A stretch of DNA of 64,000 nucleotides from Holophagaceae bacterium (GTDB taxonomy: Bacteria; Acidobacteriota; Holophagae; Holophagales; Holophagaceae), in NCBI GenBank assembly GCA_025361205.1, contig JANYAS010000162.1, positions 1 to 64,000 on the forward strand, read 5' to 3'. Below, piece by piece: positions 1 through 64,000 of the stretch. Numbering within the stretch: position 1 is the first letter of the stretch; every line of letters starts with the position of its first letter. A model generated the notes under the pieces. The model saw only the letters and a program-made list of their open reading frames with translations. It was not told where the DNA came from and did not search any database. The translations under genes were made by a program, and so were the position numbers.

Positions 1-96
1 TTTTTCTCTACGGCAGGTGCGGCCTAATTCTTAACTGTTATTTTGAATCATCTTTTGAGACATTAATAGAAGGGCTTTTTTAGCCTTATAAGCGAC

Positions 97-141
97 TCTT
101 TCACGGCGGTAACACGGGTTCAAATCCCGTTAGCCCTACCA
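97..141 (+). tRNA. 3' half of a tRNA-Glu (anticodon loop CTTTCAC, T-arm, acceptor 3' strand, CCA) without a matching 5' half; attR-like partial tRNA
   Basis: ctctttcacggcggtaac-acgggttcaaatcccgt-tagccctacca has tRNA-Glu anticodon loop, 5-bp T-stem and CCA. Upstream bases do not form the 5' anticodon strand (needs CCGCC) or a normal D-arm. Confidence 0.75.
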
Positions 142-159
142 AAGCAATGACAGAACTTA

Positions 160-192
160 GAAGCCGGAAAATCTTCCGGCTTCTTCTATTTT
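160..192 (+). terminator. Rho-independent terminator downstream of the tRNA fragment
   Basis: Perfect 10-bp stem GAAGCCGGAA-AATC-TTCCGGCTTC followed by TTCTATTTT. Confidence 0.85.
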
Positions 193-427
193 GGCCTTGC
201 CTCACTTTTTCGCCTCACAAATCTATAAACGGGCGTGTTCAGGGGTAGGCAACGGTAGCCAAGGACGCTTCGAACAGGGTCGACACCACCGGCGAAATCC
301 AGAGCCAACCTGCTTCCCGAGGCAGCGATCAGCAGACCTTCTCCTGGCAACTCCGGGGTCCTACTTCTCGACTTCGATAGTCGCTGGAATCTAGCCACTA
401 CCTGACTTGCCAGGTAGGTTCGCGCCT

Positions 428-844
428 CTACCGGCTCTCCGCGTCTGCCGCGTCCTTGAAGACCTCTTCCCGGATGATGCGCTCGGTTGCCTCTTCAAGG
501 TATTCCCCCAGTGCCTCTGCAAGCTGGGCGAACTCTGGCCAGAGGATGTCATTTGCGAAGCTGGGAACAACGACCAGCATGACCGTGGTCCTACGCTGGC
601 CGTGTTTTCGGAACGGCTTCAATCCGTAACGACGGCAGAGGGCGATGAAGAGCTTGACGTTCCAACCATCTCCCAAGGAGAACTTTATCTCCACGGCCTT
701 TTCCTTGCCCTCGGATTCTTTCAGCTTGGCCAGGATGCGGTCCTTGGCCGCCATCGCCGCCGAGCGCTCGCCATGGGTCGAAGCCCCGGCAAAGAGAGCC
801 TCAATCTTCCTGAGTTTGTCTTTCAGATCTGCTTCCGTTGTCAT
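428..844 (-). CDS. Small conserved protein, DUF2786-like N-terminus, copy 1
   Basis: MTTEADLKDKLRKIEALFAGAS...; near-identical paralog at 7319-7726; sits downstream of hipA. Confidence 0.7.
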   Translation of the reverse strand: MTTEADLKDKLRKIEALFAGASTHGERSAAMAAKDRILAKLKESEGKEKAVEIKFSLGDGWNVKLFIALCRRYGLKPFRKHGQRRTTVMLVVVPSFANDILWPEFAQLAEALGEYLEEATERIIREEVFKDAADAESR

Positions 845-897
845 GATGATTCCTGGCAGGTCGAGACAGGCGTTCAGAGCCGTTGGGAACCCCTCGT

Positions 898-2172
898 TCA
901 ATGCTTGGTAAGGCCAGAAAGACACACCTCTGCCCGTGTGCGAACGAGGTCTGACAACCGTTCCAACGCACGGTCATCCAGCCCGATGCCCATAAGCCCC
1001 TCGGAGGCTGCCGCTGTGACTGCCGCTATGGCCGAAGCCAACGCCCCTACCCTGCGACGGACCAGAGGAAATCCCAACTGTGCCTTCTTGGCGAAATCAG
1101 ACCAGGCGTGTGTATCGAGATCCTCCACCCACGTCTGCCCCCCGATCTTCATGGCGAACTTCGGCGAGAGCTCCGGGTAGATTACGGTGGATAACAGGTC
1201 GTAGAGGGGCGCCAAAGCTGGGCCAGCCTCACCGTAGAGGATGGAGAAGTTCTTCCCATGGGCGTCCGCGTTTCCGATTACCGCGTTGAAGATCACGGCA
1301 TCCAGGAGTTTCAGCACGTCCGAACCCGGTCGGGCCGACACTCGCCGCAACAGGGCGAAACACTGCTCAAGAGACGGACCGCCTTCGCTCTGGTATTTCC
1401 GCTCCACAGGGATTCCCAGAGCCTGGCAGACATCCTCCTGATGGAGCCGCCGGGTCCCCAGTCCGGCAACCTCGACACGGTCGTAGCGTGCCACCAGCAG
1501 GAAGGTCCGCGTCCCGCCATCAGGTTGCCGGATCACGCGGGGCTCCACAGCCGCCCCATTCAAGCCTGCCGCAGCGGCCAACCTCATGGCGAAGGCCTCG
1601 TTCTCGGTGGTTGCTTCAAAGCGGGGGATGGCGGGCTTCAGGATGTGGGTGGTGGGCTGACCGGCCTTGGGAAGCGCCACAGCGCCATCGACCATGACCA
1701 CGGGCACCTTGGACTGGGCCCCAGCCAGGGACAGGCGTAGGCCATCTTCACCCGCCAGAAGAGGCCGGACAGGCAGAGCAGCAAGCAACCGCAGGAGGCC
1801 ACCCTCATCCAGTGGCACAGGCTCCCACGGACCCGCAGCGGCAACAGGTTGCTCTCCGGGATGCAGGAGTTGCAGAGCTCCAGCGACCTCTCCACCCAGC
1901 CGGTCCAGCATGGCAAAGTCGTTGGCCTCGGAGATTCCCAGAGCCTGGGCCGCTGCCCGCCGCTGCATCTCCTCCGGGAGAAGGCCTCCAAAGAACGGTC
2001 GGCACTCCCGCCGCGAGAAGGGTTCGGGTCGCTTGGGAAGAGAGGCAGACACCGCTGGAGTACGCTCATCAGCGAGCCACTCAGGCCCATAGACAAACCC
2101 CAGATCACCCCCATCATCCTGAGTCAGTTCACCCACAGGCCGGTCTTCCCACCACGCGACCAGACGCCTCAT
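898..2172 (-). CDS. hipA: HipA-family serine/threonine kinase toxin
   Basis: HipA motifs: LSLAGAQSKVPVV, THILKP, ENEAFAMRLAAAAGL, VIGNADAHGKNFSILY, LAPLYDLLSTVIYPEL. Confidence 0.93.
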   Translation of the reverse strand: MRRLVAWWEDRPVGELTQDDGGDLGFVYGPEWLADERTPAVSASLPKRPEPFSRRECRPFFGGLLPEEMQRRAAAQALGISEANDFAMLDRLGGEVAGALQLLHPGEQPVAAAGPWEPVPLDEGGLLRLLAALPVRPLLAGEDGLRLSLAGAQSKVPVVMVDGAVALPKAGQPTTHILKPAIPRFEATTENEAFAMRLAAAAGLNGAAVEPRVIRQPDGGTRTFLLVARYDRVEVAGLGTRRLHQEDVCQALGIPVERKYQSEGGPSLEQCFALLRRVSARPGSDVLKLLDAVIFNAVIGNADAHGKNFSILYGEAGPALAPLYDLLSTVIYPELSPKFAMKIGGQTWVEDLDTHAWSDFAKKAQLGFPLVRRRVGALASAIAAVTAAASEGLMGIGLDDRALERLSDLVRTRAEVCLSGLTKH

Positions 2173-2411
2173 GGCTCACTCCCGGTATCCAGCCCGGCAG
2201 GCGGCGAGACTGAGAGGATGCAACCCAGCGCCTCCAGCACCTTCAAGGCCTTCCCAATTTGGATCGTCGGTTTCCCCGCCTCCAGTTCCACGATGAACCT
2301 TAGCCCCACGGAAGCAACGCCCGCCAATTCGTCCTGACGCAGCCCTTGGGCCTTGCGGACTCGCCTGACGAGGGTGCCAAGGTCAGAGGGGGTGAGTGCA
2401 GGTCGATTCAT
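2169..2411 (-). CDS. hipB: HipB-like XRE-family HTH antitoxin
   Basis: LGTLVRRVRKAQGLRQDELAGVASVGLRFIVELEAGKPTIQIGKALKVLEALG HTH; ATGA overlap with hipA. Confidence 0.9.
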   Translation of the reverse strand: MNRPALTPSDLGTLVRRVRKAQGLRQDELAGVASVGLRFIVELEAGKPTIQIGKALKVLEALGCILSVSPPAGLDTGSEP

Positions 2412-2416
2412 TCATG

Positions 2417-2530
2417 TTCCCGTACGGGTAACTATCAGCCCCCAAGATACCTTTTTCAACAAAATATTACCGATCGGGGTATTTCATAAAATTCATCAGA
2501 GCATGATCGATATATTTCCCGATCGGTACA
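2417..2530. promoter_or_regulatory. Candidate hipBA operator/promoter region with three palindromic sites
   Basis: CCCGTACGGG (~2419-2428), TACCGATCGGGGTA (2468-2481), CCCGATCGGTA (~2518-2528), all just upstream of the hipB start. Confidence 0.6.
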
Positions 2531-2803
2531 TATTTATTCCAAAACCTCCGCAATCCCGAACCGCATGGCGGAATTCAAACACACCTCACCTTGGCTACCC
2601 CCATCCCTCCAGCAGGCGGCACCTCCAGCAAGGCGCCGAAATCTGGCCGCTACCTTGAGCTCTTGGTTCTTCCCCGCCCTATCTTGAGAGCCGTTTCTCG
2701 GCTTCGGATGCCTCCTCGGCGGTGGGATCCAGTTGAAGCAGTAGTCCCCATCCGGGCTTGAAGTCGGGTTCCAGTTCCAGATGCTTGAGCAGACACCGCT
2801 TGG

Positions 2804-2910
2804 CCTCCGCCCGCCCACGTATGTGGCAAAGCGCTTGGTATAGAACGGATTGTTCGCCAGAAAATCGAGCCGCTCGCGCTTCACTTTGCCGCAACTGCGG
2901 CACCGAGACC
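2804..2910 (-). pseudogene. ISL3-type transposase N-terminal fragment
   Basis: Minus-strand translation SRCRSCGKVKRERLDFLANNPFYTKRFATYVGGRR resembles the zinc-binding N-terminus of ISL3 transposases; homology breaks after GGRR. Confidence 0.6.
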
Positions 2911-2948
2911 ACCTTCGCGCTGCCGTCCAACAGATCGTCAAAGGAGGC

Positions 2949-3173
2949 ATGACTCTCAAGCAAACCCAGGGGCGAATGGAAGAGCTGGCCAGGAACATTC
3001 CCGCAGAGGACCGATCGAGGTTCTACGCTGTCATAGAAACCGAGTTCAACGGTCTCCATGAGGGAAACATCGTCCGCTATCGACTCAGGGAAGAAGAGTG
3101 GACGACCTGGCGCAGCAAGTGGGATCAGGAAACCCAAGAGCGCGGAGACAATCTGAGGCGGGATTTGGATTGA
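2949..3173 (+). CDS. Small hypothetical protein (74 aa)
   Basis: Strong SD (AAGGAGG) at 2941 upstream of ATG 2949; charged, protein-like composition MTLKQTQGRMEELARNIPAEDRSRFYAVIETEF... Confidence 0.5.
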   Translation: MTLKQTQGRMEELARNIPAEDRSRFYAVIETEFNGLHEGNIVRYRLREEEWTTWRSKWDQETQERGDNLRRDLD

Positions 3174-3263
3174 TCAACGGGTCTACTCCGAATTGCACCA
3201 GGACCCCCAATCAGCAGTTCAGCCCGATTTAGTCAAAGCGTAGGCAGGTAATCCACCCAAGAA

Positions 3264-3404
3264 CTACCGGGCATTCAATTCCTGCAATTCACCCTGAAGC
3301 ATGCCCCGTTCCTTGGGATCGACCGATTCCCGCAGGGTTAATGCCTCTTCTTTGAGCCGTTTCTGTAGACCCCGAAGCCGGACATCCAGCGGGTCACCCA
3401 CCAG
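3264..3404 (-). pseudogene. Truncated C-terminal tail of an unidentified protein
   Basis: Minus-strand open frame LLVGDPLDVRLRGLQKRLKEEALTLRESVDPKERGMLQGELQELNAR* without a start; frame differs from the adjoining integrase fragment. Confidence 0.45.
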
Positions 3405-3409
3405 CAAGG

Positions 3410-3595
3410 CCGGTTCCGGCTGTCCGCATCCGTGTAGTCGTCCGCCGTTCCAAGCGTCGTCCTGAGGTTCATCTTTGATGTTGGATCGTAGAGACGAGCA
3501 CTCCAGGTAACAGCGCCGCCATGTTTCGGCCGGTAGTAACCCATCGCCTCACCTGGAGCAAGCGGTGTACAGTGCGGCTCCTTCTGGGTCCTCAT
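3410..3595 (-). pseudogene. Tyrosine recombinase/integrase N-terminal fragment
   Basis: KEPHCTPLAPGEAMGYYRPKHGGAVTWSARLYDPTSKMNLRTTLGTADDYTDAD resembles the N-terminal arm domain of phage/island integrases; no catalytic domain follows. Confidence 0.6.
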
Positions 3596-4608
3596 CCGAT
3601 GGTGCCACCTCGGGGCTTCGCCTTGCCCTTCGCCTCTGCCTTACCCTTCGGCTTAACCTTCGGTTTCGCAGGGCTGGCTTGCGCCTTCCTCACTGCCACG
3701 GCTTTGGAAGGCGCAACCTTCGCCATTTTGGCCTTCGTCGTACTGGCTTTGGCTGGCTTAGTCTTGGTGGGAGCTGGTTTTGAGGCTTTGGTATTCGCAG
3801 GTCTGGATTTTGCGGGGGGGGCCTTGGGTGCTTTGGGCTTCGCCCCCCTGGAAGGCTTTGGCTCCGCTTGAAATTTCGAAGGCTCGGCTGAGGTGGCCCC
3901 CATTTCCAGCCCGAAAAGTTCGGCCAGGTCATCCCCCTCCAGAACCCGGTCCGCTGTGGGCGCCGGTGCGGCTAAAGCCAAACCTGAGGCGGCCTGGGCC
4001 AGGAGTTCGCTGGCCTCCACGCCCCTGAGTTGAAAGAGTAGTTCGGGCGCCGCATCGAGCCGTGCGCCGATGCCATAAAGCACGGCCGCCACGTGCTTGC
4101 ACATGTAGGCGCCATCCGGGCAGGAGCAGGACAGCGTGATTTCCTTGGGGGCCGGGAAGAGTCCTTCGCCCTGGCCGCAGATACGCTCCATGACGCCCTT
4201 GCTGAACCGGCCTTGGAGGAGTTCCACCAGGGAGGCGATGGCCCCGCCGCAGTCCTGACAGAGGGCCTTCCAGCGCGGGGTGGGCACGGCCTTCACCGCC
4301 ACCCGCACCTGGTAGATGCTGGAGCCACTGACCTGGGCCTCCACCAGGCCCGGGGCGATCTGGAGATCCAGGACAAAGCCATTGCGCACGTAGGTGCGGC
4401 CTCGGGGCAGGCGGTTTTCAAAGTCGCTGTAGCTCTCCAGATTCTCGCACCAGGCCTTACCCCAGAAAGTGCGAGCGATGGTGCGCCCCTCGATGATCAC
4501 AGGTGACACGGGATGTCCCTTTTTCCGCAGCTTCTCCATGGCCCGTTCCGCTTTGCGCCGCCGTTCGGCGACGGACACATAGGGCGGCCAACCGTCGTAA
4601 TAAGACAT
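3592..4608 (-). CDS. SWIM zinc-finger protein with a Lys/Ala/Pro-rich C-terminal tail
   Basis: CSCPDGAYMCKHVAAVLYGIG matches SWIM CxC...CxH; operon with SNF2 helicase; low-complexity KPKAPKAPPAKSRPANTKASKPAP... tail. Confidence 0.88.
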   Translation of the reverse strand: MSYYDGWPPYVSVAERRRKAERAMEKLRKKGHPVSPVIIEGRTIARTFWGKAWCENLESYSDFENRLPRGRTYVRNGFVLDLQIAPGLVEAQVSGSSIYQVRVAVKAVPTPRWKALCQDCGGAIASLVELLQGRFSKGVMERICGQGEGLFPAPKEITLSCSCPDGAYMCKHVAAVLYGIGARLDAAPELLFQLRGVEASELLAQAASGLALAAPAPTADRVLEGDDLAELFGLEMGATSAEPSKFQAEPKPSRGAKPKAPKAPPAKSRPANTKASKPAPTKTKPAKASTTKAKMAKVAPSKAVAVRKAQASPAKPKVKPKGKAEAKGKAKPRGGTIG

Positions 4609-4611
4609 GCC

Positions 4612-7326
4612 TCATTCCTCCAGGGCAGCGTTCAGATCCAGGGACACCATGCGCAACAGCTCATCATCGCGCAGCTCGGTCAGATTCAGCTCCTGCCCGC
4701 CTGCCAGCAGATCCTCGCTGAGCTGCCGCTTGGATTCGATGAGGGCATCAATTCGTTCCTCGATGGTGCCTCGGCAGATGAATTTATGGACCATGACATT
4801 GCGCTTCTGGCCAATGCGGAAGGCGCGGTCCGTGGCCTGGTTTTCCACGGACGGATTCCACCAGCGATCGAAGTGGATCACATGGGAGGCCGCCGTGAGA
4901 TTGAGGCCCGAGCCACCCGCCTTGAGGGACAGCACAAAGAACGGCACCGTCTCGTCCTCCTGGAAGCGCTGGACCAATTCCTTGCGCTGCTTCACGGGGG
5001 TCTGGCCATGAAGGACCAGCCCCGGCCGGCCAAAGATCCCGCCCAAGAAGGCCGCAAGGGGCGCCGTGGTTTCCCGGAATTGCGTGAAGACCAGCACTTT
5101 CTCCTGACGGGCCGCGATGCTGTCGCACAGCTCGCGCAGCCGGGCAAACTTCCCGCTGGATTCTCCTTTCCAGACACCGTCTCCCAGCCACTGCGACGGA
5201 TGGTTGCAGATCTGCTTGAAGCGCATGAGGTAGGCGAGCACCAGGCCCTTGCGTTGGATCCCTTCTGCGGCTTCAAGCTGTTCCTTCAGTTCCTGGACGC
5301 CCTGCTGGTAGAGGGCCGCCTGGGTTCGGCTGAGGGAGCAGTAGGCCCTGAGCTCGGTCTTCTCGGGCAGATCCGCAATGACCTTCTTGTCCGTCTTGAC
5401 GCGCCGCAGGATGTAGGGCCGAACCAGCTCGCGCAGAGGGCCATAGGCGTTGCCCGCGCGATTGGCAAGCAATTTGGTGTAGGCCGTGAAGTCCTTCGCC
5501 GAGCCCAGCAACCCCGGGTTCAGGAAATCAAAAATGGACCAGAGGTCGCCCAGACGGTTCTCCACCGGCGTGCCCGTGAGGGCGATGCGGGCCTCGGCCT
5601 GGAGCTGCTTCACCTGGCGGGTTTGCTTGGAGGTGGGGTTTTTGATGGCCTGGGCTTCGTCGAGGATCACATGCCGGAAGCGGAGCTTCCCCAGCCAGGC
5701 ACTCCGCAACACGAACCCGTAGGTGGTGATCACCAGATCTTTTCCCGCAAGTTCAGCGGGCTCAGAAGCCAGGGCACTGGCCGGCAGCGCGGAGGGATGG
5801 GCCACCAGAAAGGAGAGGCTGGGCGCGAAGCGCTCAATCTCGGCCGCCCAGTTGGCCAGTAGGGACGCGGGCACCACCAGGAGACTCGGACGGCCTGGGC
5901 CCTCGCGCTTCTTGACCAGGAGCAGGGCAAGCACCTGGATGGTCTTGCCCAGGCCCATGTCATCCGCCAGGCAGGCGCCCAGGCCCAGGCTGGAAAGCAG
6001 GTACAGCCACCGGACCCCAGCCCGCTGGTAGGGACGCAGGGTGCCCAGCAAGGCGGGACCAGGGTCCACGGCTGCCAAGCCCTCGGGGGAGCGAAGCCCT
6101 TGGAGGGTTTCCGCGAGCCAGGGACCGGCGCTGACCGCGCCCCAGGCGGCGGGATCGACCTCCTCTCCGCTGTCCGCGCCGATGCCCGCGCCAGAGAGCA
6201 GGCGCATGGCTTCGAAGAAGCCAAGTCCGCCATGGGCAGCGAGGCGCTCGGCCTCACTGAACCGGTCCATCATGGCCTGGAGCCGTTCGCGGTTGATTTC
6301 CACCCACTGGCCGCGAATGAGGGCGAGACCCTCGGAGGACGCCAACAGGGCCCGCACTTCCTCGGGTGCCAGGGGCTCACCGCCCAGGGTGATGGCCATG
6401 CGGAAATCCAGGAGCGCGTCCTTGCCCAGTCCCCCGGGGGCCTTGGTGCCTACCGTGCCCGCCACGCGGGGGCGCGGTGGCCGCCCTGTCTTCCAGCCTG
6501 CGGGCATCCGCACCACCACTCCGGCGGCTTCCAGGGTCGGAACATCCTGCAACAGCCGGAAGGCCTCTCCGGGAGACCAGCGCAGGGGGTGGAAGATCTC
6601 GCCCGCGTCCACCGTGCGCCGTAACCACGGGCACGCTTCCGCTGCTCGCTGGATGGGCAGCAGCAGGGAGAGGAGCCGTTCCTTGTTGGCTGCGCCGCTG
6701 TACTCCTTGAGGGCCTGCCCCAAGGGCAAATGCTGAGCTTTGCCTTGGGTGGTGAGGCCGCCTGTGTAGGTGGCCAGGAAGGCGAAGGGCGTGGCGGGAT
6801 CCTTGCGATTTTCCGCGAGGTTGAAGTGCACCCGGCCCACCACATTCCAGACGGGGTTAAGCTCGTGCAGGAAATCCTGGATCGAGCCCCCCGCCGCCGT
6901 CCGTTCCACGGTGAAGGCCTGGGTCATGGCCTCCCACAATGCAAGCAGCACCTCGGCATCCAGGTATTCAGCCCCAGGCATGGGCGGGGCCGCGAACGCG
7001 ATGGCTTGCAGTTCCTCCCTAAGCGGTAGCGGCAGGTCATGAGAGGAAGCGTCCCCCTCGGGCCGCATGCAGAGGGTGGTTACGAAGCGGGCCCCAAAAT
7101 CGCGCCAATAGCCCAACCCCGGCGGCAGGAAGCGCCCTGCCTGCGACGCTCCCAGGTGCAGCAGGCCTAGCCCTGAACCCTTGGCAAAGGCGGGCGATAA
7201 GGCCGACAGCAGCTCAGGATCCAGCGCAGGCGCTTCATCCCAGGGCGCGAGGTGCAGGTGGCCGTGAGGGCTCAGCCAAAGGGTCTGCTGGAGATCGGCA
7301 TGGCCCGTAATTTCTGCCTTAAGCAT
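4612..7326 (-). CDS. SNF2/RAD54-family DEAD/DEAH-box helicase
   Basis: ADDMGLGKTIQVLALLL, VILDEAQAIKNPTSKQTRQ, ALTGTPVENRLGDLWSIFDFLNPGLLG, KAGGSGLNLTAASHVIHFDRWWNPSVENQATDRAFRIGQ. Start taken at MLKAEITG. Confidence 0.93.
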   Translation of the reverse strand: MLKAEITGHADLQQTLWLSPHGHLHLAPWDEAPALDPELLSALSPAFAKGSGLGLLHLGASQAGRFLPPGLGYWRDFGARFVTTLCMRPEGDASSHDLPLPLREELQAIAFAAPPMPGAEYLDAEVLLALWEAMTQAFTVERTAAGGSIQDFLHELNPVWNVVGRVHFNLAENRKDPATPFAFLATYTGGLTTQGKAQHLPLGQALKEYSGAANKERLLSLLLPIQRAAEACPWLRRTVDAGEIFHPLRWSPGEAFRLLQDVPTLEAAGVVVRMPAGWKTGRPPRPRVAGTVGTKAPGGLGKDALLDFRMAITLGGEPLAPEEVRALLASSEGLALIRGQWVEINRERLQAMMDRFSEAERLAAHGGLGFFEAMRLLSGAGIGADSGEEVDPAAWGAVSAGPWLAETLQGLRSPEGLAAVDPGPALLGTLRPYQRAGVRWLYLLSSLGLGACLADDMGLGKTIQVLALLLVKKREGPGRPSLLVVPASLLANWAAEIERFAPSLSFLVAHPSALPASALASEPAELAGKDLVITTYGFVLRSAWLGKLRFRHVILDEAQAIKNPTSKQTRQVKQLQAEARIALTGTPVENRLGDLWSIFDFLNPGLLGSAKDFTAYTKLLANRAGNAYGPLRELVRPYILRRVKTDKKVIADLPEKTELRAYCSLSRTQAALYQQGVQELKEQLEAAEGIQRKGLVLAYLMRFKQICNHPSQWLGDGVWKGESSGKFARLRELCDSIAARQEKVLVFTQFRETTAPLAAFLGGIFGRPGLVLHGQTPVKQRKELVQRFQEDETVPFFVLSLKAGGSGLNLTAASHVIHFDRWWNPSVENQATDRAFRIGQKRNVMVHKFICRGTIEERIDALIESKRQLSEDLLAGGQELNLTELRDDELLRMVSLDLNAALEE

Positions 7327-7726
7327 CGACCGTGTCCTTGAAAACCTCTTCCCGAATGATGCGATCCGTCGCCTCATCGAGGTAATCGCCCAGTGCCTCT
7401 GCAAGCTGGGTGAACTCTGGCCAGAGGATGTCATTTGCGAAACTGGGGACAACAACCAGCATGACCGTGGTCCGGCGCTGGCCGTGTTTGCGGAACGGCT
7501 TCAATCCGTAACGACGACAGAGGGCAATGAAGAGCCTGACGTTCCAACCATCTCCCAAGGTAAACTTCATCTCCACGGCCTTTTCCTTGCCTTCGCATTC
7601 TTTCAGCTTGGCCAGGATGCGATCCTTTGCCGCCATGGCCGCCGAGTGTTCGCCCTGGGTCGACGCCCCCACAAAGAGAGCCTCGATCTTCCTGAGTTTG
7701 TCTTTCAGATCTGCTTCTGTCGTCAT
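7319..7726 (-). CDS. Small conserved protein, DUF2786-like N-terminus, copy 2
   Basis: MTTEADLKDKLRKIEALFVGASTQGEHSAAM...; ATGCTTAA overlap with the SNF2 gene; paralog of 428-844. Confidence 0.7.
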   Translation of the reverse strand: MTTEADLKDKLRKIEALFVGASTQGEHSAAMAAKDRILAKLKECEGKEKAVEMKFTLGDGWNVRLFIALCRRYGLKPFRKHGQRRTTVMLVVVPSFANDILWPEFTQLAEALGDYLDEATDRIIREEVFKDTVDA

Positions 7727-7819
7727 GGTGATTCCTGGCAGGTTGAGAACCGGAGCCCCTGAGCAGTGGACCGTTCGGGACATCGTGGCCCTTCCCGCCC
7801 TGATAGTGGCGGGCCCCCT

Positions 7820-8875
7820 TCAGATCGCTCCCACGATTACATCGACGATGACGGGGCGGTGATCGGAGGCCTTGCCGGTTCCGGTCCAGCAGCGCTGGGC
7901 TTGCAAGTGCCGACTCAGCATGATGTGATCGATCCGCATCCACGAAAGATCCAGCCATGGCATGCGGGCACTCAGCAAGAAGTGGCCGTAGGTGTAGCCG
8001 TAGCCCCTTCCCCCCTCCGTGAAGGCATCGTGAAGGCCCGCGGTGCGCAACATGCGGCAGGCCAGGGATGCATCAGGTGAGTTCAAGTCGCCGGCGACGA
8101 TGACGGCGCCTGGTTCCTGCCTCACGAAGTCCGATAAGGATTGGGCCTGGAGAAGGCGGACTTCGACGTTCTCCTGCAGCCTCTGGATGGCCTCGGGCAG
8201 GAGCCGGGGCTGTTTCCGGGCCGCCCGGAAGGCATTGAGACCCTCCCGCGGCGTCATGAAATGCGCGCTGTACAAGGTGATCACCGAATTCCCGACCTGC
8301 ACCTGGGTCCTCAGGCAAGGCCATTTCCCCCCGTTGTAGGGAATCCAAACCTCCCGGCCCGGGCCCAGGGGGAGCCTGCTGGCGATGACGTATTGGTTGA
8401 AGGAACGGACGTTCCATCCAGTGAAGCTGGCGCTGAGGGGACCCTTTAACACCTGGTCTGCCTCCTGCAGCAGCACCACATCCGGCCGGTATAGGCCTAT
8501 GTCTTGCATCAGGGCATGGATATCACGCTGGCCCTGTTTCACATTGCAGGTCATGACCCTGATCAAGGTGCCTGGCGAGCCAGAGATGGGTTGGGTGTTG
8601 AGCGGCCAGCGGAAACCCATGATGGGCCCCAGGACCCAGACCAGCAGGACCCCCAGCGCCCAGAGCCACCTTGGCGCGTAACGAAGGGACAGGAGGGCCA
8701 GGGGAACGATGGGGATCAGCCACAAGGCCTGGGGCAGGTACAGATTGAAAGCCCCCAGCCACCAGCGATCCGCACCCAGCCAGTTCAGGATCGTCAACCC
8801 GGCCAGCAGCAGCCCATAAACGGCGAAGAGGATGACCAACCAGCGCGGGGCCTGTTCTTTTTGGACATTTGTCAT
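7820..8875 (-). CDS. Endonuclease/exonuclease/phosphatase family membrane protein
   Basis: N-terminal TM helices, then VMTCNVKQGQRDIHALMQDIGLYRPDVVLLQEAD, VIVAGDLNSPDASL, RIDHIMLSRHL, SDHRPVIVDV. Confidence 0.88.
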   Translation of the reverse strand: MTNVQKEQAPRWLVILFAVYGLLLAGLTILNWLGADRWWLGAFNLYLPQALWLIPIVPLALLSLRYAPRWLWALGVLLVWVLGPIMGFRWPLNTQPISGSPGTLIRVMTCNVKQGQRDIHALMQDIGLYRPDVVLLQEADQVLKGPLSASFTGWNVRSFNQYVIASRLPLGPGREVWIPYNGGKWPCLRTQVQVGNSVITLYSAHFMTPREGLNAFRAARKQPRLLPEAIQRLQENVEVRLLQAQSLSDFVRQEPGAVIVAGDLNSPDASLACRMLRTAGLHDAFTEGGRGYGYTYGHFLLSARMPWLDLSWMRIDHIMLSRHLQAQRCWTGTGKASDHRPVIVDVIVGAI

Positions 8876-9018
8876 ACTCGGGAGCACCTTTCCAGTCTGC
8901 GTGGACGACTCAGCCTCTTTTCGCGACCAATGGAATTTGAATCGGTTGGTCACTTTGAATCCCCTGGTCGAATCATTCAATCATCCCAGGTGGATTTGGC
9001 TCCTCCCAGAAAAAACGG

Positions 9019-9310
9019 TTTGGTTACCAACGAAACGCAGCCCGATCTCACTCAAGCCCAGCCGGTAAAAGCATGTAACCGCGAAATGGCGCGAAACGCA
9101 GCGGGGAGGGGCCGCCAGGGCCTACGGCCCCCAGCCGCGCTTCGCGTGGCTGGCCACACATGGGGCCGGCCTGCCGACTCCCAGAAAGTCGCCAGGACAG
9201 CCCCGTGTGTGGAGGCGGAAGGATGTCCGATCGCCTTTCGCCCGCCCGCAGGGCGATTCGCGTCCTTTCGCGGTTCAAGGTTTTCAGGCTGAGTCTGATT
9301 GGTAACCAGG
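9019..9310. repeat. Hairpin element A: MITE-like repeat with iterated CGCGAAA units
   Basis: TIRs TGGTTACCAA (9021-9030)/TTGGTAACCA (9299-9308); inner arms 9077-9099/9253-9275; AAAAACGG direct repeats at 9011-9018 and 9311-9318. Confidence 0.65.
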
Positions 9311-9434
9311 AAAAACGGATGGATGCCCTCTTCGACCTGAGGGAAGCCTTCGGATGGGTGTGGTCGTCGAACGAGACCTCTTGATGCGGGAGCGAAAAAC
9401 GAGATGATAGGGTGCATCCCCAAGAGGCCCAGCC

Positions 9435-10085
9435 ATGAAGCGATTCCCCACCTCGTTTTTCCTCGCAATGGTGATTGCGTTCGCAGCCAGCGCCCAACAA
9501 CCCGCGGGGCCTCCCCGCATCCCCCCGAGCCCGCATGGGTCAGCAGCGACTCAGGTGGGTGGGAAATGGGTGGAGGAAAAGCCGGGGACAGACGCCAAGT
9601 ACCGGGATGGGAAGTGGATCACTGTTGAGTACAGCCGACCCGTCCTCAAGGGCCGAACGGACGTGTTTGGCAAGGGCGCCGCCGCCTACGGGAAGACGGT
9701 CAACGCCGGTGCTCCGGTATGGCGAGCCGGGGCAAACGCAACCACCCGGCTGAAGACGGAGGTCCCGCTGCTGCTGGCGGGCAAAACCATTCCCGTGGGC
9801 GAGTACAGCATCTTTATCGAACTGAAAGAAACCTCCTGGACCTTCATCCTTTCGACTCAGACGGCGCTCGTAAAATACGACCCAAAGGACAAGTCCGGCA
9901 CCTGGGGATCTGACAATTACGATCCCAAATTCGACCTGGTGCGCGTACCGATGAAACGCGCACAACAGAGCCTCTCCTTCGACGAACTGACGTGGACCTT
10001 CGTGGACATGACCCAGCAGGGAGGCACTCTTGCCCTCTGGTGGGGAAAGGATCTGGCCACCGTGGCGTTCAAGGTCGCCCTCTGA
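9435..10085 (+). CDS. DUF2911 domain-containing secreted protein
   Basis: Signal peptide, then VEYSRPVLKGRTDVFG, GAPVWRAGANATTRLKTEVPLLLAGKTIPVGEYSIFIEL. Confidence 0.8.
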   Translation: MKRFPTSFFLAMVIAFAASAQQPAGPPRIPPSPHGSAATQVGGKWVEEKPGTDAKYRDGKWITVEYSRPVLKGRTDVFGKGAAAYGKTVNAGAPVWRAGANATTRLKTEVPLLLAGKTIPVGEYSIFIELKETSWTFILSTQTALVKYDPKDKSGTWGSDNYDPKFDLVRVPMKRAQQSLSFDELTWTFVDMTQQGGTLALWWGKDLATVAFKVAL

Positions 10086-10357
10086 TTTCATAAGAAGCAC
10101 AAAACCAACAGAATTATGGTTTCACCCATCCGATTCAGCCCTCAGGGCATCACGCCACAAAGCGGAAGCGTGATCGCTCTTTTGGGGTGTGAACCGTCGG
10201 CGATGTCAGGAACTTGCACTATTCAGTCCTCATTTTCACGAGGCCTGAGTTCTGAAGCAGATCGCCACCCGTTTCAGATTGCCAGACTGTGGCATGATCT
10301 ATTCTTTACCTATTGGTCTTATTTTATCCGGAACCACCTCGAATGAAGGACATCTGC

Positions 10358-11338
10358 ATGACCCTGGATACCCTCCTCCTCTTTTCACTCCCGGCTTCGG
10401 GCAAGTCCGAGATGCGCCGCTACATGGCGAGCCTGTCACCGCATCAGTGCCAGCAGGATTTCGGGATGGGCCCCACCCTCCAGCTGGACGATTACCCGTA
10501 TGTGCATCTCATGCACCGCATCGATGACGAGCTCCAGGCCAGAGGCGGTAATTATGCCTTCTACCAAGGCCCCACCCGCCCCTTCCTGGATTCATGGACC
10601 TGGGCCGCCCTCATTGAACTGCTCAACGAGGACTATGCCAATCTCCGGCAGGGAGCCCATACGGAGGTGGCCAGCGCCGCCCAGCACCTCTTCGATCGAT
10701 TGGATGCGGCCCGGGTCCGGGCCGGGATGCTGGAAGTGCTGGGCGACTTGCCCCACAAGCTCCGCAAGGCCATGGCCGAGGCCCTGGAGGCCGAATGCCG
10801 GCAGGAACTGGATGCCCTCAACCGGCAGAATGCCCTCGGTACCGAAGGCAAGACCATCGTCATCGAGGCAGCCCGAGGTGGCCCCAATGGCTCGGCCTTT
10901 CCCCTCATCCCTCCTCATGGTTACGCCACCGCCTTCCAGCACCTCTCCCTTGAAATTCTGGAGCGTTCCAGCCTGATGTACATCTGGGTCGAGCCCGCCC
11001 AGAGCCGCGCCAAGAACATCGAGCGAGGCAAGCCCAACGGCCAAGGCAGCATCCTCCATCACAGCGTCCCCATGGAGGTGATGCTCGGCCAATACGGCTG
11101 CGATGACATGGCCTACTTGCTGGAGAGCAGTGATCGCCCCGGCACCATCCGGGTGGAACGGATCGTGGATGCCGGTGACCGTTTCGTTTCGAAGGTCTTC
11201 AACATTCCCGCAGCCCGGTTCGATAACCGCAGGGACCTCACCACCTTCGTCAGGGAACCCCAGGAAGCTTGGAGCCTCGGGGATGTCGCGGCCATCCAGG
11301 ATGGCCTTCGGGAAACCTTCCAAGCCTTTGGCCGCTAG
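10358..11338 (+). CDS. P-loop nucleotide-binding conserved hypothetical protein
   Basis: Near-N-terminal Walker A-like LLFSLPASGKSEMRRYM; start codon uncertain (10313/10343/10358). Confidence 0.65.
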   Translation: MTLDTLLLFSLPASGKSEMRRYMASLSPHQCQQDFGMGPTLQLDDYPYVHLMHRIDDELQARGGNYAFYQGPTRPFLDSWTWAALIELLNEDYANLRQGAHTEVASAAQHLFDRLDAARVRAGMLEVLGDLPHKLRKAMAEALEAECRQELDALNRQNALGTEGKTIVIEAARGGPNGSAFPLIPPHGYATAFQHLSLEILERSSLMYIWVEPAQSRAKNIERGKPNGQGSILHHSVPMEVMLGQYGCDDMAYLLESSDRPGTIRVERIVDAGDRFVSKVFNIPAARFDNRRDLTTFVREPQEAWSLGDVAAIQDGLRETFQAFGR

Positions 11339-11342
11339 CGTT

Positions 11343-12440
11343 ATGTGGAAAACGACCGAAGGCAGCACCGGAAGGCTCCTGCAGCTCTGCGGAGGGTATT
11401 TTTTCTTCTACGTCATCACGGGTCTGGTGGTGAAGGCTTTCACCGGGACCCCCCAAACGCCCCTGGGCACGCCCCGCATGAACGATATTGCGTTCCTGGG
11501 CTACAACACCTTGGGAGCCACCCTCACTTGCCTCATCCCAGCCGTGGCCCTGGGATGGTGGCGCCTCAAGTCCATCCGCCCGGTGGCCCTCTGGGGCTTC
11601 ATGGTCCCCTCTGAAATCTTCTACATCATTCCGAGCGGCATCTGCACTGCCATCGTCATTCCCACCACGACGCTGATGTACACCCTGCCCATTTCGGTGA
11701 TGGTGGCCATGGTGATCATGCGCGCTTCGGTCATCGTCATCGGTCGGGTGGTGGACGGCCTCCAGATCGCCCAAGGCATCCTCCACAAACGCATCTACTG
11801 GGAGGAGAACGCCGCCGTGGCCTTCGCCGTGCTGGCCGCGTGCATCGAGCTATTCGGTCCCCATACCGGTGGCTTTGCCTTCTTGCACAACCAGGCGGCG
11901 GTGGTGATCTTCACCAGCTACATCGCTTCCTACGCCATCCGTATCTACATCATGAACTACTACAAGAACACCCGACCGAAGGGTGCGCCTTTGGACAATA
12001 AAGCGTTCTTTGCCGTGGAGCAGATCGCTGCCACGGCGACCATGGCGGTCCTGGCCATGATCGTGTTTTATGGCCCTCGGGTATTCCGATCCTGGGGCGG
12101 AGTACGGCAGGTGGCTGACTTTGTATCCGCCATCCAAACTCCCTCTCCGGGCTGGTTTTGGGCCTCCTTCTTTGGCATCGCATTCGGTGTGGTGGCGTTC
12201 TTCTCGGTTTTCATCTTCATGTTCAAGGGTCGCACCGCCACCTTTGCTGGCCTCATGAATCGCCTAACTTCTCTGGTCGCCGGCACCACCGCGACGCTCA
12301 TGGGCCATTGGCTCTTCAAGAGCCGCTTACCCAGCATGCAGAACTGGGTATCGCTGGGTTTCGTACTCGTGGCGGTGATCTTTTTGTCGGGGGCCGAGCG
12401 GCGAAGGACACAGGAACTCAAAGCTGCCCAGGAGATCTAG
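11343..12440 (+). CDS. Polytopic membrane protein, conserved hypothetical
   Basis: Many hydrophobic helices; start 4 nt after the preceding stop. Confidence 0.7.
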   Translation: MWKTTEGSTGRLLQLCGGYFFFYVITGLVVKAFTGTPQTPLGTPRMNDIAFLGYNTLGATLTCLIPAVALGWWRLKSIRPVALWGFMVPSEIFYIIPSGICTAIVIPTTTLMYTLPISVMVAMVIMRASVIVIGRVVDGLQIAQGILHKRIYWEENAAVAFAVLAACIELFGPHTGGFAFLHNQAAVVIFTSYIASYAIRIYIMNYYKNTRPKGAPLDNKAFFAVEQIAATATMAVLAMIVFYGPRVFRSWGGVRQVADFVSAIQTPSPGWFWASFFGIAFGVVAFFSVFIFMFKGRTATFAGLMNRLTSLVAGTTATLMGHWLFKSRLPSMQNWVSLGFVLVAVIFLSGAERRRTQELKAAQEI

Positions 12441-12487
12441 CCGAGGTTCATGGGGCCGCTGCCCGAACCGCTGCTAGCTTCATAGGG

Positions 12488-13258
12488 ATGGGAGACCATG
12501 TGGGGAACTGGCGCAAAACGTGGGCTTGGGGACTGATCACGACGTTGTGGTGCCTCTTTTCCGTAGGCCTGGCCAGCATCGCCATTCCCTTCGCCTCAAT
12601 CTTCGTGGGGCGCAAGCGGGCCTTCCTGGCAGTGGCCCGCCTCTGGGTGCGGATCATGGCGAGAATGGCTGGCATCGCGTTCTCCGCTGAGGGCTGGGAG
12701 ACCTTGCCCGAAGCCATCCGCGAGGGCCGCCAGCCCGTGGTCTTCATGTCCAACCACGAGAGTCATCTGGACCCCTCCTTCATTTTTGCCACCATCGGCG
12801 TTCACGCCGTCTTCATCGCCAAGCGCGAGTTGGCCTGGGTACCCCTCCTGGGCCAGCTGATCTGGTTCATGGGCTTCATTTTCATCAACCGCCAAGATCG
12901 CTCGAAAGCCATCGAGAGTCTCCGCAGCGCCGCCACCCGCATCCGCAATGGCCAGTGCGTGATCATCTTTCCCGAGGGCACGCGCACCACCGACGGCCAG
13001 CTCCGGCCTTTCAAGAAGGGCGGCTTCGCCCTGGCGATGGACGCAGGGGTGCCCATCGTCCCACTGGCCGCACGCGGGGGCTTCGAGCTGCTGCCCAAGG
13101 GATCCCCCCGGGTGTTCCCGGGCCGCTATAAGGTGATCTACGGTGAGCCGGTGCACCCGGCTGACTACCCCACCCGCGAAGCGATCATGGAGGAGGTGCG
13201 GGCCCGTATCCAGCGGCTGGTGAAACGGGCAGATGCGCTCCCGGTTGCGGCAGATTGA
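12488..13258 (+). CDS. plsC: 1-acyl-sn-glycerol-3-phosphate acyltransferase
   Basis: PlsC motifs NHESHLDP and FPEGTRTTDGQLRPFKKGGF. Confidence 0.9.
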   Translation: MGDHVGNWRKTWAWGLITTLWCLFSVGLASIAIPFASIFVGRKRAFLAVARLWVRIMARMAGIAFSAEGWETLPEAIREGRQPVVFMSNHESHLDPSFIFATIGVHAVFIAKRELAWVPLLGQLIWFMGFIFINRQDRSKAIESLRSAATRIRNGQCVIIFPEGTRTTDGQLRPFKKGGFALAMDAGVPIVPLAARGGFELLPKGSPRVFPGRYKVIYGEPVHPADYPTREAIMEEVRARIQRLVKRADALPVAAD

Positions 13259-13551
13259 ACAGTTGATCGTTCCGTTTTGATGGAGCCTGTTCCCAAGCCG
13301 TGCTTTCAATGACCTCCATGAAGAAGACATCTCTTGTTATTTGTAATGATTATGAAAACAAAGAAATCCAGCATGAAAATTGCTCTTTGCTGCTGGTCCG
13401 GCAAAACTACCTGCCGCACGCGGTGTCGAGGCAGCGCATACGTCAGGTGAATGGCAGTCGAAGCCACTGCTCGCAGGGAGTGCTGGACACGAAGAAGCTC
13501 GAAGATCAATGACCCGAAACCAACCCCCTTTCACAGGCACTGGAGGCCTCT

Positions 13552-13815
13552 ATGAACGGCGTGATTACCCACGTGAGTAAAAACAAAATGGCTGCGGTGG
13601 TGGCCTGCGAGACTGAAGACTACATGGTGATTGATCTTGAGAAACCCGGGCAGTTTGCCAAGGGCGATTCGGTCGATACCCAGGGGCTCTGGTTCGGAGA
13701 ACACGGAAAGGTCCTGAACACGACTTCGAAGAGGAATTTCGAAGTCACGGTCCAATGCATCGTCCGGGATCTGGCTTCCGCCCAGCATGAATGCGAGGAC
13801 CTTCAGCCGATCTAA
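13552..13815 (+). CDS. Small hypothetical protein
   Basis: SD (ctggagg) 7 nt upstream of ATG; 87 aa open frame of plausible composition. Confidence 0.5.
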   Translation: MNGVITHVSKNKMAAVVACETEDYMVIDLEKPGQFAKGDSVDTQGLWFGEHGKVLNTTSKRNFEVTVQCIVRDLASAQHECEDLQPI

Positions 13816-14076
13816 GCCGTCGTCCATTAATAACCTGGTCATTCGTACTGCGGTCCGGCATAGAGGCTCCAGCTCTGCGAAGGCAATGAGCAGGAGGGCG
13901 CCCCGCGCCCGATAGCTGGAGGGCCCGTAGCAAATCAACCTGAACTGCACAGATTATTTTGGAACGGCCCCTAAGGTCCCACCTCAGCCCTGCCATTCTC
14001 AGGGCTGCGTGCCGATGACGGGCCCGATGATAGGCGATGACAGACATTGTCCACTCACATCTTCTAGAGTGGAGTC

Positions 14077-17000
14077 ATGCCTTCCCTTCACCCCGGTCTC
14101 AATGTCTTCTACGCCAACCAGGTCGAGCATCTCGCGGCCCAGTTGGCCCTGGACTTGGCCCTGTTCCGCGGGAGCGAAGGGGCCTGGCAGGCGGCCACGA
14201 TCGTGGTGCCGAATCCCAACGTGAAGGACTTCCTGCGGGCGTCCTTCGCGGAGGCCTTCGGGGCCGTGGCGAATCTGCACTTCTGTTTCCTCGAGGGCTT
14301 CTGGAGCCGCCATGCCACCCGGCCCCTCTTGGATCGCGCGACCCTGTTCGGTTCCATCCTCTCGGTCCTGCAGGATCCCGAGACGGCCAGGGAGGCCAGC
14401 CTCAGGCCCCTGACCAGCTACCTCGAAGGGGCCCCAGAGGATCTCAAGACCGTCCAGCTCAGCCAGCGGTTGGCCCAGCAGTACGAGCGGATGCTGCTCC
14501 AGCGGCCCGATTGGATCCGCAGCTGGGATCGGGGCCTCACCGCCCGGGGCGCGGAACCAGTCCCGCTGGAAGCCTGGCAACGGGCCCTGTGGCGCCGCCT
14601 GCGCCGGTCCTGGAAAAGCCTGGAGCGCCCCCCGATCGCTCTGATGGACTGGATGGACGATGCCAGCTTCGAGGGGGCGCCCTTCCCCGAGGCGGTCTTC
14701 CTCTTCGGCATGAGCCACATGGCCCCGGTCTTCCATCACGCCCTGGCCCAGCTGGGCGTGCGGGCTTCCGTGCGGCTCTACCTCGTCAATCCCTGCGAAG
14801 AACCCTGGGACCTGGATCCCCTCCAGCGTCCTGCCCATGATCCCGACCTGGGCGACGCCCCCGAAGGGGAGGATCCGTTCTCACTGCAGCGGGATCGCAG
14901 CGAGGTGATCCTGCAGCGCTGGGCACGGCCCGCGCGCGAGCAGCTGCGGCTGCTGGCCGGTTTGGCCCAAGGGGACTTCCTGGGCCGTTTCCATGTGCCC
15001 GAGGAGGACGCCCTGCTGGCGCACCTGCAGCGCAGGATCCTGGCGCCCGAGCGGAAAGCCGACCTTCCGGAACCTCTCGATCCGAACGACGACTCCCTGC
15101 GGGTCATCCCCTGCCCCTCGCCCCGGCGCGAGGCGGAAACCGTGGCCAACCTGATCTGGAACCTGGTTCACCAACACTCGGGCGACCTTCACTTCGGTGA
15201 CATCGGCGTCCTCGTTCCCTCCTCCGAACAAGACACCTACCAGGAACACCTCGCGGCCGCCTTCCGCAGCGCCCACGCCATCCCCTGGGCCAAGGCCTTC
15301 GGCGCCTCCCGCGCCCTGCAGGAACTCGCCGAGGCCTGCCTCCTGCTGCTTGATCTCGGCGGCGGCGATCTCACGCGGGCGGACCTGCTCCGCGCCGCCA
15401 GCCATCCCTTCATCCAGGCGCGCCTGGGGGCGTCCACAGAAGCCTGGGGTCTGCTTTGCGACCAGGCGGGCATCGTGGCCCGGCTGGATACGGCCGAAAC
15501 CGCCGGAACCTATGTGGCAGGAGGACGCTGGACCTGGGACGAGGGGCTGACGCGGCTCGCGCTCGGACGCTTCATGAAGGAGGACGAAGCGGTCGAGGGA
15601 CTGGGCCCCATGGGGCGGCCAGTGGGACGCCCGGAGGCCCCGTCCATGCTGGCGTTGCTGGGGCCGCTCACCTTCGATCTGCGGGCGCTGGCCCAGGGAC
15701 GCTGCACCCTTAAGACCTGGCAGGACCGCGTGGGGGTGTTTCTGCGCACCTACCTCGGGCCTGATTCCGAGGAGGCCGCGGAACCTGAGGCCGAGGCCTT
15801 CGAGCAGGTGCGCAAGGCCCTGCAGAAGCTCGGTCACTTCCAGGTGGAAGGGCTACCTCCCGTGGAACTCGACTTCCAGGCCCTGCGCCCCCTGGTGAAG
15901 GGTGCCCTGGAGGCCCTGCTCGCGGACAGTGCCTTGCCCCCGGGCCGCGGGGTCCAGGTGAGCTGCTACACGCCCCTGCGGGCCATTCCCTTCAAGGTGC
16001 TGTTCCTGATGGGCCTTGGCGAGGGCTTGTTCCCGGGCACCGAGCGACCGGATCCCATGGACCTGGTCGCCTCGAGTCCCCGGCGGGCCGGGGACGTGTC
16101 ACGTCCCGAACAGGAGCGGCAGCTCTTCCTGGAGGCCGTGCTCTGTGCGCGGGAACATCTGGTGTGCACCTATCCCAGCCGCACCGCTACCACCGGGGAC
16201 CAGCTGCAGCCATCACCCCTGCTGTTGGACCTTCAGGAATCCCTTGGCCCCCGCCTCTGGGAACGGACATGCCTGCCGGAGCAGCCGCTGCATCGCCATG
16301 ACCTGTCGTTGTTCCCTGACCTGAGCGGCACAGCTGGGACACAGCCACTGCCCTGCCACACCCCGGCGGCCCGACAGGAGGCGGAAGCGCGCTGGCTCGG
16401 GCTGCAACTCCGGAAGGAGATTGGAAATCGCGACCTGCCCCGGCACATCACCACCATGGGCGGCAGCCCAGAACTGCGCTTCGATCTTGAGTGCCTGCTC
16501 GGCGGCTGCGGCCCTATCGGTGACGGCGAACCGCGGCTGCCGAGCCGGGTGCGGATCACGCTCAAGGAGCTGCGCCGCTGGCTGGAATGTCCCGTCCAGG
16601 GCGGCGTGGCCCTGCGCCTGGGCGCGCGGAGCCAGGACGAGGAGGATCCTGCCGATGTGGAGGACTTCCCCGTGGACTCCAGCCCCCTGGACCAGTGGTG
16701 GCTGCTGCGCCGGAGCTTCTGGGTTCACCGTGCCGAAGGGTCGGATTTCGAATCGGTCTATACCCAGGTGCGGACGGATCTGGAAAGCCGGGCCCAGGTG
16801 CCCATCGGTGCATTGAGCCAGGGCGAGCGCCGGCGGCACCTGGCCACGCTGGAGACCTGGCAGGCGCTGGTCGGCGAGAGCGAAGCCATCGGCCTGCATC
16901 GATTCGGCGTGGGCATGCCGTTCGAAACCCAGGGCCTTCCGGTGCAGGGTCAGGCCCCCCTGATCCTGGAAGTCACCCATCCCCAGGGCACCACGGAAAT

Positions 17001-17514
17001 CCACCTGGAGGGCCTCACGGAGCCTCTGTGTGGGGGCGAATTCCTGCTGCTTTCCACGGCCGATTACACCAAAGCCGGTCCCAAGGAGCGGGACCGGCTG
17101 CTGTCCTTGCGGGCCTGGTTGGGACACCTGGCCCTGTGCGCCGTAGGCGAGGCGGCACCCCGGGGCGCACGGCTGCATAGCGCGTCCAAGAAGAGCGGGC
17201 CCGCGGTGTGGCGGCTGCCGCTCCCGGCGGTGCCGGCGGTGGAGGCTCGGGCCCTGCTCCAGGGTTGGTGCCAGGAGCTGCTGGTGGAGGGCACCCAAAA
17301 GCTGCTGCCCATCGAGGCCCTGCTGAGCGGCAAGGACATCCCAGATCTCCAGGATTGGATCCAGGATCAGAAGGACAGCGAGGACGGGGCGAAGCTCACC
17401 AGCTTCCGGGGGCCCGTGCCGCGGGTGAAGGATCTGCCGGTCGATGACCTGGAGACGGGCCGCCGGCGCTTGGGCACCTTCCTCGAATTGCAGTCCGGGT
17501 GGGTGCAGGCATGA
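14077..17514 (+). CDS. recC: Exodeoxyribonuclease V subunit gamma (RecC)
   Basis: HPGLNVFYANQVEHLAAQLA, VQVSCYTPLRAIPFKVLFLMGLGEGLFPG; first gene of a recC-recB-recD run. Confidence 0.92.
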   Translation: MPSLHPGLNVFYANQVEHLAAQLALDLALFRGSEGAWQAATIVVPNPNVKDFLRASFAEAFGAVANLHFCFLEGFWSRHATRPLLDRATLFGSILSVLQDPETAREASLRPLTSYLEGAPEDLKTVQLSQRLAQQYERMLLQRPDWIRSWDRGLTARGAEPVPLEAWQRALWRRLRRSWKSLERPPIALMDWMDDASFEGAPFPEAVFLFGMSHMAPVFHHALAQLGVRASVRLYLVNPCEEPWDLDPLQRPAHDPDLGDAPEGEDPFSLQRDRSEVILQRWARPAREQLRLLAGLAQGDFLGRFHVPEEDALLAHLQRRILAPERKADLPEPLDPNDDSLRVIPCPSPRREAETVANLIWNLVHQHSGDLHFGDIGVLVPSSEQDTYQEHLAAAFRSAHAIPWAKAFGASRALQELAEACLLLLDLGGGDLTRADLLRAASHPFIQARLGASTEAWGLLCDQAGIVARLDTAETAGTYVAGGRWTWDEGLTRLALGRFMKEDEAVEGLGPMGRPVGRPEAPSMLALLGPLTFDLRALAQGRCTLKTWQDRVGVFLRTYLGPDSEEAAEPEAEAFEQVRKALQKLGHFQVEGLPPVELDFQALRPLVKGALEALLADSALPPGRGVQVSCYTPLRAIPFKVLFLMGLGEGLFPGTERPDPMDLVASSPRRAGDVSRPEQERQLFLEAVLCAREHLVCTYPSRTATTGDQLQPSPLLLDLQESLGPRLWERTCLPEQPLHRHDLSLFPDLSGTAGTQPLPCHTPAARQEAEARWLGLQLRKEIGNRDLPRHITTMGGSPELRFDLECLLGGCGPIGDGEPRLPSRVRITLKELRRWLECPVQGGVALRLGARSQDEEDPADVEDFPVDSSPLDQWWLLRRSFWVHRAEGSDFESVYTQVRTDLESRAQVPIGALSQGERRRHLATLETWQALVGESEAIGLHRFGVGMPFETQGLPVQGQAPLILEVTHPQGTTEIHLEGLTEPLCGGEFLLLSTADYTKAGPKERDRLLSLRAWLGHLALCAVGEAAPRGARLHSASKKSGPAVWRLPLPAVPAVEARALLQGWCQELLVEGTQKLLPIEALLSGKDIPDLQDWIQDQKDSEDGAKLTSFRGPVPRVKDLPVDDLETGRRRLGTFLELQSGWVQA

Positions 17515-20500
17515 GCGTGCGCGTGAGCAAGCCCGCCCTTTTGGATCAGCTGCGTTCGGCCCACGAGGTCATCGAGGCCAGTGCCGGGACCGGCAAGACC
17601 TACACCCTGCAACGCCTGGTGGCGGACCTGGTGCTGCGCGGCGTGTCACCCATCGAGCGCATTCTGGTAGTGACCTTCACGGACAAGGCCACGGAGGAGC
17701 TCCGCACGCGCATCCGGGGCTACCTGCAGGAGGTCCACGACCAGACCGAGGACGACGAGCAGGCACCTTTCTGGGAGGTGGATACCGAAGCCCGGGAACG
17801 CCTGGCGGCCGCTCTCCGGGGCTTCGAGCGGGCGCCCATTGCCACCATCCATGGGTTTTGCCGCCAGGTGCTGCAGGAGGCCGCCCTGGAGGGTCGCACG
17901 CTCTTTGAGCGTGAGCTCAGCGACGAACGCTCCCTCTTCGGCCACGCCTTCAGGGAGGCGCTGAACCGCACCTTCACCCAGGAGCCCACCCACCGGGCTA
18001 TCCTGGAAGCCTCCCTGGCCGCCGGAAATACGGTGGAGGGGCTCGAGCAGGAACTCTTCGAGGTGCATGCGGACGGCGGCGAACTGCTGCCTCGGCTCGG
18101 GGACTGGCAGGCCTGGATCAACGCCCTGGAGCTGTCCTGGCTCGACGGGGCCGAAGCCCTGGTCCTGGCCTGGAAGGCAGCCAAGGTGCATGCGAGCACG
18201 TGCAAATTCGCTTCGGCCTCGCTCGATGTACTCGCGTCGGACTTGCCGAAAACGGCCAGCGAGTTCGAACGGGCTCAGGTCTTTGACGGCCTGAGTCTCG
18301 GCCCCCTGTGGAAGGCCGTTGCCGGCCTCACGGGCGACCACGGTCCCCTGCACGCCTGGCTCGCCCGCGGGGAAGCCTGCCTCCTCAGTCCCGAGGGCCT
18401 GCGCGCCCATCTGTTTCTCCGCGAGATCCGCGAGACCCAAGCGCGTCTCGCCCAGACCGAAGGTCTCTACACTTTCCAGAGCATGATCCACGGTGTGGTG
18501 GACGCGCTTGACGGCCCCGAGGGCGAGGCCTTGGCCCAGCGCCTGCGGCAGCGCTATGAACTCGCCCTAGTGGACGAATTCCAGGACACGGACCCCCTGC
18601 AGTGGAAGATCTTCAGCCGCATCTTCCAGCACGATGAATGCCGGCTGGTCATCATCGGCGATCCCAAGCAGGCCATCTACGGTTTCCGGGGGGGCGACCT
18701 GCCCACCTACCAGGAGGCCTGCCGGCAGTTACTTTCAGGGGCCGAGCCCAAGCGTCTGAAACAGAATTTCCGCTCCACACCGCAGCTCCTCGAGGCCGTC
18801 AACCACATCCTTTGTGGCCAGGGGCCGGATCGTTATTTCGCGGACGCCAGCCTCTACCCGAAGGCCGTCACCTGTGGCCTGCCGGACCTGCGCGCCCAGG
18901 TCGGCGGCCAGACTCTGTGCCCGGTGGATGTCCTGGTCCTCGACACCCTGGGGGGTGGCCAGCGGCTGTGGCGGCGCCTGGCCCGGCAGTTGGCCCTGCG
19001 CATTCGCGACCTCGTGGCCTCGGGAATGACCTTCGGAGAGCCCGGTACCGAGCGGACGCTGGGCCACGGCGATGTGCAGGTGCTGGTGGGCAAGGCTTCC
19101 GAAGGCGAGCTCATGGCCAAGGCCATGCGCGCCGAGGGCATCCCTTGCGCCTTCTATAAGCAGAAGGGGCTCTTTCAAACCCGGGAGGCCGAAGAGTGGC
19201 TGGACGCCCTGCGCGCCGTGGCCGATCCGCGCGATCACTCGGCGCAGCTGCGCGCCTTCCTCAGCGCCTTCTTTGGCTACGGACTGGAAGATCTGCGCAC
19301 GCTGCCGAGCCTCTCGGAGGATCATCCCGCCCTCCAGCGCTTGATGACCTGGGGGGCTCTCGCCCAGCAGCAGCGCTTCGGCGAGCTGTTCGACGCCATG
19401 CTGGAAACCAGTGGCCTCACCCGGCGCCTGCTGCTGACAGAACTCGGCCATCGCTCCCTGGTGAACTTCCGCCACATCGCCGAAACCCTGCTGGGCCTCA
19501 CCACCCAACGGCGGGTCACCCTTGAGGACCTCATTCGGCAGCTGGACCGCTGGCGCCGGGGCGTCGAAAAGCCCTCGGCCGAAGAAGCCGACCTCCAGCG
19601 CCTGGAGGGCGACAAGAACGCGGTGCAGATCCTCACCCTGCACGCCGCCAAGGGCCTGGAAGCGCCCATCGTGGCCCTCTTCGCCTATGGCAAAGGCCAG
19701 AGCTCGCGCCTCTACCGCTACCACGACCAGCAGGTGCGCTCGCTCTCCCTCGGCAGTCCCTCCGCCGCCATCAAGGCCCAGGCCGCCAGGGAAGCGCGGG
19801 CCGAAGACGAGCGCCTGCTCTACGTCGGCATGACCCGCGCCCAGGCCAAACTGATCCTCTGCGCCTTCGCCGACTACACCCAGGAGGGCAAGCCCCGACA
19901 GTTGCTCAGTGCCTACGATCCCCTGAACCAGCGGCTGCTGGGGATGCTGGACCAGTGGGAGGGGGAGCTCTTCAATTGGGAGCGGCTGGTGGCCTTGGGC
20001 AGCACGTCCATGGAAGTGGCCCTTCCCGTCCTGCCCATGGCGACGGTGCTGCCCTCCGTGCCAAGGGCTTCTTCTCTGGACTATGCGGCGTTGGCGCAGG
20101 CGGCCCGGCCTTTCTTCACCACTTCCTTCACGGCCCTCCAGCACCGCCTTGAGGCGGCGGAAGCCCCCCTCCGGGGAGACAGCGACCAGGCGGGGGTGCG
20201 TCCCGCGGCCGGGGATTTGCCCAGGGGCACGGCCACGGGCCAGGCCCTGCATGAACTGCTGGAGTGGGCGGACCTCGGCACCCTGGAGGGCCTGGGCCCC
20301 TGGTCCCAGCGCCCGGAGGTGCAGCTGCGAATCCGGGAGACCCTGGATTTGCACGGTTTGCCCCGCCACTGCAGCACCCGGGTGGCGGAGATCGTCCATG
20401 CGGGGCTCACCACCGAGCTACCACTGGCCTGGGGCGGCGCCGTTCAGGTGGCCAAGGCGGAGCGGCTGCTGCGGGAGGTGGATTTCTTTTCGAGGTTCCT

Positions 20501-20870
20501 GGATGCCGACCCCTTCCCGGACGAGAAGGATCTGCTCAAGGGCTCCATCGACGTGCTCTGCGAAAGCGGCGGCCGCGTCTACCTCCTGGATTGGAAGAGC
20601 AACCTGCTTTCGGATTTCGAGCCCGAGACCCTGCATGCGACCGTCCTGCAGCACTACCTCCTGCAGGCCCAGGTCTACCTCCAGGCCGCTCTGGCCTTCC
20701 TGGACATCCGTGACGAGGCAGCCTACGAGGCCCGCTTCGGCGGCATCCTCTATGTCTTCCTGAGGGGTCTTCCCAGCAAGGGCACCTGGTCGCTGCGCCC
20801 CACCTGGGCGGAGGTCCAGGCCTGGAAGCGGGATCTGGAACGCGTCCATCGGGAGGTGATCCATGGCTGA
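17511..20870 (+). CDS. recB: Exodeoxyribonuclease V subunit beta (RecB)
   Basis: EASAGTGKTYTLQRLV (Walker A), LVDEFQDTDPLQWKIF, GDPKQAIYGFRGGDLPTY, C-terminal nuclease motif GSIDVLCESGGRVYLLDWKSN. Confidence 0.95.
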   Translation: MSVRVSKPALLDQLRSAHEVIEASAGTGKTYTLQRLVADLVLRGVSPIERILVVTFTDKATEELRTRIRGYLQEVHDQTEDDEQAPFWEVDTEARERLAAALRGFERAPIATIHGFCRQVLQEAALEGRTLFERELSDERSLFGHAFREALNRTFTQEPTHRAILEASLAAGNTVEGLEQELFEVHADGGELLPRLGDWQAWINALELSWLDGAEALVLAWKAAKVHASTCKFASASLDVLASDLPKTASEFERAQVFDGLSLGPLWKAVAGLTGDHGPLHAWLARGEACLLSPEGLRAHLFLREIRETQARLAQTEGLYTFQSMIHGVVDALDGPEGEALAQRLRQRYELALVDEFQDTDPLQWKIFSRIFQHDECRLVIIGDPKQAIYGFRGGDLPTYQEACRQLLSGAEPKRLKQNFRSTPQLLEAVNHILCGQGPDRYFADASLYPKAVTCGLPDLRAQVGGQTLCPVDVLVLDTLGGGQRLWRRLARQLALRIRDLVASGMTFGEPGTERTLGHGDVQVLVGKASEGELMAKAMRAEGIPCAFYKQKGLFQTREAEEWLDALRAVADPRDHSAQLRAFLSAFFGYGLEDLRTLPSLSEDHPALQRLMTWGALAQQQRFGELFDAMLETSGLTRRLLLTELGHRSLVNFRHIAETLLGLTTQRRVTLEDLIRQLDRWRRGVEKPSAEEADLQRLEGDKNAVQILTLHAAKGLEAPIVALFAYGKGQSSRLYRYHDQQVRSLSLGSPSAAIKAQAAREARAEDERLLYVGMTRAQAKLILCAFADYTQEGKPRQLLSAYDPLNQRLLGMLDQWEGELFNWERLVALGSTSMEVALPVLPMATVLPSVPRASSLDYAALAQAARPFFTTSFTALQHRLEAAEAPLRGDSDQAGVRPAAGDLPRGTATGQALHELLEWADLGTLEGLGPWSQRPEVQLRIRETLDLHGLPRHCSTRVAEIVHAGLTTELPLAWGGAVQVAKAERLLREVDFFSRFLDADPFPDEKDLLKGSIDVLCESGGRVYLLDWKSNLLSDFEPETLHATVLQHYLLQAQVYLQAALAFLDIRDEAAYEARFGGILYVFLRGLPSKGTWSLRPTWAEVQAWKRDLERVHREVIHG

Positions 20871-22794
20871 GCTGCGGGCCCTTTCTCCCGTCGGTTGCTT
20901 CGGCCCCCGGCCCTTGCTGGAGCTCCTGGACCGGGCCCAGAAGGTCCTCGACGACCTCAGCCTGGACCCAGCCCTGGTGGCCGTGGCCCACCGGGTGGCC
21001 CGCTTGATTGCCGCCCCGGAAGCCAGTCGGAAGGCCTACTGGATCCTGCTCGCCGTGCTGGTGTCCGAGGGCGAAGGGCACAGCCGGGTGGACCTGGATC
21101 ATCCGAGCTGGCCGGAGCCCCTGGCCAAGGCCATGGGCCCATGGGAAGCCCTGCGGGTGGCCCTCGAGGGTCCGGAACTGGAAGCCCTGGTGGGCACCCG
21201 GGGCCGCCCCCTCCTCCGAGAGGGCCGGTGGCTCTCTTCCCAGCGGCTGGTGGCCGCCGAAGTGTGCGTGGCCAGTGCCTTGCAGGCCCGCCTGGCCCAA
21301 GCGCGCCGCATGGGAACGCCTGCTGAGGGCGTGCTTGTTGATCCCGTGCGTCTCAACCCGGACCAGCGGCAGGCGGTGGCCCTGGCGTTGGCCTCCCCAC
21401 TGACCCTCATCACGGGGCGGCCCGGCACCGGGAAAACCTCCATCGTGGTGGCCCTGCTACGGGCCATCCAGCGCCTACCGAACCCCATCCCCCTCGAGCG
21501 GATCCTCCTGGCCGCACCCACCGGGAAGGCGGCTCAGCGCATGGGCGAAGCCCTCCGCCTGGGTTTGGAGGCCATCCGTCGGCCGGATGCGTTGGACGCG
21601 GCGCTTCGGAACGACGGACCCGAACCCAAGACCCTCCATCGCACCTTGGGCTATCACGCGGGCGCGGGCGGTTTCCGTCATTCCGCCGATAACCCTCTGC
21701 CCGCCGACCTGGTCATCGTGGACGAGGCGTCCATGATCGGCCTGGAACTTCTGGAAGGCCTGCTGGCGGCCCTGGCCCCGGACGCCCAACTGGTGCTCCT
21801 GGGGGATGCGGACCAATTGCCTTCGGTGGACCCCGGCGCCGCCTTCCGGGAGCTGGTGGCGAACTTGCCGGAGGTCACGGTGACGCTCCGGGAGAGCTAC
21901 CGCATGGATCCCCGACAGCCCAAGGGGCAGCACATCCTGTTGCAGGCAGAGCGCATCAACGATCCCGCGAGAGCCCCGGAACTTTGGGGCGAGGATGGCC
22001 TCCGCCGAGGCTCCGTCGAAGACGCGTCCCGTCAGGGCGGCGTGTGGCTGGTGGAACCGCAGGCGCCGAAGGGACGCTGGATGTCGGGCTTCCTGGACCA
22101 GTGGCTCCAGCAGCGGATCTGGCAGGGGGAAGGTGCCGCCGCCTGGCGGGCCCGGGTGCTGCCGCCCTTGCAGCACGATCAGCAGGACTGGTTGGCGGGG
22201 GACCTGGCGCGGGCCCGAGCCCTGCTGGCCCATTTCGATGGCTTCCGGCTGCTGTGCCCGGTGAACGAGGGCGCCGAGCTGGGGGGCGTCGAGCCCCTGA
22301 ACCGCCACCTGCATGCCCTTGCCTTAGAGGCCGCCGCCGACCGGCTGGAATGGCAGCCGCGCTTTCTGGCGGGGGAACCCGTCATGGTGCTCGCCAATGA
22401 TTCGCGACGGGGCCTCTTCAACGGCGACCAGGGCGTGGTGCTGCCCGTGAAGCGCGGGAGTGGCAGCCCCCATCTGGAAGCCGTGTTCCCCCGCGGGGCG
22501 AGCCTGGTGGGGTTCCCCCTGCCCTCCATCCAGGACAGCCTCGACCACGCCTATGCCATGACCGTGCACAAGGCCCAGGGTTCCGAATTCAAGGCGCTGG
22601 CCCTGATCCTACCTCCGGCCGACCATCCCTCCCTCACGCGGGAGGTGCTCTACACGGCCCTTACCCGCGCCAAGGAGGAAGTCCTGCTGCTCGGCACCGC
22701 CGAGGCCCTGGCCGCCGCCTGTGCCCGCAGCGTGGTGAGAAGGTCTGGATTGGGCGAGCGGCTGGGAGGACCACCCCAGCGGGTGGTTAATTGA
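20863..22794 (+). CDS. recD: Exodeoxyribonuclease V subunit alpha (RecD)
   Basis: TLITGRPGTGKTSIVVALL, LVIVDEASMIGLELLEGLL, LGDADQLPSVDPGAAFREL, YAMTVHKAQGSEFKAL. Confidence 0.95.
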   Translation: MAELRALSPVGCFGPRPLLELLDRAQKVLDDLSLDPALVAVAHRVARLIAAPEASRKAYWILLAVLVSEGEGHSRVDLDHPSWPEPLAKAMGPWEALRVALEGPELEALVGTRGRPLLREGRWLSSQRLVAAEVCVASALQARLAQARRMGTPAEGVLVDPVRLNPDQRQAVALALASPLTLITGRPGTGKTSIVVALLRAIQRLPNPIPLERILLAAPTGKAAQRMGEALRLGLEAIRRPDALDAALRNDGPEPKTLHRTLGYHAGAGGFRHSADNPLPADLVIVDEASMIGLELLEGLLAALAPDAQLVLLGDADQLPSVDPGAAFRELVANLPEVTVTLRESYRMDPRQPKGQHILLQAERINDPARAPELWGEDGLRRGSVEDASRQGGVWLVEPQAPKGRWMSGFLDQWLQQRIWQGEGAAAWRARVLPPLQHDQQDWLAGDLARARALLAHFDGFRLLCPVNEGAELGGVEPLNRHLHALALEAAADRLEWQPRFLAGEPVMVLANDSRRGLFNGDQGVVLPVKRGSGSPHLEAVFPRGASLVGFPLPSIQDSLDHAYAMTVHKAQGSEFKALALILPPADHPSLTREVLYTALTRAKEEVLLLGTAEALAAACARSVVRRSGLGERLGGPPQRVVN

Positions 22795-23758
22795 CTTTCA
22801 GCACGCAGTCGTTCTCGCCGACCTTATCTCGGGTCGGGATGAGATTCCGATCCAGGTCACCCTTGAGCGTGTAGGCGAGATCTTCGTACCAGCGAGCATC
22901 CTCCAGGTACCAGGAATGGGAGACCATGCCGCTGATCACCTGGAATTTCCGGTCCGGAATGGCCTGATACCGGGGGCCGCAGTCCACATCTACGGCCTTG
23001 GCGTCCCCGGGCGTTCGGGTCGGCATGCCCACCCGGCCCACACGGGAACTGATATCCATGTTCTTCACGTTGGAAACGGCCAGTGCCTCGTCATAGCCAC
23101 TGAAGTAGTTCGTGAGCCGACCGCAGTGGGCGAACACGGGTTGCATGTCGGGGCTGTCGGCATCGAAGCAGCTGGACGACACGTCGGCCCCGAAGAAGAC
23201 CATTTGCCCCACCTTCCAGTCGCCGCTCACGTCACCCTTGTGGCTCTTGTCGGTGGCCCGGAAGGCCTCCCGGACGACGAACGCCCCCATGGAATGAGCC
23301 ATGACATGGACGCCGATGGGACAGTCGGTGCTCTGGAATTGAGCAAAGGGAATGATCCCGCCTTCCACCAGGATCAGGGCCGCCTGCTGAGCCTGGAGGC
23401 GGTCGTAGAGGTAGGCTGCGGCGGTGCCTCCGGTGGGCCAGTCAAACCCGATGACCAGGCACTTGAACCCACGCGTGTTGAGTTCGTTTTCCACCAGGCG
23501 CTGACGCTTAAGCGCTTCCACTGGGTCGGTGTTGTAGCCGTGCACAAAGAACACCACCTCCAGCCCGTTCTTGGGGTCAGCCGAGGATTTGGCGTCCTGG
23601 AGGACGGCTGTCATCCATCCGTTCACATCGGGCATCGCATGGGCTGGAAGGGGCTCCTCAGCTCCCGGGGGAACCGCCAGGTACCTTGGTGTATCGAGCC
23701 CCGAGCTAAAATGGTTCTCGCGGTTCAGATCTCTGACGCAAAGCACGTAGCTGTTCAT
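22787..23758 (-). CDS. Alpha/beta hydrolase (DUF900-like)
   Basis: VVFFVHGYNTDPVEAL, GFDWPTGG, GVHVMAHSMGAFVVREAF; SD ggaggtt before ATG 23758. Confidence 0.82.
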   Translation of the reverse strand: MNSYVLCVRDLNRENHFSSGLDTPRYLAVPPGAEEPLPAHAMPDVNGWMTAVLQDAKSSADPKNGLEVVFFVHGYNTDPVEALKRQRLVENELNTRGFKCLVIGFDWPTGGTAAAYLYDRLQAQQAALILVEGGIIPFAQFQSTDCPIGVHVMAHSMGAFVVREAFRATDKSHKGDVSGDWKVGQMVFFGADVSSSCFDADSPDMQPVFAHCGRLTNYFSGYDEALAVSNVKNMDISSRVGRVGMPTRTPGDAKAVDVDCGPRYQAIPDRKFQVISGMVSHSWYLEDARWYEDLAYTLKGDLDRNLIPTRDKVGENDCVLKVN

Positions 23759-23939
23759 GGAACCTCCAAGCGGGGCGGCCCGAGGACGCCGAGGGTGACC
23801 GGGAGCGAAACGAGGCAATGAATCCCGACAGCAGGGATGGCTTCGTACGGGGTGGGGGGCGCACATGGTTCCATGGGGTTCTATCCCCTGTCGATTCCTA
23901 AATGGATGTGATGCAAACCCGCTTCCCATCTGGCAGCGC

Positions 23940-25754
23940 ATGAGCGAGCATCGGATCATGCAGCACAGTCATCTGGTCGAGGTTTACCGGCAGCACGCCC
24001 TGGAGTGGAAAGATCGGCCTGCTCAGCGGGTGCAGGTGGATGGGCAGTGGCGCGACATCACCTGGCAGGCGTTGGGGCAGGCCATGGAAGCCGTGGCCCG
24101 TGGGCTCATCCACCTGGGGCATCGGCCGGGCGAAAGGGTGGGCCTCTGTGCCCGCAACATGCCGGAGTGGACCCAGGCGGATTTCGGCATCCTGGCCGCC
24201 CGGGGCGTTACGGTCCCCCTCTATCCCACCAATACGCTGGAGCAGGCCCGCTTCATCCTCCAGGATGCCGGCGCCCGCATCCTCTTCGCAGGAGAGCAGG
24301 ACCAGGTGGATCTCGGCTTGGGGCTGCTGGCCATCGGTGAACTTGATCACCTCATCGCCCTGGACCCGGCTTCGGATCTGAAGGGTGAGCCCCGGGCGCT
24401 CTCCTTCCCGGCCCTACTGGCCCTGGGCGCGGACGGCCCCAGCGCCGAAGAATTGCAGCTTCGGGCCAGCCAGTTCCGCATGGACGACCTGCTCACCCTG
24501 GTATACACCTCCGGCACCACTGGGGAGCCGAAGGGCGTCATGTTGGACCATGCCAACGTATCCGAGGCCATGCGTCTCCACGACCTGCGGCTGAAGGTGG
24601 GTCCGGAGGACGTGTCGCTGTGCATGCTGCCCCTCTGCCACATCTTCGAGCGGGCCTGGACCTACTACGTGCTCTACCGCGGGGCCCTCAACGTCTACAT
24701 CCGGGATCCCCAGACGGTGGTTCAGGTCATCGGCGAAGTAAAGCCAACCCTCATGTGTGCCGTCCCCCGCGTGTACGAAAAGGCCTTTGCCGGCATCCAC
24801 GGCCGGATCGCCAAGGCGCCCTGGGCGCTCCGCTGGCTCTTCCGTTGGGCCATAAGCGTCGGCACGGAGCGGGTGCGCCTGCGCGTCCATGGGCAGCGCC
24901 CCGGGCCCTGGCTGGGCTTGCAGCACAAGGTGGCGGAGCGACTTGTCTTTACAAAGCTGCGGGGCCTCTTTGGTGGCCGTTGCCGCTTCTTCCCCGTGGC
25001 GGGCGCCAGCCTTGCGGACGATGTGAACGTGTTCTTCCAGGCCATCGGGCTCAATCTGAAGTACGGCTACGGCCTGTCGGAAACCTGCGCCACCGTCTCC
25101 TGCTACGAGGATGGCCCCCTGCCCATCGGCACCCTCGGCCGCCCCTTGGAGGGGCTGGAAGTAAAGTTGGGGGAGGAGCACGAGATCCTGGTGAAGGGCC
25201 CCACCGTCATGCGGGGCTACTACCACCGGCCAGAGGAGACGGCCAAGGTCATGACCGCCGACGGCTTCCTGCGCACCGGGGATGCCGGCGGCATGGATGC
25301 CCAGGGCAACCTGATCTTCACCGAGCGCATCAAGGAACTGATGAAGACCTCCAACGGCAAGTATGTCGCCCCCCAGCGCGTGGAGGGGACCCTGGGCAAG
25401 GATCCCTTCATCGACCAGGTCGCCATCATTGCCGACTCCCGGAACTTTGTATCCGCCCTGATCGTGCCCTCCTTCGAAGGCCTGGAAGACTATGCCCGTT
25501 CGATCGGCCTCACCTATCACGACCTGACCGAACTGCTGCACCACAGCAAGGTCCTGGGGTTCTTCGAGACCCGCATCCGCCACCTCCAAAAGGAGCTGGC
25601 CCACTATGAACAGGTGAAGCAATTCACCCTCCTGCCCCGGTCCTTCTCCATGGAGCTGGGCGAGTTGACACCCACCCTGAAGCTGCGCCGGAAGCCCATA
25701 GAGGCGGCTTTCAAGGCCGAGATCGAAGCCATGTACCGGAACGTGAAGCCTTGA
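23940..25754 (+). CDS. AMP-dependent synthetase / long-chain-fatty-acid-CoA ligase
   Basis: LVYTSGTTGEPKGVMLDH, YGLSETCATVSCYEDG, GFLRTGDAGGMDAQGNLIFTERIKELMKTSNGKYVAP. Confidence 0.93.
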   Translation: MSEHRIMQHSHLVEVYRQHALEWKDRPAQRVQVDGQWRDITWQALGQAMEAVARGLIHLGHRPGERVGLCARNMPEWTQADFGILAARGVTVPLYPTNTLEQARFILQDAGARILFAGEQDQVDLGLGLLAIGELDHLIALDPASDLKGEPRALSFPALLALGADGPSAEELQLRASQFRMDDLLTLVYTSGTTGEPKGVMLDHANVSEAMRLHDLRLKVGPEDVSLCMLPLCHIFERAWTYYVLYRGALNVYIRDPQTVVQVIGEVKPTLMCAVPRVYEKAFAGIHGRIAKAPWALRWLFRWAISVGTERVRLRVHGQRPGPWLGLQHKVAERLVFTKLRGLFGGRCRFFPVAGASLADDVNVFFQAIGLNLKYGYGLSETCATVSCYEDGPLPIGTLGRPLEGLEVKLGEEHEILVKGPTVMRGYYHRPEETAKVMTADGFLRTGDAGGMDAQGNLIFTERIKELMKTSNGKYVAPQRVEGTLGKDPFIDQVAIIADSRNFVSALIVPSFEGLEDYARSIGLTYHDLTELLHHSKVLGFFETRIRHLQKELAHYEQVKQFTLLPRSFSMELGELTPTLKLRRKPIEAAFKAEIEAMYRNVKP

Positions 25755-25768
25755 CCCCGTCCTGCTAA

Positions 25769-25945
25769 TACCGATTTGCATTCAAAGATAAAGATCACCG
25801 CCAAGACGCCAAGGGTTCCTTTGTCTCGTGTATCCGCACAGCGGATACCGAGCAGAGCTGCAAAGGCCTTGTCTGTTGCCCTTCTTGGCGTTCTTGGCGC
25901 CTTGGCGGTAAAAGCCCTTCCATTCGATTCGAACGCAAATTGGTA
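25769..25945. repeat. Hairpin element C: iterated CGCCAAG units inside an outer inverted repeat
   Basis: Outer IR TACCGATTTGCATTC / GAACGCAAATTGGTA (13/15); inner ACCGCCAAGACGCCAAG ... CTTGGCGTTCTTGGCGCCTTGGCGGT; apical perfect hairpin GTATCCGC-ACA-GCGGATAC. Confidence 0.8.
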
Positions 25946-25975
25946 CAAAACGCCGTCGACCCTCCCCCCCGGGGA

Positions 25976-28585
25976 TCACTTGAGGCCCTCCACCATGAAG
26001 AGGTCCGACAGCCGTCGGCGGTAGTTGAAGGCGAAGGTTCGGCCGTCGCCGGGCATGGTGACGGAGCTCATGCCGGCGATGCCGCCGGGGTCGGCGGGCA
26101 GGAATTCCTTCACGAGCTCCTTCCGGCCCGTGGCCAGGTCCAGCCGAAGGATGCGTGTCGGCAGCCCTTCCCGGTTGAACACGAACAGCGACTGGCCGTC
26201 CGAACTCCACCGGATGGGAATGTCGCGGGGCTCCAGGCCGGGGATGGGGGTGGGTTGGCCGCCTTCCAGCGGGAAGATCTCGTTGAGGCCGCCCGTGTCC
26301 GAATCCCGATGCAGGACCAGGCGACGGCCGTCGGGGGAGAGGGCGTTGGTGCCCATCCAGATGACCGTCCCTTCAGGCGTGACGGGCTGGGGAGGGCCAC
26401 CCTTTTGCAGATCGAAGAGAAATTCGCGGAAAGGTTTCCCCTTCCTCTGGCTCTGGAAAATGAACCCCTTGCCGTCCGGAAGGAACCAGGCCATCTGGTG
26501 GGAATCGAAATCCGGGAGGTCGAGGCTCTTGGGCTGACCGCTGCCGACGGGGATGAGGTGGTAGTGGTTCGGATCGTCCGGATAGGCCGTCAGGACCTGC
26601 TTGCCGTCCGGAGTGAAGGCTTCCGCGCGGCCTTTGCCCAGGCGAATGGCGGGCGAGCCATCCTTGCGACGCAGGAAGACGGAGCCCTCCACCCCGCCGC
26701 CGCTGCCCCGGTCGTTGATGAGGAACGTGCTGCCGTCCGCGGTGATATCGGGGGCGGAGGAGCCGTCGAAAATGGACAGGTCCCGCTCCCGGGTCGAGGT
26801 GGCCTCTAGGCCCAGGACGCCGTCCTGGATCTGCCGCACCTGGATGAGGACGCGACCGTCGGGAGCGATGTCCTGAAGGGCAAGGTTGCCCGCGGCGCTC
26901 CAGATGAGGCGCCGCTTGCCGGCCGGCGTCACCCCCCACAGCAACGTCTGACTACCGTTCTGGCACTCGGTGAACCAGACCTCGTCGCCTTTGGCGGACC
27001 AGGCCAGCCCGGTGCAGGGTTGGGACGTGGTGAGGACCCGTTTCGTGCCGGCCCGATCCAGGATGGCGATCTCCCCGGCCTCCGAAAACAGGGACCAGCC
27101 AGGGCCCACCCGCCCTTCGAAGAAGGCGATGATTCCGCCCCGGCGGGAGAACCGGGGGAAATCGAGAAAGGGACTGGTGTATAGGAGCTTCCCCGGCGGT
27201 GATTCCAGCCGCCATTGCGCATTGCTCACAGTGGTCAGCGCCAGCTCGCCGGTCTCTGGATCCCAGTCCGTCCCGATGACGTTTTCCTGGATGTCTCGGA
27301 CACCCCCTCCGCCCAAGGGGACCTTGGCGAGTCGCCCCATGTAGAACCCGTAGGAGAGGATGGAGGCGAGCTGGAGCGCCAGTTCATTGCTTGCGGAAAT
27401 GGCCAGCAGCGAAGCCTCTCCGACGTTGAGCGCCTGGGATTCGCGACTCCCGGCGTGGATGGAAAACAGGGCCGGAGGCCGTCCCTGCCACCGGGCACTG
27501 TAGATGATCGTCTTGCCGTCGGGCGCGAAGCGGGCGTTCTCCACGGTGCCGCGCTGGAAGGTGAGCCGCTGGAAGGTGGGCCCCACCGGAGGTCCGCCCC
27601 GCATGGCCCAGCCACCCAGGCCCCCAGCCAGGACGATGAGGGCCACCAGGAGGGCCCACATCCGGGTCGTCCGGCGATTCTGGGGCGCGAAGGGGGCGAG
27701 GATTTGCACGCCGCTGTCCGAACCGGAGAGACTCTCCAGGGCGAAGGCCAGGTCCTGGGCATCCTGGAAGCGATGAGCAGGATCCTTTTCCAGGCAGTGC
27801 TGGAGCACCCGCTCCAGGCCCGGCGAAACGGGTTTGCCGACGTCCTTGAGGTCCGGGGGATCCTCCTTCAGGATGGCGTTCATGGTCTCCACGGGGGAGG
27901 CTCCCTGGAAAGCGCGCCTCCCCGTGAGCATCTCGAAGAGCACCACCCCGAAGCTGAACAGGTCCGAGCGGCCATCCGCGGGCAGACCGCGCACCTGCTC
28001 GGGGCTCATGTACCCCACGGTGCCGAGGATCATCCCCTCTTCGGTCACATGACCGGGAATAATGGCCGCTGTGGGAACGAAGGAATTTGAAGCGGCCCCC
28101 ATGGCCTGGACCTGCTTGGCCAGGCCGAAGTCGAGAATCTTGAGACGCCCATCCTTCGTGATCCAGAGGTTGTCCGGTTTCAGATCGCGGTGGATGACGC
28201 CCTTCTCGTGGGCCGCCGCGAGACCCAGGGCCATCTGAGCGGCGAGGTCCGTGGCCTTCCTGGTAGGAAGGGGCCCTTGTCGGAGGCGCGTGCGGAGGGA
28301 CTCCCCTTCGAGGAGTTCCATGACAACGAAGGGCGTCGCTTCGTGGGTGGCGAAATCGTGGATGGCGAGGATATTCGGATGGTTCAGCGCCGCCACGGCC
28401 TTGGCTTCCCGCTCGAAGCGCGCCAGGGCCTCGGGGTGGGTGGCCAGGTGTTCGGGCAGCACCTTGATGGCCACGAAGCGATCCAGGCGCGTGTCCCTGG
28501 CCTTCCAAACCTCGCCCATACCGCCCGCGCCCAAGGGCGCGAGGATCTCGTAGGGGCCGAGGCGGGTACCTGGGGCGAGGGTCAT
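25976..28585 (-). CDS. Serine/threonine protein kinase with TM helix and C-terminal TolB/WD40-like beta-propeller
   Basis: PYEILAPLGAGGMGEVWKARDTRL, VIHRDLKPDNLWI, LDFGLAK, GTVGYMSPEQV; TM segment; propeller repeats. Confidence 0.93.
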   Translation of the reverse strand: MTLAPGTRLGPYEILAPLGAGGMGEVWKARDTRLDRFVAIKVLPEHLATHPEALARFEREAKAVAALNHPNILAIHDFATHEATPFVVMELLEGESLRTRLRQGPLPTRKATDLAAQMALGLAAAHEKGVIHRDLKPDNLWITKDGRLKILDFGLAKQVQAMGAASNSFVPTAAIIPGHVTEEGMILGTVGYMSPEQVRGLPADGRSDLFSFGVVLFEMLTGRRAFQGASPVETMNAILKEDPPDLKDVGKPVSPGLERVLQHCLEKDPAHRFQDAQDLAFALESLSGSDSGVQILAPFAPQNRRTTRMWALLVALIVLAGGLGGWAMRGGPPVGPTFQRLTFQRGTVENARFAPDGKTIIYSARWQGRPPALFSIHAGSRESQALNVGEASLLAISASNELALQLASILSYGFYMGRLAKVPLGGGGVRDIQENVIGTDWDPETGELALTTVSNAQWRLESPPGKLLYTSPFLDFPRFSRRGGIIAFFEGRVGPGWSLFSEAGEIAILDRAGTKRVLTTSQPCTGLAWSAKGDEVWFTECQNGSQTLLWGVTPAGKRRLIWSAAGNLALQDIAPDGRVLIQVRQIQDGVLGLEATSTRERDLSIFDGSSAPDITADGSTFLINDRGSGGGVEGSVFLRRKDGSPAIRLGKGRAEAFTPDGKQVLTAYPDDPNHYHLIPVGSGQPKSLDLPDFDSHQMAWFLPDGKGFIFQSQRKGKPFREFLFDLQKGGPPQPVTPEGTVIWMGTNALSPDGRRLVLHRDSDTGGLNEIFPLEGGQPTPIPGLEPRDIPIRWSSDGQSLFVFNREGLPTRILRLDLATGRKELVKEFLPADPGGIAGMSSVTMPGDGRTFAFNYRRRLSDLFMVEGLK

Positions 28586-31302
28586 TTCAAACCCTTGCGC
28601 TGGGTGGGCAAGCCCGGAACACCTTCGGCGATCATCAGGCTGAACATACGCTCGGATTCCGAAAGCACCAACCGCTTACCATCCGGCGAAAGGCCCAGGG
28701 ACTCGGTGATCCATTCGGCATCGAACCCTGCCAGGGGCCTACGGGTGGCTAGGGTGTCCTGGCCCGGCGTGAAGTCCTGGATGTAGACCCCATCGAGTCC
28801 CTGCTCGTTCTGGCCCGTGAAGATAATGTGGCGCCCGTCCCTGGCCCAGCGGCCCCGGCCGAGGGTGATCACGGTCTGCCGGGTCCCCTCCACCGGGGTA
28901 TGGAAGGCCACCTCGGAGCCATCCTCCACACGGCGTACGTGGATGTTCGCGTGCAGTGGATTCAGGCGGGTCTGGTAGAGGACGTACTGACCGTCCGGGG
29001 AGACATCGGGAATGGTGATGCCCGCTCCAGGCACCAGGAGCATGGCCTCGGTGCCATCGGGATGGACCTTCCAGAGGCCCGGGTGTTTCGGATTGCCTGA
29101 GGCATAAACCACCCAGCGCCCATCAGGCGTAGCCGTGGGGTTCTCGGCATCCGCACCATCGTGGGACACCTGACGGGCACCGCTGCCGTCAGGGTTGGCC
29201 ATCCAGATCTCAAAGGGGCCGGAGCGGTTGGAACTCCACAGCAGGTGCTTCCCATCGGGCGTGTAGCCGGGATCCCAGTCCTCTGCCGAATCGTCCGTGA
29301 GACTCTTCACCACCCCGGTACGACTCGAGACCGCCCACAGATCGAGGTTGCCGGAGCGGTTGGAGGAGAAGACCACCCACTCCCCATCCATTGAGAAGGA
29401 CGGCTGGCGATCGCTGATGTTGCCCTTGGTGAGCCAACGGGGCGGTGCCTTCCGATCCAAGGCATACTCGCGGAGGCTCTGCCGTCCCGAGATCCCGTCG
29501 AAGACCACCCGGCCGCCCGGGAGCAGATCCAGGGTGGTGGGTGACACTGGCGCCCAGAAGAGGGACACGACGGCTCCCGTCCGCAGGTTCTGCCGGTAGG
29601 CCATGGCGGGACTGGTGCCGACGCCATTCCCGGTGACAGACTCGGCCTGCAAGTAGAGCACCTCGTCGGCGGACAACCAGATGGCCGACGAGATCGCACC
29701 GTACTTCGCGGCGGTGGGAAACTCCTGCACCGAACCGTCCTTCACCTCGACCCGATAGAGCTTGCGGGTTTGACCACCTGCCGCGGTGAGCCCCGACACA
29801 AGCAGGATGGCAGTGCCCTCCGCGTTCCAGCGGGGGGAAGCCATGATCGATGTCGAACGGATGGAGGCCAGCGTCTGCTGGCGGCCTCCAGCTGGGTCGA
29901 TGAGCAACAGCTCCGACAACAGGGTGCCGTTGTCTTCCCGGGGGCGGAGGAAGGCAATGCGGGTGCCGTCCGGTGACCAGTCCGCGAAGCTGGCCCCGTC
30001 GACCACCTTGCGGAGATCCGTGCCCAGGATGGACATGCGGTAGAGGGCGGTCCCGGCGCCTTCACCCCGGATGAACAAGAGTGATGAGCCATCCGGCGAG
30101 TACCGTGGATAGGCGTCTGGCCCGGTGGTGAGGGCCACTTCGCCGCCACCCTGGAGCTGTTTGACCCAGATCCGTGGCTGGCCATCCCGGTTGGAGGCGA
30201 AGGCAATGGTCCGGCCATCGGGGCTGACGGCCGGGAAACCGTCCCGTCCGCTGGAGGTCAGCGTCCGCAGGGCCACGGGTACGCCGGGTTGGGCCGAGGA
30301 CGACCCCCGCCCGCCCCGCAGTCCCCATCCGAGCAGGGCCGCGCCCAGGACCGCCACGGCGGCCAGAACGGCCCAGATGCGCGTCGCCCTCCGATTCTGC
30401 GGCGCGAAGGGCGCTGAGAGGGGAGCAGGGCCTTCCGGTGAAGACAGGTTCTCCAACGCAAAGGCCACGTCATGGGCATCGCGGAAACGGCGGGCAGGGG
30501 CCTTCTCCAGGCAGTGATCGATGATTCGGCGCAGGGCCATGGGGATGGGTTTGCTATTGGCTTCCAACTCCGGCGGGTCGTCTCGTAGGATGGCCGCCAG
30601 GGTGTCGCTGGCGGTGGCCCGAGCGAAGGCCCGCTTGCCCGTGAGCATCTCGAACAGCACCACGCCGAAACTGAAGAGATCGGCGCGGGCATCCACGGTC
30701 TCGCCGCGCACCTGCTCGGGGCTCATGTACCCCAGCGTGCCGAGGATCATCCCCTTCTCGGTGTGGTGGTCGGGCTGGATGGCGGCGGTGGGCACGAAGG
30801 AATCGGGTCCCCCACCCAGGGCGGGCATCTGTTTCGCCAACCCGAAATCGAGAATCTTGAGGCGACCCTCCTTGGTGATCCAGAGGTTGTCCGGCTTGAG
30901 GTCGCGGTGGACCACGCCCTTCTCGTGGGCCGCCGCCAGGCCTTGCGCCAGCTGGATCGCCAGCTCGGTGGCCCTTTTCGGTGTGAGGGGCCCCTGCTCC
31001 AGGCGCGTGCGCAGCGACTCGCCCTCAAGCAGTTCCATGACGGCATAGGCGGTGTCGCCATCCCGGCCCAGATCGTGGATGCCCGTGATGTTCGGATGGT
31101 TCAGGGCGGCCACAGCTTTCGCTTCGCGCTCGAAGCGGGCCAGGGATTCGGGGTGCTTGGCGAGATGCTCGGGTAGCACCTTCACGGCCACAAAGCGGTC
31201 CAACCGGGTGTCCTTCGCCTTCCAAACCTCGCCCATGCCGCCCGCGCCCAGGGGCGCAAGGATCTCGTAGGGGCCGAGGTGGGTGCCTGTCTGTAGGGAC
31301 AT
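28582..31302 (-). CDS. Serine/threonine protein kinase with TM helix and C-terminal TolB-like beta-propeller
   Basis: Same kinase motifs; TolB repeats such as FPAVSPDGRTIAFASNRDGQPRIWVKQL; ATGA overlap with next kinase. Confidence 0.93.
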   Translation of the reverse strand: MSLQTGTHLGPYEILAPLGAGGMGEVWKAKDTRLDRFVAVKVLPEHLAKHPESLARFEREAKAVAALNHPNITGIHDLGRDGDTAYAVMELLEGESLRTRLEQGPLTPKRATELAIQLAQGLAAAHEKGVVHRDLKPDNLWITKEGRLKILDFGLAKQMPALGGGPDSFVPTAAIQPDHHTEKGMILGTLGYMSPEQVRGETVDARADLFSFGVVLFEMLTGKRAFARATASDTLAAILRDDPPELEANSKPIPMALRRIIDHCLEKAPARRFRDAHDVAFALENLSSPEGPAPLSAPFAPQNRRATRIWAVLAAVAVLGAALLGWGLRGGRGSSSAQPGVPVALRTLTSSGRDGFPAVSPDGRTIAFASNRDGQPRIWVKQLQGGGEVALTTGPDAYPRYSPDGSSLLFIRGEGAGTALYRMSILGTDLRKVVDGASFADWSPDGTRIAFLRPREDNGTLLSELLLIDPAGGRQQTLASIRSTSIMASPRWNAEGTAILLVSGLTAAGGQTRKLYRVEVKDGSVQEFPTAAKYGAISSAIWLSADEVLYLQAESVTGNGVGTSPAMAYRQNLRTGAVVSLFWAPVSPTTLDLLPGGRVVFDGISGRQSLREYALDRKAPPRWLTKGNISDRQPSFSMDGEWVVFSSNRSGNLDLWAVSSRTGVVKSLTDDSAEDWDPGYTPDGKHLLWSSNRSGPFEIWMANPDGSGARQVSHDGADAENPTATPDGRWVVYASGNPKHPGLWKVHPDGTEAMLLVPGAGITIPDVSPDGQYVLYQTRLNPLHANIHVRRVEDGSEVAFHTPVEGTRQTVITLGRGRWARDGRHIIFTGQNEQGLDGVYIQDFTPGQDTLATRRPLAGFDAEWITESLGLSPDGKRLVLSESERMFSLMIAEGVPGLPTQRKGLK

Positions 31303-31407
31303 GGTTACCTTTGGATGGGAAATATCATAGGCCAACCCATGGCCTGCAAGGTGGTGTACCTTGCCTGTGAATCCCTTCCCCAGCTACCGCCACCCCACAA
31401 AGGTTTC

Positions 31408-33045
31408 ATGAAGACGCTGGTGCTGCACATTCTCGGCCGCCCGCCCATTCCCCTGGAGGGAGAGGCGAAATCCTGGACGCTGGGCCGGTCTTCGCAAAAC
31501 GACGTGGCCATCCCCGATGCCAGTTTGAGCCGCCATCACGCCCGCATCAGCCTGAAGGATGGCATTCCCTACCTGGAGGATCTGGGCTCCCTGAATGGCA
31601 CTTCACTCAACGGTGAGCGCATTACGGCTCCCCACCCCCTGCATGACGAGGACGAGATCCTCCTGGGCCAGGTGCCCATCCGCCTGGGCTCGCCCTCGCA
31701 GGGTCCCCGCGTCCGCATCGGCGTCGAGTCGGACGCCTCCTCTTCGGCCGGATCGATCGTCCTGCCCCTGGATCGCCTTCGGGCCATTCCCAACCGGCGC
31801 AGCGAAACGCCGGAGACCGGTCAGCTGCGGGAAGTGATTCGTGAGATCCAGGGGTTGTCCCTGGAGCTGCTGGAGGACAGCCCTCCAGAACAGCTGCTTG
31901 CCCACCTGTTGGACCGGCTGTGGACGCTCCTGAAACCCTGGCGGGCCGCTGTCGTGATCCAGGACACCAAGGCCGGACTCCACACGGTGGCTTCGCGGGG
32001 ACCCGAAGGCAACCAGCCCATCCTGCTATCAAAGAGCCTCGTGGAAGCCGCGCTGGAGCGGAAAGAGTCTGTGCTCTTCAATGTCCTTGCGGACAACCAG
32101 GGGCTGGCCTCCCCCTCGATCATGAGCAGTGGCATCACCTCGGCGATGGTGACTCCCTTGGAGCACAACGGCGTGGTGAAGGGCCTGCTCTACCTCGATT
32201 CCCATCCGCCGCGCCCGGCCTTCGATGAAGAGGACCTGCGTCTGGCCAGCACCCTGGCCCATCTGGCCACCGCCAAGCTGGAGCAGGCGCGCCTGCGCGA
32301 AGCAGAGTTGGCACGCCGGAAGCTGGATCACGAACTGGACCTCGCCCGCCACATCCAGCAGGGGCTACTGCCCGGGTTTCCCCCGGAGATTCCGGGCTAT
32401 CAGTTGCTCGGCAACAACCTCCCCAGCCGCCAGGTGAGCGGCGATCTGTTCGGGTGGTGGCCCCGGGAGGATGGCCATTGGCTCCTCGCCCTGGCGGATG
32501 TGAGCGGCAAGGGCCTGGGACCGGGCCTCCTGATGGCGAGCCTGTCCGCGTTTCTGGAAGCCTGGGCCGAACGGGACCTGCCCACGGCGGAACTGGCCTT
32601 CTACCTTTCGAAGGCCCTGGCGCGGCATACGGACGGGCGCCGCTTCGTGACGGCCTTCCTCGCCCTGCTGGATCCCGCCACCGGGGGGGTGACCTACACC
32701 AATGCGGGCCACAACCCCGGCTTCCTGCTGGCGCCAGATGGATCCTGCCTGGAGCTGGAATCCCAGGGCTTTCCCCTGGCCCTGCTTCCGGGCCAGCCCT
32801 ATGGGTCGGGCACCTTCACCCTGCCGCCCGGGGGGACGCTGGCCCTCTATACGGACGGCATCACGGAGGCGACTGACCCTTTGGACGTGGAATACTCCAC
32901 GGACCGGCTCAAGGCCTTCCTCGCCCTGCGGGTGGCGAAGCCCCTGGAGGCCGTGGACGCGGAGCTTATGGCCGACCTGGAGGCTCATGCCCAGGGCACG
33001 CCCTTCGCGGACGACCGCACCCTCCTGCTGCTGCGAAGGGTCTAG
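31408..33045 (+). CDS. FHA domain + GAF + SpoIIE (PP2C-type) serine phosphatase
   Basis: FHA: WTLGRSSQNDVAIPDASLSRHHARIS...LGSLNGTSLNGERI; SpoIIE: QVSGDLFGWWPREDGHWLLALADVSGKGLGPGLLMA...YTDGITEATDP. Confidence 0.92.
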   Translation: MKTLVLHILGRPPIPLEGEAKSWTLGRSSQNDVAIPDASLSRHHARISLKDGIPYLEDLGSLNGTSLNGERITAPHPLHDEDEILLGQVPIRLGSPSQGPRVRIGVESDASSSAGSIVLPLDRLRAIPNRRSETPETGQLREVIREIQGLSLELLEDSPPEQLLAHLLDRLWTLLKPWRAAVVIQDTKAGLHTVASRGPEGNQPILLSKSLVEAALERKESVLFNVLADNQGLASPSIMSSGITSAMVTPLEHNGVVKGLLYLDSHPPRPAFDEEDLRLASTLAHLATAKLEQARLREAELARRKLDHELDLARHIQQGLLPGFPPEIPGYQLLGNNLPSRQVSGDLFGWWPREDGHWLLALADVSGKGLGPGLLMASLSAFLEAWAERDLPTAELAFYLSKALARHTDGRRFVTAFLALLDPATGGVTYTNAGHNPGFLLAPDGSCLELESQGFPLALLPGQPYGSGTFTLPPGGTLALYTDGITEATDPLDVEYSTDRLKAFLALRVAKPLEAVDAELMADLEAHAQGTPFADDRTLLLLRRV

Positions 33046-33066
33046 GCCTTCGCAGCCGAATGGCTA

Positions 33067-34350
33067 TCAAAACCTTGCCATCACCCGATCCAGGTAGCGC
33101 GACTTCATCTGCTTCGAGGCCAAGGCCTGTTTGAGGGGCGGCAGCTTGAGCACGGCGCCGAGGATGGCCGCGGCGGCCCGGTGTCCGTAGCTGGACTGGC
33201 CATCCACCAGAAGCTCCGCCAGCTGGCCCCGTTCGATGGCCATCACCACGGTGCGATGGGCCGTGTTGACAGGGGTGAGCACCCGTTCCTTCCGGGGTTT
33301 CAGGCGGATGGCGTCCTTGGTGCAGGCCCGGACGCACACCCCGCAGCCCAGGCAGTGGTCCTCGGCCAGCTGGGCCGTCTTGGCGGCGTGATGCTGGGGG
33401 TCGTGGGCCGAGACGAGACTGAGGGCCTCCACGGGACAGGCATTGACGCACTTCCCGCAGCCGTTGCAGTGGGCGAGATCCAGTTCCGGCAGGAAGTTGG
33501 TGGTGTGGACAGGCTTCATGAAGGAGAAGCGCCGGGCGGCGATCATGGCCTCGCAGCAGCACCCGCAGCAGTTGCAGATGAAGCTCACCTTCTCCCGGAC
33601 GTTCTCCCCGAACTGGACGAGGCCCCGCTCCCGGGCCTCCTGAAGCAGGTCGAGACATTCTGAAGCCTCCACCCGCCGGGCCACCTGGTGCCGGGTGAGG
33701 GAGTCGGCGCAGGTGCCGAAGGTCATGCAGATGTCCATGGGCGCGTCGCAGGCCTTCCCCAGGTGGGACATCTTGTGCCGGCAGTAGCAGGCGCTGATGC
33801 CGATGACCTGGGCCGACCGGACCACCTCGCTGGCCCGCTCATGATCCAGGACCACCAGGCTGTCCTGCAGGGGGAGCGCGGTCTCATCCACGAAGGCCCG
33901 ACCCAGCTGGGTCTGGCCCGTGGCGAACAGTTCCCGGACAAAGTCCTCTTCCACGTTCAAATATTGATGGAAAAGTTCGGAGAGGGCCTTTTGATCCACG
34001 TCCTCCCGGACCCGCATCAGGGAGAACTCAAAGAAGCCGGCCATGGGGGGCGGGAGCACATAGTGCGTTGCCTCGCCATGGCGGTAGTCCAGCAACATGG
34101 CCCGCTCCGCGAGGGCGTCGAGTACCTTTTGCGCCTTGGCCTCCGGGAGCTTCCAGATGGCGGCGGCGCGGCAGGCGGTGAAGGGGCGGATCGGCACCTG
34201 GGCCAACAGCCCGGCCTCCTCCTCGCTCACCAGCAGCCGGAGGATCTGGAACAGCCGCTCCGAGGGCGGCGCTCCTTGGGGGAAGCGGTTGAGGCGCTGC
34301 ACCAGGCGTTCGTAGGTGCCATTTCTAGGCAGGATGGCAGCGTGGCCCAT
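33067..34350 (-). CDS. Winged-helix/4Fe-4S ferredoxin-type protein
   Basis: Two ferredoxin clusters CNGCGKCVNACP and CLGCGVCVRAC plus Cys-rich CNCCGCCCE and CYCRHKMSHLGKACDAPMDIC. Confidence 0.8.
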   Translation of the reverse strand: MGHAAILPRNGTYERLVQRLNRFPQGAPPSERLFQILRLLVSEEEAGLLAQVPIRPFTACRAAAIWKLPEAKAQKVLDALAERAMLLDYRHGEATHYVLPPPMAGFFEFSLMRVREDVDQKALSELFHQYLNVEEDFVRELFATGQTQLGRAFVDETALPLQDSLVVLDHERASEVVRSAQVIGISACYCRHKMSHLGKACDAPMDICMTFGTCADSLTRHQVARRVEASECLDLLQEARERGLVQFGENVREKVSFICNCCGCCCEAMIAARRFSFMKPVHTTNFLPELDLAHCNGCGKCVNACPVEALSLVSAHDPQHHAAKTAQLAEDHCLGCGVCVRACTKDAIRLKPRKERVLTPVNTAHRTVVMAIERGQLAELLVDGQSSYGHRAAAAILGAVLKLPPLKQALASKQMKSRYLDRVMARF

Positions 34351-34548
34351 GAAGATTTCCTCGCGCAAAGCATAAGCCCAGACCCCAATAAAGCCCCTGG
34401 CTCATTCACCCCGAAGGCGGGCCAAGGGCCGGGACATCAGAAGGGTCAGGGGAATGAGAATCCGCGCCTGCCAGCAGGTCCACTGCGGAGTGAATGGAGA
34501 TGTAGACAGTCGCGAAGATGATGGCCAGGGGCGAAAGCAGAATGGGAA

Positions 34549-35601
34549 TCAGTTGCCTGCGCCGACCACAAGGATTTGGAAGCTGCCTGCCACCATCGGG
34601 GGCCTGGACCGCTGGCCGGGCTGGGCCTCGGGCGCCGGACCGAACTCGGCTGCGGGCAGGAAGACCCGGTGGGTTTTTTCGTCCACCACCAGCGTCCGGG
34701 CCCCCTTCTTCGTGGGAATGGTGCTCACCGTGACGTAGTGTCCCTTGCTGTCACCGCGAACCACGGTGAGCGTGCCTTCTCCGTTGGACGCGTAGGCGTT
34801 GCCCGTACCTGGGTCGAAGGCCGCACCGTCGCACCCCTCGCCGATGGGCAGCGTCGCCAGGATCTTGCCCGTCCTGGCGTCCACCACCGCCATGAGTTTA
34901 TTGCCACCCACTGCGAACAGCCGCTGATTCGCCACATCCATGGCCAGCCCGGTGGGATCCACCAGTGGCTTCAGGGACCATCTGGCTTCGACCTTCAGGG
35001 CCTTCGCATCGATGGCGAGGAGTTCGGACGTATCTTCCACGTTCACGTAGACGTGGCCCTTGCCGTCCCCGGCGGGGAACTCAGGTTTGCCACTCATGGG
35101 GATGGTCCCCTTCACCTCCAGCGTGGCCGCATCGAATACCGTCGCGTTCTGCCCGCGCCCGTTGAAGGTGAAGACCTGTTTGGTGGCGGCGTCGTAAAGG
35201 ATCGCATCCGGGTTTTCGCCGGTGGTCTTCACTTCCTTCAAGACTTCCAGCGTCGAGAGCTTGAACACCGTCATGGTGTTCGCCCGTCCGTTGCTGGTGA
35301 AGCCGCGGTCCAGATCCTGGGCCAGCGCAACCCCGTGGACTCCGGCTGTATTGGGGATCTCCCCCACGCCTTTGCCGGCCAGGTCGAGCACCATGACCCG
35401 CGTGGACCGTGGCACGAAGAGGCGGCCCGTCTCCGCATCCAAGGTCACATAATCCCAGCCACCTTCACCGCCGACCTTCAGGACCTTCAGCACGGCCATC
35501 GGAGCCGACGGCGCAGCGGTCACCACCGGTTTTGGCACGGAGGCAGGATGAGCTTGCCCTCCCAAACCGAGCACCAGCAGGAAGGGCGATAGGATGGGCA
35601 T
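34549..35601 (-). CDS. YncE-like secreted beta-propeller protein
   Basis: Signal peptide and repeats such as GRLFVPRSTRVMVLDLAGKGVGEI, NTMTVFKLSTLEVLKEVKTTG. Confidence 0.82.
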   Translation of the reverse strand: MPILSPFLLVLGLGGQAHPASVPKPVVTAAPSAPMAVLKVLKVGGEGGWDYVTLDAETGRLFVPRSTRVMVLDLAGKGVGEIPNTAGVHGVALAQDLDRGFTSNGRANTMTVFKLSTLEVLKEVKTTGENPDAILYDAATKQVFTFNGRGQNATVFDAATLEVKGTIPMSGKPEFPAGDGKGHVYVNVEDTSELLAIDAKALKVEARWSLKPLVDPTGLAMDVANQRLFAVGGNKLMAVVDARTGKILATLPIGEGCDGAAFDPGTGNAYASNGEGTLTVVRGDSKGHYVTVSTIPTKKGARTLVVDEKTHRVFLPAAEFGPAPEAQPGQRSRPPMVAGSFQILVVGAGN

Positions 35602-36206
35602 GGAGGCTCCTTGACGATCCCACAGTATAGTCCGATGAGAACCGTCGGGGACGATCGCCATCGCAGCCATCCCCACCCTAGCGCCAGTACCAGCAGCGCC
35701 CACCCCACCGGCGAACGGGCGGCGATGCGGAGGTCGGCCCAGGAGGGGACGGCACCGAAAAGGAGGTTGGCGATGAGGAAGGCCATGAGGGCCTCAGACC
35801 ACCCGAGGGCGGGATGGGCCGCGAGACGCCACTGAAACAGCACGAAGGCAGCTGGGAGCAGCAGCAGCGGTGCCATCCCAATGAAGAAGGCGTTGTACCA
35901 GCGGAGGTTAGAAAAGGCGACGGCACCCAGCACGTAGCCCCTGCCCTCCCGCCGAGGTAGGACCGTGAACCGCACCGGCCGCCCGTTCATCGCTGTGCCA
36001 AGGGCCCAGTGGCAAAGCTCATGGGCCAAGGTCCCCGGTAAGGCCAGCACCGAAACCAGCCAGAAGGAGCGGCGCGCGTGGTTGAGCAACCACAATCCCG
36101 CGGCCAGCGCCGCCAGGTAGGCCAGGAAAAGCCCCTGCCGACCGGGTTCGTCTCCGATCAGGCCTGCCATCTGACCCACGCTTTTCCATAGCCCATTCTT
36201 GAGCAT
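35520..36206 (-). CDS. Membrane metalloprotease-like protein (HExxH in TM context, M50-like)
   Basis: LALPGTLAHELCHWALGTAMNGRPVRFTVLP; overlaps the start of the downstream gene by ~80 nt. Confidence 0.6.
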   Translation of the reverse strand: MLKNGLWKSVGQMAGLIGDEPGRQGLFLAYLAALAAGLWLLNHARRSFWLVSVLALPGTLAHELCHWALGTAMNGRPVRFTVLPRREGRGYVLGAVAFSNLRWYNAFFIGMAPLLLLPAAFVLFQWRLAAHPALGWSEALMAFLIANLLFGAVPSWADLRIAARSPVGWALLVLALGWGWLRWRSSPTVLIGLYCGIVKEPPCPSYRPSCWCSVWEGKLILPPCQNRW

Positions 36207-36398
36207 AGCCACCTCTTGGCAGCGATGATCTTGCCCCCAGGTGGCAGGCGCCATGCCCCGGGTCCCGGCTCCGAATTCCCTTGGTGGAATCAGGGTTTCC
36301 AGGCAGGATAATGGCGGGGTCGTTCTGGACAGCCCGCCGGAAATTTCCGGTCCACGACATAGCTTCTCCGGCCTGGAAACCACCCAGGAGGTGCCTCA

Positions 36399-36539
36399 TG
36401 AACAGCATCCTCAGCCTGATTCAATCGATCGACCAGGACCCAGGGAAGCGGGGCTGCCCGGCAGGGCGCCGGGCGACGGGGAAGGACCTAGGGCACAGTG
36501 AAGCGCACCCGTCGCTTGCTTCGATGCATATGCCATAGA
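36399..36539 (+). CDS. Short ORF (46 aa) ahead of the GT4 gene, possible leader
   Basis: Strong SD AGGAGG just before ATG: MNSILSLIQSIDQDPGKRGCPAGRRATGKDLGHSEAHPSLASMHMP*. Confidence 0.4.
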
Positions 36540-36549
36540 GAGGACTCCC

Positions 36550-38835
36550 TTGAGCGACGCCAATACCCCCAGTCGCATCGCCTTTGTTGGCGGTTACGAA
36601 CCCAGGCAATGCGGGATCGCCACCTTTACCCATGACCTTTGCGAGGCCGTCAGCGCGGCGGCACCCTCGGCACGCTGTTTTGCGGGGGCGGTGACTGATC
36701 GGCTGGAGGGTTACAAGTATCCGCCGCGGGTGCATTTTGAAATCCAGGAAAAGGACCTTGATTCCTACCGTCGAGCCGCAGATTACCTAAACTTCAATAA
36801 TGTGGAAGTACTCTGCGTACAGCATGAGTTCGGCATCTACGGGGGCTCGGCCGGCAGTCATCTGCTGGCGCTGCTCAAGGAAGTGCGCATGCCGGTGGTG
36901 ACGACCTTGCATACGGTGCTGCAGGATCCCAACCCGACCCAGCGGGAGGTCATGGAGGAGCTGGTCCAGCGCAGCGACCGCCTGGTAGTCATGGCCCGCA
37001 AGGGTGCGGAAATACTCCGGGAAACCTATGCGGTGCCAGAAGCCAAAATTGATGTCATTGCACATGGCATCCCAGACATCCCCTTCAAGGCCTCGCGCTT
37101 CTACAAGGCGCAGTTCGGGGTGGAGGGGCGCATGGTGCTCCTCACCTTCGGCCTGCTGGGACCCGGCAAGGGCATCGAGTACGTGATCGAGGCGTTGCCT
37201 GAGATCGTGCGCGCGCATCCGAACGTGGTCTACCTGGTCTTGGGCGCCACGCATCCCCAGCTGGTGGCCCGGGAAGGCGAGCGCTACCGGCTGAGTCTCG
37301 AGCGATTGGCCGAAGCTCGCGGGGTGAATGAACATCTGATCTTCTTCAACCGGTTTGTCTCGCTCGAAGATCTGACCGAGTTCATCGGGGCGACAGACAT
37401 CTATTTGACGCCCTATCTCAACGAGGCCCAGATCACCTCCGGAACCCTGGCCTATGTGTTTGGCGCAGGCAAACCGGTGGTTTCCACCCCCTATTGGCAT
37501 GCCCAGGAATTGCTCGCGGAGGGGCGGGGCATACTCGTGCCCTTCCGAGACCCGGGAGCCATTGCCAAGGGCGTGTGCGAGTTCCTTGACCATCCGGAGC
37601 GCATGGCGAAAACCCGTCAGGAAACCTACCTGCTGGGCCGGGAGATGATCTGGCCCGCCGTGGCGCATCGCTATCTGGAATCCTTTCGGCAGGCCCGCAA
37701 AGACCGCAAAATCACCCCACGCATGGCCTTTGCCGGCTGGACGCTCGCCAGCCGCCCTTACGATTTGCCGCCCCTGCGGCTCGATCACATCGTGCGCATG
37801 AGCGATGGCACCGGTATTTTTCAGCATGCCATTTTCACCGTGCCCAACTTCCACGAAGGCTACTGCACGGATGACAACGCCAGGGCGTTCATCCTCTGCA
37901 ACCTTCTGGATGAACTGGGTAGCAATCCACACCAGGAACACCTCGATCGCCTGGCCACCAGCTATCTCGCCTTTCTTGCAGCCGCCTTCAACCGCAGCAC
38001 GGGGTGCTTCCGGAACTTCATGAGCCACGGACGGCAGTGGCTGGAGGAGGCCGGCAGCCAGGAGAGCCATGGCCGGGCGCTTTGGGCGCTGGGAACCGGC
38101 GCCTTACGTTCCCGGGACGAGGGGCGGCGCAAGTTGTCGACCCTGCTCTTCGAGCGCGGTCTTCCCGTCGTGGAATCCTTCACTTCACCGCGGGCCTGGG
38201 CCTTCACCTTGATGGGCATTCACTATTACCTGCGGGCCTTCCCAAACAGTGACTGGGCCAAGGACGCCCGCAAGAGCCTGACCAGCAAGCTCGTGGCGTT
38301 GTGGGAGAATTTCGCCACGGACGATTGGCCGTGGTTTGAACCCAGCGCCACCTACGATAACGCCCGGCTCTGCCAATCCCTGATTCTCAGTGGCAAGTCG
38401 ATGCCCCACCCGGAAGCCCTGGAGATCGGCCTGAAGTCCTTGCGCTGGCTGGCCTCCATCCAGAGGACCCAGGCTGGCCATTTCCGGCCCATCGGCAGCA
38501 ATGGCTTCTACGCCAAGGATGGCGCCCGGGCCGATTTCGACCAGCAGCCGGTGGAAGCCCTATCGATGGTTTCGGCCTGCCTGGAAGCCTTCCGTACCAC
38601 CCAGGACGCCACGTGGTCGAAGGAAACTAGACGTGCCTTCGAGTGGTTCCTGGGCCGGAATGACCTTGGCCTGGCCCTTTACGATTCCGGGACCGGCGGC
38701 TGCAGCGACGGCCTGCACTGTGACCGCGTGAACGAGAACCAGGGAGCGGAGTCGTCCCTCGCCTTCCATCTTTCCCTGGCCGAAATGAATGCTGCTGCCC
38801 ACGTGATCACCAAGCCATTGAGCCTCCCCTCATGA
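36550..38835 (+). CDS. GT4-family glycosyltransferase with C-terminal toroid-like domain
   Basis: RIAFVGGYEPRQCGIATFTHDL, TFGLLGPGKGIEYVIEALPEI, YLTPYLNEAQITSGTLAYVFGAGKPVVSTPYWHAQELL; TTG start. Confidence 0.85.
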   Translation: MSDANTPSRIAFVGGYEPRQCGIATFTHDLCEAVSAAAPSARCFAGAVTDRLEGYKYPPRVHFEIQEKDLDSYRRAADYLNFNNVEVLCVQHEFGIYGGSAGSHLLALLKEVRMPVVTTLHTVLQDPNPTQREVMEELVQRSDRLVVMARKGAEILRETYAVPEAKIDVIAHGIPDIPFKASRFYKAQFGVEGRMVLLTFGLLGPGKGIEYVIEALPEIVRAHPNVVYLVLGATHPQLVAREGERYRLSLERLAEARGVNEHLIFFNRFVSLEDLTEFIGATDIYLTPYLNEAQITSGTLAYVFGAGKPVVSTPYWHAQELLAEGRGILVPFRDPGAIAKGVCEFLDHPERMAKTRQETYLLGREMIWPAVAHRYLESFRQARKDRKITPRMAFAGWTLASRPYDLPPLRLDHIVRMSDGTGIFQHAIFTVPNFHEGYCTDDNARAFILCNLLDELGSNPHQEHLDRLATSYLAFLAAAFNRSTGCFRNFMSHGRQWLEEAGSQESHGRALWALGTGALRSRDEGRRKLSTLLFERGLPVVESFTSPRAWAFTLMGIHYYLRAFPNSDWAKDARKSLTSKLVALWENFATDDWPWFEPSATYDNARLCQSLILSGKSMPHPEALEIGLKSLRWLASIQRTQAGHFRPIGSNGFYAKDGARADFDQQPVEALSMVSACLEAFRTTQDATWSKETRRAFEWFLGRNDLGLALYDSGTGGCSDGLHCDRVNENQGAESSLAFHLSLAEMNAAAHVITKPLSLPS

Positions 38836-40295
38836 GCGGCCTCCGCATGCGCCGCCACGAAATCCTGCTCCAGCCCGACAGCGCGAGGGTCATCCTTCGG
38901 CCCTTCATCCCCGGTTCCATCCACCGCATCACCGCCATCATCGGCCGTGCCCTGGTCCTGGAGGAGAACGAGGTTGTTCAGGAATTGGAAACAATCCATC
39001 AGGAGTTTGATTCCCGGCATTTTGATATCGAAGTGGCCCTGAGGGATCACTTCGCAATGGTGCAAAAATACGTATTCACCCATCGACCGCTCTCCTGCGA
39101 GCGGCAACTGCTCATTGGCGCGCTGTTCTCCGGTGAATATGCGCTGGAATCCGCCGCCTTGTTCAACCCCTCCATCGTGCCGCACCCGGATCAAAGCGAG
39201 GTGCCGGAGGGTGATCTGCGATTCATCCTGAGCTTGCGGGCCACCGGTGAAGGGCATATCTCCTCCATCGAGTTCCGTGTCGGCATCATTTCATCCACGG
39301 GCGACATACGCCTCGATCCCGTCTCCCGTTTTGTCGCCACACCGCAGGTGGTTCTTAACCCCAACTACCGGAAACCCAGCTTCGTCACCAAGCTGCATGA
39401 AATGGGGTTCGATAATGACTGTTCCACGGCCGTCATGGACGTGCTGACCGATGAGTTCACCCGCAGTGATCTGGGCAACAGTGTGGCCCGGATCCGCCGC
39501 GAACACATGCCCCTCACCCACGATTTTCATCGCACGCTGGAGTGCATCAAGTGGCTGGCCGATTCCAATTATGAATTGCTCTTCCCCGCCAAACAGCCCC
39601 TGAGTGAGCGCATCGTTTTCCCGGTCTCCTCCAACGAAAGCAACGGCATCGAAGACGCCCGGTTCGTTCGGTTCGTCGAGGACGATGGATCAATCCAGTA
39701 CTACGCGACCTACACCGCTTACAGCGGACGGGCCATCCTCCCCCAGCTCATCGAGACCACGGATTTCCTGCACTTCCGCATTCTCACGCTGAACGGGAGC
39801 GCCGTTCAGAACAAGGGCATGGCGCTCTTTCCCCGCCGCATTAATGGCCGCTACGTCATGCTGTCCCGGCAGGATGATGAAAACCTCTTCATCATGTTTT
39901 CAGACAACCCGCATTTCTGGAGCGATCAACAGATGATTCTCCGCCCAGCTGAGTTCTGGGAGGCTGGAAAGATCGGGAACTGTGGCTCCCCCCTCGAAAC
40001 AGAAGCCGGCTGGCTGGTCATCACCCATGCCGTCGGTCCCATGCGCAAGTACTGCATCGGTGCCGCCCTTTTGGATCTGGAGGATCCAACCAAGGTCATC
40101 GGCCGTTTACGGGAACCGCTCCTCTCCCCCGAAGGCAACGAGCGGGAAGGCTATGTTCCGAACGTGGTCTATAGTTGCGGCTCCCTGATCCATGGCCCCG
40201 ACCTCATCCTACCCTATGCCATGAGTGACAAGGCCACGGCGTTTGCCAGCATACCGGTCGAAACCATACTCAAGGCGATGAAGTCCCAAGGTTGA
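38832..40295 (+). CDS. GH130-family glycosidase/phosphorylase
   Basis: FPVSSNESNGIEDARFVRFVEDDGSIQYYATYTAY, KIGNCGSPLETEAGWLVITHAVGPMRKYCIGAALLDLEDPTKVIGRLREPLL; ATGA coupling to GT4. Confidence 0.85.
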   Translation: MSGLRMRRHEILLQPDSARVILRPFIPGSIHRITAIIGRALVLEENEVVQELETIHQEFDSRHFDIEVALRDHFAMVQKYVFTHRPLSCERQLLIGALFSGEYALESAALFNPSIVPHPDQSEVPEGDLRFILSLRATGEGHISSIEFRVGIISSTGDIRLDPVSRFVATPQVVLNPNYRKPSFVTKLHEMGFDNDCSTAVMDVLTDEFTRSDLGNSVARIRREHMPLTHDFHRTLECIKWLADSNYELLFPAKQPLSERIVFPVSSNESNGIEDARFVRFVEDDGSIQYYATYTAYSGRAILPQLIETTDFLHFRILTLNGSAVQNKGMALFPRRINGRYVMLSRQDDENLFIMFSDNPHFWSDQQMILRPAEFWEAGKIGNCGSPLETEAGWLVITHAVGPMRKYCIGAALLDLEDPTKVIGRLREPLLSPEGNEREGYVPNVVYSCGSLIHGPDLILPYAMSDKATAFASIPVETILKAMKSQG

Positions 40296-40350
40296 TTTGG
40301 GAAAGAATCGGCCCAGCTGGCGGCAAGGTTCAGAGCTTTCTTGGCCGTTC

Positions 40351-41127
40351 CTAGCGCCGCTCAGCCACCACGACTAGGTCCGACGACCTGGCGCTCCAGA
40401 CCTCACCGGTCATCGTTCCAAGCATCTCCCGCACCCGGAAGCCACCCTCCCCCAAGAGACCTTCCACTTCGCTCCTGCGCCATCCGCGCAAGGGAACGTC
40501 CTGGGCGGCCACCAGTTCCAGAGGCACTTCGGCGCCAGGGTGATAGCGGAGGGTGGCGGGAGTGAAGGTCAGGCGGCCACCGCCGTGGTGGGTCATGAGG
40601 CGCAGAAAAATCCTGTCCTCGCCCTCTGCCTCGCCGGGCCGCAGCACTATGGGAAAGGTGCGCTCACCCCGGTCCAGGATGCGGTCGTAGTTGAGCAGCT
40701 GCAGGAGGAAGGGCGCACCCGGCAGGAGGCAGCGGGCGAGACCGGAGAAGAAGGCGCGAAGCTCCTCGGCTTCGCAGAGGTGCGGAAGGGTGTTGCCCAC
40801 ACAGATGGCAGCCCCCTGGCCACCAAGAGCCCCCTCCGGTAGAGCGGTGAGCCCAGCCTGGAGGTAGCGGCCATGGGGATCAGCCTCTCGGGCGGCCTCC
40901 AACTGCGACGCGGAGGCGTCCACGCCCGTCAGTTCGAACCCCAGCGCGGCCAGGAACCGCGTGTGTTCTCCACTGCCGCAGCCGAGATCGACCACCCGGC
41001 GCGAAGGCGCGCCTGCCAGCACCCGCTGAAAGAGCGGCGCCTCCCGTTGCAGGCGTTCGGGCCAGGCGATGAGGCCCTGGTAGGCGATGCGGCCGTAAGC
41101 ATCCAGCCCGTCCGGCTCGGAGGTCAT
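40351..41127 (-). CDS. Class I SAM-dependent methyltransferase
   Basis: RRVVDLGCGSGEHTRFLAALGFELTGVDASASQLEAAR. Confidence 0.88.
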   Translation of the reverse strand: MTSEPDGLDAYGRIAYQGLIAWPERLQREAPLFQRVLAGAPSRRVVDLGCGSGEHTRFLAALGFELTGVDASASQLEAAREADPHGRYLQAGLTALPEGALGGQGAAICVGNTLPHLCEAEELRAFFSGLARCLLPGAPFLLQLLNYDRILDRGERTFPIVLRPGEAEGEDRIFLRLMTHHGGGRLTFTPATLRYHPGAEVPLELVAAQDVPLRGWRRSEVEGLLGEGGFRVREMLGTMTGEVWSARSSDLVVVAERR

Positions 41128-41131
41128 ACGT

Positions 41132-41693
41132 CTACCGCGGCCACAGCCAGCCGAAGACGCCAGCGCTGAGCAGGGCGTAGAGGAGGGCGTCGGCGAGATC
41201 CTTGAGGGCACTGCCCCAGGGCTTGCCCATCCAGATGGCATTGGGAAGGGCGCCGAAGCCATAGGCCAGGAAAGACGTGGCCCCCACAACCCGGAAGACC
41301 TGCAGGTAGTGGGTTCCGGGTGCCAGGGTGCGGCTGGCGAGGTAGGCCGCCATGAAGGCCACCAGCACCGAGAAGGCGAACCACTTGCCCAGGGCCGCGC
41401 CCATGGCGGGCGGCCCGTTGGGGCTGACCATCAGCATGGCCACGGGGCCGTCCTGGTATTTCGCCAACATCTCGGACTTCCCCATGTCCTTGTGGTCGGA
41501 GCAGTAGGGCAGCACGTACTGGCCGGGCGCCGGGGCTCCCTTCCGGATCACGGCGCGCACCTCCTCCTCGTTGGCCAGCCCCTTGTAGTCGGAGGCGTGC
41601 CACTTCACCACCATGTGGATGAGGCTGCTGGCGGCGAAGACACAGACCGCCGAAAGTAAGGATGGGGAGCCAGAGTTGGACGAGCGAGACCAT
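41132..41693 (-). pseudogene. Conserved hypothetical membrane protein with an apparent +1 frameshift near codon 13
   Basis: Start MVSLVQLWLPIL (SD aggag, ATG 41693) is in a different frame from LSAVCVFAASSLIHMVVKWHASDYKGLANEEEVRAVIRKG... Confidence 0.6.
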
Positions 41694-41766
41694 GGCGACT
41701 CCTGATTGTCAGGACAGCTGCTGGGGGGAAGGGGCGATCGCAGGATGGACCGCGGGCTCGCTCCGG

Positions 41767-42300
41767 TCAAGAGGTCGCGGGCCGGCTGGATTTCTTGGGG
41801 CCAGGGGCGGAGTGGGCGCCGGTGGCGGCATCCACCGCATCGATCCAGCCTGCCCGGGCCCCAGGAAAGGCATCGGCATAGGGGACGTAGGGTTTCACGT
41901 CCAGCACCGGCGTGCCATCCAGCAGATCCACGCCCCGCAGGTGCAGCGTGTGGCCCTCCACGGCCACCAGCTCCACACAGGAGAGCCCGATGGCGTTGGG
42001 CCGGTGGGGCGACCGGGTGGCCAGCACGCCGCGTTTGCCCCGCGGCCCCCGGGGCGGCTGCACCAGGGGCACCCAGCCCTCACTCGCGTGGAACACGAAG
42101 ATGAGCCAGAGGCGCTCGAAGCCCTCCAGATCCCGCAGCACGGTTTCGGGCAGCGCCGGATCCAGTTCCAGCGTGGCCTCGGCGGGCACTCCTGACTCGG
42201 TGCCCGCCACCACCGTGGCCTGGTGCGGCGCATCCATGCGCTTCAGGTACGGCGAGCGCACGGTCCCGATGGGGCGAAAGGTGAAGGCCGGAGCATCCAT
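41767..42300 (-). CDS. trmO: TrmO/TsaA-family tRNA methyltransferase
   Basis: FRPIGTVRSPYLKR...FERLWLIFVFH...RGKRGVLATRSPHRPNAIGLSCVEL...GVDLLDGTPVLDVKPYVPYAD. Confidence 0.9.
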   Translation of the reverse strand: MDAPAFTFRPIGTVRSPYLKRMDAPHQATVVAGTESGVPAEATLELDPALPETVLRDLEGFERLWLIFVFHASEGWVPLVQPPRGPRGKRGVLATRSPHRPNAIGLSCVELVAVEGHTLHLRGVDLLDGTPVLDVKPYVPYADAFPGARAGWIDAVDAATGAHSAPGPKKSSRPATS

Positions 42301-42405
42301 GCTCGAAGGGTAGCGCCTAGCAGATCCCGAGGCATCCAAGCGCTGGTCGCGGAAGGCTAGGAAATGACACGGAAAGCACGGAATAGGGGGTGCACAGGCG
42401 CACAC

Positions 42406-42490
42406 CCATCCCCGTCCATCCCCGTGTATCCCCGTGTATCCCCGGCAGAACCCTTTTTGGCCGGGGATGGACGGGGATTTCGGGGATGAA
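42406..42490. repeat. Hairpin element D: iterated ATCCCCG units at 10-bp period
   Basis: ATCCCCG at 42408, 42418, 42428, 42438; CGGGGAT at 42462, 42472, 42481; loop agaaccctttttgg. Confidence 0.8.
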
Positions 42491-42571
42491 GAGAACGATT
42501 GGATGGGGCTCCGGCCGCAGTGGAAACTTCTGCACCTTCCGCGACGAACAGACCCTTGGGGATCGGCGATC

Positions 42572-43621
42572 ATGGAACCCATGGATGATGCAAACGCACC
42601 CCGGAAGCGCCGGGTTCGCTACAAGGGCACCCACCCGCGGGGCTTCGGGGAGAAGTACAAGGAACTGGCCCCCGACCAGTACGCCGGGGAGTTGGAAAAG
42701 GTGAAGGCCCGGGGCCAGACTCCGGCGGGAACCCACCGCTCCATCTGCGTGAACGAGATCCTGGCGGTGCTGGACCCCAAGCCCGGTGAGGTGGGCCTGG
42801 ACGCCACCCTGGGCTACGGCGGGCACACGGAGGCGCTCCTGCCCCGCCTGCAGCCGGGCGGGCGGATGGTGGGCCTCGACGTGGATCCCATCGAACTACC
42901 TCGCACCGAGGCGCGGCTGCGCAAGCTGGGTTTCGGCGAAGACATGCTGGTGCTGCGGCGCATGAACTTCGCGGGGCTGCCGCACCTGAAGGCGGAGTTG
43001 GGCGGCTTCGATCTGGTGCTGGCGGACCTCGGCGTCTCCTCCATGCAGATCGATGACCCGGCCCGGGGCTTCACCTGGAAGGCGGACGGCCCCCTGGACC
43101 TGCGCCTCAACCCCCAGCGCGGCCGGTCCGCCGCCCAGTTGCTGGCCACCCTGGACGAGCAGACCTTCACCGAACTCCTGGTGGAGAACGCCGACGAGCC
43201 CCACGCTGCGGCCATCGCTCAGGCCGTGCAGGACCGCGAGGTGCGCACCACCCGCCAGTTGGCGGATTGTGTGCGGACGGCCCTGCGTGGCGAAGTGCCC
43301 GAACCCGAGCGGGACGAGATGACGAAGAAGGCCCTGCAGCGCACCTTCCAGGCCCTACGGATCGCCGTGAACGACGAGTTCAGGGTCCTGGACCAGTTCC
43401 TCTCCCTGCTGCCCGCCTGCCTGAACCCCGGCGGCCGTGTGGCCATCCTCACCTTTCATTCCGGCGAAGACCGTCGGGTGAAGAAGGCCTTTCAGCAGGG
43501 CTTCCGGGAGGGGATCTACGGCGCCGTGGCCCCGGAACCCATTCGCGCCTCGCCGGAAGAGCGGTGGTCCAACCCGAGGTCCACCAGCGCAAAGCTCCGC
43601 TGGGCCGTTCGGCCCGCATGA
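42572..43621 (+). CDS. rsmH: 16S rRNA (cytosine(1402)-N(4))-methyltransferase
   Basis: THRSICVNEILAVL, DATLGYGGHTEALL, ADLGVSSMQIDDPARGFTWKADGPLDLR, ILTFHSGEDRRVKKAF. Confidence 0.94.
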   Translation: MEPMDDANAPRKRRVRYKGTHPRGFGEKYKELAPDQYAGELEKVKARGQTPAGTHRSICVNEILAVLDPKPGEVGLDATLGYGGHTEALLPRLQPGGRMVGLDVDPIELPRTEARLRKLGFGEDMLVLRRMNFAGLPHLKAELGGFDLVLADLGVSSMQIDDPARGFTWKADGPLDLRLNPQRGRSAAQLLATLDEQTFTELLVENADEPHAAAIAQAVQDREVRTTRQLADCVRTALRGEVPEPERDEMTKKALQRTFQALRIAVNDEFRVLDQFLSLLPACLNPGGRVAILTFHSGEDRRVKKAFQQGFREGIYGAVAPEPIRASPEERWSNPRSTSAKLRWAVRPA

Positions 43622-43631
43622 ACGCCGGGCC

Positions 43632-45173
43632 TCAGCGGGCCGGTCCCGATCCCGCCAGCCGCCCCAATTCCAGGGCGAAGCGCACCTGCTGCATGAGGCC
43701 CTCGAAGTTCCAGGTGGGATCGTAGCGGTCCGTGGGCCGGTGGTATCTGTCCATGAAAGCCGCGGCCTGGGTCTGGGCGGCGGCCTTGTCACCCAGGTAG
43801 TCCCAGCCACCATCCAGGGAGAAGCCCGGCGACAGGGCCGGGACGCCGGCCTGGGCGAAGGGGAAGTGATCGGAGCGGAAGCAGAGGCCCGCCGGATCGG
43901 CCTTGGCGGGGGTGATGACCAGGCCGGTCGCGGCGGCCGCCTGGGCGCATAGGGCGCGGAGCCACGGCTCGGAGGACCCCAGCAGGCCGATGTCCCGGGT
44001 GGGTCCCACCACGTTGAGGCTTTCGAGGTTGATGTCCACCACCGTGCGGTCCAGGGGCCACAGCGGCGCGGCCACATAGGCTGACGAACCCAGCAGGCCC
44101 TGCTCCTCGGCGCAGGGGAAGAGGAACATCACGCTGCGGTTGAGGGGCCGGTGAACCATGACCTTCGCCAGGGCCAACACCGCCGCGCAGCCGGTGGCAT
44201 TGTCCACGGCGCCCGGGTAGATCGCGCCATCGGATCCCTTCCCGAAATGGTCCCAATGGGCGGAGTAGATCACCAGGTCCCGGGACAGGGTTGGGTCGCT
44301 GCCCCGCAGCAAGCCCGCCACATTCCACTGGTCCAGGGCCCGCACGGTCGAGTGCAGGGTCCCCTTGGCACGGATGGGCAGCGGCACCGGGTGAAAGCCC
44401 ACGGCGTCCGCCCCGGCGGCCAACGCCTGGAAATCCTGGCCCGCCAGGGCGAAGAGACGGGTGGCCGTAGCCTCGGTCAGCCAACCCTGCAGGGCCCCGG
44501 GTTGCCCCGAGCCCGCCCGCTGGAAGCGCTCCTGCACCCAGCCGTTCCGCACCACGGGCCAGCCGTAGCCGGCGGAGGCCTCCGTGTGCACCAGCAGGAC
44601 CCCGGCGGCACCCCGCCGGCGGGCTTCCTCGAACTTGTAGGTCCAGCGCCCATGGTAATTTTCGGGCTGGCAGCACAGCGGCATCGCGGGGCCCTGTTTC
44701 CGGTCGCCCACGAGCATGACCAGGATGCGGCCCTTCACGTCCAATCCCTTGTAGTCATCCCGGCTGCCGTCGGGGGCGGCGATGCCATGGCCCACGAACA
44801 CCAGGGGTGCGTCCACGGTCAGGGTGGATTCCGCCGCCGCCGCGCCCAGCACCAGGTCGCCACCCAGGATCGGTGCCAGGGAACCCTTCGGACCCTCGAA
44901 GAAGAAGCTGCTGGTGGTTGGGTCCAGTCGGCTACCGGACAGCCGGACCGCCTGACGGTAGCTGGCACCGTTCGCAGGGGTCAGGCCCAGGACCTGCAAC
45001 TGGGTCTCTAGGTACCGCACCGCCAGTTCCCCGCCTCGCTGCCCGGTGCCGCGGCCCTCAAGCACATCGTCGGCCAGAAAGGCCAGGTGGGCCCGGATCG
45101 CCCCTTCGTCCAGACCTGGCGCCTCGGCCAGCAGGGTGGAGCAGGCGAGGGCAGCACAAAGAATCAATCGCAT
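43632..45173 (-). CDS. M28-family zinc peptidase (secreted)
   Basis: VIYSAHWDHFGKG, GAVDNATGCAAVLALAK, FPCAEEQGLLGSSAY, SDHFPFAQAGVPALS. Confidence 0.92.
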   Translation of the reverse strand: MRLILCAALACSTLLAEAPGLDEGAIRAHLAFLADDVLEGRGTGQRGGELAVRYLETQLQVLGLTPANGASYRQAVRLSGSRLDPTTSSFFFEGPKGSLAPILGGDLVLGAAAAESTLTVDAPLVFVGHGIAAPDGSRDDYKGLDVKGRILVMLVGDRKQGPAMPLCCQPENYHGRWTYKFEEARRRGAAGVLLVHTEASAGYGWPVVRNGWVQERFQRAGSGQPGALQGWLTEATATRLFALAGQDFQALAAGADAVGFHPVPLPIRAKGTLHSTVRALDQWNVAGLLRGSDPTLSRDLVIYSAHWDHFGKGSDGAIYPGAVDNATGCAAVLALAKVMVHRPLNRSVMFLFPCAEEQGLLGSSAYVAAPLWPLDRTVVDINLESLNVVGPTRDIGLLGSSEPWLRALCAQAAAATGLVITPAKADPAGLCFRSDHFPFAQAGVPALSPGFSLDGGWDYLGDKAAAQTQAAAFMDRYHRPTDRYDPTWNFEGLMQQVRFALELGRLAGSGPAR

Positions 45174-45292
45174 AGCAGGCTCCATGGCTCCACGATACCG
45201 GGGCCTGCCAAAGGCCAGGGGAAGCAGGACTCAACCATTCCCGGCTGCCGCGCGTAACATGCCTGGCCCCCCCCACGAGCCCGGAGACCCGC

Positions 45293-48200
45293 ATGCGCCT
45301 GCTTCCCTTTTTCGCCACGGCCATCGTCGTGGCGGCTGCCGTCAGCGCCACCGCCCAGATCGACGCCCGGCTCATGCGTTATCCCGATGTGTCGGGCACT
45401 CAGATCGCCTTCACCTACGCCAATGACATCTGGATTGTGCCCAAGGCCGGGGGCGTGGCCCAGCGCCTGTCCACCCCCAAGGGCGAGGAGTCCTTCCCGC
45501 GGTTCTCCCCCGACGGGAAGGAACTGGCCTTCAGCGCCAACTACGACGGCAACCTGGATGTCTACGTGTTGCCCGTGGGGGGCGGGATTCCCACCCGCGT
45601 CACCCACCACCCCATGGCTGACCGCCTGGTGGACTGGACGCCCGACGGCAAATCCCTGCTCTTCGCCTCCGGCATGGAATCCGGCAAGGATCGGTTCAAC
45701 AAGCTGTTCCGGGTGGCCAAGGAGGGCGGCCTGCCTGAGGCCCTGCCCCTGCCCTATGCGGAGTTCGGCGCCCTCTCTCCGGACGGGAAGGTCCTGGCCT
45801 ACCAGCCCGTGAGCACGGACTTCCGCACCTGGAAGCGCTACCGCGGCGGCATGGCCTCGGAGATCTGGTTCTACGACCTGGAGAAAAAGACCGCCAGTCG
45901 CCTGCCCAGCCTGGGCGGCTCCAACGATTCCATGCCCATGTGGCGGGGAGGAATGCTCTACTTCCTGTCGGACCGCGATGCGGTGAAGCGCAGCAACATC
46001 TGGTCCTACGACCTGGCCACCCAGGCCTTCAAGCAGATCACCTTCTTCAAGGAATTCGACGCCCACTTCCCTGCCATCGGACCCGACGACATCGTGGTCG
46101 AGGCTGGGGGCCGCCTCTACCGCATCGAACTGCCCTCCGAGAAGCTCACGGAGGTGAAGGTCGAAGTGATGACGGACCGGGCCACCCTGAAGCCTCGGGA
46201 GGAAAACGCCAGCCGCCTGCTGCGGCATCCGGATCTGTCCTTCCAGGGCAAGCGGGCGGTCTTCGAGGCCCGGGGCGAGATCTTTTCCGTGCCGGCAGAA
46301 AAGGGCTTTGTCATCAACCTCACCCGCACGCCCGGCAGCGCGGAACGGCACCCCGCCCTGTCCCAGGATGGCAAGCAGGTGGCCTACTTCAGCGACCGGA
46401 GCGGTGAATACGAACTCTGCGTGCGGCCTGCGGATGGCTCCGGCGAGGAGCGCCAGGTCACCCACATGGGCCCCGGCTTCCGGTACCGCATCTCCTGGTC
46501 CCCGGACGGCAAACACATCGTCTTCGCCGACCAGGCCATGCGCATCAACCTCTGCGACCTGGACACCGGCAAGGTACAGCAGGTGGACAAGGGCCTCTTC
46601 ATGTATGAGGACAACCTGGAGGCCTTCCGCGCCAGCTGGTCGCCCGATAGCCGCTGGTTCGCCTATGCCCGCGACACCGCCAACGGCAATAGCGTGGTGG
46701 CCCTCTACGACACCAAGACCGGCCAACGCCAGGATGTGACCTCGCCCTTCTACAATGCCGGGGATCCGGCCTTCGATCCCGACGGCAACTACCTGTTCCT
46801 GTCCACGGGCCAGCAGTTCAGCCCCACCTACAGCGACCTGGATGGCACCTGGATCTATGCGGCCACCACCCGCCTCGCCGCGCTGCCCCTGCGGAAAGAC
46901 GTGGCCTCCCCCATGGCCCCACGCAACGACGCCGAGGATGCCAAGGACGAGAAGAAGGAGGCCGAGGCCAAAAAGGAAGGGGAGAAGAAGAAGGACGGCG
47001 GCGACAAGCACGAGCCCCCCAAGCCCGTGGAAATCGACTTCGATGGCATCGAATCCCGCATGGTGCTGCTGCCACCCACGGCGGGCTACTACATGGATGT
47101 GGCGGCCGCCAAGGGCAAGCTGGCCTACCGGCGGGCCGCCCAGCTGGACCCCCAGAACCAGGGCGAGACCAAGGGCACGCTCTATGTCTATGACTTCGAA
47201 GAGCGGGAAGAGAAGGCTGTGCTCGCCGATCTCGATGGCGCCCTCCTCAGCGGCGATGGCAAGAAGGTCCTGGTGAAACGCAAGCTGGACTACGTTCTCG
47301 TGGACCTGAAGCCGGACCAGAAGTTCGAGAAGAAACTGCCCACCACTGACCTGCCGATGGTGGTGGATCCGCAGGCCGAATGGCAGCAGATCTTCGACGA
47401 TGCCTGGCGCCTGCAGCGCGACATGTTCTATGACCCGGGCCTGCACGGCGTGGATTGGAAAGCCATGAAGGTTCGCTACGGGAAGCTCATCAAGGACTGC
47501 GTCACCCGCGAGGATGTGAACTTCGTCATCGGCGAACTCATCTCCGAATTGAATGCCTCCCACACCTATCGCGGGGGCGGTGACCTCGAGGCGCCCACAC
47601 ACATGGACACGGGCCTGCTGGGGGTGGACTTCGCCCTTGAGAACGGCGGCTTCCGCATCAAGAAGATTCTCCGCGGGGCCGACTGGGACGCCCAGGTCCG
47701 GGGCCCCTTGGCCCAGCCCGGCCTGAAGGTGAAAGAGGGCGACTACCTCCTCGCCGTGAACCGCATCCCGCTGGATACCCGCAAGGACCCCTGGGCCGCC
47801 TTCCAGGGCCTGGCCGGCAAGACCGTGCTGCTCACCGTCAACGACCGCCCCTCGCTCGCGGGTGCCCATGACGTTTTGGTGGAGACCATCGCCAAGGAAT
47901 ACCAGCTCCGCTACTGGGACTGGATCGAGGCCAAGCGACGCTATGTGGAGAAGGCCACCCACGGCCGCCTCGGCTACATTTACGTGCCGGACACGGGCAT
48001 CGGCGGGCAGAACGATCTGGTGCGCCAGTTCCGGGGCCAGTGGGACAAGGCTGGGCTGATCATCGACGAACGCTTCAACAGTGGTGGCCAGATCCCGGAC
48101 CGCTTCGTGGAATTGCTCGGGCGCAAATCCTTCAACCACTATGCGGTGCGCGACGGGAGGGACTGGCAGTGGCCCGCCGTGGCCCATGATGGTCCCATGG

Positions 48201-48571
48201 CCATGCTCATCAACGGCTGGAGCGGCTCCGGTGGCGACTGTTTTCCCTTTCTCTTCAAGAAGGCTGGCCTCGGTCCTCTCATCGGCCGCCGCACCTGGGG
48301 CGGGCTCATTGGCATCAGCGGCGCCCCCGCCCTCATCGATGGCGGCAATGTGACCGTACCCACCTTCGGGATCTTCTCCAAGGAGGGCCAGTGGGTCATT
48401 GAGGGCTATGGCGTGGACCCAGACATCGAGGTCATGGACGATCCGGCCCTGCTGGCCCAGGGCCAGGATCCCCAGCTGGACCGGGCGATCCAGGAAGTCG
48501 AGGCGGCGATCAAGAAGAACCCGAGTAAGCCCACCTCAAAGCCCACCTATCCCAACCGTTCCGGCTATTGA
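45293..48571 (+). CDS. Tricorn-like S41-family peptidase with N-terminal beta-propeller and PDZ
   Basis: IAFTYANDIWIVPKAGGVAQRLSTPKGEESFPRFSPDGKELAFSANYDGN; S41: IIDERFNSGGQIPDRFVELL, LINGWSGSGGDCFPFLFKKAGLGPLIGRRTWGGLIG. Confidence 0.94.
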   Translation: MRLLPFFATAIVVAAAVSATAQIDARLMRYPDVSGTQIAFTYANDIWIVPKAGGVAQRLSTPKGEESFPRFSPDGKELAFSANYDGNLDVYVLPVGGGIPTRVTHHPMADRLVDWTPDGKSLLFASGMESGKDRFNKLFRVAKEGGLPEALPLPYAEFGALSPDGKVLAYQPVSTDFRTWKRYRGGMASEIWFYDLEKKTASRLPSLGGSNDSMPMWRGGMLYFLSDRDAVKRSNIWSYDLATQAFKQITFFKEFDAHFPAIGPDDIVVEAGGRLYRIELPSEKLTEVKVEVMTDRATLKPREENASRLLRHPDLSFQGKRAVFEARGEIFSVPAEKGFVINLTRTPGSAERHPALSQDGKQVAYFSDRSGEYELCVRPADGSGEERQVTHMGPGFRYRISWSPDGKHIVFADQAMRINLCDLDTGKVQQVDKGLFMYEDNLEAFRASWSPDSRWFAYARDTANGNSVVALYDTKTGQRQDVTSPFYNAGDPAFDPDGNYLFLSTGQQFSPTYSDLDGTWIYAATTRLAALPLRKDVASPMAPRNDAEDAKDEKKEAEAKKEGEKKKDGGDKHEPPKPVEIDFDGIESRMVLLPPTAGYYMDVAAAKGKLAYRRAAQLDPQNQGETKGTLYVYDFEEREEKAVLADLDGALLSGDGKKVLVKRKLDYVLVDLKPDQKFEKKLPTTDLPMVVDPQAEWQQIFDDAWRLQRDMFYDPGLHGVDWKAMKVRYGKLIKDCVTREDVNFVIGELISELNASHTYRGGGDLEAPTHMDTGLLGVDFALENGGFRIKKILRGADWDAQVRGPLAQPGLKVKEGDYLLAVNRIPLDTRKDPWAAFQGLAGKTVLLTVNDRPSLAGAHDVLVETIAKEYQLRYWDWIEAKRRYVEKATHGRLGYIYVPDTGIGGQNDLVRQFRGQWDKAGLIIDERFNSGGQIPDRFVELLGRKSFNHYAVRDGRDWQWPAVAHDGPMAMLINGWSGSGGDCFPFLFKKAGLGPLIGRRTWGGLIGISGAPALIDGGNVTVPTFGIFSKEGQWVIEGYGVDPDIEVMDDPALLAQGQDPQLDRAIQEVEAAIKKNPSKPTSKPTYPNRSGY

Positions 48572-48585
48572 ATCAGCCTTGCGAT

Positions 48586-48615
48586 ACCTGTACCCCGCAA
48601 CCGCGGGGTACAGGT
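48586..48615. terminator. Bidirectional terminator-like hairpin between convergent genes
   Basis: Perfect 13-bp stem ACCTGTACCCCGC-AACC-GCGGGGTACAGGT; no clear U-tract. Confidence 0.7.
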
Positions 48616-48623
48616 TCTGACTT

Positions 48624-49382
48624 CTAGAAGATCTCCTTGAAGAAATCCTTCATGTGCTGCCAGCTGCGACGGTGGGCCGCTTCGTTGTAGGCGGCGCCCT
48701 TGCTGTTGTCGTTGCCGGCCTCCTTTTGGGTGAAGGCGTGGACCGCGCCCGCGTAGGCCACGAACACGAAATCCGCCTTGGCCTTGCGCATCTCGTCCTG
48801 GAAGGCGGCCACCTCCTTGGCGGGCACGAAGGGATCGTCGGCCCCATGGCAGACCAGCACCTTGGCACTGATCGGCCCGGGAACAAAGCCCACCGGAACA
48901 TCCAGTCCCCCATGGAAGGACACCACGCCCTTCACGGGTAGGCCGGCCCGGGCGGCCTCCAGGGCCCCGGTCCCGCCGAAGCAAAAGCCGATGACCGCCA
49001 GGCGGGACGCGTCCACACCTGGTTGCGCCTTCAGTGTCTCGAGGGCGGCGGTGATGCGGCGGCGGTACAGGGCCCGGTCGCCCTTGTAGGCTCCGGCCAG
49101 CTTGCCGGCCTCGCCCGTGTTCTTGGGTCGCACGCCCTCGCCGTAGATGTCCGCCGCCAGGGCCACGTAGCCCAGCTTCGCCAGGTCGTCTGAGACCTGG
49201 CGCTCATGGTCGGTCAGGCCCATCCACTGGTGGATGACCACCACGCCCGGCACCTTGCCCGTGGCCACGGCGGGCCGGGCGAGGTAGCCGGCGAGCTTGG
49301 TGGCACCGTCCGAGTAGCCGAGCGGCTGCCCCGCAAAGACAGGAAGGGCGGCAAGGGAAAGGGCGAGGGCGGTGCGGCGCAT
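48624..49382 (-). CDS. Dienelactone hydrolase family protein
   Basis: VVIHQWMGLTDHERQVSDDLAKLGYVALAADIYG, VIGFCFGGTGALEAAR, KVLVCHGADDPFVP. Confidence 0.9.
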   Translation of the reverse strand: MRRTALALSLAALPVFAGQPLGYSDGATKLAGYLARPAVATGKVPGVVVIHQWMGLTDHERQVSDDLAKLGYVALAADIYGEGVRPKNTGEAGKLAGAYKGDRALYRRRITAALETLKAQPGVDASRLAVIGFCFGGTGALEAARAGLPVKGVVSFHGGLDVPVGFVPGPISAKVLVCHGADDPFVPAKEVAAFQDEMRKAKADFVFVAYAGAVHAFTQKEAGNDNSKGAAYNEAAHRRSWQHMKDFFKEIF

Positions 49383-49452
49383 GGGGCCTCCTGGGTGGGG
49401 AAACCGATCCTATAGCCATTTGCTTCTGCCGACCAGACTCAGCTTGAAACAG

Positions 49453-49577
49453 GGAACCGCGAAAATCGCGAAACGCCCTTAGGGCGCGCGAAAGCCGACT
49501 GGGGATGCTCCCGCCTTCATAGAAAGGGCAAACCGCCCTTAATTATTTCGTCTTCTTTCGCGTCTTTTCGCGGTTCC
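49453..49577. repeat. Hairpin element B: iterated CGCGAAA units
   Basis: GGAACCGCGAAAATCGCGAAA ... TTTCGCGTCTTTTCGCGGTTCC; extra inner units and cgccctta/taagggcg-type pairing. Confidence 0.8.
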
Positions 49578-49602
49578 ATGATTTGAAAAGGTTGCAAGCC
49601 CC

Positions 49603-50058
49603 TCAGCGCCCAGTGCTGCCGTAGCCGCCTTCGCCCCGCGCCGTGTCGCCCAGGGCCTCGACAGTGGGTTCGGCAAGCCAGGTCCAGCTCGCCACCGGGG
49701 CCACCAGCAGCTGGGCGATGCGCTCGCCCCGGCGCAGTTCGAAGGGCGCCTCGCCGTGGTTGATGAGCAGCACCGCCACTTCGCCGCGGTAGTCGGCATC
49801 GATGGTGCCCGGCGCGTTCAGCACGGTGAGTCCATGCCGCAGGGCCAGCCCCGACCGGGGGCGCACCTGGGCTTCGAACCCGGGCGGAATGGCCAGCACC
49901 AGCCCCGTGGGCACGAGACGCCGCTGCCCCGGAGCGAGGGTCCAGATCTCGCCTTCGGGAATCGCCGCCGGCAGGTCCATCCCCGCCGCGTGGGCCGTGG
50001 CGGCCGCGGGCAGGTCGAGGCCGAGGCCGTGGGGGAGCTGGTGGACGGGGATGCGCAT
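49603..50058 (-). CDS. dut: dUTP diphosphatase
   Basis: [72 protein letters not shown]. Confidence 0.95.
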
Positions 50059-50069
50059 TCAAAAAGATT

Positions 50070-50255
50070 CAACGCAAAGGCGCAAAGAGCAAAGAGCAAA
50101 GATCGAATCCACAGATTTCACCGATTCTACAGATGGAATTTCAGACTGGCCACGGCCTTGGTTTTCAATCCGTGTGAATCTGTGCAATCTGTGGATGCAA
50201 GGCTGTTTCTGCGTCATCTGCGAAATCTGCGGTTCCATGTTTTCTTTGCTCCGTG
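50070..50255. repeat. Composite hairpin element E: nested CGCAAAG, CACAGAT and CGCAGAT unit arrays
   Basis: caacgCAAAGGCGCAAAGAGCAAAGAGCAAAG; ATCCACAGATTTCACCGATTCTACAGAT (50107-50134) vs AATCCGTGTGAATCTGTGCAATCTGTGGAT (50167-50196); TCTGCGTCATCTGCGAAATCTGCGGTTCC (50208-50236). Confidence 0.75.
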
Positions 50256-50258
50256 GAA

Positions 50259-51320
50259 TCACTTTCCCTTCACCAGCTGCCCGCACGCCCCCTGCACGTC
50301 GCGCCCCCGGCTGCGGCGGACGGTGACGAAGCAGCCGCAGACCTTGAGCCAGTCGGAGAATTGCTGGACGCGGTTCTCGTCGGGTTGGCGGAAGGGGCTC
50401 GCATCGTGTTCGTTCATGGGGATGACGTTCACGTTGTGGCCACGGCGCAGGTCGCCCAGCCAGGCCGATAGGCGTTCCGCGTCGGCTTCGGTATCGTTTT
50501 CGCCCGCGATCAGCACGTACTCGAAAGTGAACTTCTCGCCGCGGCGCAGGCCCCAGACGTCCAGGGCCTGCCTCAGCCGGGCCAGGTTCCACACGCGGTT
50601 CAGGGGCATGGTGCGGCTGCGGGCCTCGTCCGTGGTGGCGTTGAGGCTGAGGGCCAGGTTGGGGCGCGGATTCATGGCCGCCAGTTTCTCGATGCCGCTC
50701 ACCAGGCCCGCAGTGCTGACCGTAATGCGGCCCTTGCCGAGCCCCAGCCCTGCCGGATGGCACAGGAGCCGGATGGCGCGATGCAGGTGGTCCAGGTTGT
50801 GCAGGGGCTCGCCCATACCCATGAACACCAGGGTCAGCTCATGTCCGCGGTTGGGACCCAAGTCCGCCATCAGGGTCAGCACCTGGCCCAGGATCTCCCC
50901 GGGTTGCAGGTTCCGCAGAATGCTCATGCTGCCCGTGGCGCAGAAGGTGCAGCCCATGGCGCAGCCCACTTGGCTGGAGAGGCAGTAGGTGACCCGGGGG
51001 TTGCGCACCTTCCGCGGCATGTGGACCGCTTCGATGCGCTTCCCGTCCCCCAGTTCCAGGGCCAGCTTCGTGGATCCGTCCGATGAGGGCTGCCGCTCCA
51101 CGATGCGCGGCAGGCGCAGATCCGCCACGCCCTCCAGCCAAGGGAGAATGACGGGCCCCAGCACCGGCGCCTGATCCTTCCAGGTCCAGGGCCGGTGCAG
51201 GCGGCGGAAGGTCTCCAGGGCGCTGCCGGGGCAGCCCAGGGCTGCGAGTTCCTCCGGGAACAGCGACCACGCCGAGGGCAGGCCCTCCCGTTCGGGGGCG
51301 GGGCGGTCCCAGGGGTTCAT
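50259..51320 (-). CDS. rlmN: 23S rRNA (adenine(2503)-C(2))-methyltransferase
   Basis: CLSSQVGCAMGCTFCATG radical-SAM motif, LVFMGMGEPLHN, VSTAGLVSGIEKL, GGRDVQGACGQL-like end (RSRGRDVQGACGQL). Confidence 0.95.
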   Translation of the reverse strand: MNPWDRPAPEREGLPSAWSLFPEELAALGCPGSALETFRRLHRPWTWKDQAPVLGPVILPWLEGVADLRLPRIVERQPSSDGSTKLALELGDGKRIEAVHMPRKVRNPRVTYCLSSQVGCAMGCTFCATGSMSILRNLQPGEILGQVLTLMADLGPNRGHELTLVFMGMGEPLHNLDHLHRAIRLLCHPAGLGLGKGRITVSTAGLVSGIEKLAAMNPRPNLALSLNATTDEARSRTMPLNRVWNLARLRQALDVWGLRRGEKFTFEYVLIAGENDTEADAERLSAWLGDLRRGHNVNVIPMNEHDASPFRQPDENRVQQFSDWLKVCGCFVTVRRSRGRDVQGACGQLVKGK

Positions 51321-51377
51321 CGTCTTGCCCATCAACGCGGACAGGGGAGGGGACACAAGGCGTTAAAGGAATTTTTT

Positions 51378-51460
51378 AACCACCGATGAACACCGATGAA
51401 TACCGATGAATGCAATTCAAAATCAGTCTTTAGCGGTGTCCATCGGTGTTCATCGGTGGA
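51378..51460. repeat. Hairpin element F: iterated CACCGATGAA units
   Basis: CACCGATGAA-CACCGATGAA-TACCGATGAA (51381-51410) and reverse complement GCGGTGTCCATCGGTGTTCATCGGTGG (51433-51459). Confidence 0.85.
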
Positions 51461-51581
51461 CATTTCTTCGTTTGTAGTGGGTCGATCCATGCCCAAAGCC
51501 TGAGAGGCACCGTACACGCCTGCCGTGGAACGGTGTGTCTCTCGCGACCGGCCCGTTCGGTGTTCAGTGGAGGATCCCATC

Positions 51582-52853
51582 TCAGGCCACCAGGTCCTGG
51601 GGGCGGATGTCGCAGCCGCGGCGGGTGCCGAGGGCGCTCAGTCCCAGCTGGGCGGGATCGAGGAGGGCCTGGGCCATGCGCAGCAGATCGTCGAGGGTCA
51701 CCGCCTCGATCTCGGCCATCTGCTCGTCCAGGGTCTGCAGCTGGCCCTGATGGATGGCCTGGTGGGCCAGGCTGAACATCCGGCTGCTGCTGCTCTCCTG
51801 GCTGAACACGAGGCTCGTGCGGGCCTGCAGCTTGGCGCGGTCCAGCTCATCGGCCGCTACGCCCTTCTTCCGGATCCTTGCGCATTCGACCATGGTCCGC
51901 TGTACCAACTCGCGCAGCTGGGCCGGGGCGCAGCTGGCGGTGATCTGCAGTGCTCCTGTATCGGCATAAGGGCTGAGGTAGCTGCCCACCTGGTAGCAGA
52001 GGCCCCGTCGTTCGCGCAGCTCCAGGAAGAGCCGCGAGGCCATGCCGCCGCCCAACACATGGCTCAGCAGATGCGCCGCGGCGCGGTCCTGAGAGCAGTG
52101 GTCCGGCGCGGGAAAGCCCATGACGAGATTCGCCTGCTGCAGGTCCTTGCGGGGCACGTTCAGCAGGAAGGGACGGGTCCGAGAGGTGGCTCCGGGCAGG
52201 TGGTCCGTGGTCATCGGAAGGCGCTCCAGGATGGGACGCAGGAGTTCCAGGAAGGGCTTCGGAGCGATGGCGCCCGCGGCCGTTATCACCAGATTCGGCG
52301 CCCGGTAGGTATGGTCGAAGAAGGCCCGGGCCTCGGCGGCCCCAAAGCCCGACACCTGCTCGGGTCGGCCCAGGATGGGATGGGCCATGGGCGTGCCTGC
52401 CCAGAAACCCCCGTAGAAAAGCTCGCTCACCCAGTCATCCGGCTGGTCTTCGCTTTGGGCAATCTCTTCCAGGATGACACTTCGCTCCCGGGCCATTTCC
52501 TCGGGATCGAAGAGTGGCGCCGTCACCAGTTCGCCCAGCAGGTGCACCAGCTCCGGCAGCTGGTCCGACAGCACCTTGCCGTAGAAGCAGGCCACTTCCT
52601 TGCCCGTGAAGGCGTCCACGTGACCACCCAGGCGATCCGTGGCGGCGGCCATCTCATCGGGCGTGGGGTAGCCCGCCGTGCCCTTGAAGACCGTGTGCTC
52701 CAGGAAGTGGGCCAGACCCTCTTCCGCGGGCCCCTCGTGCCGGGAGCCCCGGCGCACCCAGAACCCCACTGCGCAGCTCCGCACATGGGGCAGCTGCTCG
52801 ATGAGGATCTCGGTGCCAGCGGGGGTGACGGTGCGGAGGGTGGATTTCGGCAT
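51582..52853 (-). CDS. M16-family (pitrilysin/processing peptidase-like) zinc peptidase
   Basis: GLAHFLEHTVFKGT (HxxEH), VVFSQESSSSRM-like middle domain, DALTGKE equivalent VDAFTGKEVACFYGKVL. Confidence 0.93.
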   Translation of the reverse strand: MPKSTLRTVTPAGTEILIEQLPHVRSCAVGFWVRRGSRHEGPAEEGLAHFLEHTVFKGTAGYPTPDEMAAATDRLGGHVDAFTGKEVACFYGKVLSDQLPELVHLLGELVTAPLFDPEEMARERSVILEEIAQSEDQPDDWVSELFYGGFWAGTPMAHPILGRPEQVSGFGAAEARAFFDHTYRAPNLVITAAGAIAPKPFLELLRPILERLPMTTDHLPGATSRTRPFLLNVPRKDLQQANLVMGFPAPDHCSQDRAAAHLLSHVLGGGMASRLFLELRERRGLCYQVGSYLSPYADTGALQITASCAPAQLRELVQRTMVECARIRKKGVAADELDRAKLQARTSLVFSQESSSSRMFSLAHQAIHQGQLQTLDEQMAEIEAVTLDDLLRMAQALLDPAQLGLSALGTRRGCDIRPQDLVA

Positions 52854-52879
52854 CCGTACAGTCTACCGCCGGCCGTCCC

Positions 52880-53665
52880 CTACCCCTCCGCCTCACTCCC
52901 CGCCAACCCCACGGGAGTCCGCTGGAGTTTCCAGCCCGCCAGGGCCCAGCAGAGGGCGCCGAAGGCAAAGAGGGCCAGCAGGGCCAGGGCCGGGTGGGTG
53001 ATGGCCTGCTCCTGGGCCAGCAACTGGTTGGCCTGCACTTGGGCGGCACGGCTGCCGGCCAGGCTTTCGATGTGGTGAGTGAAGGTGAGGCGCTGGAGGA
53101 AGGGTGGGAAGATCCGCACGAAGGGTTCCCAGACGAAGAAATAGAGGGCGCCCCAGAGCGTTCCGCGCTTGAACACGAGGCCCACCAGGGTCAGCAGGGC
53201 CAGCTCACCCCACCAGGCGCCCACCACGGCCAGGAGGCGGTCCCAGAGCATGGACGGATCGCCCCCCACCAATTGCAGGCCAAGCACGCTGAGCAGCAGC
53301 CAGGCCGCGCCCCATAGGACCCAAGGCAGCCCCTTGCCCAGCGGGTAGGCCCACACGGCGGCAGGCCGCACCAACAGCAGGGGAAGGGTGCGCTGCTCCA
53401 GGTCCTCGCGGATGCCCGCAGGCGCGGCCACCAGGGCCATGATCGGCAGCATCATCTTCACGATGACTTCATGGAAGACTTTGATGGGTTCGCTCGGATC
53501 GACCTCCATGCCTTTGAGGCGCATGATCGTGAAGACCAGCAGGGTGATGCCCACGGGAGCAATGGCCAGGGCCGCCAGCACCCACCCGCGGCCCTGAAGG
53601 ATGCGCGGCGCGTAGCCCAGCGCCATGGCACGGAGCGTCGCCAGAGGAGAGGGGGCCGCGTTCAT
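52880..53665 (-). CDS. ABC transporter permease
   Basis: Six-TM-like hydrophobic profile; ATGA overlap with ABC ATPase. Confidence 0.8.
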   Translation of the reverse strand: MNAAPSPLATLRAMALGYAPRILQGRGWVLAALAIAPVGITLLVFTIMRLKGMEVDPSEPIKVFHEVIVKMMLPIMALVAAPAGIREDLEQRTLPLLLVRPAAVWAYPLGKGLPWVLWGAAWLLLSVLGLQLVGGDPSMLWDRLLAVVGAWWGELALLTLVGLVFKRGTLWGALYFFVWEPFVRIFPPFLQRLTFTHHIESLAGSRAAQVQANQLLAQEQAITHPALALLALFAFGALCWALAGWKLQRTPVGLAGSEAEG

Positions 53666-54582
53666 GCGTGATCCTTGGTCAAATACTGGAAGACGGCGTC
53701 CAAGTTGAGATCTAGGGGGTCCAGGGCGCTGAGCGGAATGCCGCCCTCGGCTGCGGCCTTCTGAAGCCGGGGCAGGATGTCCCGGGGCGAGCGCACCGAG
53801 ATCACCACGGCGCCCTCTTCCATGCGCAGGGCCGCCAGTTCCGGCTGTTCCACGGCCCAGCGGGCCAGGACCTGGGCCGCGCCCGTGAGGCGCAGCTCCA
53901 CCGGATGGCGATCCAGCAGCTGGCGGATCTCGGTGACCGTGCCCTCCGCCAGCAGGCGCCCTCGGAACAGCAGCAGGATGCGGTCCGTGAGCTGGGCGAT
54001 CTCGCCCAGAATGTGGCTGGAGACGAGGATACGCGTGCCTTTCGCGGCAAAGTCCCGCAGCAGGGCGATCAGGGTCAGGCGCGCCTCCGGATCCAGGCCG
54101 TTGAAGGGCTCGTCGAGGATGAGCAGCTCCGGTTCGTGCAGCAGGGCCTGGGCCAGACGGATGCGCTGGCGCATGCCCTTGGACATCCGCGCGAAGGTGA
54201 GATGGGCCCGGTCGGCCATACCCACGGTGGCCAGGGCCCGGGCCACAGCTGATTTCAGGGCTTCGCCCAAGAGCCCCGACAGTTCGCCCATCATGCGGAG
54301 CCAGCGGTCGGCCCGCAGCCCCATGGGCAGCCGGTCGCCCTCGGGAACCAGGCCCAAGCGCGCGAGGACCGTTGCATTGCGGAAGGGCGCTTCGCCGAAG
54401 ACCCGGACCTCGCCACCCGAGGGCGGCAGCAGGCCTGACAGCAGCTGCAGCAGCGAGGACTTGCCGGCGCCGTTGGGGCCCAGCAGACCCGTGATACCGC
54501 CCCCGTCCGGCAGTTCGAAAGTGGTGGGACTCAGGCCCAGGATGGGACCGTAGCGAAGAGAGGCGCGGTCGAGGGAAATCAT
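53662..54582 (-). CDS. ABC transporter ATP-binding protein
   Basis: GLLGPNGAGKSSLLQLLSGLL, MSKGMRQRIRLAQALLHEPELLILDEPFNGLDP. Confidence 0.94.
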   Translation of the reverse strand: MISLDRASLRYGPILGLSPTTFELPDGGGITGLLGPNGAGKSSLLQLLSGLLPPSGGEVRVFGEAPFRNATVLARLGLVPEGDRLPMGLRADRWLRMMGELSGLLGEALKSAVARALATVGMADRAHLTFARMSKGMRQRIRLAQALLHEPELLILDEPFNGLDPEARLTLIALLRDFAAKGTRILVSSHILGEIAQLTDRILLLFRGRLLAEGTVTEIRQLLDRHPVELRLTGAAQVLARWAVEQPELAALRMEEGAVVISVRSPRDILPRLQKAAAEGGIPLSALDPLDLNLDAVFQYLTKDHA

Positions 54583-55442
54583 CAGATCACCACTTCCGAA
54601 GGCCGGGTTCGCCGGGCGGCCACGAAGGTCCAGAGGCCGATGTGGAGGACCGTGCCCAGGATGGCGGGGACCCAGGCCACCAGGGGGTGGTCCACGCCCA
54701 CGAGCAGCTGGGGCCAGGCTTCGGCCAACATGACCGGGTTCAGCCCGTCCACAGCCCGGAACCCGGTGAGGGTGTGGATCATGGAAGCCAGGGTCCCCAG
54801 GCCCAGCACCAGACCCAGCACCCAGCCGATGCCGGCCCGCGGTGTGGCGGCCATGCTGGAGGCACCCACGGCCACGGATCCCATGAGGACGGAACTGACG
54901 GCCATGGCAGGCAGGAGGCGGAGGGGGGCCGTGGCCCAGACGGGGCCATGCAGGCCCGCCAGCAGCAGCGACATGGCCCAGGGCAGCAGGGCGAAGGGCA
55001 GCAGGATGGCGAAGGGCAGGGCCGAGGCGAAGCCCAGCTTGGCCAGTAGGTAATCCTTTGGGGCCACGGGGTGGGCATACATCAGCGGCCGCACCCGGTA
55101 GAGGGTGTCCCGGGCCACCAGGCCGCCGCCAATCAGGGCCACCAGAAACCAGAGAAGGTAGCTGGCGGGGTTCAGCAGATCCGCCTGGAAGTCGGCGCCC
55201 TGGGTGAGGATGGTCTTGGCGAACTCCTGCATGGGCTTGAAGGCCTGGTTGGTCTGAAGCAGGTGGTCGACGTAGATGCGCGCTACCTTCCAGAGCAGCA
55301 TCATCAGAAAGGCAAACCCGAAGAACCGGCCGATTTTCTGCCGCCAAAGCCGAGTGAGGTCGAAGCGCATGATCACCAGGGCCGGCGGCTGTCCCAGGTG
55401 GAGGTCTGGCGCCGGCGGGAGCGTGGGGGCGTAGATGGGCAT
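54582..55442 (-). CDS. ABC transporter permease
   Basis: Hydrophobic permease; coupled to ATPase genes on both sides. Confidence 0.8.
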   Translation of the reverse strand: MPIYAPTLPPAPDLHLGQPPALVIMRFDLTRLWRQKIGRFFGFAFLMMLLWKVARIYVDHLLQTNQAFKPMQEFAKTILTQGADFQADLLNPASYLLWFLVALIGGGLVARDTLYRVRPLMYAHPVAPKDYLLAKLGFASALPFAILLPFALLPWAMSLLLAGLHGPVWATAPLRLLPAMAVSSVLMGSVAVGASSMAATPRAGIGWVLGLVLGLGTLASMIHTLTGFRAVDGLNPVMLAEAWPQLLVGVDHPLVAWVPAILGTVLHIGLWTFVAARRTRPSEVVI

Positions 55443-55445
55443 GGC

Positions 55446-56384
55446 TCAGGCCTCCACAGGCGAAGTCGCTGGATGGAGGGCCCGCAGCAATACCTCGTCC
55501 AGGCGGTCATGGCGGGGCGTGACCTGCACCAAGGTGGCGCCCCGGGCCTGGGCCCAGCGGAAGGCACCGGCGGGGTCGGCCTCGGTCAGCTCCAGGTCGT
55601 AGAGGCCGTTGCGGGCCTCCAGGACCGCGCCCAGTTCCGTCAGGGCTGCCTCCTGGGTCGCATCCAGCGGGTCGAGGAAACGCAGCTCCACCCGGCGGGC
55701 CAGGATCTTGCGCAGCCCGGCCATGGAACCCGCGGCCTTGATGTGGCCCTGGTCGAGGATCACCAGCTGGTCCGCCACGCGTTCCACGTCGCCCAGCAGG
55801 TGGGAGGCGAGGATGACACCGGTGCCCAGCTCCGCGTGGACCCGCAGCACCAGATCCAGCATGCGGCGGCGGCCATCGGGGTCGAGGCCATTGGTGGGTT
55901 CGTCCAGGAAGATCAGTTCGGGGCTGTGCACCAGGGCCTGGGCCAGCTTCACCCGCTGCCGCATGCCCGTGGAATAGCCGCTTACGGGGCGGTACCGGGC
56001 CTCGTCGAGGCCCACGAAGTAGAGCACCTCATGGGCGCGATCCCGGGCCGCTTCCGGCGCCAGGCCACTCAGCTCACCCCAAAAGGCCACCTGCTCGTAG
56101 GCGGAGGCGTCCTCAATGAGGGCGTCGTATTCCGGCATGTAGCCGATGCGGGCCCTCAGCCGGGCCGCCTCAGGGGCGCCCAAGGCCACGCCCAGCACGG
56201 TGCCGGAGCCGCGAGAGGGCGTCAGCAGGCCCAGCAGCGCCTTGAGGAGGGTGGACTTGCCGGCGCCGTTGGGGCCGAGGAGCCCCACGATGCCGCGTTC
56301 CAGCGACAGGGTCAGCCCCTTCAGGGCGGGCGCCGACGCCGCGGCGTAGCGCACTTCCAGATTCTCGAAGGCAATCAATGGCAT
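55446..56384 (-). CDS. ABC transporter ATP-binding protein
   Basis: GLLGPNGAGKSTLLKALLGLL, YSTGMRQRVKLAQALVHSPELIFLDEPTNGLDPDGRRRM. Confidence 0.94.
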   Translation of the reverse strand: MPLIAFENLEVRYAAASAPALKGLTLSLERGIVGLLGPNGAGKSTLLKALLGLLTPSRGSGTVLGVALGAPEAARLRARIGYMPEYDALIEDASAYEQVAFWGELSGLAPEAARDRAHEVLYFVGLDEARYRPVSGYSTGMRQRVKLAQALVHSPELIFLDEPTNGLDPDGRRRMLDLVLRVHAELGTGVILASHLLGDVERVADQLVILDQGHIKAAGSMAGLRKILARRVELRFLDPLDATQEAALTELGAVLEARNGLYDLELTEADPAGAFRWAQARGATLVQVTPRHDRLDEVLLRALHPATSPVEA

Positions 56385-56468
56385 CTCCACGATGTTGTCT
56401 GCTACGAGCGAGTGAGGGAATGGATTAGGCTGGATCCATCCATCCTCCCACCGCCCTGCAGGATCCGC

Positions 56469-57683
56469 ATGCAACTCCTGGACTGGCCCTTCCTCGACGC
56501 CCTGCAAACCGGGGCGCTGGCGGCCCTCTTCGTCAGCTTTGGCACAGATGCTCTGACCCGCCGGGATCGCATGATGGGCTGGCTGGCCCTGACCTGCCTG
56601 CTGGTGGGGCTGCGCCATACCGTGCTGGCGTTCGGTTCCCAGCCCCAGCTGAATGCCGATCTCATGGACCGGGCCCAGAGCTTGCTGGTGTGCTTTGGGT
56701 TCCTCGCCCTCTGCGCCGCCCTCACCGAGCTCTTCCCTCGCCACATCCCCCCGCGATTCCCGGGCTGGATTGCCCTGGGCATGCTCCCCAATTACTTTCG
56801 GAACCTGATCCTGCCACACCCGAGCCTGGCGGACACTTGGTTCCACCACGCCTACAACCTGACTTACCTGGTGGGTTGCGGACTTGTCATCTACTGGACT
56901 TTGCGGGCCCGCCAGGACGGCGACCCCATGGGACGCCGGCTCTTCCTGGGTTTCCTGGGGCTGAGCCTGCCCGTGGTGGTGGAGATCTCGGCCTTCAGCT
57001 TCTTCGGCCTGAAGATCCGCCTGTCCGGCTTCAGTCTGGTGATCCTGGCCATGGCCATCGGCACCTCCTGGCAGTGGCTCGTGGTGAGCGCCATGGAAGC
57101 CCGCATCCATCGGGCGGAAACCGAGATGGAGGTCTGGCGCAGCCTGGTCCCCGGCAACGCCTTCCGCACCGATTGCCCTTCCCCCGTTATGGAAGGGCTC
57201 TTTGGCGCCACCTGGGCCGACCGGGTGAAAGCCACGCCAGAGGCCCCCCTGGTCGGCGCTGACGGACTTACCTACCGCTTCCGGAGCAGAACCCTGCACC
57301 AGCAGGAACGTCTCGGCTGGTGCGAGCGCTCGGACGACACCCAGCCCGGGAACCGCGGCTTCCTGTCCGGCTGGACGGTGGGCCTTGGCATGGACGATGC
57401 CAGCGAGAGCGCCCGAATCCAGGCCCTGCTGCGGCTCTGGGGAGCGGAGGTGGAACTCTGGGGCACGGTACCGCCGCGGCAGAGCTCCTACCCCAGTGTC
57501 CTGCTCTGGGCCCGGGAACCGAGCATCCTATCCGTGTGGCGCGAGGGCGACCTGCTGCGCCGCCGCACCCGCTGGGTTCAGATTGGCGGGCCCACCACCG
57601 AGGGACCCCACGCGCGCCTGGAGCCGGGAGCCCCGGAGGAGCGGTTGCGGCTGACCCTGGAGGAGCTCCTCTCCCGGCACTGA
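56469..57683 (+). CDS. Polytopic membrane protein, conserved hypothetical (7TM-like N-terminus)
   Basis: Seven-ish hydrophobic helices then soluble C-terminal domain; start at ATG 56469. Confidence 0.65.
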   Translation: MQLLDWPFLDALQTGALAALFVSFGTDALTRRDRMMGWLALTCLLVGLRHTVLAFGSQPQLNADLMDRAQSLLVCFGFLALCAALTELFPRHIPPRFPGWIALGMLPNYFRNLILPHPSLADTWFHHAYNLTYLVGCGLVIYWTLRARQDGDPMGRRLFLGFLGLSLPVVVEISAFSFFGLKIRLSGFSLVILAMAIGTSWQWLVVSAMEARIHRAETEMEVWRSLVPGNAFRTDCPSPVMEGLFGATWADRVKATPEAPLVGADGLTYRFRSRTLHQQERLGWCERSDDTQPGNRGFLSGWTVGLGMDDASESARIQALLRLWGAEVELWGTVPPRQSSYPSVLLWAREPSILSVWREGDLLRRRTRWVQIGGPTTEGPHARLEPGAPEERLRLTLEELLSRH

Positions 57684-57731
57684 GCTTGGGGCACTTGCCC
57701 GAAAGCACGGCAACCATCGGAGAATGGGGCC

Positions 57732-60700
57732 ATGAGCTTCGCCCATCTTCACCTGCACACCGAGCATTCCCTCCTGGACGGCCTCACCCGCATACCTGAT
57801 CTCGTGAAGAAGTGCCGGGCCACGGGCATGCCCGCCGTGGCCGTCACGGACCACGGGAACATGTTCGGGATGATGAAGCTCTTCGACGCTTGCGAGAAGA
57901 CGCAGGACACCGACGGCAAGTGGGCCGTGAAGCCCATTCTTGGCTGCGAAGTCTACGTGGCGCCCAAGACGCGCTTCGACAAGAAGCTGGAGGCGAAGAA
58001 CACCACGGGGGAGGAGGGCCTGGAGGACTGCGTGGATCCCAGTGGCTCCCGCGACGCGGGGTACCACCTGGTGCTCCTGGCCAAGAATTCCGTGGGCTTC
58101 ACCAACCTCTGCAAGCTCGTGTCCGCGGGCTTCACCGAAGGCTTCTACTACAAACCACGCATCGACAAGGACCTCCTCCGCGAGCACAGCGAGGGGCTCA
58201 TCGGACTGTCAGCCTGCCTGGGCGGCGAGGTCCAGGCCCGCATCCTGCAGAACCGCCTGGACCAGGCGGAGCGGGTGGCCCGGGATTTCCGCGACATCTT
58301 CGGCGAGGACTTCTACCTGGAGATCCAGGACCAGGGCTTCGAAAAGGAGAAGCAGATCATCCCCTCCCAGCAGGAGCTGGCCGCAAGGCTGGGCATCCCG
58401 CTGGTGGCCACCAACGACGCCCACTACCTCAACCACGAGGACGCCGACCTGCACGACACGCTGCTGTGCATCGGTACCAAGACCACCAAGGCCAAGGAGA
58501 AGCGCATGCGCTTTTCCACGGACCAGTTCTATGTGAAAACGCCCGAGGAGATGCGGGCCGTGTTTCCGGACCACCCGGAGTACCTGGAGCGCACCCTCCA
58601 GATCGCCGCCAAGGTGGATCTCTTCCCCATCACGCGCAAGCCCGTCACGCCGCGCTTTCCCGTGCCCGAGGGCTACAGCCTGGAATCCTATTTCGTCCAC
58701 ATGGCCACGGAAACCTTCGAGCAGCGGCTGGCGGAGTGCCTGCCGCTCTGGCAGAAGGGCGCCCTCAAGCACGCGGAACAGGCCTATCGCGAGCGGCTGG
58801 CCTTTGAACTGGACATGATCCTCAAGATGGGGTTCCCCGGCTATTTCCTACTGGTCTGGGACTTCATCCGCAAGGCCCGCGAAATGGGTGTGCCCGTGGG
58901 CCCTGGCCGCGGCTCTGCGGCGGGCAGCATCGTGGCCTGGTCCATGCGCATCACCGACATCGATCCCATGCAGTACGACCTGCTCTTCGAGCGGTTCCTC
59001 AATCCCGAGCGCGTGTCCATGCCCGACGTGGACATCGACTTCTGCCGAGACGGCCGGCAGAAGGTCATCGACTACGTCACCGAGAAATACGGCCAGGACA
59101 AGGTGAGCAACATCATCACCATCAACCAGCTCAAGACCAAGGCCGTCATCAAGGACGTGGCCCGGGTCTTCGAGAAGGACTTCGCCTTCGCCAACAACCT
59201 CACCAAGCTGGTGCCCCAGGAACCCGGCAAGCCCATGTCCATCGGGGAGGCCCTGGAGAAGAGCGATCAGCTGCGGCGGCTGTACGAGACCGATCCCGAA
59301 GTGAAGAACATCCTCGATATCTCCGCCCGGCTGGAGGGGCTTTCCCGCAACACGGGCGTTCATGCGGCCGGCATCATCATCGCCCCGGACGAACTGACGC
59401 GGTTCGCGCCACTCTCCAAGGACAAAGACAACAAGGTGATGGTGCAATACACCATGGTCGAGGCCGAGCGCGCGGGCCTGCTCAAGATGGACTTCCTGGG
59501 CCTGGAGACCCTCACCCAGATCGCGAAGACCCAGGAGGTCATCGCCCGGCGCCACGGCCAGCCCATGGACATGACCACCATCCGGAGCTTCGATGACAAG
59601 AAGACCTTCGATCTGTTCTCGGCGGGCGACACCGACGGTGTGTTCCAGTTCGAGTCCGGCGGCATGAAGCAGCTGCTGCGCCAGCTGGGCCCGGATCGCT
59701 TCGACGACCTCATCGCCCTGAACGCCCTTTTCCGCCCAGGACCTCTCGGCGCGGGCATGGGCACGACCTATGTGGAACGCCGCCACGGCCGCGAACCCGT
59801 GACCTACATGTTCCCCGACCTGGAGCCCATTCTGTCGCCCACCTACGGCGTGATCCTCTACCAGGAGCAGGTGATGCAGATTGCCAGCCTGGTGGCGGGC
59901 TACACCTTGGGTGAAGCGGACATGCTGCGCCGGGCCATGGGCAAGAAGGACAAGGAAAAGATGGCCAAGGAGAAATCCAAGTTCATGGAAGGGGGCGCCG
60001 CCCGGGGTTATGACAAGGTCAAGGTCGCCGAGATGTTCGACCTCATCGAGTTCTTCGCGGGCTACGGCTTCAACAAGAGCCACAGCGCTGCCTACGCGAT
60101 GGTGGCCTACGAGACGGCCTACCTGAAGGCCAACTTCCCCGTGGAATTCATGGCGGGCCTGCTGTCCACCAAGTCGGGCCGCACGGACGACGTGGCCAAG
60201 TACGTGCAGAACTGCCGAGAGGGCGGCATCGAGGTCATGGGCCCGGACATCAACGATTCGTCCCTGGACTTCACCGCCACCGGGGACAGGCAAATCCGGT
60301 TCGGTTTTGCTGCGGTGAAAGGATTGGGCGACGCCGCCCTGCAGGCCATTCTCGAGGCTCGCAACGCCGAGGGCCGCTTCAAGGATCTTTTCCATGCGCT
60401 GAAGAGCACCGACTTGCAGAAGGCCAACCGCCGGGTGTGGGAGTCTCTCATCAAGGCCGGGGCCCTCGACAGCCTGGAGCCCAACCGGGCCGCCCTCCTG
60501 CAGGGCCTTCCCGATGCCGTGTCCGCGGCCTCCCGCGGGGGCGGGGACACGAGCATGACCAGCCTCTTTGACGATGCCGAACTGGCCAGCCTCTGTGAGG
60601 ATTGGCGCGTCCCCGAGAACATCGAACCCTGGGACCGCAAGACGCGCCTCGCCGCCGAACGCGAGGTGCTGGGCCTCTTCGTCAGTGGCCATCCCCTGGA

Positions 60701-61361
60701 GGAATTCGCGGACGCCATCCAGGTGCACACCCACGGGAACCTGGCGCAAATCATGGAGGACGCCACCTCGGGGCGGCTGCGGGACCGCAACGAGATCTCA
60801 CTCGGCGCCATGGTGAGCACTGTCGCCTTCAAGACCAACCAGAAGGGGGAACCCTGGGCCATCCTCCAGGTGGAAGACCCCACCGGGAAAATGGAAGTGC
60901 TGCTCATGGCCAGCAAGTGGGACCCCGTCACCAAGAAGTCCGGGAAGCGGCCCTTTGAGCACTACCGCCACCTGGCGGTGCCTGAAGCCATGCTGCGCAT
61001 CACGGGCGAACTGCGGGTGGAGACGATTCAGGCGAATGGCAATGGCATAGGCGAAGCGGAAGAGGAAGAGGAACAGACCGTGGTGAAGGTGTTCGCCACG
61101 GTGCTGGAGCCCCTGGAGGCCTTCCAGGGCCTGGGCTTCACGGGCGTCCTGGTGCGCCTACCCCAGGGCGAGTGTCCGCCCCGTATGGCCGCCATCCTCG
61201 CCCATCACAAGGGCGACATCCCCGTGACCTTCGAGTACCGTTCCAAGGAGGGCCTCGTGGCCCGGGTGAAGGCCGGCTTCGACCTGCGCCTGAAGCACGA
61301 TCCTGAACTGGCGGAAAAGCTCGCCAAAGAGACCGGCTGCACCCTGAACTGGACCTTCTGA
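57732..61361 (+). CDS. dnaE: DNA polymerase III subunit alpha
   Basis: FAHLHLHTEHSLLDGLTRIPDLVKK (PHP), GPGRGSAAGSIVAW, MPDVDIDFCRDGRQKVIDYV, YGFNKSHSAAYAMVAYETAYLKANFPVEFMA. Confidence 0.97.
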   Translation: MSFAHLHLHTEHSLLDGLTRIPDLVKKCRATGMPAVAVTDHGNMFGMMKLFDACEKTQDTDGKWAVKPILGCEVYVAPKTRFDKKLEAKNTTGEEGLEDCVDPSGSRDAGYHLVLLAKNSVGFTNLCKLVSAGFTEGFYYKPRIDKDLLREHSEGLIGLSACLGGEVQARILQNRLDQAERVARDFRDIFGEDFYLEIQDQGFEKEKQIIPSQQELAARLGIPLVATNDAHYLNHEDADLHDTLLCIGTKTTKAKEKRMRFSTDQFYVKTPEEMRAVFPDHPEYLERTLQIAAKVDLFPITRKPVTPRFPVPEGYSLESYFVHMATETFEQRLAECLPLWQKGALKHAEQAYRERLAFELDMILKMGFPGYFLLVWDFIRKAREMGVPVGPGRGSAAGSIVAWSMRITDIDPMQYDLLFERFLNPERVSMPDVDIDFCRDGRQKVIDYVTEKYGQDKVSNIITINQLKTKAVIKDVARVFEKDFAFANNLTKLVPQEPGKPMSIGEALEKSDQLRRLYETDPEVKNILDISARLEGLSRNTGVHAAGIIIAPDELTRFAPLSKDKDNKVMVQYTMVEAERAGLLKMDFLGLETLTQIAKTQEVIARRHGQPMDMTTIRSFDDKKTFDLFSAGDTDGVFQFESGGMKQLLRQLGPDRFDDLIALNALFRPGPLGAGMGTTYVERRHGREPVTYMFPDLEPILSPTYGVILYQEQVMQIASLVAGYTLGEADMLRRAMGKKDKEKMAKEKSKFMEGGAARGYDKVKVAEMFDLIEFFAGYGFNKSHSAAYAMVAYETAYLKANFPVEFMAGLLSTKSGRTDDVAKYVQNCREGGIEVMGPDINDSSLDFTATGDRQIRFGFAAVKGLGDAALQAILEARNAEGRFKDLFHALKSTDLQKANRRVWESLIKAGALDSLEPNRAALLQGLPDAVSAASRGGGDTSMTSLFDDAELASLCEDWRVPENIEPWDRKTRLAAEREVLGLFVSGHPLEEFADAIQVHTHGNLAQIMEDATSGRLRDRNEISLGAMVSTVAFKTNQKGEPWAILQVEDPTGKMEVLLMASKWDPVTKKSGKRPFEHYRHLAVPEAMLRITGELRVETIQANGNGIGEAEEEEEQTVVKVFATVLEPLEAFQGLGFTGVLVRLPQGECPPRMAAILAHHKGDIPVTFEYRSKEGLVARVKAGFDLRLKHDPELAEKLAKETGCTLNWTF

Positions 61362-61372
61362 GCCCGACAGAA

Positions 61373-61433
61373 CGGATTCACCGGTTCCAGGCATGGCTCA
61401 GCTGCGGCATCCTGTTCCATTGGGGTGAATCCG
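61373..61433. promoter_or_regulatory. Inverted repeat CGGATTCACC / GGTGAATCCG between dnaE and cysE
   Basis: Perfect 10-nt inverted repeat (61373-61382 and 61424-61433). Confidence 0.4.
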
Positions 61434-61457
61434 CCCCGTCCTGATGCCGGAGCACCC

Positions 61458-62357
61458 ATGCCCAGCGAGCTCCCCTCCAAGCCCAGCACCAACCTCCACG
61501 AGGTCATCGAGGCCTTGGCGGAAGCGGCCACGGCTCTCACGGAGATGCACCTGGGGCGCCGGGAGTTCCCCTCCCGCACGGCCCTGGCGGCCCTCGTGGA
61601 AGAAATGCGCGCGCTACTCTTTCCAGGCTACTTCGGGGCCTCCGAACTGAAGGCCGAGACCCTCCGCTATCACCTGGGCGCCCGCATGGACCGGGTGCTC
61701 CACGGTCTCGACGACCAGATCCAGCGGGGCCTCATGGCGTCGGATCCCGCCTGTGGCGACTGCGGCAAGCGCTCCCTGGACTTGGCTCGGGGCTTCCTGG
61801 CCCGGCTTCCGGAGGTGCGCCGTCTGCTCGCCACGGATATTCAGGCGGGGTTCGAGGGCGATCCTGCGGCCACCAGCCCCGACGAGGTGCTCTTCTGCTA
61901 CCCCGGCCTGCTGGCCATTACCAGCCAGCGCCTGGCCCACGAACTGCTGAACCTGGGCGTGCCGCTGCTGCCGCGCATGATTACCGAACATGCCCATAGC
62001 CTCACGGGCATCGACATCCACCCCGGCGCCCAGATCGGCGAACGCTTCTTCATCGACCACGGCACGGGCGTGGTCATCGGCGAGACCTGCATCATCGGTC
62101 GCAACGTGCGGATCTACCAGGGCGTGACCCTGGGCGCCAAGAGCTTCCCGTTGGACGCAGAGGGCCATCCCATCAAGGGCGTCCCCCGCCATCCGGTGGT
62201 GGAGGACGACGTGATCATCTACTCCAACGCCACCATCCTGGGTCGCATCACCCTGGGGAAGGGCTCGGCCATCGGCGGCAACGTGTGGCTCACGCGCAGT
62301 GTACCGCCCGGCAGTGTCATCACCCAGGCCAACGAAAAGGACGGGATGCCCTCATGA
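61458..62357 (+). CDS. cysE: Serine O-acetyltransferase
   Basis: Left-handed beta-helix: GIDIHPGAQIGERFFIDHGTGVVIGETCIIGRNVRIYQGVTLGAKSF...IYSNATILGRITLGKGSAIGGNVWLTRSVPPGSVI. Confidence 0.92.
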   Translation: MPSELPSKPSTNLHEVIEALAEAATALTEMHLGRREFPSRTALAALVEEMRALLFPGYFGASELKAETLRYHLGARMDRVLHGLDDQIQRGLMASDPACGDCGKRSLDLARGFLARLPEVRRLLATDIQAGFEGDPAATSPDEVLFCYPGLLAITSQRLAHELLNLGVPLLPRMITEHAHSLTGIDIHPGAQIGERFFIDHGTGVVIGETCIIGRNVRIYQGVTLGAKSFPLDAEGHPIKGVPRHPVVEDDVIIYSNATILGRITLGKGSAIGGNVWLTRSVPPGSVITQANEKDGMPS

Positions 62358-62755
62358 ACGTGGTCCTGCGCTTTCTGTTCTCCGCCATCGGCCTGCTGGT
62401 GGCCTCGGCCATGGTGCCTGGCCTGGGCCACGGATCCTTCCTGGATCTGATGCTCGTGGCCGTCCTCCTGGGCGCCCTCAACGCCACCGTAGGGGTTTTC
62501 CTCAAGGTCCTCGCCTTCGTGCCCATGGCCTGCTCTTTCGGCTGTTTCAGCCTCGTCATCAACGGCCTGGTCTTCTGGCTGGCGGGCACGCTGTCCCTGA
62601 GGCTGGGGCTGGGTTTCACCGTGAGCGGCTTCTGGGCGGGCGTCTTCGGGGCCCTGGTCACCAGTGTCGTGGCGTCCATTCTCGGCGCGATCTTCATTCC
62701 CCAGGACCGGCAGCGTCCCCAGGACCCGCCGCCCACGATCAAGGTCGTGAACTGA
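62354..62755 (+). CDS. Phage holin family (PF04020-like) membrane protein
   Basis: MNVVLRFLFSAIGLLVASAMVPGLGHGSFLDLMLVAVLLGALNATVG; ATGA overlap with cysE. Confidence 0.75.
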   Translation: MNVVLRFLFSAIGLLVASAMVPGLGHGSFLDLMLVAVLLGALNATVGVFLKVLAFVPMACSFGCFSLVINGLVFWLAGTLSLRLGLGFTVSGFWAGVFGALVTSVVASILGAIFIPQDRQRPQDPPPTIKVVN

Positions 62756-62785
62756 AGGCTGAGCGCACCGAGGAAGGGGTTGCTT

Positions 62786-63541
62786 CTAGGCGATCTCTGC
62801 GGTGGGTGGTGCTCCGAGAGCAATGAGTCCCCGAACCGCCGCCTCTGCCGCATCCCGCAGCGCCGCCGCATCATGAAAGGAGCTCGGTTCCAAGGGGGCA
62901 CCCATGGTGATCTGGTAGAGACCGCTCTTTGCACGCCAGGTGCCCTTGGGCAGGATCACGGGCCCCCCGTGGATGGCGAAGGGCACCACGGGAACCCCCG
63001 CCTCGTGGGCCAGAATGAACGCTCCCTTCTTGAATGGCAGCAGGCCGCCGTCCCGGCTGCGGGTGCCTTCGGGGAAGGCCACGATGCTCTGCCCCGCCCG
63101 GATGCGGGCCGTGGCTCGCTGGAGGCTCTGGCGCGCCGCATGCCGATCTCCCCGGTCGATGAAGATAAACCCCGCCAGCCAGATCACCCAACCCAGGAAG
63201 GGCACCCGCGCCAGCTCCCGCTTGGCCACGAATACGGGGCGGCAGGGCAGGAGGGCGATCATCATCGGTGGATCAAACAGCGAAGTGTGGTTGCCGATGA
63301 AGACCGCCGGGCAGGTCCCGGCGCGAAGACCGGCTGGCAGCGCCTCCCAGCCCGCCAATTCGCAGCGGACGCCGAAGACCCAGGAATTGCCCCGGAGGTA
63401 GCGCGGGGCCACCAGCCAGAAAGCGCGGGAACCGCCGAGGAAGGGGGCGAGCAGGAAACAAAGGCAGACGGACAGGGCCAAGGCCAAGGCGCCGAGGATC
63501 CAGCCCAGGAGGGGACGGAGGATGGGCCGGGAAGCTACCAC
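62786..63541 (-). CDS. plsC: 1-acyl-sn-glycerol-3-phosphate acyltransferase
   Basis: FIGNHTSLFDPPMM, FIDRGDRHAARQSL, VAFPEGTRSRDGGLLPFKKGAF; GTG start. Confidence 0.9.
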   Translation of the reverse strand: MVASRPILRPLLGWILGALALALSVCLCFLLAPFLGGSRAFWLVAPRYLRGNSWVFGVRCELAGWEALPAGLRAGTCPAVFIGNHTSLFDPPMMIALLPCRPVFVAKRELARVPFLGWVIWLAGFIFIDRGDRHAARQSLQRATARIRAGQSIVAFPEGTRSRDGGLLPFKKGAFILAHEAGVPVVPFAIHGGPVILPKGTWRAKSGLYQITMGAPLEPSSFHDAAALRDAAEAAVRGLIALGAPPTAEIA

Positions 63542-64000
63542 CTACTGCGGCGGCAGCAGCACGGCGTCCTTGAGACGCACGGGGAACTGGGGGACATCGC
63601 TCGTTCCCCGGCGCCATTCCGTCTTGACCTTGGCGATCTTGTCCACGGCCTCCATGCCGGAGACCACCCGGCCGAACACGCAATAGCCGAAGTTATCGTC
63701 GGTCATGTCCCGATGATCCAGGCGGGGGTTGTCCACCACGTTGATAAAAAACTGGGAGCTGGCGCTGTGCGGCGAGCCGGTGCGGGCCATGGCGAGGGTA
63801 CCCCGCGTGTTCTTCAGACCGGCCTTGAAGGTTTGCGGTGCCTCGTTGAGGATCGCGGCGCGACCCGGCTTCTCCGTGAGATCCTCCAGCAGGCCACCGC
63901 CCTGGATCATGAAACCGTCGATGACGCGATGGAAGATGGTGCCCTTGTAGTGGCCGTCCTGCACGTACTGAAGGAAGTTCGCCACGGTCTTCGGGGCCAG
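63542..64000 (-). CDS. Cyclophilin-type peptidyl-prolyl isomerase (truncated by window edge)
   Basis: [78 protein letters not shown]. Confidence 0.93.

Follow-up and report, generated by a model that had tools for sequence, protein, structure and literature searches.

The window analysed here, a stretch of 64,000 nucleotides from a Holophagaceae bacterium, contains an intergenic element of 292 bp (Element A, 9019-9310) between a gene of the endonuclease/exonuclease/phosphatase family on the minus strand (PF03372, 7820-8980) and a DUF2911 gene on the plus strand (PF11138, 9435-10085). A previous sequence-only reading had placed a MITE of about 290 bp between divergent genes at this site, and both the setting and all the strings and coordinates it claimed were found in the sequence where it gave them. 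Element A has imperfect terminal inverted repeats (TTTGGTTACCAA.../CCTGGTTACCAA...) that are abutted exactly by the octamer AAAAACGG, present at 9011-9018 on the left and at 9311-9318 on the right. The left terminal repeat, TTTGGTTACCAACGAAACGCAGCCCGA, occupies 9019-9045 and has its outer CC mutated to TT, and the right one (...TGATTGGTAACCAGG) occupies 9284-9310; over 25 nt they are 80% complementary, including a perfect stretch of 10 nt. The pairing of TGGTTACCAA (9021-9030) with TTGGTAACCA (9299-9308) that had been proposed as the terminal repeat does exist, but each true end lies another 2 bp outwards. These outermost two bases are unequal, being TT at the left and GG at the right, which read inwards is CC, the family form.

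The element is shorter than 500 bp and carries no transposase gene, and the open reading frames that overlap it are merely mechanical. Its interior holds two inverted arms of tandem units, AACCGCGAAATGGCGCGAAACGC at 9077-9099 and GCGATTCGCGTCCTTTCGCGGTT at 9253-9275, both resembling the arms that flank GxxExxY genes, as well as a hairpin CCAGCCGCG-CTTCG-CGTGGCTGG at 9131-9153 and a long hairpin CCACACATGGGG...CCCCGTGTGTGG at 9154-9212; the inner arms and the further pair, which falls within the long hairpin, had already been recognised. The location had led to the suggestion that Element A could affect both promoters; a sigma-70 scan of 8860-9460 gave no promoter-like site, and the two terminator-like matches on the minus strand of this interval are near the shuffled expectation (2 vs 0.8, sd 0.8).

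Copies, duplicated flanks and empty sites

The genome of origin (3.13 Mb in 190 contigs) has 13 places matching Element A. One of them is a second full copy, 93% identical (C166:19461-19760) and flanked by a perfect 8/8 duplication of its own, TCGTATTA, and the others are partial or diverged. Matches, some of them short, also occur in 18 of 36 other genomes of the same genus; the 23 genomes from outside the genus had none, and the viral contigs and plasmids searched gave no match to the element or its ends. With up to 3 mismatches allowed, 18 of 47 congeners contain the ends CCTGGTTATCGGCC(TGACTCAGCC), and the reversed control of the CCTGGTTATCGGCC pattern had no match. The search for other copies with these termini, which had been suggested as a check, thus returned the full copy on C166 as well as many copies in congeners.

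We found that the length of the duplication is a property of the family. End pairs with at most 5 mismatches in total and 180-420 bp apart were taken from all fetched loci, the flanks not being used in the selection. This gave 25 pairs, some of them obviously due to chance, whose mean flank identity was 0.575 at length 8 vs 0.25-0.34 at lengths 4-7 and 9-12, with perfect 8/8 flanks in six of the pairs; in the control, mismatched left and right flanks shared 2.36 of 8 positions. Two additional 8/8 cases, outside the 25 pairs because their ends deviate too far from the pattern, are the window copy and the one on C166. The octamers duplicated at 13 sites, picked as good examples, are 62% A+T. The earlier interpretation of AAAAACGG as a target-site duplication is therefore upheld by the family, whose flanks agree solely at length 8.

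The sequence-only reading had also expected an orthologous site without the insert and with a single octamer. The joined-flank search for such sites took in the first 8 of 15 sites, the eighth nearly whole, and the expectation was borne out for other copies of the family. The copy in congener G007 is flanked by TCGGACTA twice, and the orthologous site in G024, with 95% flank identity and no insert, reads AATCGGACTATTTCTTCG, with TCGGACTA only once. For the copy in G063, the corresponding site in G013 also lacks the insert; the octamer there has diverged, and thus this site shows the absence of the insert and the single octamer only weakly. For the window copy no empty ortholog of its own site was found, and the two closest DUF2911 homologues carry other upstream sequence.

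Other repeats accompany the family. The window contains a decayed relative of it at 49434-49583 (minus strand), which has lost its ends and retains the arms AACCGCGAAAA / TTTTCGCGGTT, that is, inverted CCGCGAAA arms. A second dispersed repeat (CACCAAGGCACCAAGG...CTTGGTGTCTTGGTGG), with 91-94% identity, occurs on contigs C166, C183, C12, C95 and C185 of the same genome and adjoins the MITE copy on C166. A preference for insertion into the loops of other inverted-arm elements was also considered, and is not a rule, because just 4 of 19 insertions exceeded the 95% control, one of them being coding.

IS1595-family elements with the same ends

A 14-mer search for the ends over the 47 genomes gave, among the matches listed, mostly chance hits, and its repetition in the five copy-rich genomes yielded the insertion sequences. 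In these five genomes two end pairs lie more than 1 kb apart, and both are full IS1595-family elements of congener G003. One spans 1765 bp (C114:36114-37878), with a perfect terminal inverted repeat of 32 nt and AAAAGCTT on each side (8/8), and the other 1111 bp (C44:11105-12215), with TAGTTCTT on each side (8/8). Their transposases, 56% identical to each other, belong to the IS1595 family (NCBIfam NF033547, E about 1e-58; PF12762 and PF12760) and share the zinc ribbon and DDE_Tnp_IS1595 domains with it. The transposase with matching terminal repeats that was to be looked for thus turned up in a congener, where two complete elements have these ends and perfect 8-bp duplications. Pieces of transposase of the IS1595 kind also lie beside CCTGGTTATCGGCC-type ends in G016 and on another G003 contig. 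At two places, L319/L425 (G003:C177) and L333 (G016:C97), such pieces are found close to CCTGATTATCGGCC ends, and what looks like a passenger ORF lies between them. In the genome of origin, no IS1595 transposase was found in the sampled part, which comprised about 0.70 Mb plus the window (~24% of the 3.13 Mb).

Barring chance-level short matches, only the first 14-28 nt of the MITEs are similar to these insertion sequences. By definition, a type II MITE shares just the ends with its insertion sequence (PMC10969869), and the Element A family is therefore of this type. IS1595-family elements yield AT-rich 8-bp direct repeats, a feature that insertion sequences such as ISApl4 of the IS1016 group have in common with the Element A family (PMC12561309). 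Unlike ISApl4, Element A lacks a transposase and has ends of the CCTGGTTATCGGCC type, those of ISApl4 being GGGGCTGTACTAGA (PMC12561309). Taking together the sequence, the copies, the family-wide duplication and the comparison of ends, we are highly confident that Element A is a gene-free type II MITE with IS1595-type terminal inverted repeats, inserted intergenically with an 8-bp duplication. Its mobilisation in trans by a transposase of the IS1595 family is likely, judging from the shared ends: the DDE transposase would bind the ends of Element A and move it into an intergenic site, duplicating the 8 bp AAAAACGG. The ends of the window copy match CCTGGTTATCGGCC at 8/14 and 10/14 positions, and because of this drift the copy is probably no longer mobile.

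Elements of this kind have been described in other bacteria. The Chunjie MITE of Geobacter uraniireducens resembles Element A, on the basis of its description, in its size of 178-235 bp, its intergenic location, its dozens of copies along with many truncated ones, its terminal inverted repeats and its direct repeats, and differs from it in belonging to another host phylum (PMC10969869). QMITE2 of Coxiella burnetii is likewise similar, with terminal inverted repeats of 23-29 bp, direct repeats of 7-9 bp, a highly stable predicted hairpin and decayed copies devoid of ends; it appears to differ in that the available portions of its descriptions make no mention of tandem-unit inner arms like those of Element A (PMC5896051, PMC10969869). 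We found no description of the Element A family in open-access PubMed Central papers, ISfinder and subscription papers being outside the scope of the search. The MITE family appears to be new, and the kind of element is known. The unannotated repeat is hence defined as a transposon family, its ends and target duplication known and its mobiliser likely; this aids annotation and explains intergenic differences among species of the genus.

Inner arms and the genes that carry similar ones

The inner arms relate Element A to another group of loci. The genome of origin has six GxxExxY genes (PF13366), most of them enclosed by inverted arms made up of tandem 7-10-bp units; at one of them (L183) the repeats are only downstream of the gene. 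For 71 GxxExxY genes, the majority of them from the genus, the best inverted match between upstream and downstream sequence had a median score of 24.2 vs 9.8 for mismatched pairs. The arm unit varies from locus to locus, and the left and right arms agree (L179-L184 in the genome of origin and about 65 other loci). S23p/23S_rRNA_IVP genes (PF05635; L200-L217) also lie between inverted arms of tandem 7-bp units (median 20.1 vs 9.1). On plasmids of other phyla, such arms were clear around one of five GxxExxY genes.

One alternative to transposition by an IS1595-family enzyme is that Element A owes its spread to the GxxExxY nuclease (PDDEXK_3), the genes of which are enclosed by such similar arms. 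The six genes in the same genome would fit this idea, as would the comparison of 14 MITEs, which carry inner arms of at least four sequence types within the same outer ends: in 14/14 at least one of the two arms matches some GxxExxY arm better than a crude 2-mer shuffle does, the other-side arm of one MITE (L347) falling below its control. However, these MITEs were hand-chosen and their arms are of few types, so the match denotes resemblance and not descent. Moreover, the GxxExxY units lack CCTGGTTATCGGCC ends beyond poor partial matches, whereas IS1595 transposase genes have them, and we regard the spread by GxxExxY as highly improbable. A GxxExxY gene directly within CCTGG ends was also sought, and in 72 genes the search gave nothing better than poor partial matches.

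The Coxiella 23S rRNA intervening sequence, which has tandem heptamers (GACAGAT) before the S23p ORF, at its stem, resembles the tandem-unit arms around the GxxExxY and S23p genes of this genus (PMC4990558). Element A differs from it in having no ORF, in its IS1595-type ends and in its position between protein genes. It is possible, and we suggest it only tentatively, that the MITE family has repeatedly taken up as its interior the type of arms seen at GxxExxY and S23p genes. These genes and the non-coding hairpins would then be the cargo of a single widespread class of selfish, stem-forming modules, similar in design to the 23S rRNA intervening sequences, which swap arms with transposons and nest inside them. 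The GxxExxY name occurs in only two papers of the open-access literature searched, in at least one of them in passing, and among PubMed Central papers of this kind we found no account of the arm context of these genes or of a link between MITE and GxxExxY arms. The common inner arms provide a testable handle on the function of the GxxExxY protein.

Two GxxExxY loci deserve mention on their own. L179 (G000, the genome of origin) and L252 (G023), both situated between a thiolase-like gene and the one after it, are seemingly the same locus with different arm sequences, the left and right arms agreeing in each; such differing yet pairing arms would fit selection for pairing. At L139 (G038) a putative tmRNA gene, judged by the look of the sequence, closely follows a GxxExxY gene.

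The folded interior

Folded as single-stranded DNA or RNA, Element A is predicted to be markedly stable (z = -8.44 and -8.37; none of 200 shuffles as stable). This stability, the 13 places in the genome of origin and the agreement of flanks at 8 bp alone imply that Element A is more than a chance arrangement. In a consensus structure of 21 copies, 95.9% of cells pair, and double-sided changes occur in 18 pairs vs 9.8 (sd 1.6) after shuffling and 0-7 with the partner slid by 1-3 columns; both controls flatter the structure, since it was derived from the same alignment and the copies are related, and their shared ancestry inflates the covariation counts. The covariation is most convincing between columns 164-178 and 208-222, which form the long hairpin, and at 182-186/200-204, and the hairpin with the CTTCG loop also shows compensatory changes in relatives. 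On this modelling, the interior is a multi-branched hairpin fold kept by compensatory changes. Its role is most likely, we infer, either tolerance as a stable stem-loop or that of a module common to tandem-arm elements which also carry GxxExxY genes.

Such properties recall two further explanations. Element A is intergenic, palindromic, dispersed and hairpin-forming, as a REP/REPIN-type palindrome mobilised by a RAYT (Y1) transposase would be, but its sharp 8-bp duplication contradicts this origin, as RAYT/REP elements are not known to make one. Furthermore, the genome of origin had no match to PF01797 (Y1_Tnp), which is present in 3 of 24 same-genus genomes searched, and a REP/REPIN origin is thus very improbable. 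Least probable of all, to the point of being nearly negligible, is a structured non-coding RNA or regulatory element held by selection, with coincidental terminal repeats and flanking octamer: the strong fold, the compensatory changes and the lack of any Rfam match in the window would suit it, but the copies stand at unrelated loci between differing perfect octamers, and the existence of empty orthologous sites contradicts it as the sole explanation.

Within the reading of Element A as a type II MITE, some copies may have an RNA role alongside mobility. The folded interior is almost missing from one end pair of 89 bp in another congener (L423, G026:C135:2671-2759), which has mismatched flanks and is perhaps a minimal derivative.
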